Below, in pieces: positions 1 through 46,077 of a stretch of DNA of 46,077 bases (positions are counted from its first letter, which is position 1; every line of letters starts with the position of its first letter). The notes under the pieces are model-generated. The model made no database searches and was not told where the DNA came from. It saw only the letters and a program-made list of their open reading frames with translations. A program made the position numbers and the translations under genes. The DNA lies in the NCBI GenBank assembly GCA_016869215.1, contig VGEP01000034.1, positions 1-46,077 of the forward strand, given 5' to 3'. This stretch comes from Alphaproteobacteria bacterium. GTDB lineage: Bacteria > Pseudomonadota > Alphaproteobacteria > Rhizobiales > Xanthobacteraceae.

Positions 1-1
1 G

Positions 2-862
2 AGCGGCGTCGACGCTGGCTTGGTGTCCGGCACCGGCAAGGACGGCCGCGTCACCAAGGGCGACATGCTGGCCGCGATCGAGCAGGCCGCGGCACGGCCG
101 ACGCCGGTCCCCCAGACCGCTGCCGCCGTGCAAGTACGCGCGCCGTCGCCCGCCGACGATGCCGCGCGCGAGGAGCGCGTGAAGATGACGCGGCTGCGCT
201 CGACCATCGCGCGGCGGCTGAAGGATGCGCAGAACACCGCCGCCATGCTCACGACCTTCAACGAAGTCGACATGGGCGCGGTGATGGCGATGCGCAACCA
301 GTACAAGGATCAGTTCGAGAAGCGCCACGGCGCCAAGCTCGGCTTCATGGGCTTCTTCGTGAAGGCCTGCGTGCAGGCGCTGAAGGAAATCCCGGCGGTC
401 AATGCCGAGATCGACGGCGGCGACATCGTCTACAAGAACTACTACCACACCGGCATCGCGGTCGGCACCGAGAAGGGCCTGGTCGTTCCGGTGGTGCGCG
501 ACTGCGACAGGAAATCGCTCGCCGAGATCGAGCAGACCATCTCCGACTTCGGGCGCCGCGCCCGCGACGGCGCGCTCAAGATCGAGGAGATGCAGGGCGG
601 CACGTTCACGATCACCAACGGCGGCGTCTACGGCTCGCTGATGTCGACGCCGATTCTCAACGCGCCGCAGAGCGGCATCCTCGGCATGCACAAGATTCAG
701 GAGCGGCCGATGGTCGTCGGCGGCAAGATCGAGGCGCGACCGATGATGTATCTCGCGCTGAGCTACGACCACCGCATCGTCGACGGCCGCGAGGCGGTGA
801 CGTTCCTGGTGCGCGTGAAGGAATGCCTGGAGGACCCGGCGAGGCTGGTTCTCGACGTCTAG
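2..862 (+). CDS. sucB: Dihydrolipoamide succinyltransferase (E2 of 2-oxoglutarate dehydrogenase), 3' part
   Basis: The reading frame is open from the left edge, so the N-terminal lipoyl domain lies outside the window. What remains starts inside the peripheral subunit-binding domain ([14 protein letters not shown]), passes an Ala/Pro-rich linker and then covers the whole acyltransferase domain. The active-site signature HRIVDG is near the C-terminus and the protein ends ARLVLDV. The enzyme transfers the succinyl group from lipoyl-lysine to CoA and forms the core of the 2-oxoglutarate dehydrogenase complex. The E3 gene lpdA follows about 130 bp downstream on the same strand, which supports succinyl- rather than acetyltransferase identity, as sucAB-lpd is a common alphaproteobacterial arrangement. 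Family is certain; the choice between sucB and an E2 for another 2-oxoacid rests on this context. Confidence 0.92.
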
Positions 863-870
863 TTCTTCGT

Positions 871-969
871 CATCACCGGGCCGGCGCGAAGCGCCGAGAC
901 CCGGTGATCCCGCTTAGGCTGACGCTATGCGCCCCTAATCGGGATGGCCGGGTCAAGCCCGGCCATGAC
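871..969. repeat. Two intergenic palindromes between sucB and lpdA
   Basis: The sucB-lpdA spacer carries two inverted repeats. The first (871-909) pairs ATCACCGGG with CCCGGTGAT around a GGCGC/GCGCC inner stem. The second (942-969) is ATGGCCGGG-TCAAG-CCCGGCCAT. Hairpins of the second type are, from memory, dispersed in Bradyrhizobium-like genomes. They may act as mRNA-stabilising or attenuating structures between the two genes; no T-run follows, so they are not convincing terminators. Confidence 0.6.
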
Positions 970-992
970 AACGAGAATGTTGGAGCGCTGTC

Positions 993-2393
993 ATGTCCTA
1001 CGACCTCATCGTCATCGGCACCGGCCCCGGCGGCTATGTCTGCGCGATCCGCGCGGCGCAGCTCGGCATGAAGGTCGCCGTCGTCGAGAAGCGCGTCACG
1101 CACGGCGGCACCTGCCTCAACGTCGGATGCATTCCGTCGAAGGCGCTGCTGCACGCCTCCGAGATGTTCGAGGAGGCCGGGCATAGCTTCGGCAAGATGG
1201 GCATCGTGCTCGACAAGCCGAAGCTCGATCTCGGAGCGATGCTGAAGTTCAAGGACGAGGCGGTCGATGGCAACGTCAAGGGCGTCGATTATCTCCTGAA
1301 GAAAAACAAGATCGATGCCGTGTTCGGCACCGGCCGCATCGCCGCGCCCGGCAAGGTCGAGGTGAAATCGGCCGACGGCAAGACTCAGACTCTGGAGTCA
1401 AAGAACATCGTCATCGCGACGGGCTCTGCGGTCGCACCGCCGCGCGGCGTCGAAATCGACGGCAAGCGCATCGTCACCTCCGACCACGCCATCGCGCTCG
1501 ACAAGGTGCCGGGCAGGCTGCTCGTCATCGGCGCGGGCGTGATCGGGCTCGAGCTCGGCTCGGTGTGGCGCAGGCTCGGCGCGCAGGTGACGGTGGTCGA
1601 GTTTCTCGACCGCATCCTGCCGGGCCTCGACGCCGAGGTGGCGCGGCAGTCGCAGCGGCTCCTGGAGAAGCAGGGCCTGACGTTCAAGCTTGCGTCGAAG
1701 GTGACGGGCGTCGATTCGTCCGGACCGACGCTCAAGGCGAGCGTCGAACCGGCAGTCGGCGGCGCGGCCGAGACCATCGAGGCCGACGTCGTGCTGGTCG
1801 CGATCGGCCGCGTGCCCTACACCGACGGGCTCGGCCTCGACGAGATCGGCGTTAAGAAGGACAACCGCGGCCGTGTCGCCACCGATTCGCATTACGCGAC
1901 GAACGTGAAGGGCATTTACGCCATCGGCGACGCGATCGCGGGGCCGATGCTGGCGCACAAGGCCGAGGACGAAGGCATGGCCGCGGCCGAACTGATCGCG
2001 GGCCATGCCGGTCATGTGAACTACGACGTGATCCCGAACGTCGTCTACACGTTCCCGGAGATCGCCTCGGTCGGCAAGACCGAAGAAGAGTTGAAGGCCG
2101 CGGGCGTCGCGTACAACGCCGGCAAGTTCCCGTTCACCGCCAACGGCCGCGCCAAGGCGAACCAAAAGACCGACGGCTTCGTGAAAATCCTGGCCGACGC
2201 CAAAACCGACCGCGTGCTGGGCGTGCACATCGTCGGCGCCGACGCCGGCAACATGATCGCGGAAGCTGCCGTTGCGATGGAGTTCGGCGCGTCGTCCGAA
2301 GACATTGCGCGCACCTGCCACGCGCACCCGACCTTACCCGAGGCGGTGAAGGAGGCGGCGCTGGCGGTGGCGAAGCGCGCGATTCATATGTGA
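993..2393 (+). CDS. lpdA: Dihydrolipoyl dehydrogenase (E3)
   Basis: A 466-aa flavoprotein disulfide reductase that reoxidises dihydrolipoamide using FAD and NAD+. The N-terminal FAD-binding motif [17 protein letters not shown] is followed by the redox disulfide motif [17 protein letters not shown] second Rossmann motif for NAD ([19 protein letters not shown]) lies near residue 175, and the C-terminal dimerisation domain contains the catalytic His-Glu pair in HAHPTLPEA. Length is normal for the family. It follows sucB on the same strand, so it probably serves the 2-oxoglutarate dehydrogenase complex and may be shared with others. The ATG at 993 has a GGAG-like ribosome binding site a short distance upstream. 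Confidence 0.96.
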
Positions 2394-2432
2394 TAGCCTT
2401 CCTCCGCCGGCCGAGGCCTAGGAGGCAAGTTC

Positions 2433-3200
2433 GTGGCCAATTCCCACCGCGACAAGATCGCCGTCGTCACGGGCGCGGCGTCCGGCATCGGGCAGGCGTT
2501 CGCCAGGCGATTGGCCGAGGACGGCTGCCACGTTGTCATTGCCGACGTGCAGGCGGCCGACGACACGTTAAAGGCCATCGAGCGCGCGGGACGCCGATCG
2601 TTGTTCGTCCAATGCGACGTGTCCTCGCCGGACGACGTTGCCGCGCTGGCAGCCGAGGTCGAGCGCGCGTTCGGCCAATGCGACATCCTGGTGAACAACG
2701 CCGGCATCTTCCAGATGCAGCCGTTCGATCAGGTTAAATTCACGGACTGGCGGCGGGTGCTGTCGATCAATCTCGATTCGGCGTTTCTCACCTGTCAGGC
2801 CTTCGTGCCCGGCATGAAGCGGCGCGGATGGGGCCGCATCGTCAACATGGCGTCGAGCACCTTCGGCACCGTGACGCTCGGCTACGTCCACTACATCGCG
2901 AGCAAGGGCGGCATGATCGGGTTGACGAGGGCGCTGGCAAGCGAGCTTGGGCCGCACGGCATCACGGTCAATGCCATCGCGCCGACGCTCACGCGCACGC
3001 CCGGCGCGATGAAGCGCGGCCCGCGCCCGGGCGACGCCGACATGGAGCAGGCCTTCGTCAACAACGCGCGGCGGCAGGCGATTCCGCGCGGCATGACGCC
3101 GGACGATCTGACCGGTACGCTGTCGTATCTGACCGGCGACGATGCGGCGTTCGTCACCGGGCAGACGTTTTACGTGAACGGCGGGCTGGTGCGCGCATAA
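2433..3200 (+). CDS. SDR family oxidoreductase (first of tandem pair)
   Basis: A 255-aa classical short-chain dehydrogenase/reductase. It shows the NAD(P)-binding TGAASGIGQAFARRL, the structural NNAG motif, the catalytic serine region (NMASST) and the YIASK catalytic Tyr-Lys motif. The acidic residue ending beta-2 (VIADVQ) suggests NAD(H) preference. The C-terminus FVTGQTFYVNGG is typical of FabG-like SDRs. The start is GTG, chosen because AGGAGG sits just upstream and the protein then matches its tandem neighbour in length. It lies 39 bp after lpdA and 12 bp before the second SDR. Substrate is not predictable from sequence. Confidence 0.9.
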   Translation: MANSHRDKIAVVTGAASGIGQAFARRLAEDGCHVVIADVQAADDTLKAIERAGRRSLFVQCDVSSPDDVAALAAEVERAFGQCDILVNNAGIFQMQPFDQVKFTDWRRVLSINLDSAFLTCQAFVPGMKRRGWGRIVNMASSTFGTVTLGYVHYIASKGGMIGLTRALASELGPHGITVNAIAPTLTRTPGAMKRGPRPGDADMEQAFVNNARRQAIPRGMTPDDLTGTLSYLTGDDAAFVTGQTFYVNGGLVRA

Positions 3201-3212
3201 GGAGAATACGGA

Positions 3213-3980
3213 ATGGGCAGGGGCCACAAGGACAAGGTCGCGGTCGTCACCGGCGCGGGCAAGGGCATCGGCCAGGCGTTCGCTAGGCGTCTCGCCGAGG
3301 ATGGCGTCGACGTCGCCATCGCCGATCTCGAGCCGGGCAATGAGACCGTGTCGATGGTCGAGGCCGCGGGCCGCCGCGCGCTCGCCTGCCGCTGCGATGT
3401 GGCGTCGGAGCAGTCGGTCGCGGCGTTAAAGAGCGACGTCGAGAAGGCGTTCGGCCGCTGCGACATCCTGATCAACTGCGCCGGCGTCTATCCGCAGCAG
3501 GCGTTCGACACCATGACCTTCCAGGAGTGGCGGCGGATTCTCTCGATCAACCTCGACAGCGCGTTTCTCACCAGCGCGGCCTTCGTGCCGGGCATGAAGC
3601 AGCGCCAATGGGGCCGCATCGTCAACATGGCATCGAGCACGCTGGGCAGTGTGGTGACCGGCTTCGTGCATTACGTCGCGAGCAAGGGCGGCATCGTCGG
3701 CTTCACGCGCGCGCTGGCGAGCGAGCTTGGGCCGCACGGCATCACGGTCAACGCGATCTCGCCGGGGCTGACGCGCTCGCCGGGAACGCTTTCGCGCAAG
3801 CCGCGCGCCGGCATGAAGGACATGGATGAGGAGTTCCAGTTCGCCGCCAATGCGCAGGCGATCAGGCGCGTCGAGGTGCCGGACGATCTGGTCGGCACCC
3901 TGTCGTTCCTGACCAGCGACGACGCAGCCTTCATCACCGGCCAGACCATCAACGTCGACGGCGGGCGGGTGCGGAGCTGA
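3213..3980 (+). CDS. SDR family oxidoreductase (second of tandem pair)
   Basis: A 255-aa SDR closely similar along its whole length to the preceding gene (shared FGRCDILIN, HYVASKGG, ASELGPHGITVNAI and SDDAAFITGQT segments), so the pair arose by tandem duplication. Motifs are TGAGKGIGQAFARRL, the Ser region NMASST and YVASK. The canonical NNAG is changed to NCAG here, a difference from the first copy that could affect cofactor-pocket geometry. AAGGAG lies just upstream of the ATG. The two genes are probably co-transcribed. Both lie downstream of lpdA, but a role in TCA-cycle metabolism is not implied by the sequence. Confidence 0.9.
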   Translation: MGRGHKDKVAVVTGAGKGIGQAFARRLAEDGVDVAIADLEPGNETVSMVEAAGRRALACRCDVASEQSVAALKSDVEKAFGRCDILINCAGVYPQQAFDTMTFQEWRRILSINLDSAFLTSAAFVPGMKQRQWGRIVNMASSTLGSVVTGFVHYVASKGGIVGFTRALASELGPHGITVNAISPGLTRSPGTLSRKPRAGMKDMDEEFQFAANAQAIRRVEVPDDLVGTLSFLTSDDAAFITGQTINVDGGRVRS

Positions 3981-4016
3981 GTCAGGTATTGCACGGACGT
4001 GTGCCGCGAACTCCGT

Positions 4017-4074
4017 CACCCTCTCCCCATAGCCCGTCGAAGACGGGCGTGAACGCCCTGATGGGGAGAGGGTG
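4017..4074. repeat. Palindromic repeat (CACCCTCTCCCCAT ... ATGGGGAGAGGGTG)
   Basis: The 14-bp arms at 4017-4030 and 4061-4074 are exact inverted copies. They enclose a second small hairpin (GCCCGTC/GACGGGC). The element lies between two convergent genes and belongs to the same CCCTCTCCCC-type class as the larger palindromes near 15.9, 25.8 and 44.2 kb. It could also act as a bidirectional transcription barrier here. Confidence 0.72.
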
Positions 4075-4098
4075 CCCGAACGTGTGGCCAAGCGCGGG

Positions 4099-4785
4099 TC
4101 AGAACAAATGCACCGCATGCGGTGCAAACAGCCCGATCGCCATGAAGCCCAGACCCACGACGCCGAGGCCCGCGGCGAAGAAACTCAGCAGCACCATTCC
4201 CGTGATGACGGTCGCCGACGCGAGCACGATGCCGATCTGGAACGCCGCCGACGCCACCTCGTAGTGATGGTAGCGTTCCAGCGACGTGTCGCGCTTCTTT
4301 TCCGCCGCCATCGCCAGCGCCATCAGCTCGCGCCGGCCCTCGCCGTAGGGCGGATTGATGTTGACCTCCTTGCGGACCGGGCGGTCCATCGGTTCGGTGT
4401 TGTAGCGCGCGGCGATCTGCTCCCAGCTCTGGATGCGCTTGGTCAGCGCGGCCTTGGTCGCGGCGGCGTCGCCGCTCTCCCTGACCAGGTCGAGCTTCAG
4501 GATTTCGGTTCCGGTCTGGACCATGGTCTGCCGGATGGTCTTGGCCTGGAAGAACGCCCACAGGTTCGACGCCTCGACGTTGAAGCTGATCGCGTTGGTC
4601 TGCGCGCTCTTGCCGAGCGTCTCCGAGAACGCCAGGCAAAGCGCCAGCACGGCGATCAGCAGCGCGACCTTCTTGTTGCGGGCGTCGAGCAGGTCCTTGT
4701 GCCCGCCACCGTGGCCGCCGTGCTCGCTGTCGTGCTTGATCTGGTGTTCGGCTTCGTGCTGAACCGCGTGAACGGCGTGACTCAT
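4099..4785 (-). CDS. DUF4337 domain-containing membrane protein
   Basis: A 228-aa protein starting MSHAVHAVQHEAEH; an in-frame ATG 17 codons further upstream exists, but that extension looks non-coding. A His-rich hydrophilic N-terminus (residues 1-35) is followed by one membrane segment (VALLIAVLALCLAFSETLG), a long soluble helical region containing ASNLWAFFQAKTIRQT, and two C-terminal membrane segments from about residue 175 onward. The TM-soluble-TM-TM layout and the NLWAFFQAK region match the DUF4337 family, whose function is unknown. It is a single-gene unit, convergent with the SDR pair. The His-rich N-terminus might bind metal, but this is speculation. Confidence 0.75.
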   Translation of the reverse strand: MSHAVHAVQHEAEHQIKHDSEHGGHGGGHKDLLDARNKKVALLIAVLALCLAFSETLGKSAQTNAISFNVEASNLWAFFQAKTIRQTMVQTGTEILKLDLVRESGDAAATKAALTKRIQSWEQIAARYNTEPMDRPVRKEVNINPPYGEGRRELMALAMAAEKKRDTSLERYHHYEVASAAFQIGIVLASATVITGMVLLSFFAAGLGVVGLGFMAIGLFAPHAVHLF

Positions 4786-4895
4786 TGTCGATCCCCATCG
4801 GTTTCTTATGCGGACAATACGTCCGATGGGGGTCATTTAACACGCGGACGTGACAAGTGCGGGCGGACGCAAACGTCCGTCACATAAATTTTCGA

Positions 4896-5855
4896 TTACG
4901 CGCGGGGATGCGCGCTCTTGTAGACGTCGAGCAGGCGGTCGGTGTCGACGGCGGTGTAGATCTGCGTCGTTGACAGCGAGGCGTGGCCGAGCAGTTCCTG
5001 GATCGCGCGCAGATCGCCGCCGCGCGCCAGCAGATGCGTGGCGAACGAGTGCCGCAACGCATGTGGCGTGGCGCTGTCCGGCAGGCCGAGCGCGCCGCGC
5101 AGCCGCTCCATCGCAAGCTGCACGATGCGCGGCGATAATGGTCCGCCCTTGGCGCCGAGGAACAGCGCGCCTTCGGCAGGAAGGTCAAAGGGACATTGCA
5201 CAACATAATCCGCAATCGCCTGCGTCACCTGCGGTAGCAGCGGCACCATGCGCTGCTTGTTGCCCTTGCCCGTGACGGTGACGGCGTCGCCATGGCCGGG
5301 TTCCGGCACGTCGCCGCGCTTCAATCCCAGCGCCTCGGAGATGCGAAGCCCGCTGCCGTAGAGCAGCGCCAGAACCGCGGCGTCGCGCGCCAGAATCCAC
5401 GGCTCGCGTTCCTCGCCGGCGCGCAAGTCCGTGTCGGCGATGCGTCTGGCGGCGGATACGGCGAGCGGCTTCGGCAAAGTCTTGGGCACCTTGGGCGCGC
5501 GCACGGCGGTCAGCGCGCCGACCTTGCCCTTGCCGCCGCGTTCCAGGAACCGCCCGAACGAGCGCAGGCCGGCGAGCGAACGCATCAGCGAACGGCTGCT
5601 TGCGCCAACGGCCCTGCGCGCCGCCATGAAGGCGCGGACGTCGGCGGGCGTGAGCCGTGCCAGTTCCTTGAGGCCCGGAGCGCCGCCGAGATGTTCGGTC
5701 AGGAAGCAGAGAAACTGCCGCAGGTCGCGCTCGTAGGCTTCCACGGTCTTCGGCGACATGCGGCGCTCGGCGCCGAGGTGCGCGAGCCAGCGCGTGGCCT
5801 CGGCTGCGGCGTCGGAGGCGGCTGCATCGAATTTTTTGGCGATCTTCGCGGCCAT
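4896..5855 (-). CDS. xerC: Tyrosine recombinase XerC
   Basis: A 319-aa tyrosine recombinase. The N-terminal SAM-like DNA-binding domain (WLAHLGAERRMSPKTVEAYERD) precedes the catalytic domain with Arg in GSGLRISEALGL, the HALRHSFATHLL box, GHASLSTTQIYTAV with the nucleophilic Tyr, and an HPRA tail. Xer recombinases resolve chromosome dimers at dif with FtsK. Assignment to XerC rather than XerD rests on the C-terminal sequence and the adjacent, divergent priA, a neighbourhood I recall from Bradyrhizobium relatives. There is no sign that it belongs to an integron or phage: no att-like repeat or cargo lies next to it. The 68-bp gap to priA must carry both promoters. Confidence 0.9.
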   Translation of the reverse strand: MAAKIAKKFDAAASDAAAEATRWLAHLGAERRMSPKTVEAYERDLRQFLCFLTEHLGGAPGLKELARLTPADVRAFMAARRAVGASSRSLMRSLAGLRSFGRFLERGGKGKVGALTAVRAPKVPKTLPKPLAVSAARRIADTDLRAGEEREPWILARDAAVLALLYGSGLRISEALGLKRGDVPEPGHGDAVTVTGKGNKQRMVPLLPQVTQAIADYVVQCPFDLPAEGALFLGAKGGPLSPRIVQLAMERLRGALGLPDSATPHALRHSFATHLLARGGDLRAIQELLGHASLSTTQIYTAVDTDRLLDVYKSAHPRA

Positions 5856-5923
5856 ATCCCGGGCATTGTCCGCCGCCCGCGTTGACCCTTCCTTAACCCG
5901 CCGGAATCGGCCACATCTGGCTG

Positions 5924-8098
5924 ATGGCCACGCCTTATGTCGATGTTCTGGTGCCGGTCGCGCTCGACCACGCCTATTCGTACCGGGCGCCGGCGGCGCT
6001 TGCGCTGAAGCCGGGCGACATCGTGAGCGTGCCGCTCGGCGCGCGCGAGGCCATCGGCGTGATCTGGGCCGACAACGTCGAGATCAAGCCCGGCCTGCAC
6101 AACCGCATGAAGGACGTCGAGCTGAAGCTCGACTATCCGCCGCTCCGGCCCGAGTTGCGCAAGTTCGTCGACTGGGTCGCGGGCTACACGCTGTCGCCGC
6201 GCGGCATGGTGCTGCGCATGTGCCTGCGGATGGGCCAGCATCTCGGCCCGGCGCGCGAGAAGGTCGGCGTGCGGCTCTCGGGCCCGCAGCCCAAGCGCAT
6301 GACCGCGCCGCGCGGGCGGGTGCTGCAGCTCCTCGCCGACGGTATGGTGCGCTCCAAGGGCGAGGCTGCGCGCGAGGCCGGCGTGTCGCCCGGCGTGATC
6401 GACGGCCTCGTGGACGACGGTGCGCTGGAGACGGTGCTGCTGCCGCCGGAGCCGGTGGCGCGCCCGCCCGATCCCGATCATAGCGTGCCTGAGTTCACCG
6501 ATGCGCAGCGCGCGGCGGCCGACGCCTTGCGCGCGAGCATCGCCAAGAGCGGCTATTCGGTGACGCTGCTCGACGGCGTCACCGGCTCGGGCAAGACCGA
6601 GGTCTATTTCGAGGCGGTGGCCGAGACGGTGCGACGCGGCCGTCAGGTGCTGATCCTGATGCCGGAGATCGCGCTCACCGCGCAGTTTCTCGACCGCTTC
6701 GCCGAGCGGTTTGGCGTCCGGCCGGCGGAATGGCACTCCGAGATCGCGCCGCGGCTGCGCGCGCGCACCTGGACCGCGGTCGCCGCGGGCGAAGCACCGG
6801 TGATTGTGGGCGCGCGCTCGGCGCTGTTCCTGCCCTATGCCGACCTGGGCCTGATCGTGCTCGATGAGGAGCACGACCCGGCCTACAAGCAGGAGGACGG
6901 CGTGCGCTACCACGCCCGCGACATGGCGGTGGTGCGCGCGCGCGAGGCCGGAATTCCCGTTGTGCTGGCGTCGGCGACGCCCTCGGTGGAAAGCGTGGTC
7001 AACGCCAAACGCGGCCGCTACGCGCACCTGCAACTGCCGGAGCGGTTCGGCGGCCAGCATCTGCCGTCGGTCGAGGCCATCGACCTTCGCCGCGAAGGCC
7101 CGGCGCGCGGGCGCTTCATCGCGCCGCGTCTCGCGGAGGCCGTGAAGATTGCGCTGGAGCGCGGCGAGCAGGCGCTTCTCTTCCTCAACCGCCGCGGCTT
7201 CGCGCCGCTCACGCTGTGCAATTCCTGCGGTCACCGCATGGCGTGTCCCAATTGCGACGCCTGGCTGGTCGATCACCGCTTCCGCAGGCGTCTGGTCTGC
7301 CATCACTGCGGCTATGCCGTGCCGACGCCGGAGCAATGCCCGAAGTGCCAGACGCAGGGCAGCTTCGTCGCGGTCGGTCCCGGCGTGGAGCGGCTGGAGC
7401 AGGAGGCCGCCGAGCTGTTTCCCGGCGCGCGCATGCTGGTGCTGTCCAGCGACATGGTCGATTCGGTCGAGCGGCTGCGGCAGGAGCTCGACGACGTGGC
7501 GCAGGGCCGCTTCGACATCGTCGTCGGCACGCAGCTTGTGGCCAAGGGTCATCATTTTCCGAAGCTCAATCTTGTCGGCATTGTCGACGCCGACCTCGGA
7601 CTTGCGAACGGCGATCCGCGCGCGGCCGAGCGGACGTTCCAGCTTCTGCATCAGGTCGTGGGCCGGGCCGGCCGCGAGGAAGGCCGCGGCTACGGCTATC
7701 TGCAGACACACCAGCCGGAGCATCCGGTGATGCGCGCCCTGATCGCGCAGGACCGCGAGGCGTTCTATGCGGCCGAGATCGAGGTGCGCGAGAAGACCGG
7801 CTATCCGCCGTTCGGACGGCTGGCGAGCCTGCTGGTGTCGGGCGCCGACAAGCACGCGACCGAAGCGCACGCGCGCAAGATCGCGGCGGTTGCGCCACAC
7901 GACGAGACGGTGCGCGTGCTCGGTCCCGCCGAAGCGCCGCTCGCACTGGTGCGCGGCCGCCATCGCTTCCGCATTTTGGTAAAGGCGCCGCGCGGCTACG
8001 ATTTGTCGGCGTATCTGCGCGACTGGCTTGCCGCAGCGCCCAAGGCCAAGGGCACGCTTCAGCTCGACGTGGATGTCGATCCGGTAAGCTTCTTCTAG
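5924..8098 (+). CDS. priA: Primosomal protein N' (replication restart helicase PriA)
   Basis: A 724-aa superfamily 2 DNA helicase that recognises stalled forks and D-loops and reloads the replisome. The N-terminal 3'-end-binding domain (PYVDVLVPVALDHAYSYR) is followed by a winged-helix region, Walker A GVTGSGKTEVY near residue 218, DEEH near 314 and the helicase motif LASATPS. A zinc-binding insertion with eight cysteines spans about residues 432-472 (CNSCGHRMACPNC ... CHHCGY ... CPKC). The C-terminal domain includes VVGRAGREEGRG. Length is normal. It is transcribed divergently from xerC. Its stop codon abuts directly onto a transposase scrap at 8099, so priA sits at the edge of an accessory stretch but is intact. 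Confidence 0.97.
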   Translation: MATPYVDVLVPVALDHAYSYRAPAALALKPGDIVSVPLGAREAIGVIWADNVEIKPGLHNRMKDVELKLDYPPLRPELRKFVDWVAGYTLSPRGMVLRMCLRMGQHLGPAREKVGVRLSGPQPKRMTAPRGRVLQLLADGMVRSKGEAAREAGVSPGVIDGLVDDGALETVLLPPEPVARPPDPDHSVPEFTDAQRAAADALRASIAKSGYSVTLLDGVTGSGKTEVYFEAVAETVRRGRQVLILMPEIALTAQFLDRFAERFGVRPAEWHSEIAPRLRARTWTAVAAGEAPVIVGARSALFLPYADLGLIVLDEEHDPAYKQEDGVRYHARDMAVVRAREAGIPVVLASATPSVESVVNAKRGRYAHLQLPERFGGQHLPSVEAIDLRREGPARGRFIAPRLAEAVKIALERGEQALLFLNRRGFAPLTLCNSCGHRMACPNCDAWLVDHRFRRRLVCHHCGYAVPTPEQCPKCQTQGSFVAVGPGVERLEQEAAELFPGARMLVLSSDMVDSVERLRQELDDVAQGRFDIVVGTQLVAKGHHFPKLNLVGIVDADLGLANGDPRAAERTFQLLHQVVGRAGREEGRGYGYLQTHQPEHPVMRALIAQDREAFYAAEIEVREKTGYPPFGRLASLLVSGADKHATEAHARKIAAVAPHDETVRVLGPAEAPLALVRGRHRFRILVKAPRGYDLSAYLRDWLAAAPKAKGTLQLDVDVDPVSFF

Positions 8099-8242
8099 TT
8101 TGACGAAGATGGCGCTGGATGCGAGCGAGAACAGGGACTTGCAGACCGCGCATTTGAAAATTTTGCGGCTCTTGAACTCATAAGTGTTGGCGCCTCCGCG
8201 CTTGGCACAGAACGGCTCGCCGCCGTTCTTTAAGAACCGCAT
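8099..8242 (-). pseudogene. IS1595-type transposase N-terminal fragment
   Basis: About 48 codons read MRFLKNGGEPFCAKRGG, then YEFKSRKIFKCAVC and SLFSLASSAIFVK. This is the zinc-ribbon start of IS1595-family transposases (usual form GGEPFCPKCG, then SRRLFKCKAC, then QFTLTSGTIFAS). The second cysteine of the first CxxC pair has become Arg, and the homology stops where the frame enters the antisense of priA. The DDE catalytic domain is absent, so this is a dead relic. It is notably less GC-rich than its surroundings. I could not identify terminal inverted repeats or a target duplication. Recognition is from memory of the family. Confidence 0.65.
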
Positions 8243-8452
8243 GCCTTGAAGGTGACATAGGCCCCGTCGTTAGAGGGGTGCAGCATCTTTCCCAGACTGA
8301 GCGTCCGGGCCCCTCGTGAAAAAGGCCGCCCAAACCAAAGCAGAGGGGCAGTGACTAACCTAAAGGCAACTAAGACAGCAACACTGCCTCAAAGTGGCAG
8401 CGATAGTCGTCCTTCCCCATATGATCATCCTCCAAGTCGAAGGAGACCTGTA

Positions 8453-8728
8453 ATGGGCATTACGAAAAGACTGATGATGGAGGCTGAAGAGTTGCATTAC
8501 ACCGCATTGAGCGTTCTTTGCGAGGCCGGGACGTTGAAGGAATGCGCATGGCATGGAGGATCATATTTGGAGGGCAGCGGCGATTTACTGGACGCTTATA
8601 AGCTAGGTAGCAGCCAGCTGAAATCTGGAGAAATTTCCGGCTACAGTCAGAAGGAATTGACTGACAAGATCAAAGAGCTAGGCGAATTGTGGTGGCCTGA
8701 TAGCTGCCCATACTGCGAAAAGATGTAG
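8453..8728 (+). CDS. Hypothetical 91-aa protein (MGITKR...)
   Basis: A small protein starting MGITKRLMMEAEELHY, chosen because AAGGAGACC lies just upstream; a longer in-frame ATG at 8351 has no such site. It contains ECAWHGGSYLEGSGDLLDAY, then a predicted helical segment, and ends CPYCEKM. The paired Cys/His and CxxC could form a small metal site, but no known domain is assigned. The gene and its flanks have clearly lower GC than the surrounding genes and sit beside a transposase relic, so acquisition by transfer is likely. From memory, similar short proteins of unknown function occur in mobile regions of rhizobia. Confidence 0.68.
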   Translation: MGITKRLMMEAEELHYTALSVLCEAGTLKECAWHGGSYLEGSGDLLDAYKLGSSQLKSGEISGYSQKELTDKIKELGELWWPDSCPYCEKM

Positions 8729-8771
8729 GTTGACTGCTACCTAATACCGACTTTGGGAATTCGCCCGCCGC

Positions 8772-9692
8772 TTACCGGCGGGCCTCCGGGCCGGGAGCGG
8801 GACTTCGCGGCTGGAGGATAGCGGAAACTGCGGCCGCGAAAATCAGCGTGAAGCCCACAACGTCGATTGCGCTCGGCCACTCGCCGAGGATCAGCACCGC
8901 GCTGACCACGCCGACTGCGGGCGACATCAGCGAGCCGAGCGACGCCGTGGTCGCGGGCAGGCGGCCGACGATGTGGTACCAGAGCAGATAGGCCACCGCG
9001 GACCCGAACAGGCCGTTGAGCACCGCCGCGGCGAGCGCGACCGGCGGCACCGGCTCGAACGTGGGCCAGCCCTGGAACGTCACCGTCAGCACGAACATCA
9101 CCGCCATGGCCATGGCGATCTGCCATGCGGTGTTGACCAGCATGTCGCCGGGAATGCGGACCAGCTTGAGGTAGATGGTGCCGATGGCCCAGGCCATCGC
9201 CGAGGCGAGCGAGAGGCCGAGGCCGATCACGGCGCTCGACTCGATCACCGGATAGACCAGCACGGCGAGTCCGCCGAGACAGAGCGCGAGGCCGAGCAGG
9301 GCGCCGCCGCGCAATTTCTCGCCCAGCACCAGCCACGCCAGCAGGCAGGCCCACACCGGAAACGAGTAGCTCACCACCGCGACGCGCGACGTCGAGGCGG
9401 TGAGCATCGCGAAGGTGCTGAAGATGCCGAACGCTGCGACGTTCAGCATGCTCGACGCGAACAGGTGCACCCAGGTCATGCCGCGCGGTTCCATCACGCG
9501 GCGGCCGGTGAAGATCACGACCGCCATCAGAATGACGGCGCCGACGACGAACACCAGCAGCCGGTAGCTCCACGGCGTGAGGCCGCCGATGCCGATCTTG
9601 ATCAGCGGCCAGTTCACGCCCCAGCAGATGCCGCACAGCACCAGCAGCAGCTTGGTGCGCGTCTGTTCGTCGATGGCCGGAAAAGCGGGCAC
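8772..9692 (-). CDS. EamA/DMT family transporter
   Basis: A 306-aa drug/metabolite-transporter superfamily protein with ten predicted membrane helices in two EamA repeats (first LLLVLCGICWGVNWPLIKIG, second from about residue 155, with VIGLGLSLASAMAWAIGTIY). The start is GTG, preceded by AGGATT. It lies 9 bp downstream of a paralogous transporter on the same strand, so the two are probably co-transcribed and could function as homo- or heterodimers. EamA proteins export amino acids, metabolites or drugs across the inner membrane; the substrate cannot be told from sequence. Confidence 0.88.
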   Translation of the reverse strand: MPAFPAIDEQTRTKLLLVLCGICWGVNWPLIKIGIGGLTPWSYRLLVFVVGAVILMAVVIFTGRRVMEPRGMTWVHLFASSMLNVAAFGIFSTFAMLTASTSRVAVVSYSFPVWACLLAWLVLGEKLRGGALLGLALCLGGLAVLVYPVIESSAVIGLGLSLASAMAWAIGTIYLKLVRIPGDMLVNTAWQIAMAMAVMFVLTVTFQGWPTFEPVPPVALAAAVLNGLFGSAVAYLLWYHIVGRLPATTASLGSLMSPAVGVVSAVLILGEWPSAIDVVGFTLIFAAAVSAILQPRSPAPGPEARR

Positions 9693-9701
9693 AGCCGAAT
9701 C

Positions 9702-10625
9702 CTATGCAGCCGGAGCTTTGCTCGGGGACTGGCGGCGCGGCAGCAGCACGCAGGCCGCGGCGCCGAAGATCAGCGCAAAGCCGACGATATCCGGAATCGT
9801 CGGGCGGTCGCCGAGCAGGATCGCAGCCCCGATCACGCCGACCACAGGGTTCATCAGTGTGCCGAGCGAAGCCATCGCCGTCGACAGCCGGCCGATGATG
9901 TTGAACCAGATGAAGTACGCAATCCCGGTGCCGAGAATGCCGTTGAACAGCACGCCGCCCCAGGTCCGCCATTGCAGCGCCTCGAACTTCGGCAGGCCCT
10001 CGAACGCCAGATAGCCGATGGCGAAGGCCGCGACGCCGACCATGATCTGCCAGAACGTGATCGCCAGCAGGTCGCCCTGAATGCGCGCCCATTTCATGTA
10101 AACGGTGCCGCCCGCCCAGCCCAGCGCGCAGACCAGCGCGAGCAGCAGTCCGATCGGTTCGGCGAGCGACTCTTCGAACACCGGCGCGACCAGCACGCCG
10201 AGTCCTGCGATGCACAGCGCGAGCCCGATAGCAGAGCGCCGGTCGACGCGCTCGCGCAGCACGAAATAGGCCATCAGGCTGCCCCAGACCGGCATGGAGT
10301 AGTTGACGATGATGACGCGCGAGGTCTGCGCCAGAAGCTGCGCGAAGGTGCCGGCAATGCCGAACGCCACGACGATGAACAGGGCGGCGACGAACACGTG
10401 CAGCGCGTTGCGCCCGCCGGGGATCGCGAGCGGACGGCCCTGCGCCTTGATCAGCACAAACATGGTCGCGGCGCCGATGCTGTAGCCAAGGAGCCGCATC
10501 GACCACGGCGACAATTCGTCGAGCGCGATCCGCATCGCGGACCACGACAGGCCCCAGCAGAAGCTGAGCGCCACCAGCAGCAGCTTGGCCACGGCGGCGT
10601 CGGTCAATCCTGACTTATTGGCCAA
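9702..10625 (-). CDS. EamA/DMT family transporter (paralogue)
   Basis: A 307-aa ten-helix EamA transporter, homologous end to end with the next gene (shared opening pattern LLLVALSFCWGLSWSAMRI, and the TSRV-VSYS/NYS-PVWG region). The frame opens at a TTG codon with AGGTGA just upstream, an uncommon start; no ATG lies early in the frame. It is the first gene of a probable two-gene transcript. Tandem duplication followed by divergence is the simplest origin. Substrate unknown. Confidence 0.87.
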   Translation of the reverse strand: MANKSGLTDAAVAKLLLVALSFCWGLSWSAMRIALDELSPWSMRLLGYSIGAATMFVLIKAQGRPLAIPGGRNALHVFVAALFIVVAFGIAGTFAQLLAQTSRVIIVNYSMPVWGSLMAYFVLRERVDRRSAIGLALCIAGLGVLVAPVFEESLAEPIGLLLALVCALGWAGGTVYMKWARIQGDLLAITFWQIMVGVAAFAIGYLAFEGLPKFEALQWRTWGGVLFNGILGTGIAYFIWFNIIGRLSTAMASLGTLMNPVVGVIGAAILLGDRPTIPDIVGFALIFGAAACVLLPRRQSPSKAPAA

Positions 10626-10738
10626 ACGTCACCTGCGAAATGCCGTCGGGAGGAATTGCCGCGCCGAGTCGGGGCCGGGTCTTTTAGCGTGCCTGCGGGC
10701 GCCGTTGCACCGCCCGTCCACATGCCTGTCATGCGCCA

Positions 10739-11053
10739 TCACGTCACGAGCTTCAGCCCGACGATGCCGGCCAGGATCAGCCCGATCGAGGCGAGCCGCG
10801 CGGCGGTCGCGGGCTCGCCGAACAGGTAGATGCCGAGCGCCGCAGTCCCAACCGCGCCGACTCCGGTCCAGACCGCATAGGCGGTACCGACCGGCAGTTC
10901 CCTCAGCGCCAGACCGAGGAGCACGATGCTCACGACCATCGCCAGCGCCGTCCACACCGACGGCCACAGCCGGCTGAAGCCATCGGTGTATTTCAGCCCG
11001 ATCGCCCATCCGACCTCGAACAGGCCGGCCAGAAACAGGGTCAGCCAAGCCAT
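10739..11053 (-). CDS. sugE: SMR family guanidinium exporter SugE/Gdx
   Basis: A 104-aa four-helix small multidrug resistance protein. It has the SugE/Gdx-subtype signature sequences [20 protein letters not shown] (with the essential membrane Glu of helix 1) and [18 protein letters not shown], ending GIVGLKLVT. Characterised members of this subtype export guanidinium in exchange for protons, rather than broad quaternary ammonium compounds. The start is the ATG at 11053; an upstream in-frame ATG runs into a repeat. I looked for the paired ACGR-loop hairpins of guanidine riboswitches upstream and did not find them. An MFS gene lies 70 bp upstream on the same strand, separated by a dispersed repeat. 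Confidence 0.92.
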
Positions 11054-11076
11054 CGGTTGCCTCCGATTCTGTGTAG

Positions 11077-11122
11077 GCATGATCATAATCCGAAAACCGG
11101 TTCCCACTTTTCGGGATCATGC
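11077..11122. repeat. Dispersed intergenic repeat (GCATGATC...CCGGTT...GATCATGC)
   Basis: An imperfect palindrome with GCATGATC at one end and GATCATGC at the other, and a core resembling CCGAAAACCGGTTCCCACTTT. I recall this as a high-copy intergenic repeat of Bradyrhizobium and relatives. It fills nearly the whole space between the MFS gene and sugE. A diverged copy lies between atpG and atpD (16870-16932). It is useful as a taxonomic marker. Confidence 0.75.
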
Positions 11123-11123
11123 C

Positions 11124-12317
11124 TCAATGATGCGCGCTGCGCCGGCTCAAGATCGTGCCGAGCGACGTGAGCGTGAGCGCGCAGAGCGCGAGCGGCAGAA
11201 ATGCGGTCCAGGGAATCCCGGTCAGGTCCCATAGCGCGCCGCATACGATCGGAACCAGCACCGCGAAGCTGTAGCTGATGGTGAACATCCCTCCGGCCAC
11301 GCGATGCACGTCGTCGGGCGGACTGAGGCGCGCGGGCAGCGCGAAGGTGACGACGAACGAGATCGCCGCAGCGAAGCCGAACACGCCGGACCCGATCACG
11401 ACCCAGACGCCGTCGCCGACCACGACCGCGATCAGGCCGGCGAAGGTGAGCGGGCCGAACACCGTGAAAGGCCAGGTCTTGCGCTGCATACGCTCGGCGG
11501 TCAGCAGCAGCACCAGCGAGGCCAGAAGCTGCGTGCCGTTGAGCCAGCCGAGCGCGTGCCCGATCAGGTCGCCGCGGCCCGCAGCGTTGAGATAGTCCGG
11601 AATGAAGGCGTTGGCGCCGAAGAACATCGCGTTGTTGCTGCCGAACGTAAGCCCGAGCAGCCAGAGCTGCGGGCTGCGCCAGTCCGGCCACCAGCGCCGC
11701 GGCATCTCCGGCGCGCGGACCGGCGCCTGCATGCGGGGCGCGAGCAGCACGAACAGCAAGGCAGCGATGAGGCCCGGCACGGCCCACAGCAGGATCGCCG
11801 CGCGCCAGCTCCGGTCGACCAGCGGCAGCACGAACGGGATCGTCATGGTTCCGGACAGCGTCGCGCCGATCACGATGCCGTTGGTGAAGACGGCATTGCC
11901 CAGCCCGATGCGTTGCGGCGTCCAGGCGCGGACCAGCGTCGGCAACACCGGTTGCAGGATGGCGATACCGAAGCCGGTGACGACGGTGGCGGCATAGAGC
12001 GTCCAGATGTCGACGGCGAAGGCGCGCGCGGCGGCGGCCAGTCCCGCCACCCACAGTCCGAAAATCCCGATCGCGACCGCGCCGTAGCGCGCGATCAGCA
12101 GCGATCCGGGAACGCCCGCGAGCGCAAACATCACCAGCGGCAGGCCGATCAGCGCGCCAACCTGGGTCTCGCTCATGTGCAGGTCGTTGTGGATCAGCGG
12201 GATGACCGGCGGCACCGCAAGCAGCGGCAGCCGCAAGGCCACTCCGGTCAGCCACATCAGGGTCAGCGCGACGAGCAGGTTTGTCGCGCCCGCATCCGCG
12301 GACGGAGTTCGATTCAT
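11124..12317 (-). CDS. MFS transporter, CynX/NimT-like
   Basis: A 397-aa, twelve-helix major facilitator protein starting MNRTPSADAG; the frame is open further upstream but that part reads as promoter DNA. The first loop region (LPLLAVPPVIPLIHNDLHMS, then ETQVGALIGLP) resembles the CynX/NimT group, whose members include a cyanate permease and a nitroimidazole transporter. Two six-helix halves are evident, with a charged central loop (RMQAPVRAPEMPRRW). It is divergent from the deacetylase gene at 12496. The substrate is unknown; cyanate transport should not be assumed, as no cyanase gene is nearby. Confidence 0.88.
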   Translation of the reverse strand: MNRTPSADAGATNLLVALTLMWLTGVALRLPLLAVPPVIPLIHNDLHMSETQVGALIGLPLVMFALAGVPGSLLIARYGAVAIGIFGLWVAGLAAAARAFAVDIWTLYAATVVTGFGIAILQPVLPTLVRAWTPQRIGLGNAVFTNGIVIGATLSGTMTIPFVLPLVDRSWRAAILLWAVPGLIAALLFVLLAPRMQAPVRAPEMPRRWWPDWRSPQLWLLGLTFGSNNAMFFGANAFIPDYLNAAGRGDLIGHALGWLNGTQLLASLVLLLTAERMQRKTWPFTVFGPLTFAGLIAVVVGDGVWVVIGSGVFGFAAAISFVVTFALPARLSPPDDVHRVAGGMFTISYSFAVLVPIVCGALWDLTGIPWTAFLPLALCALTLTSLGTILSRRSAHH

Positions 12318-12495
12318 CGCTTCGGACGTCCTTGACCCGGCGCGGGTCAGTTGGTCCGGGCAAGCTACGCCAAATGCGCGTGGCTGGGCGCGGCAAAATC
12401 GCAACGGTCGGCTGCGCTCGGGTGGCATGCCGGGCGTGTTGGCCGGACGCCGCGGCTATGCCAGCATTCGCGCAAACGCACAGGAGAACGCCGCC

Positions 12496-13404
12496 ATGAA
12501 CGCTCCCACCTCCCCCGCGCAGGGCCTGCTGCCGACCCAGCGGATTTCCTATTCGGCGATCGCCGACCGGCCGAAGCTCGCGCTGCCCGGCGGCGCGCGC
12601 ATGGCGTTCTGGGTGATCGTCAACGTCGAGGAATGGGACGAGAAGGACACCATGCCGCGCACCGTGCTGACGCCGCCGGCCGGCGGCGCGCCGATGCCCG
12701 ACGTGCCGAACTGGTGCTGGCACGAGTACGGCAACCGCGTCGGCTTCTGGCGGATGCTCAAGGTGTTCGACGAATTCCAGGTGCCCGGCGTGCTGGCGAT
12801 CAACGGCTGCGCCATTCATGCGTTCCCGCCGATCGTGAAGGCCGCGCTCGACCGCAAGTGGGAGTTCATCGGCCACGGCTACACCCAGCGCAACATGCAG
12901 AAGGTGCCGGACGAGAAGGCCGACATCCACATGACGACCGAGGCGATCAAAAAGGCCACCGGCAAGCCGCCGCGCGGCTGGCTCGGACCGGGCCTCACCG
13001 AAACCTGGCAGACGCCGGACCTGCTGAAGGAAGACGGCTACGACTACGTCGCCGACTGGGTGCTCGACGACCAGCCGGTGTGGCTCAAGACCCGCACCAG
13101 GCCGATCGTCAACATTCCCTACACCCAGGAATGCAACGACGTGGCGATGATGCTGATCCAGCATCACAAGGCGTCGGAGTATTACGACCGCGCCATGGAC
13201 CAGTTCGAGCAGATCTACGAGGACTCGGCCGACGGCGCGCGCGTCATGGCGCTGGTGGTGCACCCCTACATCATGGGCGCGCCGCACCGGCTGAAATACT
13301 TCCGCAGGATTTTCGCCAACATCCGCCGCAAGTCCGACGTACTGTTCTGGACCGGCGAGCAGATTCTCGACTGGTATCTCGCCAACGGCCCGAAGGCGCC
13401 GTAG
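12496..13404 (+). CDS. Polysaccharide deacetylase family protein, PuuE/allantoinase-like
   Basis: A 302-aa cytosolic (no signal peptide) NodB-like hydrolase starting MNAPTSPAQG after a CAGGAGAA ribosome binding site. The family-typical segments are VNVEEWDEKD, FIGHGYTQRNM, then GWLGPGLTETWQTPDLL, GYDYVADWVLDDQPVWL, and HPYIMGAPHRL. This pattern belongs to the subgroup containing PuuE-type metal-independent allantoinases and HpPgdA-like peptidoglycan deacetylases, in which the canonical metal-binding HxxxH is altered. Substrates are probably small cyclic amides or ureides. An adjacent divergent MFS permease may supply the substrate, which is inference. A ureide would also link to the guanidino-type genes elsewhere in the window. 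Confidence 0.85.
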   Translation: MNAPTSPAQGLLPTQRISYSAIADRPKLALPGGARMAFWVIVNVEEWDEKDTMPRTVLTPPAGGAPMPDVPNWCWHEYGNRVGFWRMLKVFDEFQVPGVLAINGCAIHAFPPIVKAALDRKWEFIGHGYTQRNMQKVPDEKADIHMTTEAIKKATGKPPRGWLGPGLTETWQTPDLLKEDGYDYVADWVLDDQPVWLKTRTRPIVNIPYTQECNDVAMMLIQHHKASEYYDRAMDQFEQIYEDSADGARVMALVVHPYIMGAPHRLKYFRRIFANIRRKSDVLFWTGEQILDWYLANGPKAP

Positions 13405-13714
13405 GGGACGGGCCACGCAGGTTCGGACGGCCGATTTTGTCGGGAGAGGGCAGCGGGCCATGCGCCCAAGCCGGGCCGGAATCGGCCCCGGCTTGCGGCT
13501 GAAAATGCAGGCTGGTCCTGGCGTGCGGTGACATCGCCGCGTGTTGCACCGCAGGGATCGATATGTTACGCAACCGCGCGATTTTGGCCGGGTTTCGAGG
13601 CTTTCCGCGACGACCCCCGAAATCGCCAAATTTCCCTTGAAATCCAAGGGTTTGTGCCGCGCCAGTCCGGCCGGTGCCAAGCTTGCGGATTGGACATTCA
13701 AGAGCACGAAAGAC
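13405..13714 (+). other. Intergenic leader upstream of the atp operon
   Basis: This 310-bp stretch separates the deacetylase from atpH and should hold the atp operon promoter and leader. A short exact palindrome CCTTGAAATCCAAGG (13635-13649) contains a TTGAAA that could serve as a -35 element, but no good -10 is visible at standard spacing. An open frame runs through much of it in phase with atpH, but without family similarity, so I treat it as non-coding. Confidence 0.45.
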
Positions 13715-15807
<2,093 letters not shown>

Positions 15808-15843
15808 CGATGAGCACGATGTTCGCCACACACGCAGGCCTGT

Positions 15844-15946
15844 TCCCTCCCCCCTTGTGGGGGAGGGCTAGGGAGGGGGGTAAGCCGCGAGCGACCGCGC
15901 CTGCCGCCACCCCCCTCCCCAACCCTCCCCCACAAGGGGGGAGGGA
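15844..15946. repeat. Large near-perfect palindrome inside the atp operon
   Basis: The left arm (15844-15881) and right arm (15909-15946) are 38-bp inverted copies with only about two mismatches, based on TCCCTCCCCCCTTGTGGG. They are separated by a 27-bp loop. In the atpA-atpG mRNA this would form a very stable hairpin. It is the longest of four palindromes of this class in the window. Each arm is itself partly self-complementary (CCCTCCCCC/GGGGGAGGG), as in REP-like or miniature transposable elements. No coding potential. Confidence 0.87.
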
Positions 15947-15996
15947 GTACGCTGCGGCGAGCGGCGAAGCCATCACTCAAGCGCCGGCATACTGAT

Positions 15997-16869
15997 ATGG
16001 CTTCTCTCAAGGACATGCGGGTCCGCATCGCCGCGACCAAGGCGACGCAGAAGATCACCAAGGCGATGCAGATGGTGGCGGCGTCGAAGCTGCGCCGTGC
16101 GCAGGCGGCGGCCGAGGCCGCGCGGCCCTACGCCGAGAGCATGGAGAAGGTGCTGCGCAACATCGCGGCGTCGGTGTCCGATCCGGGGTCGGCGCCGCGG
16201 CTGCTCGGCGGCACCGGCAGCGACCAGGTCCACCTGCTGGTGGTCTGCACCGCCGAGCGCGGTCTGTGCGGCGCGTTCAATTCCACGATCGTCCGGCTTG
16301 CGCGCGAGAAGATCAATGCGCTGGTCGGTCAGGGCAAGACCGTCAAGATTCTGTGCGTCGGCCGCAAGGGCTACGACCAGCTCCGCCGCAACTACGCGCA
16401 GAACATCGTCGAGACGATCGAGCTTCGGGTGAAGGCGCTGGGCTTCGAACACGCCGAGCGCGTCGGAGCCAAGATTCTGGAGCTGTACGAGAAGGGCGAG
16501 TTTGACGTCGCCACGCTGTTCTTCTCGCGCTTCCGCTCGGTTGTGGTGCAGGTCCCGACCGCGCTGCAGATGATCCCGCCGGTGATCGAGGCGGGCGGCG
16601 GCGAGGGCGGCACGATCAACTACGAATACGAGCCGGACGAGCTCGACATTCTTGCCGAGCTGCTGCCGCGCAACATCTCGGTTCAGGTGTTCCGCGCGCT
16701 GCTCGAAAACGCGGCGTCCGAGCAGGGCGCGCGCATGTCGGCGATGGACAACGCCACCCGCAACGCCGGCGAGATGATCCGCAAGCAGACCATCACTTAC
16801 AACCGCACCCGTCAGGCGATGATCACCAAGGAACTGATCGAGATCATCTCCGGCGCGGAGGCGCTGTAG
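15997..16869 (+). CDS. atpG: ATP synthase F1 subunit gamma
   Basis: A 290-aa central-shaft subunit. The N-terminal helix [20 protein letters not shown] and the C-terminal coiled-coil region ([20 protein letters not shown], then [19 protein letters not shown]) are diagnostic, with [10 protein letters not shown] in the Rossmann-like part. Length matches alphaproteobacterial gamma subunits. There is no strong Shine-Dalgarno directly before the ATG, and a large palindrome ends only 50 bp upstream, so translation of atpG may depend on RNA structure here. Confidence 0.97.
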
Positions 16870-16932
16870 CGCATGATCCCGAAACCCGTGAAGCGGAGTT
16901 CGGGCAAGATCGTGCGCAAGGCAAAGAGCTAA
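16870..16932. repeat. Diverged dispersed repeat between atpG and atpD
   Basis: The spacer begins GCATGATCCCGAAA and contains GTTCGGGCAAGATCGTGC followed by AAAGAGCTAA. This is a decayed version of the GCATGATC-type repeat at 11077. It starts at the atpG stop codon and ends about 10 bp before the atpD ATG, leaving just room for the atpD ribosome binding site (AGAGGACGAC). Confidence 0.65.
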
Positions 16933-18378
<1,446 letters not shown>

Positions 18379-18392
18379 CAGTGAGAGGGCCG

Positions 18393-18596
18393 ATGCGACG
18401 TCGAGGCATGGTTCCGGCCTGCCTATTCGCCATGGTCGGCGGGCTGCTGGCGGCAGTTCTCATGTTCGCCTACGCGCCCTCGGTATGGTTCGGACGGATC
18501 GATCCATACCTTGGACTGTTGGTGTCGTCGGTCGCCTTTATCGTCGTGACGCCATTGGCGGCATTCGCGCTTCTCGCTTCAAGGGCAAAGGGCTGA
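18393..18596 (+). CDS. Small two-TM membrane protein inside the atp operon (hypothetical)
   Basis: A 67-aa ORF between atpD and atpC, starting MRRRGMVPACLF; a GTG at 18381 would add four residues. A basic N-terminus is followed by two hydrophobic helices, FAMVGGLLAAVLMFAYAP and GLLVSSVAFIVVTPLAAFAL, and a short SRAKG tail. GAGAGGG lies just upstream of the ATG. The arrangement looks like a real small membrane protein: positive-inside N-terminus, tight spacing of 14 bp after atpD and 7 bp before atpC. It is not a known ATP synthase subunit, and it is unlike AtpI or AtpZ, which belong to the F0 side. It could be a fortuitous ORF. Confidence 0.55.
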   Translation: MRRRGMVPACLFAMVGGLLAAVLMFAYAPSVWFGRIDPYLGLLVSSVAFIVVTPLAAFALLASRAKG

Positions 18597-18603
18597 TCCG
18601 AAT

Positions 18604-18999
18604 ATGGCCACCTTCCACTTCGAACTCACCTCGCCGGAAAAGCTCGTGTTCTCGGGCGAGGTCGAGCATGTCGTGGTGCCGGGCTCCGAGGGCGAGTTCG
18701 GCGTGCTTAAGGACCATGCGCCGCTGGTCGCGCTGCTGCGTCCGGGCGTGCTGACCGTCCTCGGCCAAAACGAGAAGCGCTTCGTGGTGCGCGGCGGCTT
18801 TGCCGAGGTCAATCCGAAGGGCCTGACCGTGCTCGCAGACTTCGCCGCGGCCGTCGAGGACATCGACCGCGAGGGGCTCGCCGGCCAGATCAAAAACCTC
18901 GAAGAGGACGTCGCAGACGCACAGGACGGTCCCGCAAAAGACCAAGCAGCAACCAGGCTCGAACAGCTCAAGGCGGTGCAATCCGCGCTGGGGCATTGA
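18604..18999 (+). CDS. atpC: ATP synthase F1 subunit epsilon
   Basis: A 131-aa subunit with the epsilon beta-sandwich (FHFELTSPEKLVFSGEVEHV, PGSEGEFGVLKDHAPL) and a predicted C-terminal helical part (DVADAQDGPAKDQAATRLEQ). Epsilon couples shaft rotation and can inhibit ATP hydrolysis. It closes the atpHAGDC operon. Confidence 0.96.
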   Translation: MATFHFELTSPEKLVFSGEVEHVVVPGSEGEFGVLKDHAPLVALLRPGVLTVLGQNEKRFVVRGGFAEVNPKGLTVLADFAAAVEDIDREGLAGQIKNLEEDVADAQDGPAKDQAATRLEQLKAVQSALGH

Positions 19000-19130
19000 C
19001 GATCCGCTCGGCGCGCAGCGCGCAGCGCGCGTTCAGTCGTTTCGAAACAAGCTTTCGATAGTTGCGAGGTTGCGCGGCTATACGGCCGGCGCGGGCAGGC
19101 GCATCTTTTTCTCCCGCTCTGGAGGAAACC

Positions 19131-19367
19131 ATGAGCCAGCACGGATACGCCGCAAGGCCGGACCCAATCGGCAATCGCGCCATACACGCCGATCCGCAGG
19201 CCGCACCGAAACAGCTTGAATGCGTCGTCGGAGTGCCGAATTTTCCGGCGCGGCAGCGCGCGGACTCGATCGACACGACGGAGCCCGCGCGCAGCACGGC
19301 GCTGCAGGCACAAGACCTGAAGGCGAAGTGGCGCCGGTTCCGCTATTCGTGGCTCTACGCGCGATAA
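19131..19367 (+). CDS. Hypothetical 78-aa protein
   Basis: A small ORF with an excellent ribosome binding site (GGAGGAAACC directly before ATG). It reads MSQHGYAARPDPIGNRAIHA at the start and LKAKWRRFRYSWLYAR at the end. The protein is polar and basic at the C-terminus, without signal peptide, membrane segment or recognised domain. It lies between atpC (same strand) and rppH (convergent). The strong ribosome binding site is the main argument that it is translated; I do not recognise it. Confidence 0.55.
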   Translation: MSQHGYAARPDPIGNRAIHADPQAAPKQLECVVGVPNFPARQRADSIDTTEPARSTALQAQDLKAKWRRFRYSWLYAR

Positions 19368-19388
19368 GCGGCGCCGGCCGGGGCGCGG

Positions 19389-19907
19389 TTATTTGCTCGC
19401 GCACCGCGCGCCGCCGAACTTCGAGAATTCCTTCACCACCCGCTCGTAGGTCGCGCGTTTGAACGGCACCACGAGATCGGGAAGGTTCTTCATCGGCTCC
19501 CAGCGCCAGGCGATGAACTCCGGCTCGTGCCCGCCGGCGGGATGAGCGATATCGATTTCGCTCTTGTCGCCCACGAAGCGCAGGGCATACCACTTCTGCT
19601 TCTGGCCCCGGTAGCGGCCCTTCCACGCCTGGCCCACGATCTCGCGCGGGATGTCGTATTTCACCCAGCCCTCGATCTCGCCGAGCAATTCCACCGATCT
19701 GATGTTGGTCTCTTCGTGGAGCTCGCGCAGCGCGGCGGGATACGGTTCCTCGCCGTCGTCGATGCCGCCCTGCGGCATCTGCCAGACATGGGTTTCGTCG
19801 ATGTGTTCCGGGCCTTCCGCGCGGCGGCCGATGAACACAAGTCCGTCGCGGTTGAGAACGCAAAGCCCGGCGCAGGGCCGGTAAGGCAGGTCTTCGAAGC
19901 GGGGCAT
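19389..19907 (-). CDS. rppH: RNA pyrophosphohydrolase (Nudix)
   Basis: A 172-aa Nudix hydrolase of the RppH/NudH group (Ap4A hydrolase-like), which removes pyrophosphate from 5' triphosphate ends of RNA. The opening [21 protein letters not shown] and the Nudix box [20 protein letters not shown] are clear, followed by the RppH-typical [10 protein letters not shown] and [12 protein letters not shown]. Length is normal. It is the last gene of the minus-strand housekeeping cluster, 59 bp downstream of the YibQ-like gene, and ends convergently with the 78-aa ORF. Confidence 0.94.
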
Positions 19908-19966
19908 TCACACTCCGTCGGTCCGGCCGGGCGCGCATGCAGCCCGCATCCGGAACGGCAGCGAAA

Positions 19967-21184
19967 CTAGCTCGAGCGCGGCTTGATCGCCACCGCGCTG
20001 ATGGGCACCAGCACGAAGCCTCGGCTCTCGGCGGCCTTGGCCCACTGTGCGATGCGTTCGATCGAGGCCGGAAGCGCGGTGGCCACCGCGACCACGACGC
20101 CGCGATCGCGCGCCAACGCTTCAAGGCGCGTCAGCGCCCGGTCGATGTGCGCGGGCGTCGGCACCGCGTCGATGGAGACGTCGGCCTTGGCGAACGGCAG
20201 GCTGTTCGCGCCGGCGATCTGGCCTGCCAGACTGCGCGGCGATGAGGCGTCGTCGAAGTAGATCAGCCCGCGCTTTCCGGTCTCGCGCATCACCGGCCCG
20301 AGCGCCTGCTCCGACGACGTGAAGCGCGCGCCCATGAAATTGACGATCCCGACATAGCCCCGGAACCGGCTCATCAGCCAGTGCAGCCGGTCGAGGTTCT
20401 GGTCGGGCGAAAGCGACATCAGCAGGGTCTGCGGGCCGGGGTCGTTGTCGGGATAGTCGAACGGCTCCATCGGCATCTGGAGCAGCACCTCGTGGCCGTC
20501 GGCGCGGGCGCTCGCGACCGCAGCTTCGACCTGGCCGCCATAAGGCGTGAACGCGAGCGTGATCGGCCCCGGCAGCCTGGCGATCGCCTGGTCGGTCGCG
20601 GTGGCGCTCACGCCAAGGCCGGTGACGACGATGGCGATCTGCGGGTTGTTCCTGCGATTCGGCACCGGGCTTTGCGGACGGGCATAGACCTCGGCCGGCC
20701 GCGCGCCGTTGGGACCGACCTTGGGAATGGCGCCGTGGCGGGTGGTTTCCAGCAACCGTTCGTCCACCGGCGCGCGCGCATCGCGAACGCCCGCGATCGG
20801 CACTTCCTGGCGCTTGCCGGTCGAGCCGTCGATGATGGTGACCGTCTTGGCTCCGGACGGCGGCGCGGCGGCCGCTGCCGCGGCCGGCGGCTGTGCCGGT
20901 TGCGAGAGCGGCGGAATCGGTCCTTCGTAACGGGACGGTCCGGCGCCGGGCGAGGTGACCGCGGGCATGGCGACCTTGGCGGGCGCAGCCCGGGTCGCGA
21001 CCATGGCCTTCGGTTCGCCGCCCAGCGGATCGTCCACCACCACGGCCCAAACCGCGCAGACTGCGACGACCGAGGCGAGCGCAACGGCGAACAGGTTCGG
21101 CGCCGAGATCGGAATCGCGATCCGGCGTCGTCCCTTCTTCGGCGCACTCTGCCCGAGCGGCGCGCTCAGTTCGTCGTCCGCCAC
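19967..21184 (-). CDS. Divergent polysaccharide deacetylase family protein (YibQ-like)
   Basis: A 405-aa protein with a basic cytoplasmic N-terminus, one membrane anchor (LFAVALASVVAVCAVWAVVV, about residues 31-50), an Ala/Pro-rich linker to about residue 180 and a C-terminal NodB-fold domain (IAIVVTGLGVSATATDQAIA, EVLLQMPMEPFDYPDNDPGP, GLIYFDDASSPRS). This matches the divergent polysaccharide deacetylase (YibQ/DUF610) family. In many proteobacteria it lies next to envC and ctpA genes, as here, suggesting a periplasmic cell-wall role. Enzymatic activity has not been established for the family as far as I know. Confidence 0.88.
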   Translation of the reverse strand: MADDELSAPLGQSAPKKGRRRIAIPISAPNLFAVALASVVAVCAVWAVVVDDPLGGEPKAMVATRAAPAKVAMPAVTSPGAGPSRYEGPIPPLSQPAQPPAAAAAAAPPSGAKTVTIIDGSTGKRQEVPIAGVRDARAPVDERLLETTRHGAIPKVGPNGARPAEVYARPQSPVPNRRNNPQIAIVVTGLGVSATATDQAIARLPGPITLAFTPYGGQVEAAVASARADGHEVLLQMPMEPFDYPDNDPGPQTLLMSLSPDQNLDRLHWLMSRFRGYVGIVNFMGARFTSSEQALGPVMRETGKRGLIYFDDASSPRSLAGQIAGANSLPFAKADVSIDAVPTPAHIDRALTRLEALARDRGVVVAVATALPASIERIAQWAKAAESRGFVLVPISAVAIKPRSS

Positions 21185-21299
21185 GGCCGCAAGCCCTCGC
21201 GAATCATGAGGCCGAGCGTAGGCGGGGGATCGTTAACTCTCCGTTTACCGGAATAACCCAGGCCGGCCTTGGGTTCGCGCCCGCGGCTCTAGCTTTTTT

Positions 21300-21348
21300 G
21301 ACGCATTTTCTTCACGCGAACCGGTACCCGCTTCGCTCGAAAACGCTG
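21300..21348. repeat. Dispersed intergenic repeat (ACGC-TTTTC ... GAAAACGCT)
   Basis: A palindromic sequence with ACGCATTTTCTTCACGCGAA on one side, an ACCGGTACCCG centre and CTTCGCTCGAAAACGCT on the other. I recall this as a second common repeat of Bradyrhizobium-like genomes, distinct from the GCATGATC family. It lies in the 220-bp space between ctpA and the YibQ-like gene. Confidence 0.62.
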
Positions 21349-21351
21349 TCA

Positions 21352-21384
21352 AACGAAACGGGGCGGCCGATGGGGCCGCCCCGC
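21352..21384 (-). terminator. Probable intrinsic terminator after ctpA
   Basis: On the minus strand the stem CGGGGCGGCC/GGCCGCCCCG is followed by TTTCGTTT, 22 bp past the ctpA stop. The long GC stem with a T-rich tail fits an intrinsic terminator, so the YibQ-like gene may need its own promoter. Confidence 0.65.
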
Positions 21385-21405
21385 GACAACTCGGATGCCG
21401 GCGCG

Positions 21406-22743
21406 TCAGTTGGCGCGCGGCGACTTCGGATTCGGCGGGTAGGCCGCGTGGGTCTTGGCGCCGCGGATCAATTCGAAGGCGTAGTTCAGCGCCTTGTCGT
21501 TCTTCGCGTCGGGCGGAATGTAGGACTGCGAGCCGGTCTGCTCATCGCCGTCGGCCTTCAGGTGGCCGCGCAGCGAGGCCTCGCCCTTGGTGTCGGTGCG
21601 GGCCTTGAGTTCCTCCGGAACGTCCTGCAGCACCTCGATATCGGGCGAGATGCCTTTGGCCTGGATCGAGCGGCCCGACGGCGTGTAGTAGCGCGCCGTC
21701 GTCAGCCGCAGCGCGCCGTTGCCGGCGCCGAGCGGAATGATGGTCTGCACCGAGCCCTTGCCGAACGAGCGGGTGCCGATGACGGTCGCCCGCTTGTGGT
21801 CCTGCAGCGCGCCGGCCACGATTTCCGACGCCGAGGCCGAGCCGCCGTTGATCAGCACGATGATCGGCTTGTTCTTGAGCAGGTCGCCGGCGCGGGCGCT
21901 GAAGCGCTGCGTTTCTTCGGTGTTGCGGCCGCGCGTCGAGACGATTTCGCCGCGCTCCAGGAACGCGTCGGACACCGAGATCGCCTGGTCGAGCAGTCCG
22001 CCGGGATTGTTGCGAAGGTCCAGCACATAACCCTTCAGCTTGTCGGCCGGGATTTGCGCCTGCAGGTCGTTGATCGCCCGCCGCAGGTTGTCGGTGGTCT
22101 GCTCGTTGAACTGCGTGACGCGGATGTAGCCGATGTCGTCCTCGACCCGAGAGCGGACCGCGCGGACGCGGATGACGTCGCGGGTGATCGTGACCTCGAC
22201 CGGCTTGGCCGCGCCCTTGCGCATGATGGTCAGCCGGATCTTGGTGTTGACCGGGCCGCGCATCTTCTCGACCGCCTGGTTCAGGGTCAGGCCCTGGACC
22301 TGCTCGTCGTCGAGCTTGGTGATGATGTCGTTGGCCATGACGCCGGCCTTGTGGGCGGGCGTGTCGTCGATCGGCGCCACCACCTTGATCAGGCCGTCTT
22401 CCATGGTGACTTCGATGCCCAGCCCGCCGAACTCGCCGCGGGTCTGCACCTGCATGTCGCGGAAGGCCTTCGGCTCCATGTAGCTGGAATGCGGATCGAG
22501 GCCGGTCAGCATGCCGTTGATGGCATGCTCGATCAGCTTGGAGTCGTCGGGCTTCTCGACGTAGTCGGCGCGCACGCGCTCGAACACGTCGCCGAACAGG
22601 TTGAGCTGCCGATAGGTGTCCGCCGCCGCGGCCTTGGCGCTCGACCACAGCCCGAAGTGCGGCCGCTGCGGTTGCGTCATCAGCAGCGTCAGGGCCACGC
22701 CCGAAGCCGCGCCGAGCAGAACCAGGATAGTCTTGCGCATCAT
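21406..22743 (-). CDS. ctpA: S41 family C-terminal processing peptidase
   Basis: A 445-aa periplasmic protease. A membrane anchor or signal segment (TILVLLGAASGVALTLLM) is followed by a PDZ domain (GEFGGLGIEVTMEDGLIKVV) and the S41 catalytic core with the nucleophilic Ser in NGGSASASEIVAGAL and Lys in GTRSFGKGSVQT. Carboxy-terminal proteases process or degrade envelope proteins such as cell-wall hydrolases. Its ATG overlaps the TGA of the upstream EnvC-like gene, giving translational coupling; together they suggest joint control of peptidoglycan cleavage. Confidence 0.95.
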   Translation of the reverse strand: MMRKTILVLLGAASGVALTLLMTQPQRPHFGLWSSAKAAAADTYRQLNLFGDVFERVRADYVEKPDDSKLIEHAINGMLTGLDPHSSYMEPKAFRDMQVQTRGEFGGLGIEVTMEDGLIKVVAPIDDTPAHKAGVMANDIITKLDDEQVQGLTLNQAVEKMRGPVNTKIRLTIMRKGAAKPVEVTITRDVIRVRAVRSRVEDDIGYIRVTQFNEQTTDNLRRAINDLQAQIPADKLKGYVLDLRNNPGGLLDQAISVSDAFLERGEIVSTRGRNTEETQRFSARAGDLLKNKPIIVLINGGSASASEIVAGALQDHKRATVIGTRSFGKGSVQTIIPLGAGNGALRLTTARYYTPSGRSIQAKGISPDIEVLQDVPEELKARTDTKGEASLRGHLKADGDEQTGSQSYIPPDAKNDKALNYAFELIRGAKTHAAYPPNPKSPRAN

Positions 22744-24086
22744 CCGCGAACCTTTTCGCCTTCACTCCCCGCCCACCATGGGCTGGGATCGACGGGGGTG
22801 CCGTCTTTGCGGAACTCGACGTAGAGCGTCGGCCGATTGGCGCCCGCGCCGGCCGATCCCTGGGAGCCCGGTCCCGAAGAACCCTGTCCCATGACCGCCA
22901 CAGGCTCGCCGGTCAGCACGAACTGACCGACGCTGACTGATATCCGATCCATCCCGGCAAGCACCACATGATATCCGTCGCCGGCATTGAGGATCAAGAC
23001 TTGGCCGTAATTGCGGAAGGCGCCAGCGTAAACGACCCATCCGTCGCACGGCGCGGTGACCTGGCTTCCCGGCCGGGTCGCAATGGTTAAGCCCTTTTCG
23101 GTGCCGCCGAGGCTGTCCGGGGCGCCGAATGCCTTGGTCCGCGTGCCGACCGCCGGTAACGGTAAACGGCCGCGCGCGGCGGCAAAGGCTATCGCCGGAG
23201 CGATTCGGCCCGGGTCCCGCAGGGCCGCCAGATCGATCCGGTCGTCCTTTGGCTTGCCGGCGGCGCTGCGTTCCGCGGCCCGCGCGGCGCGGCTGGCGCG
23301 GTCGAGACCCTGCTCGGCTTTTCCGATCAAATCTTTGAGATCGTCGGCCTGACGGGCCAGGACCACGGCCTTCTGCCGTTCCGCTTCGAGCACCTGTTCC
23401 GTTTCCGACTGCCGGCGCTGCCGGGTTGCGATCAGCGCCTCGGTCCGCTGGCGCTCGCCGGTCAGCGCGGCGACGTCGCGGGCGAGGCGCTCCTTTTCCC
23501 CCGCTATTTCCTTGCGGACGGACAATAGCTCGGAGAGGTCCCTTGCCAGGGCTTCGGCGCGGCTCCGCATTTCCGGCAGCACCGCGCCGAGCAGGATGGC
23601 GCTGCGCACCGATTGCAGCGCGTCCTCCGGCCGGACCATCAGCGCGGGCGGCGGATTGCGGCCCATGCGCTGCAGCGCCGCCAGCACCTCCGCGACGGTT
23701 GCCCGCCGGTCCTCCAGCGAGCGCCGCAGCGAGCGCTCGCGCGCGTCGAGCGGTTCGAGCCGCGCCTCGGTTTCCGCGATGCGCGATTCGGCCGCGCGCA
23801 GGCGCGACGCGGTCGCGAGCAGGTCCTGGTTGAGCTTGCGGCGGTCGGCGCCGATCGCGTCGATCTCGTCGCGCAGCTTGTCGCGGGTCTCGGCGGCCTT
23901 CTTCTGCTCGGCCCGGATGGCTTCGAGCTCGCGGTCGCGCAGCCGCAGCGCGTCGAGCGAGGTCTGGGCTGGGGAGGGGAGCGGCCCGCCGAGCGCGACG
24001 GCGATTCCCACGGCAGCGGCGGCGGCCGCGCGGCGCGAATCGCTCCGGGATCGGAGGGCGTTCATCGCGGCCTGAGGTAATCCCAA
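22740..24086 (-). CDS. EnvC-like murein hydrolase activator (degenerate M23/LytM)
   Basis: A 448-aa exported protein with a signal peptide near residues 15-40, a long coiled coil (about residues 42-260, rich in Glu, Arg and Leu) and a C-terminal LytM domain (TKAFGAPDSLGGTEKGLTIA, GYHVVLAGMDRISVSVGQFV, LYVEFRKDGTPVDP). The metallopeptidase ligands are missing: the HxH position reads LYVEF. It therefore should act as an amidase activator like EnvC/NlpD rather than as an enzyme. The reading frame stops inside the ctpA start codon. The rlmH gene lies 18 bp upstream. Confidence 0.88.
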   Translation of the reverse strand: MGLPQAAMNALRSRSDSRRAAAAAAVGIAVALGGPLPSPAQTSLDALRLRDRELEAIRAEQKKAAETRDKLRDEIDAIGADRRKLNQDLLATASRLRAAESRIAETEARLEPLDARERSLRRSLEDRRATVAEVLAALQRMGRNPPPALMVRPEDALQSVRSAILLGAVLPEMRSRAEALARDLSELLSVRKEIAGEKERLARDVAALTGERQRTEALIATRQRRQSETEQVLEAERQKAVVLARQADDLKDLIGKAEQGLDRASRAARAAERSAAGKPKDDRIDLAALRDPGRIAPAIAFAAARGRLPLPAVGTRTKAFGAPDSLGGTEKGLTIATRPGSQVTAPCDGWVVYAGAFRNYGQVLILNAGDGYHVVLAGMDRISVSVGQFVLTGEPVAVMGQGSSGPGSQGSAGAGANRPTLYVEFRKDGTPVDPSPWWAGSEGEKVRG

Positions 24087-24104
24087 GGCGGTGCGAAAGC
24101 AACA

Positions 24105-24587
24105 TCAGGCGCGATGATACGGATGCCCCGCCAGCATCGTCAGCGCGCGATAAACCTGCTCCAGCAGCATCGCCCGCACCAGCGGATGCGGCCAGGTCGC
24201 AGCCCCGAACGACAGCCTTAAGTTCGCCCGGCCGGTGAGGCTCGGCGAAAGCCCGTCGTCGCCGCCGATGACGAACACCGCGGCAGGCTTGCCGTCGTCG
24301 CGCCAGCGCCGCAGTTGCGCCGCCAGCGCCGCGCTGTCGAGATTGTCGCCGTTCCGGTCGAGCAGCACCATCACGGCCTTGTCGGGGACGATGTTGGCGA
24401 GCGCGATCGACTCCTCGGTCATGCGCTTGGCGACGTCCTGCGCCCGGCTTTCCCTGATCTCGACGATTTCGACGTCGCGGATGCCGATGCGGCGGCCGAT
24501 CTGCTCGGCGCGCTTGCGGTAGCGCTCGGAAAGCTCGCGCTCGGGGCCGTCCTTCAGGCGCCCGACCGCGGCGACCGTGAGCCGCAT
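24105..24587 (-). CDS. rlmH: 23S rRNA (pseudouridine1915-N3)-methyltransferase RlmH
   Basis: A 160-aa SPOUT-class methyltransferase that modifies helix 69 of 23S rRNA. The start RLTVAAVGRLKDGPERELSE, the glycine-rich AdoMet knot FVIGGDDGLSPSLTGRANL and the C-terminal LEQVYRALTMLAGHPYHRA are diagnostic. The pairing with rsfS immediately upstream (18-bp gap) is widely conserved. Confidence 0.96.
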   Translation of the reverse strand: MRLTVAAVGRLKDGPERELSERYRKRAEQIGRRIGIRDVEIVEIRESRAQDVAKRMTEESIALANIVPDKAVMVLLDRNGDNLDSAALAAQLRRWRDDGKPAAVFVIGGDDGLSPSLTGRANLRLSFGAATWPHPLVRAMLLEQVYRALTMLAGHPYHRA

Positions 24588-24605
24588 CGCCCGATCCTTC
24601 GCTCG

Positions 24606-25112
24606 TCAGCCCGCGCGGCGGCTGCGCGGCGCGGCCGCCCACATCTTTTCGAGGTTGTAGAACTCACGCACCTCGGGGCGGAAGATGTGAACGACGACGT
24701 CGCCGGCGTCGATCAGCACCCAGTCGCAATGCGGCATGCCCTCGACCCGGATGCCGGTCACGCCGGCCTTCTTCAGGCCCTCGATGACGCGGTCGGCGGC
24801 GGAGCCGACGTGGCGGTTCGACCGGCCGCTCGACACCACCATGGTGTCGGCGATCGAGGTTTTTCCGGTGAGGTCGATGGTGACGGTGTCCTCGGCCTTG
24901 ATGTCGTCGAGGCGGTCGAGGATCAGGCGGAGCGTCTCCTTGGCGTCGGGGCGCTGGGCGTCAGGGCGCTGGGCGTCGGGGCGCCGGGAGGCGGGGCCGG
25001 ATGCGCGGCGGGCCTTGGCCCGCGGGGCTGCAATGGGAGACAGGGGCGTCCGTTCCTTTCGGTTGCGCTCACACCCGGGAATCGCCGGGGCGGCTTCGAT
25101 TAAGATAGGCAC
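24606..25112 (-). CDS. rsfS: Ribosome silencing factor RsfS
   Basis: A 168-aa RsfS/Iojap protein that binds L14 and blocks subunit joining. The conserved domain starts near residue 56 (ETLRLILDRLDDIKAEDTVT) and includes SSGRSNRHVGSAADRV and GDVVVHIFRPEVREFYNLE. The first 55 residues form a basic, low-complexity extension containing three near-identical RRPDAQ/QRPDAQ/QRPDAK units, produced by a 15-bp tandem DNA repeat. The extension is longer than in most homologues, and the true start could lie inside it. Confidence 0.92.
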   Translation of the reverse strand: MPILIEAAPAIPGCERNRKERTPLSPIAAPRAKARRASGPASRRPDAQRPDAQRPDAKETLRLILDRLDDIKAEDTVTIDLTGKTSIADTMVVSSGRSNRHVGSAADRVIEGLKKAGVTGIRVEGMPHCDWVLIDAGDVVVHIFRPEVREFYNLEKMWAAAPRSRRAG

Positions 25113-25127
25113 TGCGGCCGGGCGGTT

Positions 25128-25823
25128 TCAACCTCTCCGCGGCGGTGTCCGCTGGGCGCGCAAGGCGGTCGACGACAGCGGGGATTTCAGGCCGTGGAGA
25201 TAGACCCAGGCCGGGGGCTTGCGGAGCGCCAGCGCGGTCGCCGTGTGTTCCGGCAGGCGGAAGCGGCCCAGCGCCAGGCTTGCCCGGCCGCCGGTGGCAT
25301 AGAGGCTCGAGCCCATGCGGTCGATCACCGCCATCGGCATGAGGTTCGCGATGCCGCGCCAGTTTTGCCAGCGGTAGAAGCTCCGCAGGTTGTCGGCGCC
25401 CATGACCCAGACGAAGCGCACGCCGGGGCAACGCCGCACCAGATACGACAGGGTATCGTACGTGTAGCGCGTCTGGATGACAGCTTCGAGACCGCTCACG
25501 TCGATGCGCCGATGGTTGGCGAGCTTGCGGGCGGCGGCGATGCGCCGGTCCAGCGGCTGGAGGTGCCGGGTGTCCTTCAATGGATTCCCGGGCGTCACCA
25601 GCCACCAGATCCGGTCCAGTTGCAGACGCTTGAGCGCCAGCAGGCTTGCGGCCAGATGCGCGGCGTGCGGCGGGTCGAACGTGCCCCCGAACAGGCCGAT
25701 GCGCATCCCCGGCGCATGCGGGGGCAGGACCAGGCGAGGTCTCGCCGCTTGCTTCTTACCCTCTCCCCTTGAGGGAGAGGGTGGCGAGCGCCGAAGGCGC
25801 GAGCCGGGTGAGGGGGTGTTCAT
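25128..25823 (-). CDS. nadD: Nicotinate-nucleotide adenylyltransferase
   Basis: NadD converts nicotinate mononucleotide to deamido-NAD. The core begins [20 protein letters not shown], with the nucleotidyltransferase HxxH-type motif, and continues through [11 protein letters not shown] and [17 protein letters not shown]. The core Met would be codon 40 (25706), but no good ribosome binding site precedes it and close homologues I recall carry PPHAPG before it. The only earlier in-frame start is the ATG at 25823, which lies in the loop of a large palindrome and has GAGGGG upstream. In that reading the first 27 or so residues ([20 protein letters not shown]) are translated from the repeat. Which start is used is undecided. 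Confidence 0.9.
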
Positions 25824-25890
25824 AGGCGCGCACCCCTCACCCGGTCCCTCGCTTCGCTCGGGACCACCCTCTCCCTCAAGGGGAGAGGGT
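25758..25890. repeat. Large composite palindrome overlapping the nadD 5' end
   Basis: The outer arms, ACCCTCTCCCCTTGAGGGAG (from 25758) and its inverse ending at 25890, match over about 27 bp. Less perfect inner arms (GCGAGC..., CGGGTGAGGGG) extend the pairing to roughly 60 bp each side of a 12-bp centre near 25823. Each outer arm also forms its own CCCTCTCCC/GGGAGAGGG hairpin. It belongs to the same class as the palindromes at 4.0, 15.9 and 44.2 kb and separates proA from nadD. Confidence 0.85.
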
Positions 25891-25911
25891 TGCGCCTGCG
25901 TATGTGGCTAT

Positions 25912-27216
25912 TCACGGCCTGATCTGCCCCGAGCCGCGAATGCGGTATTTGAAACTGGTGAGCTGCTCGGCGCCGACCGGGCCGCGCGCGTGCAGCTTGC
26001 CGGTGGCGATGCCGATCTCGGCGCCGAAGCCGAATTCGCCGCCGTCGGCGAACTGCGTCGAGGCGTTGTGCAGCACGATCGCCGAATCGACCTCGTTGAG
26101 GAACTTGTCCGCCGCCGCCTGGTCCGCGGTCACGATCGCATCGGTGTGGTGCGAGCCGTAGCGCTCGATGTGGCCGATGGCGGCGTCCACGCCGTCCACC
26201 ACGCCGGCGGTGATGATCTTGTCGAGATACTCGGTCGACCAGTCGGCCTCGCTTGCGGGCTTCACGCGCGCGTCGGTCTTCTGCACGGCGTCGTCGCCGC
26301 GCACCTCGCAGCCGGCGTCGAGCAGCATCGCGACCAGCGGCTTCAGATGCGTCGGCGCGGCAGCGCGGTCGACCAGCAGCGTCTCGGCCGCCCCGCAGAC
26401 GCCGGTGCGCCGCATTTTGGCATTCAGCACGATGCTCTTCGCCATGTCGAGCGGCGCGGTCTTGTCGACATAGACGTGGCACACGCCTTCGAGATGCGCG
26501 AACACCGGCACCCGCGCCTCCTTCTGCACGCGCTCGACCAGGCCCTTGCCGCCGCGCGGCACGATGACGTCGATCGCACCGTCGAGGCCCTGCAGCATCA
26601 TGCCGACGGCGGCGCGGTCGCGCGTCGGGACGAGTGCAATGGCGTCCTCAGGCAGGTTGGCCTCGCGCAATCCCTGCGCCAGCGCCGCGTGAATGGCCTG
26701 CGACGAGCGATGGCCGTCCGAGCCGCCGCGCAGGATCACGGCGTTGCCGGCCTTCAGCGCCAGTGCGCCGGCGTCGGCGGTGACGTTGGGGCGGCTCTCG
26801 TAGACGATGCCGATGACGCCGATGGGCACGCGCACGCGCTCGATGGTCAAGCCGTTCGGGCGCTGCCACGATTCGGTCACCTTGCCGACCGGGTCGGGCA
26901 GGGCGCGGATCGTCTCGACGCCTTCGGCCATCGCCTCGATGCGCTGGTCGTTCAGTTCCAGCCGGTCGAGCGCCGAGACGCTGAGGGCGGCACCTCGCGC
27001 CTCGGCCAAATCTTCTTTGTTGGCCGCGAGAATTGCGTCCTTGCCGCCGCGAATCGCCTTGGCCATGGCGGTCAGAGCGCGGTCCTTCTGCTCCGACGAT
27101 GCGAGCGCAAGCACCCGCGCCGCAGCCTTGGCGCGGCGGCCCAAGGACAGCATCGTGTCGCGCATCGCCGCGGCGATGGAGGCAGGGTCTTCGGTGGTTT
27201 GACGCTGCGCGGTCAT
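25912..27216 (-). CDS. proA: Gamma-glutamyl phosphate reductase
   Basis: A 434-aa aldehyde-dehydrogenase-fold enzyme making glutamate 5-semialdehyde in proline synthesis. Characteristic parts are [32 protein letters not shown] and the catalytic Cys in [15 protein letters not shown]. It ends GLGADQ-equivalent in [20 protein letters not shown], as expected. Length is normal. It heads the minus-strand cluster; its partner proB is 3.1 kb away, the intervening space being filled by accessory genes. Confidence 0.96.
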
Positions 27217-27386
27217 GGCGGCGCGAGGGTTATGCTCAGTTCGGTCATTTCTCGCCTTTTAGCACGTTTTGTTGCCGTTCTCACCCCACCCGGCGGCGTT
27301 GCCGATGCGCATGGCAAACAAGCGTTCGGCGCAACGGTGCGTGCTAGATTTGCGCGCCGCCGCGTTTCGCCAACGGAGAGCCGCCG

Positions 27387-28079
27387 ATGATCCTGATCGA
27401 CCTGTCCCGCGACATCGAGCACAAGATGCAGGTGTTGCCGAACCACCCGCAGGTCATCATGACGGCGTTCTCGACCCACGACGAGGTGCGCGACGCCGAC
27501 GGCTACAAGTTCTCGTCCGCGACCATGGCGCTGGTGCTGGGCGACCACGCCGGCACCCATGTCGATGCTCCGAAGCACTTCGACGCCAAACCGGGCGCGG
27601 CGTCGATCGATCAGGTGCCGCTGGAGAACTTTTTCACCGAGGCGGTGTGTCTCGACCTGTCGCACAAGCCGCTGAAGTCGGACATCTCCATCGACGATCT
27701 GCAGAACGCGGAACAGGCCGCGGGCGTCACAATCAAGCCGAAGGACACCGTGCTGCTGCACATGGATTTCTTCCGCCGCACCCACGGCACGCCGGCCTTC
27801 ATCACCGACTTTCCGGGCCTGACCAAGGAATCCGCGACCTGGCTCGGCAACAAGGGCATCGGCATGTTCGGCGTCGAGGCGGTGAGTCCCGGGCGGCCCG
27901 GACGCAACAATTTCGAGGTCCATCACGTCTGCCGCGATCTCGGATTCACGCACATGGAGGGGCTGGTCAATCTCGACAAGCTCGTGGGCAAGGGCCGGTT
28001 CAGGTTCATCGGCTTCCCGCTGAGGATCAAAGGCGGCACCGGCAGTCCGATCCGGGCGGTGGCGTGGCTGGACGGCTGA
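27387..28079 (+). CDS. Cyclase family protein (kynurenine formamidase-like)
   Basis: A 230-aa metal-dependent hydrolase of the cyclase/KynB superfamily. The signature GDHAGTHVDAPKHFD supplies the metal-binding HxGTHxDxPxH residues, and the start ILIDLSRDIEHKMQVLPNHP is typical. ATG follows GGAGAGCCGCCG. Substrates in the family include N-formylkynurenine and various cyclic amides or esters; no tryptophan catabolic genes are nearby, so the specific activity is open. It diverges from proA. Confidence 0.88.
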   Translation: MILIDLSRDIEHKMQVLPNHPQVIMTAFSTHDEVRDADGYKFSSATMALVLGDHAGTHVDAPKHFDAKPGAASIDQVPLENFFTEAVCLDLSHKPLKSDISIDDLQNAEQAAGVTIKPKDTVLLHMDFFRRTHGTPAFITDFPGLTKESATWLGNKGIGMFGVEAVSPGRPGRNNFEVHHVCRDLGFTHMEGLVNLDKLVGKGRFRFIGFPLRIKGGTGSPIRAVAWLDG

Positions 28080-28128
28080 CCCGTAGGCGCGCGGATTGAT
28101 GCTCACCGCGGGCTTGCTACACATAGGC

Positions 28129-28815
28129 ATGAAACGAATCGGGTTTGCCGTACTCGCAGCCATGACGGTCGCTTCCACAACTGCGGACGCCCGGGAGCGT
28201 CCCAAGGAGCGCCCCAGCGCGTTCGTCGACGTCGCGTCGGTCGTGCCCGGGCTGATCGTTGAGATGCGCTATCTCGGCTCGAACAATTTCATCGGACGGC
28301 CGATCGACGGCTACGAGAAGCCGGTGTGCTATCTCACCCGCCCTGCGGCCGAGGCGCTGGCGCAGGTGGCGCGCGATCTGGCGCCGCGCGGCCTCGTGCT
28401 GAAGGCGTTCGACTGCTACCGGCCGGTGCGCGCGGTGCAGCACTTCGTGCGCTGGGCGAAGAACCTCGCCGACGTGGCGCGCAAGGCGGATTTCTATCCC
28501 GAGGTCGACAAGCGCAACCTGTTCCGCGACGGCTACATCGCGTCGCGCTCCGGCCATTCGCGCGGCTCGACGATCGATCTCACCCTGGCCGAGACGGGCG
28601 GCAAGGAGCTCGATATGGGCACGCCCTACGACTTCTTCAGCCCGCGCTCATGGCCGTCGGACAAGAGCGTGAGCGCCGCGGCGCAGGCCAACCGCGCGCT
28701 GCTCGCGGAGGCGATGCGGCGGCGCGGCTTCATTCCCTACAACAAGGAATGGTGGCATTTCACGCTGCGCAACGAGCCCTATCCGGACACCCATTTCGAT
28801 TTCCCGGTGCGGTGA
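28129..28815 (+). CDS. Exported D-Ala-D-Ala dipeptidase, VanX/DdpX-like (M15D)
   Basis: A 228-aa protein starting MKRIGFAVLAAMTVASTTAD, a signal peptide. The mature part has the M15 zinc motif SGHSRGSTIDL (His and Asp ligands) and the C-terminal EWWHF (catalytic Glu, His ligand), plus VEMRYLGSNNFIGRPIDGY typical of the VanX/DdpX group. It hydrolyses D-alanyl-D-alanine or related dipeptides in the periplasm, probably for murein turnover or nutrition. Nothing resembling vanA or vanH is nearby, so glycopeptide resistance is not implied. The start was set at the Met that begins the signal sequence. A 70-bp tandem repeat begins 4 bp after the stop. Confidence 0.88.
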   Translation: MKRIGFAVLAAMTVASTTADARERPKERPSAFVDVASVVPGLIVEMRYLGSNNFIGRPIDGYEKPVCYLTRPAAEALAQVARDLAPRGLVLKAFDCYRPVRAVQHFVRWAKNLADVARKADFYPEVDKRNLFRDGYIASRSGHSRGSTIDLTLAETGGKELDMGTPYDFFSPRSWPSDKSVSAAAQANRALLAEAMRRRGFIPYNKEWWHFTLRNEPYPDTHFDFPVR

Positions 28816-28819
28816 CCTT

Positions 28820-29021
28820 GCCGCACCGCCGAGCGCACGCCGCGTAGAATAGAGGCGGGCGCGAAGGAGCCGGTGCGGCGGGCAAGAAAGCCGCACCGCC
28901 GAGCGCACGCCGCGTAGAATATAGAGGCGGGCGCGAAAGAGCCGGTGCGGCGGGCAAGAAAGCCGCACCGCCGAGCGCACGCCGCGTAGAATAGAGGCGG
29001 GCGCGAAGGAGCCGGCGCGGC
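28820..29021. repeat. Tandem array of three ~70-bp units
   Basis: Units at 28820-28889 (70 bp), 28890-28961 (72 bp, with an extra AT in GAATATAGAGG) and 28962-29021 (partial) are almost identical. Each starts GCCGCACCGCCGAGCGCACG and contains TAGAATAGAGGCGGGCGCGA. CCGCACC at the start and GGTGCGG near the end are inverted copies, so each unit can fold into its own hairpin. The array sits right behind the dipeptidase stop. On the minus strand it is open in frames giving repeated SFAPASI-type peptides, but there is no gene evidence. Slippage makes the copy number likely to vary among strains. Confidence 0.9.
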
Positions 29022-29051
29022 GAACGACATCCGACATCCGGCGGCGCCGAC

Positions 29052-29080
29052 AAAAAAGCGGGGGGCACAAGTGCCCCCCG
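29052..29080 (-). terminator. Strong intrinsic terminator without an obvious gene
   Basis: On the minus strand the perfect stem CGGGGGGCAC/GTGCCCCCCG (loop TT) is followed by CTTTTTTG. This is a textbook intrinsic terminator, yet no convincing coding gene ends just upstream of it on that strand. It therefore marks the 3' end of an unidentified transcript coming from 29081-29370. Confidence 0.68.
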
Positions 29081-29370
29081 AAGACTGCTGGGGATTAGCG
29101 TCGGTTAGGACGCCTCGCTGATCGCTCACTTCTCGACGCGAGCACTGGGCGCTGTTGAACTTCTTCTGCCCTGAATTCGGTTGCCTTCAACTCGTTCCGT
29201 TGGCCCGATGTCCGGTTGGCAAGCCGTTCCGGGCCAACTCTCGACGCCAATCAATCACATTTGAGCGGCCGGGACAACGGGCAGGATTGCCGCAGCGTCA
29301 GGTCGCCGCACGGGCGCGGCTGCAGCGGCTTACGCGGCGCGGCTGCCTCTCCGTGTCGCACCTGAAACGA
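29081..29370 (-). other. AT-richer stretch upstream of an orphan terminator; possible small gene or RNA
   Basis: No recognised gene lies here. On the minus strand a 51-codon frame runs from a TTG at 29250 to a TAA at 29095. It includes NELKATEFRAEEVQQRPVLA and ends just before the terminator at 29052-29080. No good ribosome binding site is visible, and I do not recognise the peptide with confidence. The end of a gene relic or a small RNA transcribed leftward is equally possible. Base composition is closer to that of the transferred patches at 8.2-8.7 and 45.0-45.5 kb than to the backbone. Confidence 0.3.
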
Positions 29371-29395
29371 AATGGGGGGCGCTGGGCCCCCCATT
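29371..29395 (-). terminator. Probable intrinsic terminator of the 69-aa gene
   Basis: Stem AATGGGGGGC/GCCCCCCATT with a 5-nt loop, followed on the minus strand by TCGTTTC. It lies about 57 bp after the stop of the lysine-rich small protein gene. Confidence 0.6.
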
Positions 29396-29451
29396 GGGTC
29401 TCCGAGCAGCGGGGCGCCGGGATTGGCCGCGCCCGCCGTCCGGCGAGACGA

Positions 29452-29661
29452 CTACTTTTTCTTCATCGCCTTGCCCTTGCTGCTCTTCTTCTTCGCGACC
29501 TTCTTGGCGTATGGATTGACCGCCTTGAACTTCTTGTTTTCTTTGTCCTTCAAAACGGCCATCGGCACGATGAACTGAAAAAATGCAGCGGCCGGCGTCG
29601 GTACCAGAGCGGCGCTGCCGAGAAATGCCGCCGCGGTAACGGCGATGATCGTCTTCTTCAT
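29452..29661 (-). CDS. Small lysine-rich secreted protein A (hypothetical)
   Basis: A 69-aa protein: signal peptide MKKTIIAVTAAAFLGSAALV ending near PAAA, then a short hydrophobic stretch (FFQFIVPMAVL) and a strongly basic tail. The motif LKDKENKKFKAVNPYAKK is shared almost exactly with the paralogue at 29908. The last 16 residues are mostly Lys (VAKKKSSKG, KAMKKK). GGGGGAG lies a good distance before the ATG. The mature peptide would be tiny, exported and highly cationic, so nucleic acid, lipid or cell-wall binding is conceivable. I know of no named family. It has its own downstream hairpin. Confidence 0.7.
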   Translation of the reverse strand: MKKTIIAVTAAAFLGSAALVPTPAAAFFQFIVPMAVLKDKENKKFKAVNPYAKKVAKKKSSKGKAMKKK

Positions 29662-29831
29662 ATTGGTCTCCCCCTGATTTGGGCTGTTGCCTGTACGATG
29701 CGCGCCCTTCGATTCCAGACGCCGCTCAACTCAAGAGGCGCAACCTCCAACCCGCAAGGCGCGCCAATGTCGCGCGTCAACACACCGCGCCATCGTCGTG
29801 AGGCGAGAGTTCCGTCGTCAGCCGGCGGCCG

Positions 29832-29868
29832 ATAAAAAAAAAGACAGGAGGCGTAGCGCCTCCTGTCA
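29832..29868 (-). terminator. Intrinsic terminator of the 71-aa gene
   Basis: On the minus strand the 12-bp-class stem GACAGGAGGCG/CGCCTCCTGTC is followed by nine consecutive T. It lies about 40 bp past the stop of the second lysine-rich small protein gene. This is one of the clearest terminators in the window. Confidence 0.88.
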
Positions 29869-29907
29869 GCATCATTCTAGTCGTCGAGCAGACGTGAGCC
29901 GCGAGGC

Positions 29908-30123
29908 TCACTTCTTCTTCATGCTCTTCTTGTCGGCCTTCTTCGCAGCCTTCTTACCCTTCTTCGCGGCCTTCTTCGCGTAGGGGTTCACGGCCTTGAA
30001 CTTCTTGTTTTCCTTCTCCTTCAGGACGAAGAATGGAATCAGCGCCGAGGCCGGCGTCGGCGCAACGAGAGTGGCGCCGCCCATGAAGGCTGCGGCGGTG
30101 AACGCAATGATGAGCTTCTTCAC
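29908..30123 (-). CDS. Small lysine-rich secreted protein B (paralogue)
   Basis: A 71-aa protein from a GTG start at 30123 (MKKLIIAFTAAAFMGGATLV signal peptide), chosen because GGGGAGAATAACC precedes it and the signal peptide then aligns with that of the 69-aa protein. After PTPASA it reads FFVLKEKENKKFKAVNPYAK, then a tail of Lys/Ala repeats (KAAKKGKKAAKKADKKS) ending MKKK. The Lys-Ala tail resembles the C-terminal tails of histone-like proteins, but the signal peptide argues for export. The two genes are 246 bp apart, each with its own ribosome binding site and terminator, so they are separate duplicated units rather than an operon. Confidence 0.7.
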   Translation of the reverse strand: MKKLIIAFTAAAFMGGATLVAPTPASALIPFFVLKEKENKKFKAVNPYAKKAAKKGKKAAKKADKKSMKKK

Positions 30124-30326
30124 GGTTATTCTCCCCGTAATCGTCTTGGTGCTGGGCCGCCCGCCAACCCGACGGAAGGCTTGGCATTTGTGCCATGGAC
30201 GGCGGTCCGGTGCGATATGCGCGCGCGCGGCATCGTACCGCACATTGCTCTTGCGGACGGGGGGATTTGTTCATTTTCGGTTCATACGGGCCGTGGCTTT
30301 GCCTCGGCTCGTGGCACTGCCGCGGC

Positions 30327-31457
30327 TCAGGCGCCCCCGAGCACCATGTCGTCACGGTGGACCATTTCGGCGCGGCCCTCGATTCCGAGAATGCTGACGA
30401 TGTCCCCGGAGGATTTGCGCACGATCTTCGCGGCATCCTCGGCGTCGTAGGCCACCAGGCCGCGGCCGATTTCCGCCCCGTCGGGTCCGCGGATCACGAC
30501 CGCGTCGCCGCGGCCGAAATCGCCGTCCACGCGGATCACGCCGGCCGGCAGCAGGCTCTTGCCGTTCCGCAATGCCGCGGCGGCGCCAGCGTCGATGGTC
30601 AGCGTGCCGCGCGGTTCGAGCGAGCCTGCGATCCATTTCTTGCGCGAGGTGACCGGGTTGCCAGCGGTGAGGAACCAGGTGGTGCGGCCGCCGTCGCGGA
30701 TCGCCTGCAGTGGATGTTCGACGTGGCCCGGCGCGATCACCATGTGGGCGCCGGCCGTGGTCGCGATCTTGCCGGCCTCGATCTTGGTGCGCATGCCGCC
30801 GCGGGCGTGGTCGGACGCGGCGTCGCCGGCCATCGCCTCGATCTCCGCCGTGATGCGCGGCACCACCGGGATATGTTTGGCCTTGGCGTCGAGATGCGGC
30901 GGCGCGTCGTAGAGTCCGTCGATGTCGGACAGGAGCACGAGAAGGTCGGCGCTGGCCATGGTGGCGACGCGCGCAGCGAGCCGGTCGTTGTCGCCGTAGC
31001 GGATCTCGTTGGTGGCGACGGTGTCGTTCTCGTTGATGACCGGCACGCTGTGCCACTCCAGGAGCTTGGCGATGGTCGAGCGGGCGTTGAGATAGCGCCG
31101 GCGCTCTTCGGTGTCGCCGAGTGTCACGAGAATCTGGCCCGCCGTGATGCCGCGCCGGCCCAACGCCTCCGCCCAGGTGCGGGCCAGCGCGATCTGACCG
31201 ACCGCGGCGGCGGCCTGGCTGTCTTCGAGCTTGAGCGGGCCCTTCGGCAGCTTGAGCACCGAGCGGCCGAGCGCGATCGCCCCGGAGGACACCACGATGA
31301 TGTCGCGCTTCTCGCGGTGCAGGTCGGCGATGTCGTCGGCGAGCGCATTGAGCCACGCCTCCTTCAGCCGGCCTGCCCCGGCGTCGACCAGCAGCGACGA
31401 GCCGACCTTCACCACGATTCGGCGGAAGTCGGCGAGGGAGGGGACGGAGGTGGCCAT
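30327..31457 (-). CDS. proB: Glutamate 5-kinase
   Basis: A 376-aa enzyme for the first step of proline synthesis, starting [20 protein letters not shown]. The amino acid kinase domain has [29 protein letters not shown] and [15 protein letters not shown]-terminal PUA domain (about residues 280-365) covers [20 protein letters not shown]. An upstream in-frame ATG would add 23 unconserved residues. ProB is usually feedback-inhibited by proline. It is separated from obgE by four accessory genes and from proA by another set. Confidence 0.96.
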
Positions 31458-31498
31458 GCGCTCTATGGGCGTCGCCGCGGCGGGATGGCGGCGGCGCT

Positions 31499-32551
31499 TT
31501 ATCCAGCAAGTCCCGGTCTTTGCCAAGCGCGGCGGACGGCCGAGCGTCCGGTTGGCCGCGCCTTTGATATGGTCTTGGACGTTGCTTTCGCCGTGCCTGC
31601 CCGGCCGCGTGGCTTGCTGCCGCGAGGCCGGGAGCCGTTTGAGGCCGCCGGCCGATAGGTTTCGCGGACATGCTCCTCAAACAGGTCCGCGAACGCCTCG
31701 ACATGGCGCAAGGGCGCGTTCTGCCTGTCCCAGACGACCGCGATATTCAGAGGCAGCGGCTCGCCGCGATGTGTCACGACGCAGGTCCGGAGCTTGTCAT
31801 AGCTACTGTGCAGGGCCGACGGCACGACGGCGACGCCGTGTCCAGCATCGGCCATGGCCAGCAGCGTATTCACCGATCGGCTCTCCAAGAACACGTTCGG
31901 CTTGAAGTCCGCCAGATGGCAGGCCGCGTCAAACACGTTGCGGGTGGCGTAGCTGCGGTCGAGCAGCAGCAGCGGCCGGCCGGCCAGACGGGTGATATCG
32001 GACGCGCTGCCCAGGTCGGACATCAGCGCGGGCACACCTGCCGCAAGCATGTGGAAGCTCTGCAGCGGCCGGATTGCGAAGCGCCGGCTGTCGAGCGGCA
32101 GCATGTTGAGGACGTTGACCGACACGTCCGCCTCGCGGCGCTCCAGCAGGCTCAAATGATCGGCCGCATGGGCATCGATCAGCACCATACGAACGTCGCG
32201 CACGCACTGGACATAGCGTTTGAGAAAAGCTGGAAACATGGCCTCGATGGTCAGCGCTGCCGCCGCCACCCGCAGCACCTTGATGTCGCCTCGGCGCAGC
32301 TCCTGAGCCCGCTCGCCAAACGCGTTCGCGCTGGTCAGGAAGTTGCGGCTGTCGGCGGCGAACTGCTCGCCGCGCGGCGTCAGGCGCAGGCCTCGTCCCG
32401 CGCGCTCGAACAGCTTGAAGCCGGCCTGTGCTTCGAGATTGCGGATCTGGCGCGATAGCGCCGGCTGGGTGATGTGCAGGACCTCGGCCGCCTTCGACAC
32501 GGTGCCGTGCTCGGCCACGCCGACCAGCGCTCTGAGCAGTTTGAGGTCCAT
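31499..32551 (-). CDS. LysR family transcriptional regulator
   Basis: A 350-aa regulator with an N-terminal winged HTH ([40 protein letters not shown]) and a periplasmic-binding-like effector domain. It carries a roughly 45-residue basic, low-complexity C-terminal tail ([20 protein letters not shown]) beyond the usual family length. It is divergent from the LuxR-type gene across an AT-rich 159-bp region containing imperfect TnnA-type dyads, where both probably bind. The effector is unknown. Confidence 0.92.
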
Positions 32552-32710
32552 GGGCCCTGCGTCGGATGGATCGAACCATGCCGAATTGGCATGGAATTAT
32601 AGTCCATTTATGCATTGGACGTCCAGATCGGGGTACGGCAAGGGAGTACTGGGGGATTGCTGGCCGGCCCGGGGAAAGGCGCGGCGTGGCCCATGCGTGG
32701 TGGAGCCATC

Positions 32711-33907
32711 ATGCCGGACTTCGACCGGGCGCTGTCGCTCACGGGCGATATTTACGATGCCGCAATCGATCCTTCGCTGTGGCCCGAGGTGCTGAGAAAG
32801 CTCTGCGAATTCCTCGGAAGCGCAGCGTCGGGACTGAATTCGCACGATGTCGCGGCCGGAACGTGCCGATTCCATTTTTCCTGGGGCGACGATCCGCATT
32901 TCACCAGGCTGTATTTAGAGAAATACATCAACCTCAATCCTCACCTCGTATCGCTAATGATGCTTGACGTCGGCGAGGTGGGCCAGGCTTCCCGAATGAT
33001 GCCGATCGAAAAATTCCGCAACACGCGGTTCTACAATGAGTGGGCACGCCCGGCCGGCTACGGCGACCTTACCGTTGCCATGATCGAGAAGTCCGCGAAC
33101 ATCGTTACATTCCTGTCCGCGCCGCACCGCGACTGCGAAAGTCCGGTTGGAGCGGTGCCGCGCCGGCGCATGGAAATGCTTGTGCCGCATGTCCGCCGCG
33201 CGGTCGCGATCGGCAACGTCATCGCAATGCACAAGATCGATGCCAGCGTTCTGTCCGATGCGGTCGACGCGCTGTCCGCCGGCGTGTTCATGGTTGCCGA
33301 AGACGGCCGCATGATCCGCGCCAACGAAAGCGGGCAGGCGATGCTGAAAGCGGGCGACATGCTGGTGCTCGACAGAGGCGTTCTGGCCGCACGCGGTTCC
33401 GCGGCGGTACGCCAGGCGCTGCGCGATGCGATCGCGGAGGCGACCGGCGGCGGGGTGATCGTCAACCCGCGCGGCGTCGCGATTCCGCTGGTGTCGAGAA
33501 GCGGCGATCATCATGTCGCGCATGTACTTCCGTTGACATCGGGTGCCCGGCGGAAGGCCGCGCTCGCGGCGCCTGCGGCGGTGGCCGCCGTGTTCGTGCA
33601 CGATACGGCGGTCGGCGGCCTGTTGCCGCTGGAGGCGGTCGCGCAACAATTCCAGCTCAGCGCCGCCGAGCTTCGGGTGCTCGTCGCCGTGGTCGAGGTC
33701 GGCGGCAACATTGCCGAAATCGCATCCGTGGTCGGAATCTCCGAGCCGACGGTGAAGACCCACCTGCGCCGCCTGTTCGAAAAGACCGGAGCCCAGCGGC
33801 AGACCGATTTCATCAGACTCGTTGCAGGATATTCCAATCCGCTGATTCGCTCCTCCGATCCGACGCGGCGTCCGGCGCTCGAAGAATCATCCTTCAGGAT
33901 GATGTGA
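32711..33907 (+). CDS. LuxR-type HTH transcriptional regulator (non-receiver)
   Basis: A 398-aa protein starting MPDFDRALSLTGDIYDAAID after GGTGGAG; an ATG six codons upstream is possible. The N-terminal 180 residues resemble the sensory part found in many rhizobial LuxR regulators (WPEVLRKLCEFLGSAASGLN). A PAS-like middle section follows (ALSAGVFMVAEDGRMIRANE). The C-terminus is a LuxR/FixJ HTH (LSAAELRVLVAVVEVGGNIA, then SEPTVKTHLRRLFEKTG). No phospho-receiver domain is present. The peroxiredoxin and rhodanese genes lie downstream in the same direction, so it is a candidate regulator of them. Confidence 0.88.
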   Translation: MPDFDRALSLTGDIYDAAIDPSLWPEVLRKLCEFLGSAASGLNSHDVAAGTCRFHFSWGDDPHFTRLYLEKYINLNPHLVSLMMLDVGEVGQASRMMPIEKFRNTRFYNEWARPAGYGDLTVAMIEKSANIVTFLSAPHRDCESPVGAVPRRRMEMLVPHVRRAVAIGNVIAMHKIDASVLSDAVDALSAGVFMVAEDGRMIRANESGQAMLKAGDMLVLDRGVLAARGSAAVRQALRDAIAEATGGGVIVNPRGVAIPLVSRSGDHHVAHVLPLTSGARRKAALAAPAAVAAVFVHDTAVGGLLPLEAVAQQFQLSAAELRVLVAVVEVGGNIAEIASVVGISEPTVKTHLRRLFEKTGAQRQTDFIRLVAGYSNPLIRSSDPTRRPALEESSFRMM

Positions 33908-34007
33908 CGCATCCCGCCAACTGCCATTGAACGCGCGAGGCCAATCCGGCCGAGACGTTGCATCAACCTGCGTCCGCAGCAGCGCGACGCGTTCGATGGA
34001 GGAAACC

Positions 34008-34682
34008 ATGACATTGCGCATTGGCGACACTGCGCCGGACTTTATGGCGGACACGACCGAAGGTCCGATCCGCTTTCACGAATGGATCGGCGACGGCTGG
34101 GCGGTGCTGTTCTCGCATCCCAAGGACTTCACGCCGGTCTGCACGACCGAACTGGGCTACATGGCCCGCGCCAAGGGCGAATTCGACAAGCGCGGCGTGA
34201 AGATCGTCGGGCTTTCGGTCGACCCGGTCGAGAACCACAAGAAGTGGGCCAGCGACATCTGGGAGACCCAGGGCGCGGCGCCGAACTATCCGATGATCGG
34301 CGACACCGATCTTCGCATCGCCAAGCTCTGGGGCATGCTGCCGGCCGAGGCCAACGGTGGGGCGGACAAGCGCACCGCGGCCGACAACCAGACCGTCCGC
34401 AACGTGTTCGTGATCGGACCCGACAAGAAGATCAAGCTGATCCTGGTCTATCCGATGACCACCGGACGCAACTTCGACGAAGTGCTGCGTGTCATCGACT
34501 CGCTCCAGCTCACCGCGAAGCACAAGGTCGCGACCCCGGTGAACTGGAAGCACGGCGAGGACGTCATCATCGTCACCTCGGTGTCCGACGACGAGGCCCG
34601 CAAGCAGTTCCCGCAAGGCTGGAAGGCGCCGCGACCGTACCTGCGGATCGTCGCGCAGCCGGGACAGGCAAAGCGCGGCTGA
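34008..34682 (+). CDS. Peroxiredoxin (1-Cys, Prx6-like)
   Basis: A 224-aa thiol peroxidase starting MTLRIGDTAPDF after GGAGGAAACC. The peroxidatic Cys45 is in HPKDFTPVCTTELG. The long C-terminal domain (VATPVNWKHGEDVIIVTSVS) is typical of the Prx6/1-Cys group; the only other notable feature is that no resolving CP motif is visible. It reduces peroxides in the cytosol and needs an external thiol partner. An exported rhodanese follows 59 bp downstream on the same strand. Confidence 0.94.
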   Translation: MTLRIGDTAPDFMADTTEGPIRFHEWIGDGWAVLFSHPKDFTPVCTTELGYMARAKGEFDKRGVKIVGLSVDPVENHKKWASDIWETQGAAPNYPMIGDTDLRIAKLWGMLPAEANGGADKRTAADNQTVRNVFVIGPDKKIKLILVYPMTTGRNFDEVLRVIDSLQLTAKHKVATPVNWKHGEDVIIVTSVSDDEARKQFPQGWKAPRPYLRIVAQPGQAKRG

Positions 34683-34741
34683 AACCCATCGATCGTTCGG
34701 GGCCGGGGGGTCCCACGACCATTCAACGGAGACAGTGTGTC

Positions 34742-35626
34742 ATGCATCGTTCGAAGTTCTTTATTGCCGGCGCCTTGATCGCGGCTGCGATCGCGGCGTC
34801 TGGTCCGGTTCGCGGCAACGCGGCCGAATACGCCAATCCGCACATGCTGGTGTCGCCCGCGACGCTCAATTCGATGCTCAGCCGCGTCAACGTGCGCGTG
34901 ATCGACGTCCGGTCCGAGAAGGACTATGAGGCCGGTCACATTCCGGGCGCTCTGAACATCACGGCCGACGCCGTCAACGACCCCAACGCCCATGTGCCGG
35001 GCGCGAGGCTGTCCGACGAGAAGCTTGCCGCGCTGTTCGGCAGCCGGGGCATCGGCAAGGATACGCACGTCGTGCTGTATGACGATCGCGGCGGCTTCCT
35101 CGCTTCGCGGCTGTTCTGGATGCTGGAGTATCTCGGCCAGCAGAAGGTGAGCATCCTGAACGGCGGCATCCAGAAGTGGACCGCCGACGGTCACAAGCTC
35201 AGCCTCGACACGCCGAAGGTGCAGCCCGCGCCGTTCACGCCGACGCCGATGGAGCGCCGGCACGCCACGGCGGATTGGCTGCTCGAACGCCGCAGCGATG
35301 CGAACGTGGTCGTGATCGACGTGCGGCCGGCGGCGCTCTATCAGAAGGGCCACATTCCGTGGGCGCGCAGCATTCCGTGGGCCATGAATCTCAAGCCCGA
35401 CGGAACGATGAAGTCGGCGGACGAATTGCGCAAGCACTTCGCCGCGCAAGGCGTGACGCCCGACAAGAACGTCGCGACGCACTGCATGGACGGCAAGGCG
35501 TCCGGGCAGACCTACTTCACGCTGCGGCTGCTCGGCTATCCGCGCCTGCGGAGCTACGACCGCTCCTGGGCGGAGTGGGGCATGCTCGACGATCTTCCGA
35601 AGACAGTGCCCGGCTCGCGCGGCTAG
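34742..35626 (+). CDS. Exported tandem-rhodanese sulfurtransferase
   Basis: A 294-aa protein with a signal peptide (FFIAGALIAAAIAASGPVRG) and two rhodanese domains, about residues 37-155 and 170-290. Only the second has the active-site loop Cys (Cys248 in THCMDGKASG); the first has Asp (YDDRGG) at that position, as in classical TST/SseA-type tandem enzymes. It transfers sulfane sulfur from thiosulfate or 3-mercaptopropionate-type donors in the periplasm. AACGGAGA precedes the ATG. It sits directly behind the peroxiredoxin, suggesting a shared response to reactive oxygen or sulfur species. Confidence 0.92.
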   Translation: MHRSKFFIAGALIAAAIAASGPVRGNAAEYANPHMLVSPATLNSMLSRVNVRVIDVRSEKDYEAGHIPGALNITADAVNDPNAHVPGARLSDEKLAALFGSRGIGKDTHVVLYDDRGGFLASRLFWMLEYLGQQKVSILNGGIQKWTADGHKLSLDTPKVQPAPFTPTPMERRHATADWLLERRSDANVVVIDVRPAALYQKGHIPWARSIPWAMNLKPDGTMKSADELRKHFAAQGVTPDKNVATHCMDGKASGQTYFTLRLLGYPRLRSYDRSWAEWGMLDDLPKTVPGSRG

Positions 35627-35669
35627 TCGCGCCCGCCCGATTGGCGCTTGTTGCACAATTCGCGAAATG

Positions 35670-35696
35670 ACCGCCGGCGCCGGTTGTGCCGGCGGT
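35670..35696. terminator. Hairpin between convergent rhodanese and obgE genes
   Basis: ACCGCCGGC/GCCGGCGGT stem with a 9-nt loop, followed on the plus strand by TCGATTT. It lies between two convergent stop codons and probably terminates transcription from the rhodanese side. Confidence 0.6.
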
Positions 35697-35701
35697 TCGA
35701 T

Positions 35702-37751
<2,050 letters not shown>

Positions 37752-37757
37752 TACCGC

Positions 37758-39329
37758 TCAGCTTTGGAAACGCGTCGTGCCGTCGCGCTCGATGCGCGGC
37801 AGCAGGTCGACCTCCCAGGTGAGGTACTCCTGCATCGCCGCCTTGGTATCGCCGGTGCGCTCGTAGGGCTTCGGCCAGTAGTCGAGCGGCTCGTCCGCCA
37901 TGCGCGCTTCGGTGGATAGCGGCAGGTTCGCAACCTGCCAGGCGGCGTTGCCGCCGCGCAGATAGCGCGCGGGAGTGCGTGTCTCCATCGCCGCGATTCC
38001 TGCAAGGACTCCATCTTCCGATGTCAGCACCAATGTCCCGTTCATGGGAATTTTCGCGAGCGCCTGCGGCAGCCGCGAGCGCACCGCAAACCACGCGCCG
38101 GGGATGTGGCCCTTGCGGTAGGCCGGGCTGAGCGAAAGGTCGACCACCGTGGCATGGTCCTTCGTGATCAGCGCGGACAATTCGCCCGCGTCGATGCCGA
38201 GCTCCGATGGCGGCTTCGGCCCGAGCACATGCGGCGCGGGGCGGCCCTGCTCGTCGCCGCTTGCGGCCAGCACGAACACTTCGCGCCAGCCCATCTGCCT
38301 GAGCCAGGAGGCGGTCATCAACGCGCGCACCTCCTTGTCGTCGACCAGCACCAGCCGCGCGCCGAGCGTGCCGGCATACTGGTCGGTGGCCTGCACGAGC
38401 TGGCCGCCGGGCGCCGATACGGCGCCGGGCAGGTGGCCCGCGAGATATTCCGGCGGATCGCGCACGTCGAGCAGGTAGGTGGTGCGCGTGGTGTCGGCCT
38501 GGAATGCGGCGAGGCCCGCGCGATCGATCCGCATGACGCCGTAGCGCTTTCCGACGCGCTCGGCCGCGGCCTTGGCGCGCGCGAGGCCCTGCGGCGAGGG
38601 ATCGGGGGCGCGCGCGGTCTTGCCGCTGTCGGGTTTGAAGCCTGCAAGGTTCCAGCCCATGGTGCCGTTGCGCAGCGCCACCACCTTGTTCGGGATGCCG
38701 GCGTTGATCAGCGACTGCGCGCCGATGATGCTGCGGGTGCGGCCCGCGCAATTGACCACCACCAGCGTCTCGGGCGAGGGCGCGACATCGTGGATGCGCA
38801 GCACCAGTTCGGCGCCGGGCATGTTGGTCGCTGTCGGGATCGACACGCGCTGGAATTCGTCGAACGGGCGGCTGTCGACGATCACCATGTTTGTATTGGC
38901 GCGCATCAGCGCGTCGAGCTCCTCGGGCGAGATGCTCGGCGTGCCGCTGTGGTGCTCGATGTGCTCGCCGAACGCCTTGCTCGGAACGTTGACGCCGGAG
39001 AACAGCTCAAGCCCGGCGCGCTCCCAGGCCGCGATGCCGCCTTCGAGATAGTGCAGGTTCGTATAGCCTGCCGCCGACAGCACCTTGGCCGCGCGCTCGA
39101 TCAGCCCGTCGCCCGCGTCGCACAGCACGATGCGCGTGTCGAGCCGCGGCACGAGCTGCGCGAAGCGAAGCTCCAGCCGCGACAGCGGCACCGAGCGGGC
39201 CCAGAGCAGATGGCTCTGCGAGAACGTGAGTTCCTCGCGCAGATCGATCGGTGCGATTTCGCGGCCGTCGGTGAGCATGGCCTTGAGGCGCAGCGGGTCG
39301 ACGGGTGTCAGTTTCGCTTGGGCTGGCAT
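37758..39329 (-). CDS. Four-domain rhodanese-related sulfurtransferase
   Basis: A 523-aa cytosolic protein starting MPAQAKLTPVDPLRLKAMLT, built of four rhodanese domains (about residues 8-110, 135-230, 268-365 and 375-480) and a C-terminal tail. Putative active-site cysteines are in domain 1 (Cys70, VLCDAGDG) and domain 2 (Cys194, NCAGRTRS). Domain 3 has Asp (LVDDKE) and domain 4 has Ser/Glu (TSEDGV) instead. Two active and two inactive domains could relay persulfide or form an internal scaffold. It lies directly downstream of a cysteine-dioxygenase-like gene on the same strand. Confidence 0.9.
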   Translation of the reverse strand: MPAQAKLTPVDPLRLKAMLTDGREIAPIDLREELTFSQSHLLWARSVPLSRLELRFAQLVPRLDTRIVLCDAGDGLIERAAKVLSAAGYTNLHYLEGGIAAWERAGLELFSGVNVPSKAFGEHIEHHSGTPSISPEELDALMRANTNMVIVDSRPFDEFQRVSIPTATNMPGAELVLRIHDVAPSPETLVVVNCAGRTRSIIGAQSLINAGIPNKVVALRNGTMGWNLAGFKPDSGKTARAPDPSPQGLARAKAAAERVGKRYGVMRIDRAGLAAFQADTTRTTYLLDVRDPPEYLAGHLPGAVSAPGGQLVQATDQYAGTLGARLVLVDDKEVRALMTASWLRQMGWREVFVLAASGDEQGRPAPHVLGPKPPSELGIDAGELSALITKDHATVVDLSLSPAYRKGHIPGAWFAVRSRLPQALAKIPMNGTLVLTSEDGVLAGIAAMETRTPARYLRGGNAAWQVANLPLSTEARMADEPLDYWPKPYERTGDTKAAMQEYLTWEVDLLPRIERDGTTRFQS

Positions 39330-39390
39330 GACTCGTTCACTGTCGTCGCCGCAATTGAACACATGCCGCTTGTACGGCGGCACAACATCA

Positions 39391-39425
39391 TAAACGGAAT
39401 GGCCGGGAGAAGGCCCGGCCATTCC
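39391..39425 (-). terminator. Hairpin after the cysteine-dioxygenase-like gene
   Basis: Perfect stem GGAATGGCCGGG/CCCGGCCATTCC around a short loop, followed on the minus strand by GTTTATG. It lies 22 bp past the dioxygenase stop and before the multi-rhodanese start. It may attenuate transcription between the two genes rather than fully stop it, since the T-run is short. The stem also resembles a dispersed repeat. Confidence 0.58.
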
Positions 39426-39447
39426 AGGGAGCGCAGCAACGGCAGCT

Positions 39448-39990
39448 TTACGTCGCCTGCTGCGGCGTCATCTGGTGGACTTCGCCGGTCTTCAGGTCGA
39501 CGCGGATGCGCGTGATGTTGTCGAGGTTGGTGCCGGTCACGCGCACGAAGCGCGACTTGTCCGGATAGTCGATCGAGTGGATTGCGCCGTCCTGGTAGAT
39601 GCCGGCCTGGCCTGGCATCAGCCGGTACTTCTTCTCCGGCGACAGCTTGGCGTGCTTGGGGTCCTTGCCGTCGTCGTCGCGCTTCCATTCGGTCATGTCG
39701 GTCCACAGCTTGGCCTGGCCGTAGATCGCCCAGGACTCGCCGTGATCGTGCGGCGGCGACACGCGCGCCTTGTCGTTGATGTGAGCGAGGATCTGGAACT
39801 TCAACTCGGGATCCTCGTAGAGAACGTTGAGCCCGCGCTCGATGTCGTCGCCGCAGTACTTCTCGACGAAGTCTTTATTGTTGAGCAGTTGCTCCAGATG
39901 GGCCCGGACCTTCTCGCGGCCCTTGGGGCCGGGATCGGCTTTCAGGAAAGCGCGGCAGTCGGCGATGAACTGGTTGAGTTCGTAGGCCAT
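39448..39990 (-). CDS. Cysteine dioxygenase-like cupin (thiol dioxygenase)
   Basis: A 180-aa cupin starting MAYELNQFIADCRAF after GGAGCACGCC. The 3-His iron site is visible as His81 and His83 in SPPHDHGESWAIYG, and His138 in QDGAIHSID. This matches the cysteine dioxygenase/3-mercaptopropionate dioxygenase superfamily. It converts thiols such as cysteine or 3-mercaptopropionate to sulfinates using O2. The adjacent multi-rhodanese protein could use or generate the same sulfur compounds; such pairing is seen in other proteobacteria, as I recall. The specific substrate cannot be settled from sequence. Confidence 0.87.
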   Translation of the reverse strand: MAYELNQFIADCRAFLKADPGPKGREKVRAHLEQLLNNKDFVEKYCGDDIERGLNVLYEDPELKFQILAHINDKARVSPPHDHGESWAIYGQAKLWTDMTEWKRDDDGKDPKHAKLSPEKKYRLMPGQAGIYQDGAIHSIDYPDKSRFVRVTGTNLDNITRIRVDLKTGEVHQMTPQQAT

Positions 39991-40578
39991 GGGCGTGCTC
40001 CCGAACGACATGGTTTTGCTAGGCTGATCGCCATAATCGCGCAAAAACCAGCGCCGGGCCAGTCGATTGTAGAATATGTTCCTGTGCTGGACGCAGAGGG
40101 CGCTGTGTCCGGATAAGCGGGGAGCGATGGGTGGATGCTGGTGCGGCGGAAGGTAACGCCGGGAGCGGCCAGATGGGCCATGCCTCACTGATGCGGCCCG
40201 CTAGGCCGCTCGCGGCGCCCCGCTCGTGGATTTGCCGCTTCGCCGAAGCCCGAACGGGAGCGCCGGCGCAACGCGGCGGGTCTGGCCCGGTGGCGTCATG
40301 GCTCACCTCCGATTCTTGCGGCGCGGCAGCGCGTGGCGCGCGCCGCAGGCTAGAACAAGCGTCGTCCCGGGGCCGCCCCGAGTCAATCGCCGTCGCCGAT
40401 TTTGCACCGCGTCGTTGCGACGCGACGGAACCGGTACCCGAAGCGGTAGGATGGTCCGGCGGCGGGTCTGGCCAATTCTGACCGGAATGTGCAATGCCTA
40501 CCCGTCGCTGGAGAACTAGACTGGCGCCAACGAAACTGTGCCGCCGGCGCAAGGCGGGCCAGGCCCTGGGGGGATCGA
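39991..40578. other. 588-bp intergenic region between divergent genes
   Basis: This space separates the dioxygenase gene (leftward) from the amidinotransferase gene (rightward) and should contain both promoters. No ORF in it has family similarity, a sound ribosome binding site or a signal peptide. It includes small palindromes (GACGCAGAGGGCGCTGTGTC near 40090; GGCCCGCTAGGCC near 40195) and the sequence GGAACCGGTACCCGAAGCGG near 40430. I see no riboswitch or RNA gene that I can name. Confidence 0.45.
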
Positions 40579-41730
40579 ATGAACGTGCGCGACGCCACGA
40601 TTACGCCCGCGGAACCCGCGTCGCCGCAGATCGCCGGGGGATTGCCCAAGCCCGCGAGCGAGGGTCCGGTCAACTCCTGGAATGAATGGGACCCGCTCGA
40701 AGAGGTGATCGTCGGGCGGCTCGAAGGCGCGACAATTCCTTCCGCGCATGTCACCGTCACCTTCAACCTGCCGCCGCTCGCCGCCAAGCTCTACCGGTTC
40801 GCCGCCGGCTACCGCTATCCGAAGTGGATGCTGAAGCTCGCGCAGCAGGAACTGGACGGCTTCATCCACATTCTCGAAGCCGAAGGCATCAAGGTCCGGC
40901 GCCCCGAGATCGTCGACTTCAAGAAGAAATTCCGCACGCCGGGCTGGTCGGCGCGCGGCTTCTGCGTCGCTTGCCCGCGCGACCCGTACCTCGTCGTCGG
41001 CGACGAGATCATCGAGGCGCCGTCGTGCTGGCGCACGCGCTACTTCGAGGCCGAGGCCTATCGGCCGCTGTTCAAGGAATATTTCCAGCAGGGCGCGCGC
41101 TGGACCGCCGCGCCGCGCCCGCAACTCACCGACGAATTGTTCGACTACGATTTCCGCGTGCCCGCGCCGGGCGAGCCCATTCGCTACGTGGTCAACGAGT
41201 TCGAGCCGGTGTTCGACGCCGCCGACTTCGTCAAATGCGGCCGCGACCTGTTCGTGACCCGCAGCAATGTGACCAACCTTTCCGGCATCGAATGGCTGCG
41301 CCGCCACCTCGGCTCCGGCTTCCGCATCCACGAGATCGTCAGCAATTGCCGCCAGCCGATGCACATCGATTCCACCTTCATGCCGCTCGCGCCCGGCAAG
41401 GTGCTGGTCAATCCGGACTACTGCGACATCGAGCGGCTGCCGGACGTGCTCAAGAGCTGGGACGTGCTGGTGGCGCCGCGGCCCGATCCGGCCGAGGGCG
41501 TGATGAGCAAGATTTCCATGTGCAGCCCCTGGACCAGCATCAACGTGCTGATGCTCGACGAGAAGCGCGTCGTCGTCGACAAGTCGCAGGTGACGCTGAT
41601 CAAGGCGTTCAAGGACTGGGGCTTCGAGCCGGTGCCGTGCGCGTTCCTGGCCTACGGACCGTTCGGCGGTTCGTTCCACTGCGCTACGCTGGATGTGCGG
41701 CGAAGGGGAACGCTGCAGTCGTACTTCTAG
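40579..41730 (+). CDS. Glycine amidinotransferase-like enzyme
   Basis: A 383-aa amidinotransferase starting MNVRDATITPAEPAS after GGGGGG. It follows vertebrate AGAT closely at the active site: Asp216 in FDAADFVKCGRDLF, His262 in QPMHIDSTFMPLAPG and the nucleophilic Cys368 in GGSFHCATLDVRRRG. The opening VNSWNEWDPLEEVIVGRLEG is diagnostic. AGAT moves the amidino group from arginine to glycine, giving guanidinoacetate and ornithine; bacterial relatives use other acceptor amines. No biosynthetic cluster is near, so the acceptor is open. An M24-fold protein follows on the same strand after 167 bp. Confidence 0.88.
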   Translation: MNVRDATITPAEPASPQIAGGLPKPASEGPVNSWNEWDPLEEVIVGRLEGATIPSAHVTVTFNLPPLAAKLYRFAAGYRYPKWMLKLAQQELDGFIHILEAEGIKVRRPEIVDFKKKFRTPGWSARGFCVACPRDPYLVVGDEIIEAPSCWRTRYFEAEAYRPLFKEYFQQGARWTAAPRPQLTDELFDYDFRVPAPGEPIRYVVNEFEPVFDAADFVKCGRDLFVTRSNVTNLSGIEWLRRHLGSGFRIHEIVSNCRQPMHIDSTFMPLAPGKVLVNPDYCDIERLPDVLKSWDVLVAPRPDPAEGVMSKISMCSPWTSINVLMLDEKRVVVDKSQVTLIKAFKDWGFEPVPCAFLAYGPFGGSFHCATLDVRRRGTLQSYF

Positions 41731-41897
41731 CGGTTGTATTGCGGACGCACGGATCGCCGCCCTCATCCTGAGAAATATCGGAAATCGCGGTGCATCGAAC
41801 GATGGGCCGTCCCGCCATGCGGGTCGCTCCATCCGGCCGATGCTTGCCGTCCGAGGTTGTGCATATACGATAGAAAGACAAGTGCGAGGACATTGCG

Positions 41898-43091
41898 ATG
41901 GCCGACGACCGACTGTGCAACCCGATCTCGAGTGCGGAGCTGGAACGCCGCTGGAAAGCGGTGCGGGCGGCCATGGCGGATTGGAAGCTCGATGCGTTGA
42001 TCGTGCAAGGCGCCAACAACATCGCCGGCACCGGCGGTTATTTCCGCTGGTTCACCGGCGTGTCGATGGGGACGTCCTATCCGGCCACCGTCGTCTTTCC
42101 CAAGGACGGGCTGATGACGCTGGTGAGCCACGGCCCGATCGGCGGCGAGCGCAACCTCGGCGGCAAGGACCCGGTGTGGCGGGGCGTCGGCGTTGCGCTG
42201 TCGACCGCGAGTTTCCCGGCCATCGACTACTGCATTCCCTACGACCCGGAACTGATCGCGCGCGAGATCAAGAAGGCGGGCTATCGCAACGTCGGCATCG
42301 TCGCCTGGAACAACATGCTGTTCGGCTTCGGCGACACGTTGCGCAAACTGCTCGATGGCGTGACGCTCACCGATGCCACGCGCCTGGTCGATCCGCTGAA
42401 GGCCGACAAGAGCGCCGAGGAGATCGAGCTTATTCGACTCGCCGCCGACATGCAGGACGAGATTCTGGCGCGCGCGCAGCGCGAGATCAAAGCCGGCAAG
42501 AAGGACTTCGAGCTGCTCGGCTACGGCGGCTACGTCGGCAACATGCTCGGCAGCGAGACCGGCTACATGCTCGGCTCGTCCGCGCCGCCCGGACAGCCGA
42601 CGCAGATCCGCGGCCGCCGCGAGCAGGGCCGTGCGATGAAGGACGGCGACGTCATCTACTATCAGTGCGAGAACACCGGGCCGGGCGGCATGATGACCCA
42701 CGTCGGGCGCTACTACGTGCTCGGCAAGGCGCCGCAGGAACTGGTCGACGCCTTCGGCATCATCTGCGAGGCGCAGGACCACACCATCCGCATGCTGCAG
42801 CCCGGCGCCTCGTGCGCGGACATCTTCGCCGAGCACAACGCCTTCATGGAGAAGCACGGCATGCACAAGGAGCCGCGGCTGCACTGCCACGGCCAGGGCT
42901 ACGACGTGGTGGAGCGCCCGCTCGTCCGCCACGACGAGGACATGCCGCTCGGTCCGAGCATGAACATCGGCTTGCACCCGACCTTCGGCAACGCGCGCAT
43001 GTTCGTCACGGTGTGCGACAACGTGCTGATCGGCCCGGACGGCAAGGTCGAACGCCTGCACAAGACGCCGCGAAAGATTTTTGAGCTTTAG
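41898..43091 (+). CDS. M24/creatinase-fold protein with degenerate metal site
   Basis: A 397-aa pita-bread-fold protein: N-terminal creatinase-type domain (ADWKLDALIVQGANNIAGTG) and C-terminal M24 domain. GAGGAC precedes the ATG. Four of five metal-ligand positions of aminopeptidase P appear lost: the DxG region reads CENTGPGG, DITRT reads MTHVGR, the EPG glutamate is His (GLHPTFG) and the last Glu region reads VTVCDN. The remaining His is in CHGQGYDVVERP. It is therefore unlikely to be a metallopeptidase. Creatinase is a non-metal M24 member, and the upstream gene is a guanidinoacetate-type amidinotransferase, so a guanidino substrate is attractive but unproven. A Bug-type binding protein follows 26 bp downstream. 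Confidence 0.87.
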   Translation: MADDRLCNPISSAELERRWKAVRAAMADWKLDALIVQGANNIAGTGGYFRWFTGVSMGTSYPATVVFPKDGLMTLVSHGPIGGERNLGGKDPVWRGVGVALSTASFPAIDYCIPYDPELIAREIKKAGYRNVGIVAWNNMLFGFGDTLRKLLDGVTLTDATRLVDPLKADKSAEEIELIRLAADMQDEILARAQREIKAGKKDFELLGYGGYVGNMLGSETGYMLGSSAPPGQPTQIRGRREQGRAMKDGDVIYYQCENTGPGGMMTHVGRYYVLGKAPQELVDAFGIICEAQDHTIRMLQPGASCADIFAEHNAFMEKHGMHKEPRLHCHGQGYDVVERPLVRHDEDMPLGPSMNIGLHPTFGNARMFVTVCDNVLIGPDGKVERLHKTPRKIFEL

Positions 43092-43117
43092 AACACACAC
43101 AGGAAAGGAGAACGGCC

Positions 43118-44089
43118 ATGATCTCCCGACGCAGGATGCTGATCGCGAGCGCCGTGACGCTCGCATTCGCCGTGCCGAACGGTGCGTTCGCCCAGATGCC
43201 TTCCGACAAGCCGATCAAGATCGTCGTCGCGGTCGCGGCTGGCGGTCCGATGGACACCATGGCGCGCTTCATCGCGCCGCTGATCCAGGAGCGCCTCGGC
43301 CAGACGGTGATCGTGGAGAACCGGCCGGGCGCCGGCACCACCATCGCGTCCAAGGCGGTGGCGCAGGCCGAGCCGGACGGCACGACGCTGCTGTGGGGCA
43401 CGCTCGCGTCGGTCGCCATCGCGCCGGCGATGTACAAGAACCTGGACTACGACGCCAAGGCGTTCGTGCCCGTGGCGATGATCGCCGAATTCCCGCTGGT
43501 GATGACCGTTCCGGCGAGCCTTCCGGCCAGGGACCTGAAGGAGTTCGTGGCCTACGCCAGGGCCAACAAGGGCAAGCTCAGCTTCGGCGGCTCGCTCGGC
43601 ACCCCGCCGCAATTGATCGGCGTGCTTTTCAACAAGGTCGCCGACCTCGGCATGACCTATGTGCCCTACAAGGGCGGCGCGCCGTCGATCGCCGACCTGA
43701 TCGCCGGCCGCATCCACATGCAGTTCGACGCCATGAGCCTGCTGCTGCCGATGGTCAACGACGGCAAGCTGCGCGCGCTCGCGGTCACCACGCAGGCCCG
43801 CTGGCCGCGCCTGCCGGATGTGCCGACGCTGCGCGAGGCCGGCTACGCCGGCCTGCCGGGCAGCCCATGGGGCAGCCTGCTCGCGCCGCCCAGGACGCCC
43901 GCTCCCGTGGTCGCAAGACTCAACGCCGCCGTGAACGAAAGCCTGCGCACGCCCGCCGCCGTCGAACGCCTCGGCAAGCTCAACATGCTGCCGCGGCCGG
44001 TCTCGCCGCAGGAGTTCGCAGCGATCCTCGACAAGGAAATCCCGATCTGGAGCGATGTGGCGAAGGCGGCGGGGCTGACGGCGCAGTGA
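43118..44089 (+). CDS. Bug/TctC-type tripartite tricarboxylate transporter substrate-binding protein
   Basis: A 323-aa periplasmic binding protein with a twin-arginine-like start (MISRRRMLIASAVTLAFAVP) and signal cleavage after GAFA. Family landmarks are KIVVAVAAGGPMDTMARFIA, VIVENRPGAGTTIASKAVAQ, PDGTTLLWG and LAVTTQARWPRLPDVPTLRE. AAAGGAGAA precedes the ATG. No membrane TctA or TctB partner is in the window, as is common for Bug proteins. The 26-bp gap to the M24 gene suggests co-transcription, so its ligand may be the M24 substrate. Confidence 0.93.
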   Translation: MISRRRMLIASAVTLAFAVPNGAFAQMPSDKPIKIVVAVAAGGPMDTMARFIAPLIQERLGQTVIVENRPGAGTTIASKAVAQAEPDGTTLLWGTLASVAIAPAMYKNLDYDAKAFVPVAMIAEFPLVMTVPASLPARDLKEFVAYARANKGKLSFGGSLGTPPQLIGVLFNKVADLGMTYVPYKGGAPSIADLIAGRIHMQFDAMSLLLPMVNDGKLRALAVTTQARWPRLPDVPTLREAGYAGLPGSPWGSLLAPPRTPAPVVARLNAAVNESLRTPAAVERLGKLNMLPRPVSPQEFAAILDKEIPIWSDVAKAAGLTAQ

Positions 44090-44140
44090 GGGGGGCCGCT
44101 GCGGCATCGAGCGGCTGCCGAACGTGCCGCAGGCCGGGTT

Positions 44141-44267
44141 ACCTCCCCCTGAAAGGGGGAGGTCGGCAAGCGAAGCTTGCCGGGTGGGGGTCTGCCGTGG
44201 CGCGCAACTCCGAACCGCATGCAATGCGACTTCCGCCCCGACCCTCCCGCTTTCAGGGGGGAGGGAG
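44141..44267. repeat. Composite palindromic repeat after the Bug gene
   Basis: A left hairpin CCTCCCCCTGAAAGGGGGAGG (44142-44162), then GGCAAGCGAAGCTTGCC (44165-44181), and about 60 bp later the inverse arm CCCTCCCGCTTTCAGGGGGG ending near 44267. It is of the same general CCTCCCCC class as the palindromes at 4.0, 15.9 and 25.8 kb. It separates the Bug gene from the antitoxin. Confidence 0.75.
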
Positions 44268-44334
44268 CGCGCCGTGCTTGCCGCAACGGCCGCAAACCGA
44301 AAACATGAGCATGCGCGGCACATAAGGCTTTGTC

Positions 44335-44577
44335 ATGCGCAAGGTTCGACTGAAGGACGCCAAGGCCAATCTTTCGACGGTGGTGGACCGTGCCACGCGC
44401 GGCAAGCCCTCCGTCATCACCCGGCACGGTAAGCCGGAGGCGGTGGTGCTCGGCATGGCCGACTGGGAGCGGCTGTCGCGGGTGCCGTCGTTCGGCCGGC
44501 TGCTGATGGCGGCGCCGCTTGAGCCGCGCGACCTGCCGGAGCGCAGCCGCGCGCCGCTGCGCCGCAGCGCGTTGTAA
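44335..44577 (+). CDS. Type II antitoxin, Phd/YefM family (orphan)
   Basis: An 80-aa Phd/YefM-type antitoxin. RLKDAKANLSTVVDRATRGK is the DNA-binding half, followed by PSVITRHGKPEAVVLGMADW and a C-terminal toxin-neutralising segment (PSFGRLLMAAPLEPRDLPER). The tail is of the type usually followed by a VapC or RelE-type toxin. No toxin follows on the same strand; instead a REP-like palindrome begins 13 bp downstream, and a truncated toxin is encoded on the opposite strand. It is thus probably a solitary remnant, though it could still repress. Confidence 0.85.
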   Translation: MRKVRLKDAKANLSTVVDRATRGKPSVITRHGKPEAVVLGMADWERLSRVPSFGRLLMAAPLEPRDLPERSRAPLRRSAL

Positions 44578-44589
44578 GTGGCTATTGCC

Positions 44590-44621
44590 GTAGCCCGGAT
44601 GGCGCGTGGCGAAATCCGGGG
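44590..44621. repeat. REP-like palindrome (TAGCCCGGAT ... ATCCGGGG)
   Basis: CCCGGAT and ATCCGGG pair around GGCGCGTGGCGAA. From memory this is another high-copy intergenic palindrome of Bradyrhizobium relatives. Its 13-base half GCGAAATCCGGGG (44609-44621) recurs inverted at 44936-44948, so the two copies bracket the truncated toxin. Confidence 0.62.
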
Positions 44622-44643
44622 CGCGCGCTTCGTCCCGCTCCGA

Positions 44644-44871
44644 TTACCGATCCTGCGCGCCATGGAACACGGCGGCAACGACCAGCAGATTTTCGTCCGC
44701 GTCGACCGTGTAAACGAGGATGTATGGCGTGTTGCGCACCACCCATTCGTATGTGCCCCGCGCGCGGCCGGGATGCCCGATATTGGGATGGCGGCCCAGC
44801 AGTTCGGCGGCATCGAGGATTCGCGCGATCACCGCATGGGCGGCGCGGGGAGGGGTGGCAGGAGCCCGCAT
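44644..44871 (-). pseudogene. 5'-truncated RelE/ParE-type toxin
   Basis: About 70 codons match the C-terminal two-thirds of RelE/ParE toxins: AAHAVIARILDAAELLGRHP, then GHPGRARGTYEWVVRNTPYI and VVAAVFHGAQDR. Intact members are near 95-100 aa and begin with a strand-helix segment (WT..A..DL..I..YI); that part is missing, replaced by unrelated GC-rich sequence just upstream of the Ala-His junction. An ATG at 44871 happens to open the frame. The gene is convergent with the Phd-type antitoxin instead of following it, so the module has been rearranged as well as truncated. Confidence 0.66.
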
Positions 44872-45176
44872 GGAGCAACCGGTCCGCCGAAGCTCGAAGA
44901 GCGAAGGCGGAAGCGGAATGCGGGGCGAAGGCGTTCCCCGGATTTCGCCGTGCTCAATCCCGGTTCCGCTCGTTGGAACCCACTGGGACTGCGGAACTAA
45001 GCCCGTAAGCCCGAGTCGCTCCAGAATCACCTAAACAAATCAGTCGTTTACTAAATCGTGTCAAAAAGGACTCACGGACTCTTTTTCAACGCAAAGTCAA
45101 GTCCTTCCTATCGACAACCCGATTCATAGTGCTTAACTTATTCACCAACTACCCGCTGGCAGCGTGCTGTCGGCTC
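44872..45176. other. Non-coding tract with a GC-to-AT transition
   Basis: From 44872 to about 45000 the DNA is GC-rich and includes the inverted half of the REP-like palindrome (44936-44948). From about 45020 it turns markedly AT-richer, with AAAAAGGACTCACGGACTCTTTTT (about 45064-45087) as a weak dyad. No gene is supported. The change of composition marks one edge of a transferred patch reaching to about 45540. Confidence 0.5.
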
Positions 45177-45202
45177 AAGGGCCACTCTTCGGAGTGGCCT
45201 TT
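45177..45202 (+). terminator. Intrinsic terminator with UUCG tetraloop
   Basis: The stem GGCCACTC/GAGTGGCC closed by a TTCG loop (45180-45199) is flanked by AA and TTT, giving a standard intrinsic terminator on the plus strand. Nothing recognisable ends upstream of it, so it is probably left over from a lost gene or small RNA in the transferred patch. Confidence 0.7.
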
Positions 45203-45221
45203 GCTTTGTCGGGGTTGGGCG

Positions 45222-45282
45222 ATGCGTACTTGGGTGTACGTCGATGGCTTTAATCTCTACTACGGCGCATTGAAGGGTACGG
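45222..45282 (+). pseudogene. NYN (LabA-like PIN) domain protein, N-terminal fragment
   Basis: The frame from ATG 45222 reads MRTWVYVDGFNLYYGALKGT, the conserved first strand and acidic active-site start of NYN-domain nucleases. After about 20 residues similarity stops and the frame closes at a nearby TGA (45317). The rest of the roughly 200-aa domain is missing. The break falls exactly where an HTH fragment begins in another frame, indicating a deletion fusion. Confidence 0.58.
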
Positions 45283-45537
45283 ATTGCCGCTGGCCTTTCT
45301 CAAGCGAAGCTTGCTGAACGCATGGGCGTGGAGCGTGCCTATATCAGTGGTTTGGAATTGGGTGGCCGCAATCCAACAATCGTCACGCTGTGGTATTTGG
45401 CCAAGGCTCTAGGGGTTAAGATTCGTAGGTTTTTTGAGGAAGAGCGGGGTCGGCTTCGCTCGCGTTCGCCACACATCTTTTGGGGACCAATTTTGGGATC
45501 AATAAGCCAGTATAGAAAATTATATCAGATATATTAA
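45280..45537 (+). pseudogene. XRE-family HTH fragment
   Basis: In the +1 frame relative to the NYN remnant, the DNA encodes RIAAGLSQAKLAERMGVERA, then YISGLELGGRNPTIVTLWYL and AKALGVKIRRFFEEERG, a near-complete XRE/Cro helix-turn-helix. The start of the domain is missing, and no start codon or ribosome binding site lies before it; the first Met is inside helix 2 (45322). After the HTH the frame runs through AT-rich DNA to a TAA. This is a decayed regulator from the same transferred patch. Confidence 0.62.
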
Positions 45538-45612
45538 TGTGTTAGTTGGATTTACTGGTGGAGAGGGAGGGCCGCGAACTTGTCCCTCCCTCGCCAATGT
45601 CTCTGACGCTCC

Positions 45613-45978
45613 TCACCCCACCCGTCTCCCCGCCCCCCAGCTCTTGATCGACGCCCACAGCCCTCGGTCCAGCCGAAACCGATCCACCGGCACCGAACTC
45701 GACAGCGCCCGCACCCGGCACAGCCCCGCACCGGTCCACTGGAAGCCGCACTTCTCCAGGATGCGCCGCGACGCCGGGTTGGTGACGCGCGCCGAGGCCT
45801 GCAGCGACTCGCAGTCGAGGTCGGAGAACGCGTGGTCGATCGTCGCGCGCATGGCTTCCGTCGCGAAGCCCTTGCCCCAGTGCTTGACGCCGAGCCAGTA
45901 GCCGATCTCCGGCGGGTGCCGGTCGACCTGCGCAAATCCGCACGCGCCGATATACGCCTCACGGTCATTGGCGGACGC
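45613..45978 (-). pseudogene. GNAT acetyltransferase, C-terminal part, cut by an IS630 element
   Basis: The minus-strand frame (open from 45978) reads [20 protein letters not shown], then [20 protein letters not shown], the acetyl-CoA-binding motif A of RimJ/RimL-type GNATs, and continues LQASARVTNPASRRILEKCG to the stop. The normal N-terminal 60-70 residues are absent; the plus strand at that point encodes an IS630 transposase. In Bradyrhizobium relatives GNAT genes sit between rpmA and obgE, so this may be the native gene of that locus. It is broken if the insertion is real. Confidence 0.7.
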
Positions 45979-46077
45979 TCACCTTCCTCGGCGCGCTGCG
46001 CTGCGACGGCCTCACAGCACCTTGCGTGTTCGACGGCCCGATCAACGGCGAATGCTTCCGCGCCTATGTCCAGCAGC
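45957..46077 (+). mobile_element. IS630-family transposase fragment (runs off window)
   Basis: From about 45957 the plus strand reads [20 protein letters not shown], then [20 protein letters not shown] up to the last base. This is the central part of IS630 DDE transposases, just before the second Asp (usual continuation LKPGDIVILDNLGSHK). The upstream part, with the HTH and the first Asp, is absent because the sequence to the left is the GNAT gene. The element is therefore 5'-truncated; its 3' end lies outside the window. Family recognition is from memory and the match is strong over 40 residues. Confidence 0.76.

Follow-up and report, generated by a model that had tools for sequence, protein, structure and literature searches.

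Murein lipoproteins of the Lpp type carry a lipobox cysteine after the signal segment and a conserved lysine at the C-terminus for linkage by L,D-transpeptidase, and cationic class II bacteriocins are marked by a double-glycine leader and a linked immunity gene. Among lineage-restricted novel families of the FESNov kind, 23.7% are given as signal-peptide proteins (PMC10849945). Among small RNAs, those of the GsrN type have a sigma-EcfG site and a C-rich 5′ loop and typically lie near the ecfG/nepR/phyR locus, the gsrN of C. crescentus lying away from the GSR locus, as far as the cited sections describe them (PMC5869019).

The window, the whole stretch of 46,077 nucleotides analysed here, belongs to an alphaproteobacterial genome (G000) and encodes two small lysine-rich proteins, A and B. 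With relatives in genomes G149, G055, G176, G011 and G101 the family has seven members, six of them intact (the G011 copy is frameshifted). Like Lpp, its members are small and putatively exported, and lysine is the last residue in A, B and the copy of G101. Unlike Lpp, the family has no lipobox, because no member sequence contains a cysteine; its C-terminal residue is K (A, B, G101), R (G149, G011) or L (G176, G055), and modelling gave no confident helix. The mature parts resemble class II bacteriocins in size and net charge, whereas the leader, judged by eye, is Sec-like with an AxA-type site and not double-glycine, and no linked immunity or export genes were seen beside the family. Likened by description, the family agrees with the FESNov kind, as characterized in the cited sections, in lacking homologues in curated libraries, in its signal segment and in purifying selection, but differs in being found in one genus and at one locus in five of six carriers (PMC10849945).

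Searches of Pfam, NCBIfam, PHROGs, PADLOC and the PDB returned nothing above cut-off for A and B, or for the seven rows of the full-length family profile (A3), in agreement with an earlier reading of this DNA (the original prediction) that no named family applied. A known-family search with the A3 profile gave a best E of 0.95. Far under their cut-offs, the latter on the signal segment only (residues 1-28), PF13786 (DUF4179; curated cut-off) scored 17.2 of 30.1 bits against A and PF13663 (DUF4148) 14 of 27 bits; across the seven members the best E was 0.0071 for DUF4179 (three members matching) and 0.071 for DUF4148 (two members). A literature search with the motif letters found no publication, and one on small secreted lysine-rich alphaproteobacterial proteins found nothing relevant, judged by title. 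By its sequence, the family is new and matches no recognisable system.

Coding status and paralogy of genes A and B

Both genes lie on the minus strand, 246 bp apart, between proB and a gene for an M15 dipeptidase-like protein (Table 1), with the coordinates and lengths that the original prediction had given. Each has its own GGGGAG-bearing ribosome site, as proposed. The prediction had also assigned each gene a terminator of its own; that of B is strong, and the structure after A pairs a strong hairpin with a weak T-run. Both proteins run from a lysine-bearing start through a hydrophobic stretch, an AxA-type site and a short hydrophobic patch to a common core, LK[D/E]KENKKFKAVNPYAKK, and a lysine-rich tail. 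The 18-residue motif, described earlier as near-identical, is the same in A and B at 17 of 18 positions. By eye, A, B and their relatives show the basic n-region, hydrophobic h-region and AxA-type cleavage site of Sec export, and the signal-like segments of A and B match as claimed. Lys/Ala repeats occur in the B tail only. AlphaFold2, run on the seven-row alignment, gave no confident fold (mean pLDDT 59.9, pTM 0.21), with the Lys/Ala-rich tail of B as a helix at low confidence.

Table 1. Coordinates of the genes, signals, candidate RNAs and box copies, in the window unless another locus is named
Feature	Position	Strand	Remarks
Gene A	29452-29661	minus	69 aa, ATG start, lysine-rich, putatively exported
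Gene B	29908-30123	minus	71 aa, GTG start, paralogue of A
Ribosome site of A	29668-29674	minus	GGGGGAG
Ribosome site of B	30131-30136	minus	GGGGAG
Intrinsic terminator after B	29843-29867	minus	strong; 11-bp stem, long T-run
Terminator-like hairpin after A	29371-29395	minus	strong hairpin, weak T-run
M15 D-Ala-D-Ala dipeptidase-like gene (PF01427)	28144-28815	plus	provisional start
proB (AA_kinase + PUA)	30327-31460	minus	provisional start
72-bp unit, 2.9 copies	28820-29022		just after M15 gene
RNA1, candidate sRNA	29056-29148	minus	three hairpins, terminator end, conserved
Weak box copy before RNA1	29271-29312	minus	E 0.0155, untrained
Weak box copy upstream of A	29768-29790	minus	E 0.36 in whole genome, not significant there
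G101 copy of the small gene	L005 1501-1683		relocated
G011 copy of the small gene	L006 1398-1600		frameshifted
Small exported protein of G302	L178 207-452	minus	lysine-rich end, no core
RNA1 in relatives	L004, L006, L012, L013, L029, L030, L031
Box in relatives	L118-L124, L129, L130
Second candidate RNA	L028:1379-1492, L029:2146-2259, L030:2146-2260, L031:1361-1475, L032:2198-2314, L033:1368-1487, L034:2197-2307, L036:2218-2339, L079:1253-1367, L161-L165

When its own genome was searched with A, only A and B matched, B at E 2.5e-15. The mature parts of the two align with a score of 132; when one of them was shuffled 2000 times, the highest score reached was 72. In a shuffle test of mature parts at equal composition, covering five pairs, likeness was beyond any of 2000 shuffles for A-B, A-G149 and G149-G176, and by a small margin above them for A-G176 (3/2000 as good) and B-G176 (5/2000). 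The codon usage of A, and likewise that of B, fits five neighbouring genes (0/2000 synonymous randomisations as good, each), and the pair differs at 16, 7 and 30 first, second and third codon positions. Between A and B, dN is 0.22, dS 1.06 and dN/dS 0.20. The six intact members form 15 possible pairs; for the seven that were computed, dN/dS is 0.19-0.36, values that are rough because dS (0.98-1.89) is near saturation, and for each of these pairs the fraction of 1000 bootstraps with pS<=pN was 0.001 or less. Judged by these substitution patterns, A and B are paralogues under purifying selection.

A and B are real conserved genes, and of this we are nearly certain. Patchy presence, one broken copy and the lack of a known family could suggest spurious, composition-driven ORFs or relics in neutral drift; that reading is scarcely credible and is largely refuted by the dN/dS values and their bootstraps and by likeness above same-composition shuffles in all five pairs, narrow as it is in the two that pair A and B with G176. 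Two outcomes on which the original prediction had staked the genes came out in their favour: the codon statistics are gene-like and not those of random ORFs, and relatives occur in other genomes of the genus.

Its proposal that a whole transcription unit had been duplicated was not supported by the sequence. The coding parts of A and B score 72 (shuffled 9.6, maximum 17), and both flanks score 11, within the range of 300 shuffles upstream (shuffled 9.5, sd 1.3, maximum 15) and downstream (shuffled 7.6, sd 1.3, maximum 14). The likeness consists of the coding part and the ribosome site, with the flanks at shuffle level; since it ends at the ribosome site, the duplication would be old, or spanned little beyond the gene.

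Anatomy and distribution of the family

Cut by eye, the mature parts of the six intact members have 34-58 residues, a pI of 10.3-10.8 and a charge of +7.8 to +14.7, in keeping with the strongly cationic character proposed earlier; high charge and pI hold in all six despite variable tail sequence and length. In the mature alignment K10, F15 and K16 (K-x4-FK) are invariant in all seven members and are followed by x3-PY in six, G101 being the exception, and each intact member has a second short hydrophobic stretch after the signal segment. The lysine tails of the original prediction are present in A and B; in the family as a whole the tail varies, lysine making up 12-41% of the mature part and the endings being TRTSL in two relatives (G176, G055) and HHHSKR in one. 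The conserved features are therefore the hydrophobic patch and the K-x4-FK core, and not the tail.

The taxonomic family was represented by 391 genomes from 47 genera, 11 of them from the genus of the window and 380 from others. A profile of the mature part (A4) matched in six of the 391 genomes, all within the genus (6/11), and in none of the 380 from other genera. A sample of 397 genomes of the order, which included the own genome and genomes of the same family, held no other real match; a hit in G638 (E 0.011) was dropped because the similar string belongs to an ORF of 391 aa. The profile search across Hyphomicrobiales that the original prediction had suggested thus did not bear out a wide spread, the family occupying one genus of 47.

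The full-length profile A3 matched in 242 of the 391 genomes, and among the matches listed outside the genus nearly all extend hardly beyond the signal segment (roughly positions 1-35 of 64) and were rejected. Two of the few longer-reaching A3 matches, none of which A4 reports, were inspected and set aside: G017 encodes a longer exported protein, and the G302 protein, small and exported, has a lysine-rich end but lacks the core and is a different protein. Locus L007 was dropped for likeness confined to the signal segment, and L008 for a match lying in rlmH-like sequence. Of 474 candidates from a scan of species genomes with A3, two loci were confirmed (those of G149 and G011); of 593 from a scan with B alone, none was. 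As to a mobile origin, B alone found no match in plasmids or phages, and A3 no confirmed relative among 56 candidate stretches of viral contigs.

In five of the six carriers the proB-M15 interval holds the gene: G000 (two copies), G149, G055, G176 and G011. The interval of G101 is without it, its copy having relocated to a place adjoining an ABC-transporter ATPase gene. The G011 copy contains a 13-base tandem duplication at which its signal half and motif half fall out of frame with each other; either the gene is broken or the assembly is in error. The gene was not found in five of the 11 genus genomes, four of which keep the interval, empty of the gene (G118, G134, G185, G080); in G163, an 80% complete assembly, the M15 gene was not found. 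No partner gene travels with the family, which makes the phrase 'undescribed system' in the original prediction too strong: within the 1.5 kb covered, the G101 copy sits beside different genes, and the proB and M15 neighbours are also present in genomes without the family.

Across the genomes searched, the family is lineage-specific and genus-restricted, with duplication, relocation, decay and absences seen. As all of these are visible among 11 genomes, gene birth and loss can be traced at one locus, in what amounts to a selection-tested case of a genus-level orphan family of putatively exported microproteins.

Possible roles of the microproteins

Export of A and B is very probable. Signal peptidase I would cleave them at the AxA-type site, and the mature proteins would reach the periplasm or the medium. 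There the hydrophobic patch would touch a membrane face and the lysine-rich part would bind an anionic polymer of the envelope (LPS, peptidoglycan or bound nucleic acid), with dispensable tuning of surface charge or envelope stability as the outcome; the original prediction had named DNA, lipid A and peptidoglycan as possible targets. Such an envelope-polymer-binding role is put forward tentatively. The reading that we favour, with less than even confidence, is one of lineage-restricted, Sec-exported, very basic microproteins that may act on anionic envelope polymer. The absence of the gene from five of 11 genus genomes and its broken copy in G011 fit an accessory role. With tails as different as HHHSKR and TRTSL, some of the high charge may have arisen as a by-product. 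The M15 gene is the one envelope gene linked to the family, and it occurs in genomes without the family as well.

Cationic antimicrobial peptides are small and charged and carry a hydrophobic patch. A and B are like them in size, charge and a hydrophobic N-terminal patch, and the patchy presence inside one genus would also suit a secreted, bacteriocin-like antimicrobial, in which a cationic, partly hydrophobic peptide of 34-58 residues would permeabilise competitors. We consider this unlikely, as no immunity gene or dedicated exporter was seen and the neighbours occur without the family too, the leader is not of the double-glycine type, and the core is better conserved than the tail. Nor do we give much credence to microproteins retained in the membrane, in which an uncleaved signal segment and the patch would anchor a periplasmic tail, rich in lysine, as a modulator of some membrane complex: the second hydrophobic stretch of the six intact members speaks for it, but AxA-type sites, identified by eye, precede the patch in most members, and the patch, with about 8-12 residues, seems not long enough to cross a membrane.

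The Lys/Ala-rich tail of B, with its low-confidence helix, is what recalls exported histone tails and could point to extracellular nucleic-acid-binding proteins of a biofilm matrix; such a function is distinctly improbable for a family in which the repeats are confined to B and relatives end in TRTSL (two) or HHHSKR (one). Set beside these alternatives, action on an envelope polymer is the reading we retain. The finding is genuine and modest: a new genus-restricted family of basic microproteins, for which we infer export and an envelope role.

Conserved candidate RNAs and an inverted-repeat box in the proB-M15 interval

The adjoining conserved RNAs may matter more than the proteins. RNA1, a candidate small RNA of the window, has a C-rich, well conserved linker near UAAUCCCCAGC; folded alone it exceeds most shuffles in stability (z -2.38, 5/200 as good). 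With E values of 1.7e-12 or better, it was found in eight of the 11 genomes of the genus, each time at the proB-M15 interval; all eight are rows of the model. The search covered 198 genomes of the taxonomic family at E 0.01 or better, with strict filters and 20 candidates per genome; 12 further matches (E 4.7e-5 to 0.0085) were rejected as terminators or unrelated sequences that, by eye, are without the core. Among the eight sequences 6 of 23 pairs changed on both sides, which 0/500 shuffles reach, and helix 2 is 100% paired, slid controls dropping from 93% to 42-51%; these pairing statistics are favoured because the structure was derived from the same alignment. Further pair types are less telling (27/500 shuffles), and the RNAalifold covariation term is unfavourable (+0.09 kcal/mol). 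Rfam gave no match in the window at gathering score and three at a lax threshold, all sub-gathering and none on RNA1.

RNA1 occurs both with and without the small gene and is therefore not an obligatory partner. For duplexes of RNA1 with small-gene ribosome sites, the energies were no better than shuffles in six of six cases (p 0.125-0.85) and also fell among those of 14 control ORF starts (predicted) in the window. A coding function was rejected by eye: some indels have lengths not divisible by three, and in G011 a stop interrupts the longest conserved frame.

Upstream of most small genes and of RNA1 lies a box of about 50 bases with inverted half-sites GGCAA/TTGCC, near GCGGCAA-N9-TTGCCGC. 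Its 28-base core exceeded all 200 shuffles, made in blocks of two bases, in 10 of the 14 upstream stretches examined, a set that leaves out the stretch before the G011 RNA1, where RNA1 closely follows the small gene. Cores were weaker at G101_sm (3/200 as good), G176_sm (8/200) and G000_R1 (19/200), and the box is absent before B (117/200); all these counts are descriptive only, because the core was picked from the same stretches. A nine-site model, scored on 150 candidates per genome in the 11 genus genomes, gave nine matches at E < 1e-7, all of them training sites in the proB-M15 interval, and beyond the training sites none better than E 0.003.

The weak copy before RNA1 is the best match of this model in G000, and other untrained matches also have expected positions: in the G080 interval (0.0165, the best there), at the G176 small gene (0.0088) and upstream of the relocated G101 gene (0.36). 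Such weak matches prove little, because equally weak ones fall elsewhere, for example G185:C69 (0.003) and G011:C37 (0.004). For a genome-wide REP-type repeat many strong copies would be expected, whereas strong matches occur only in the proB-M15 interval, and that identity was rejected. The box is a possible operator, with a putative regulatory role.

Nine relatives in the genus have a second candidate RNA in their proB-M15 interval, with a GGAAC-N16-(C/G/A)(G/A)TT site upstream of a conserved stretch and two hairpins. It is absent from the window genome (best match E 2.4), and a 72-bp repeated unit stands at its place in the window. We call the site sigma-EcfG-like for its resemblance to the sigma-EcfG consensus. 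The promoter expression matches eight of the nine relatives, with a near-match (AATT) in G011; because it also matched 15 other places in the 32 loci scanned, it is weak evidence alone, and support comes from its fixed position in the alignment and the unconserved spacer. Compared with GsrN, the second RNA has a sigma-EcfG-like site and lies in the proB interval, C. crescentus gsrN itself lying apart from the GSR locus. In its nine sequences 7 of 19 pairs changed on both sides (8/500 shuffles reach that); the count of cells was 13 (0/500) and that of further pair types 14 (127/500).

A model of this RNA, built from eight genus rows and G031, was searched against 258 genomes. At E 2.2e-6 or better it matched nine of the 11 from the genus and 10 more: G031 (of genus g31), which is itself a training row, and nine genomes of genera g34 and g38 that had no part in training. 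The next matches were G244 (1.8e-5) and G034 (3.5e-5), both g34, and we regard those at 7.6e-5 and weaker as mostly chance. Markers of proB were near nine of 16 inspected loci, including all seven g34 loci with E < 5e-5, and near none of the four g38 loci; in G031 proB and the second RNA are separated by the M15 gene. Rfam had no match at the stretches of six loci.

Taken as a whole, the proB-M15 interval might be a regulatory and export cassette, one box switching on the cationic microproteins and RNA1, with the second, stress-sigma small RNA in relatives; we think this quite unlikely. If true, envelope charge and a post-transcriptional programme would change together, RNA1 acting with its exposed UAAUCCCCAGC linker. 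Loci L160, L167 and L168 of the second RNA are without the GGAAC start. In one genome the model has a second match, G185:C195:8242-8387 (E 8.4e-7), possibly a paralogous small RNA.
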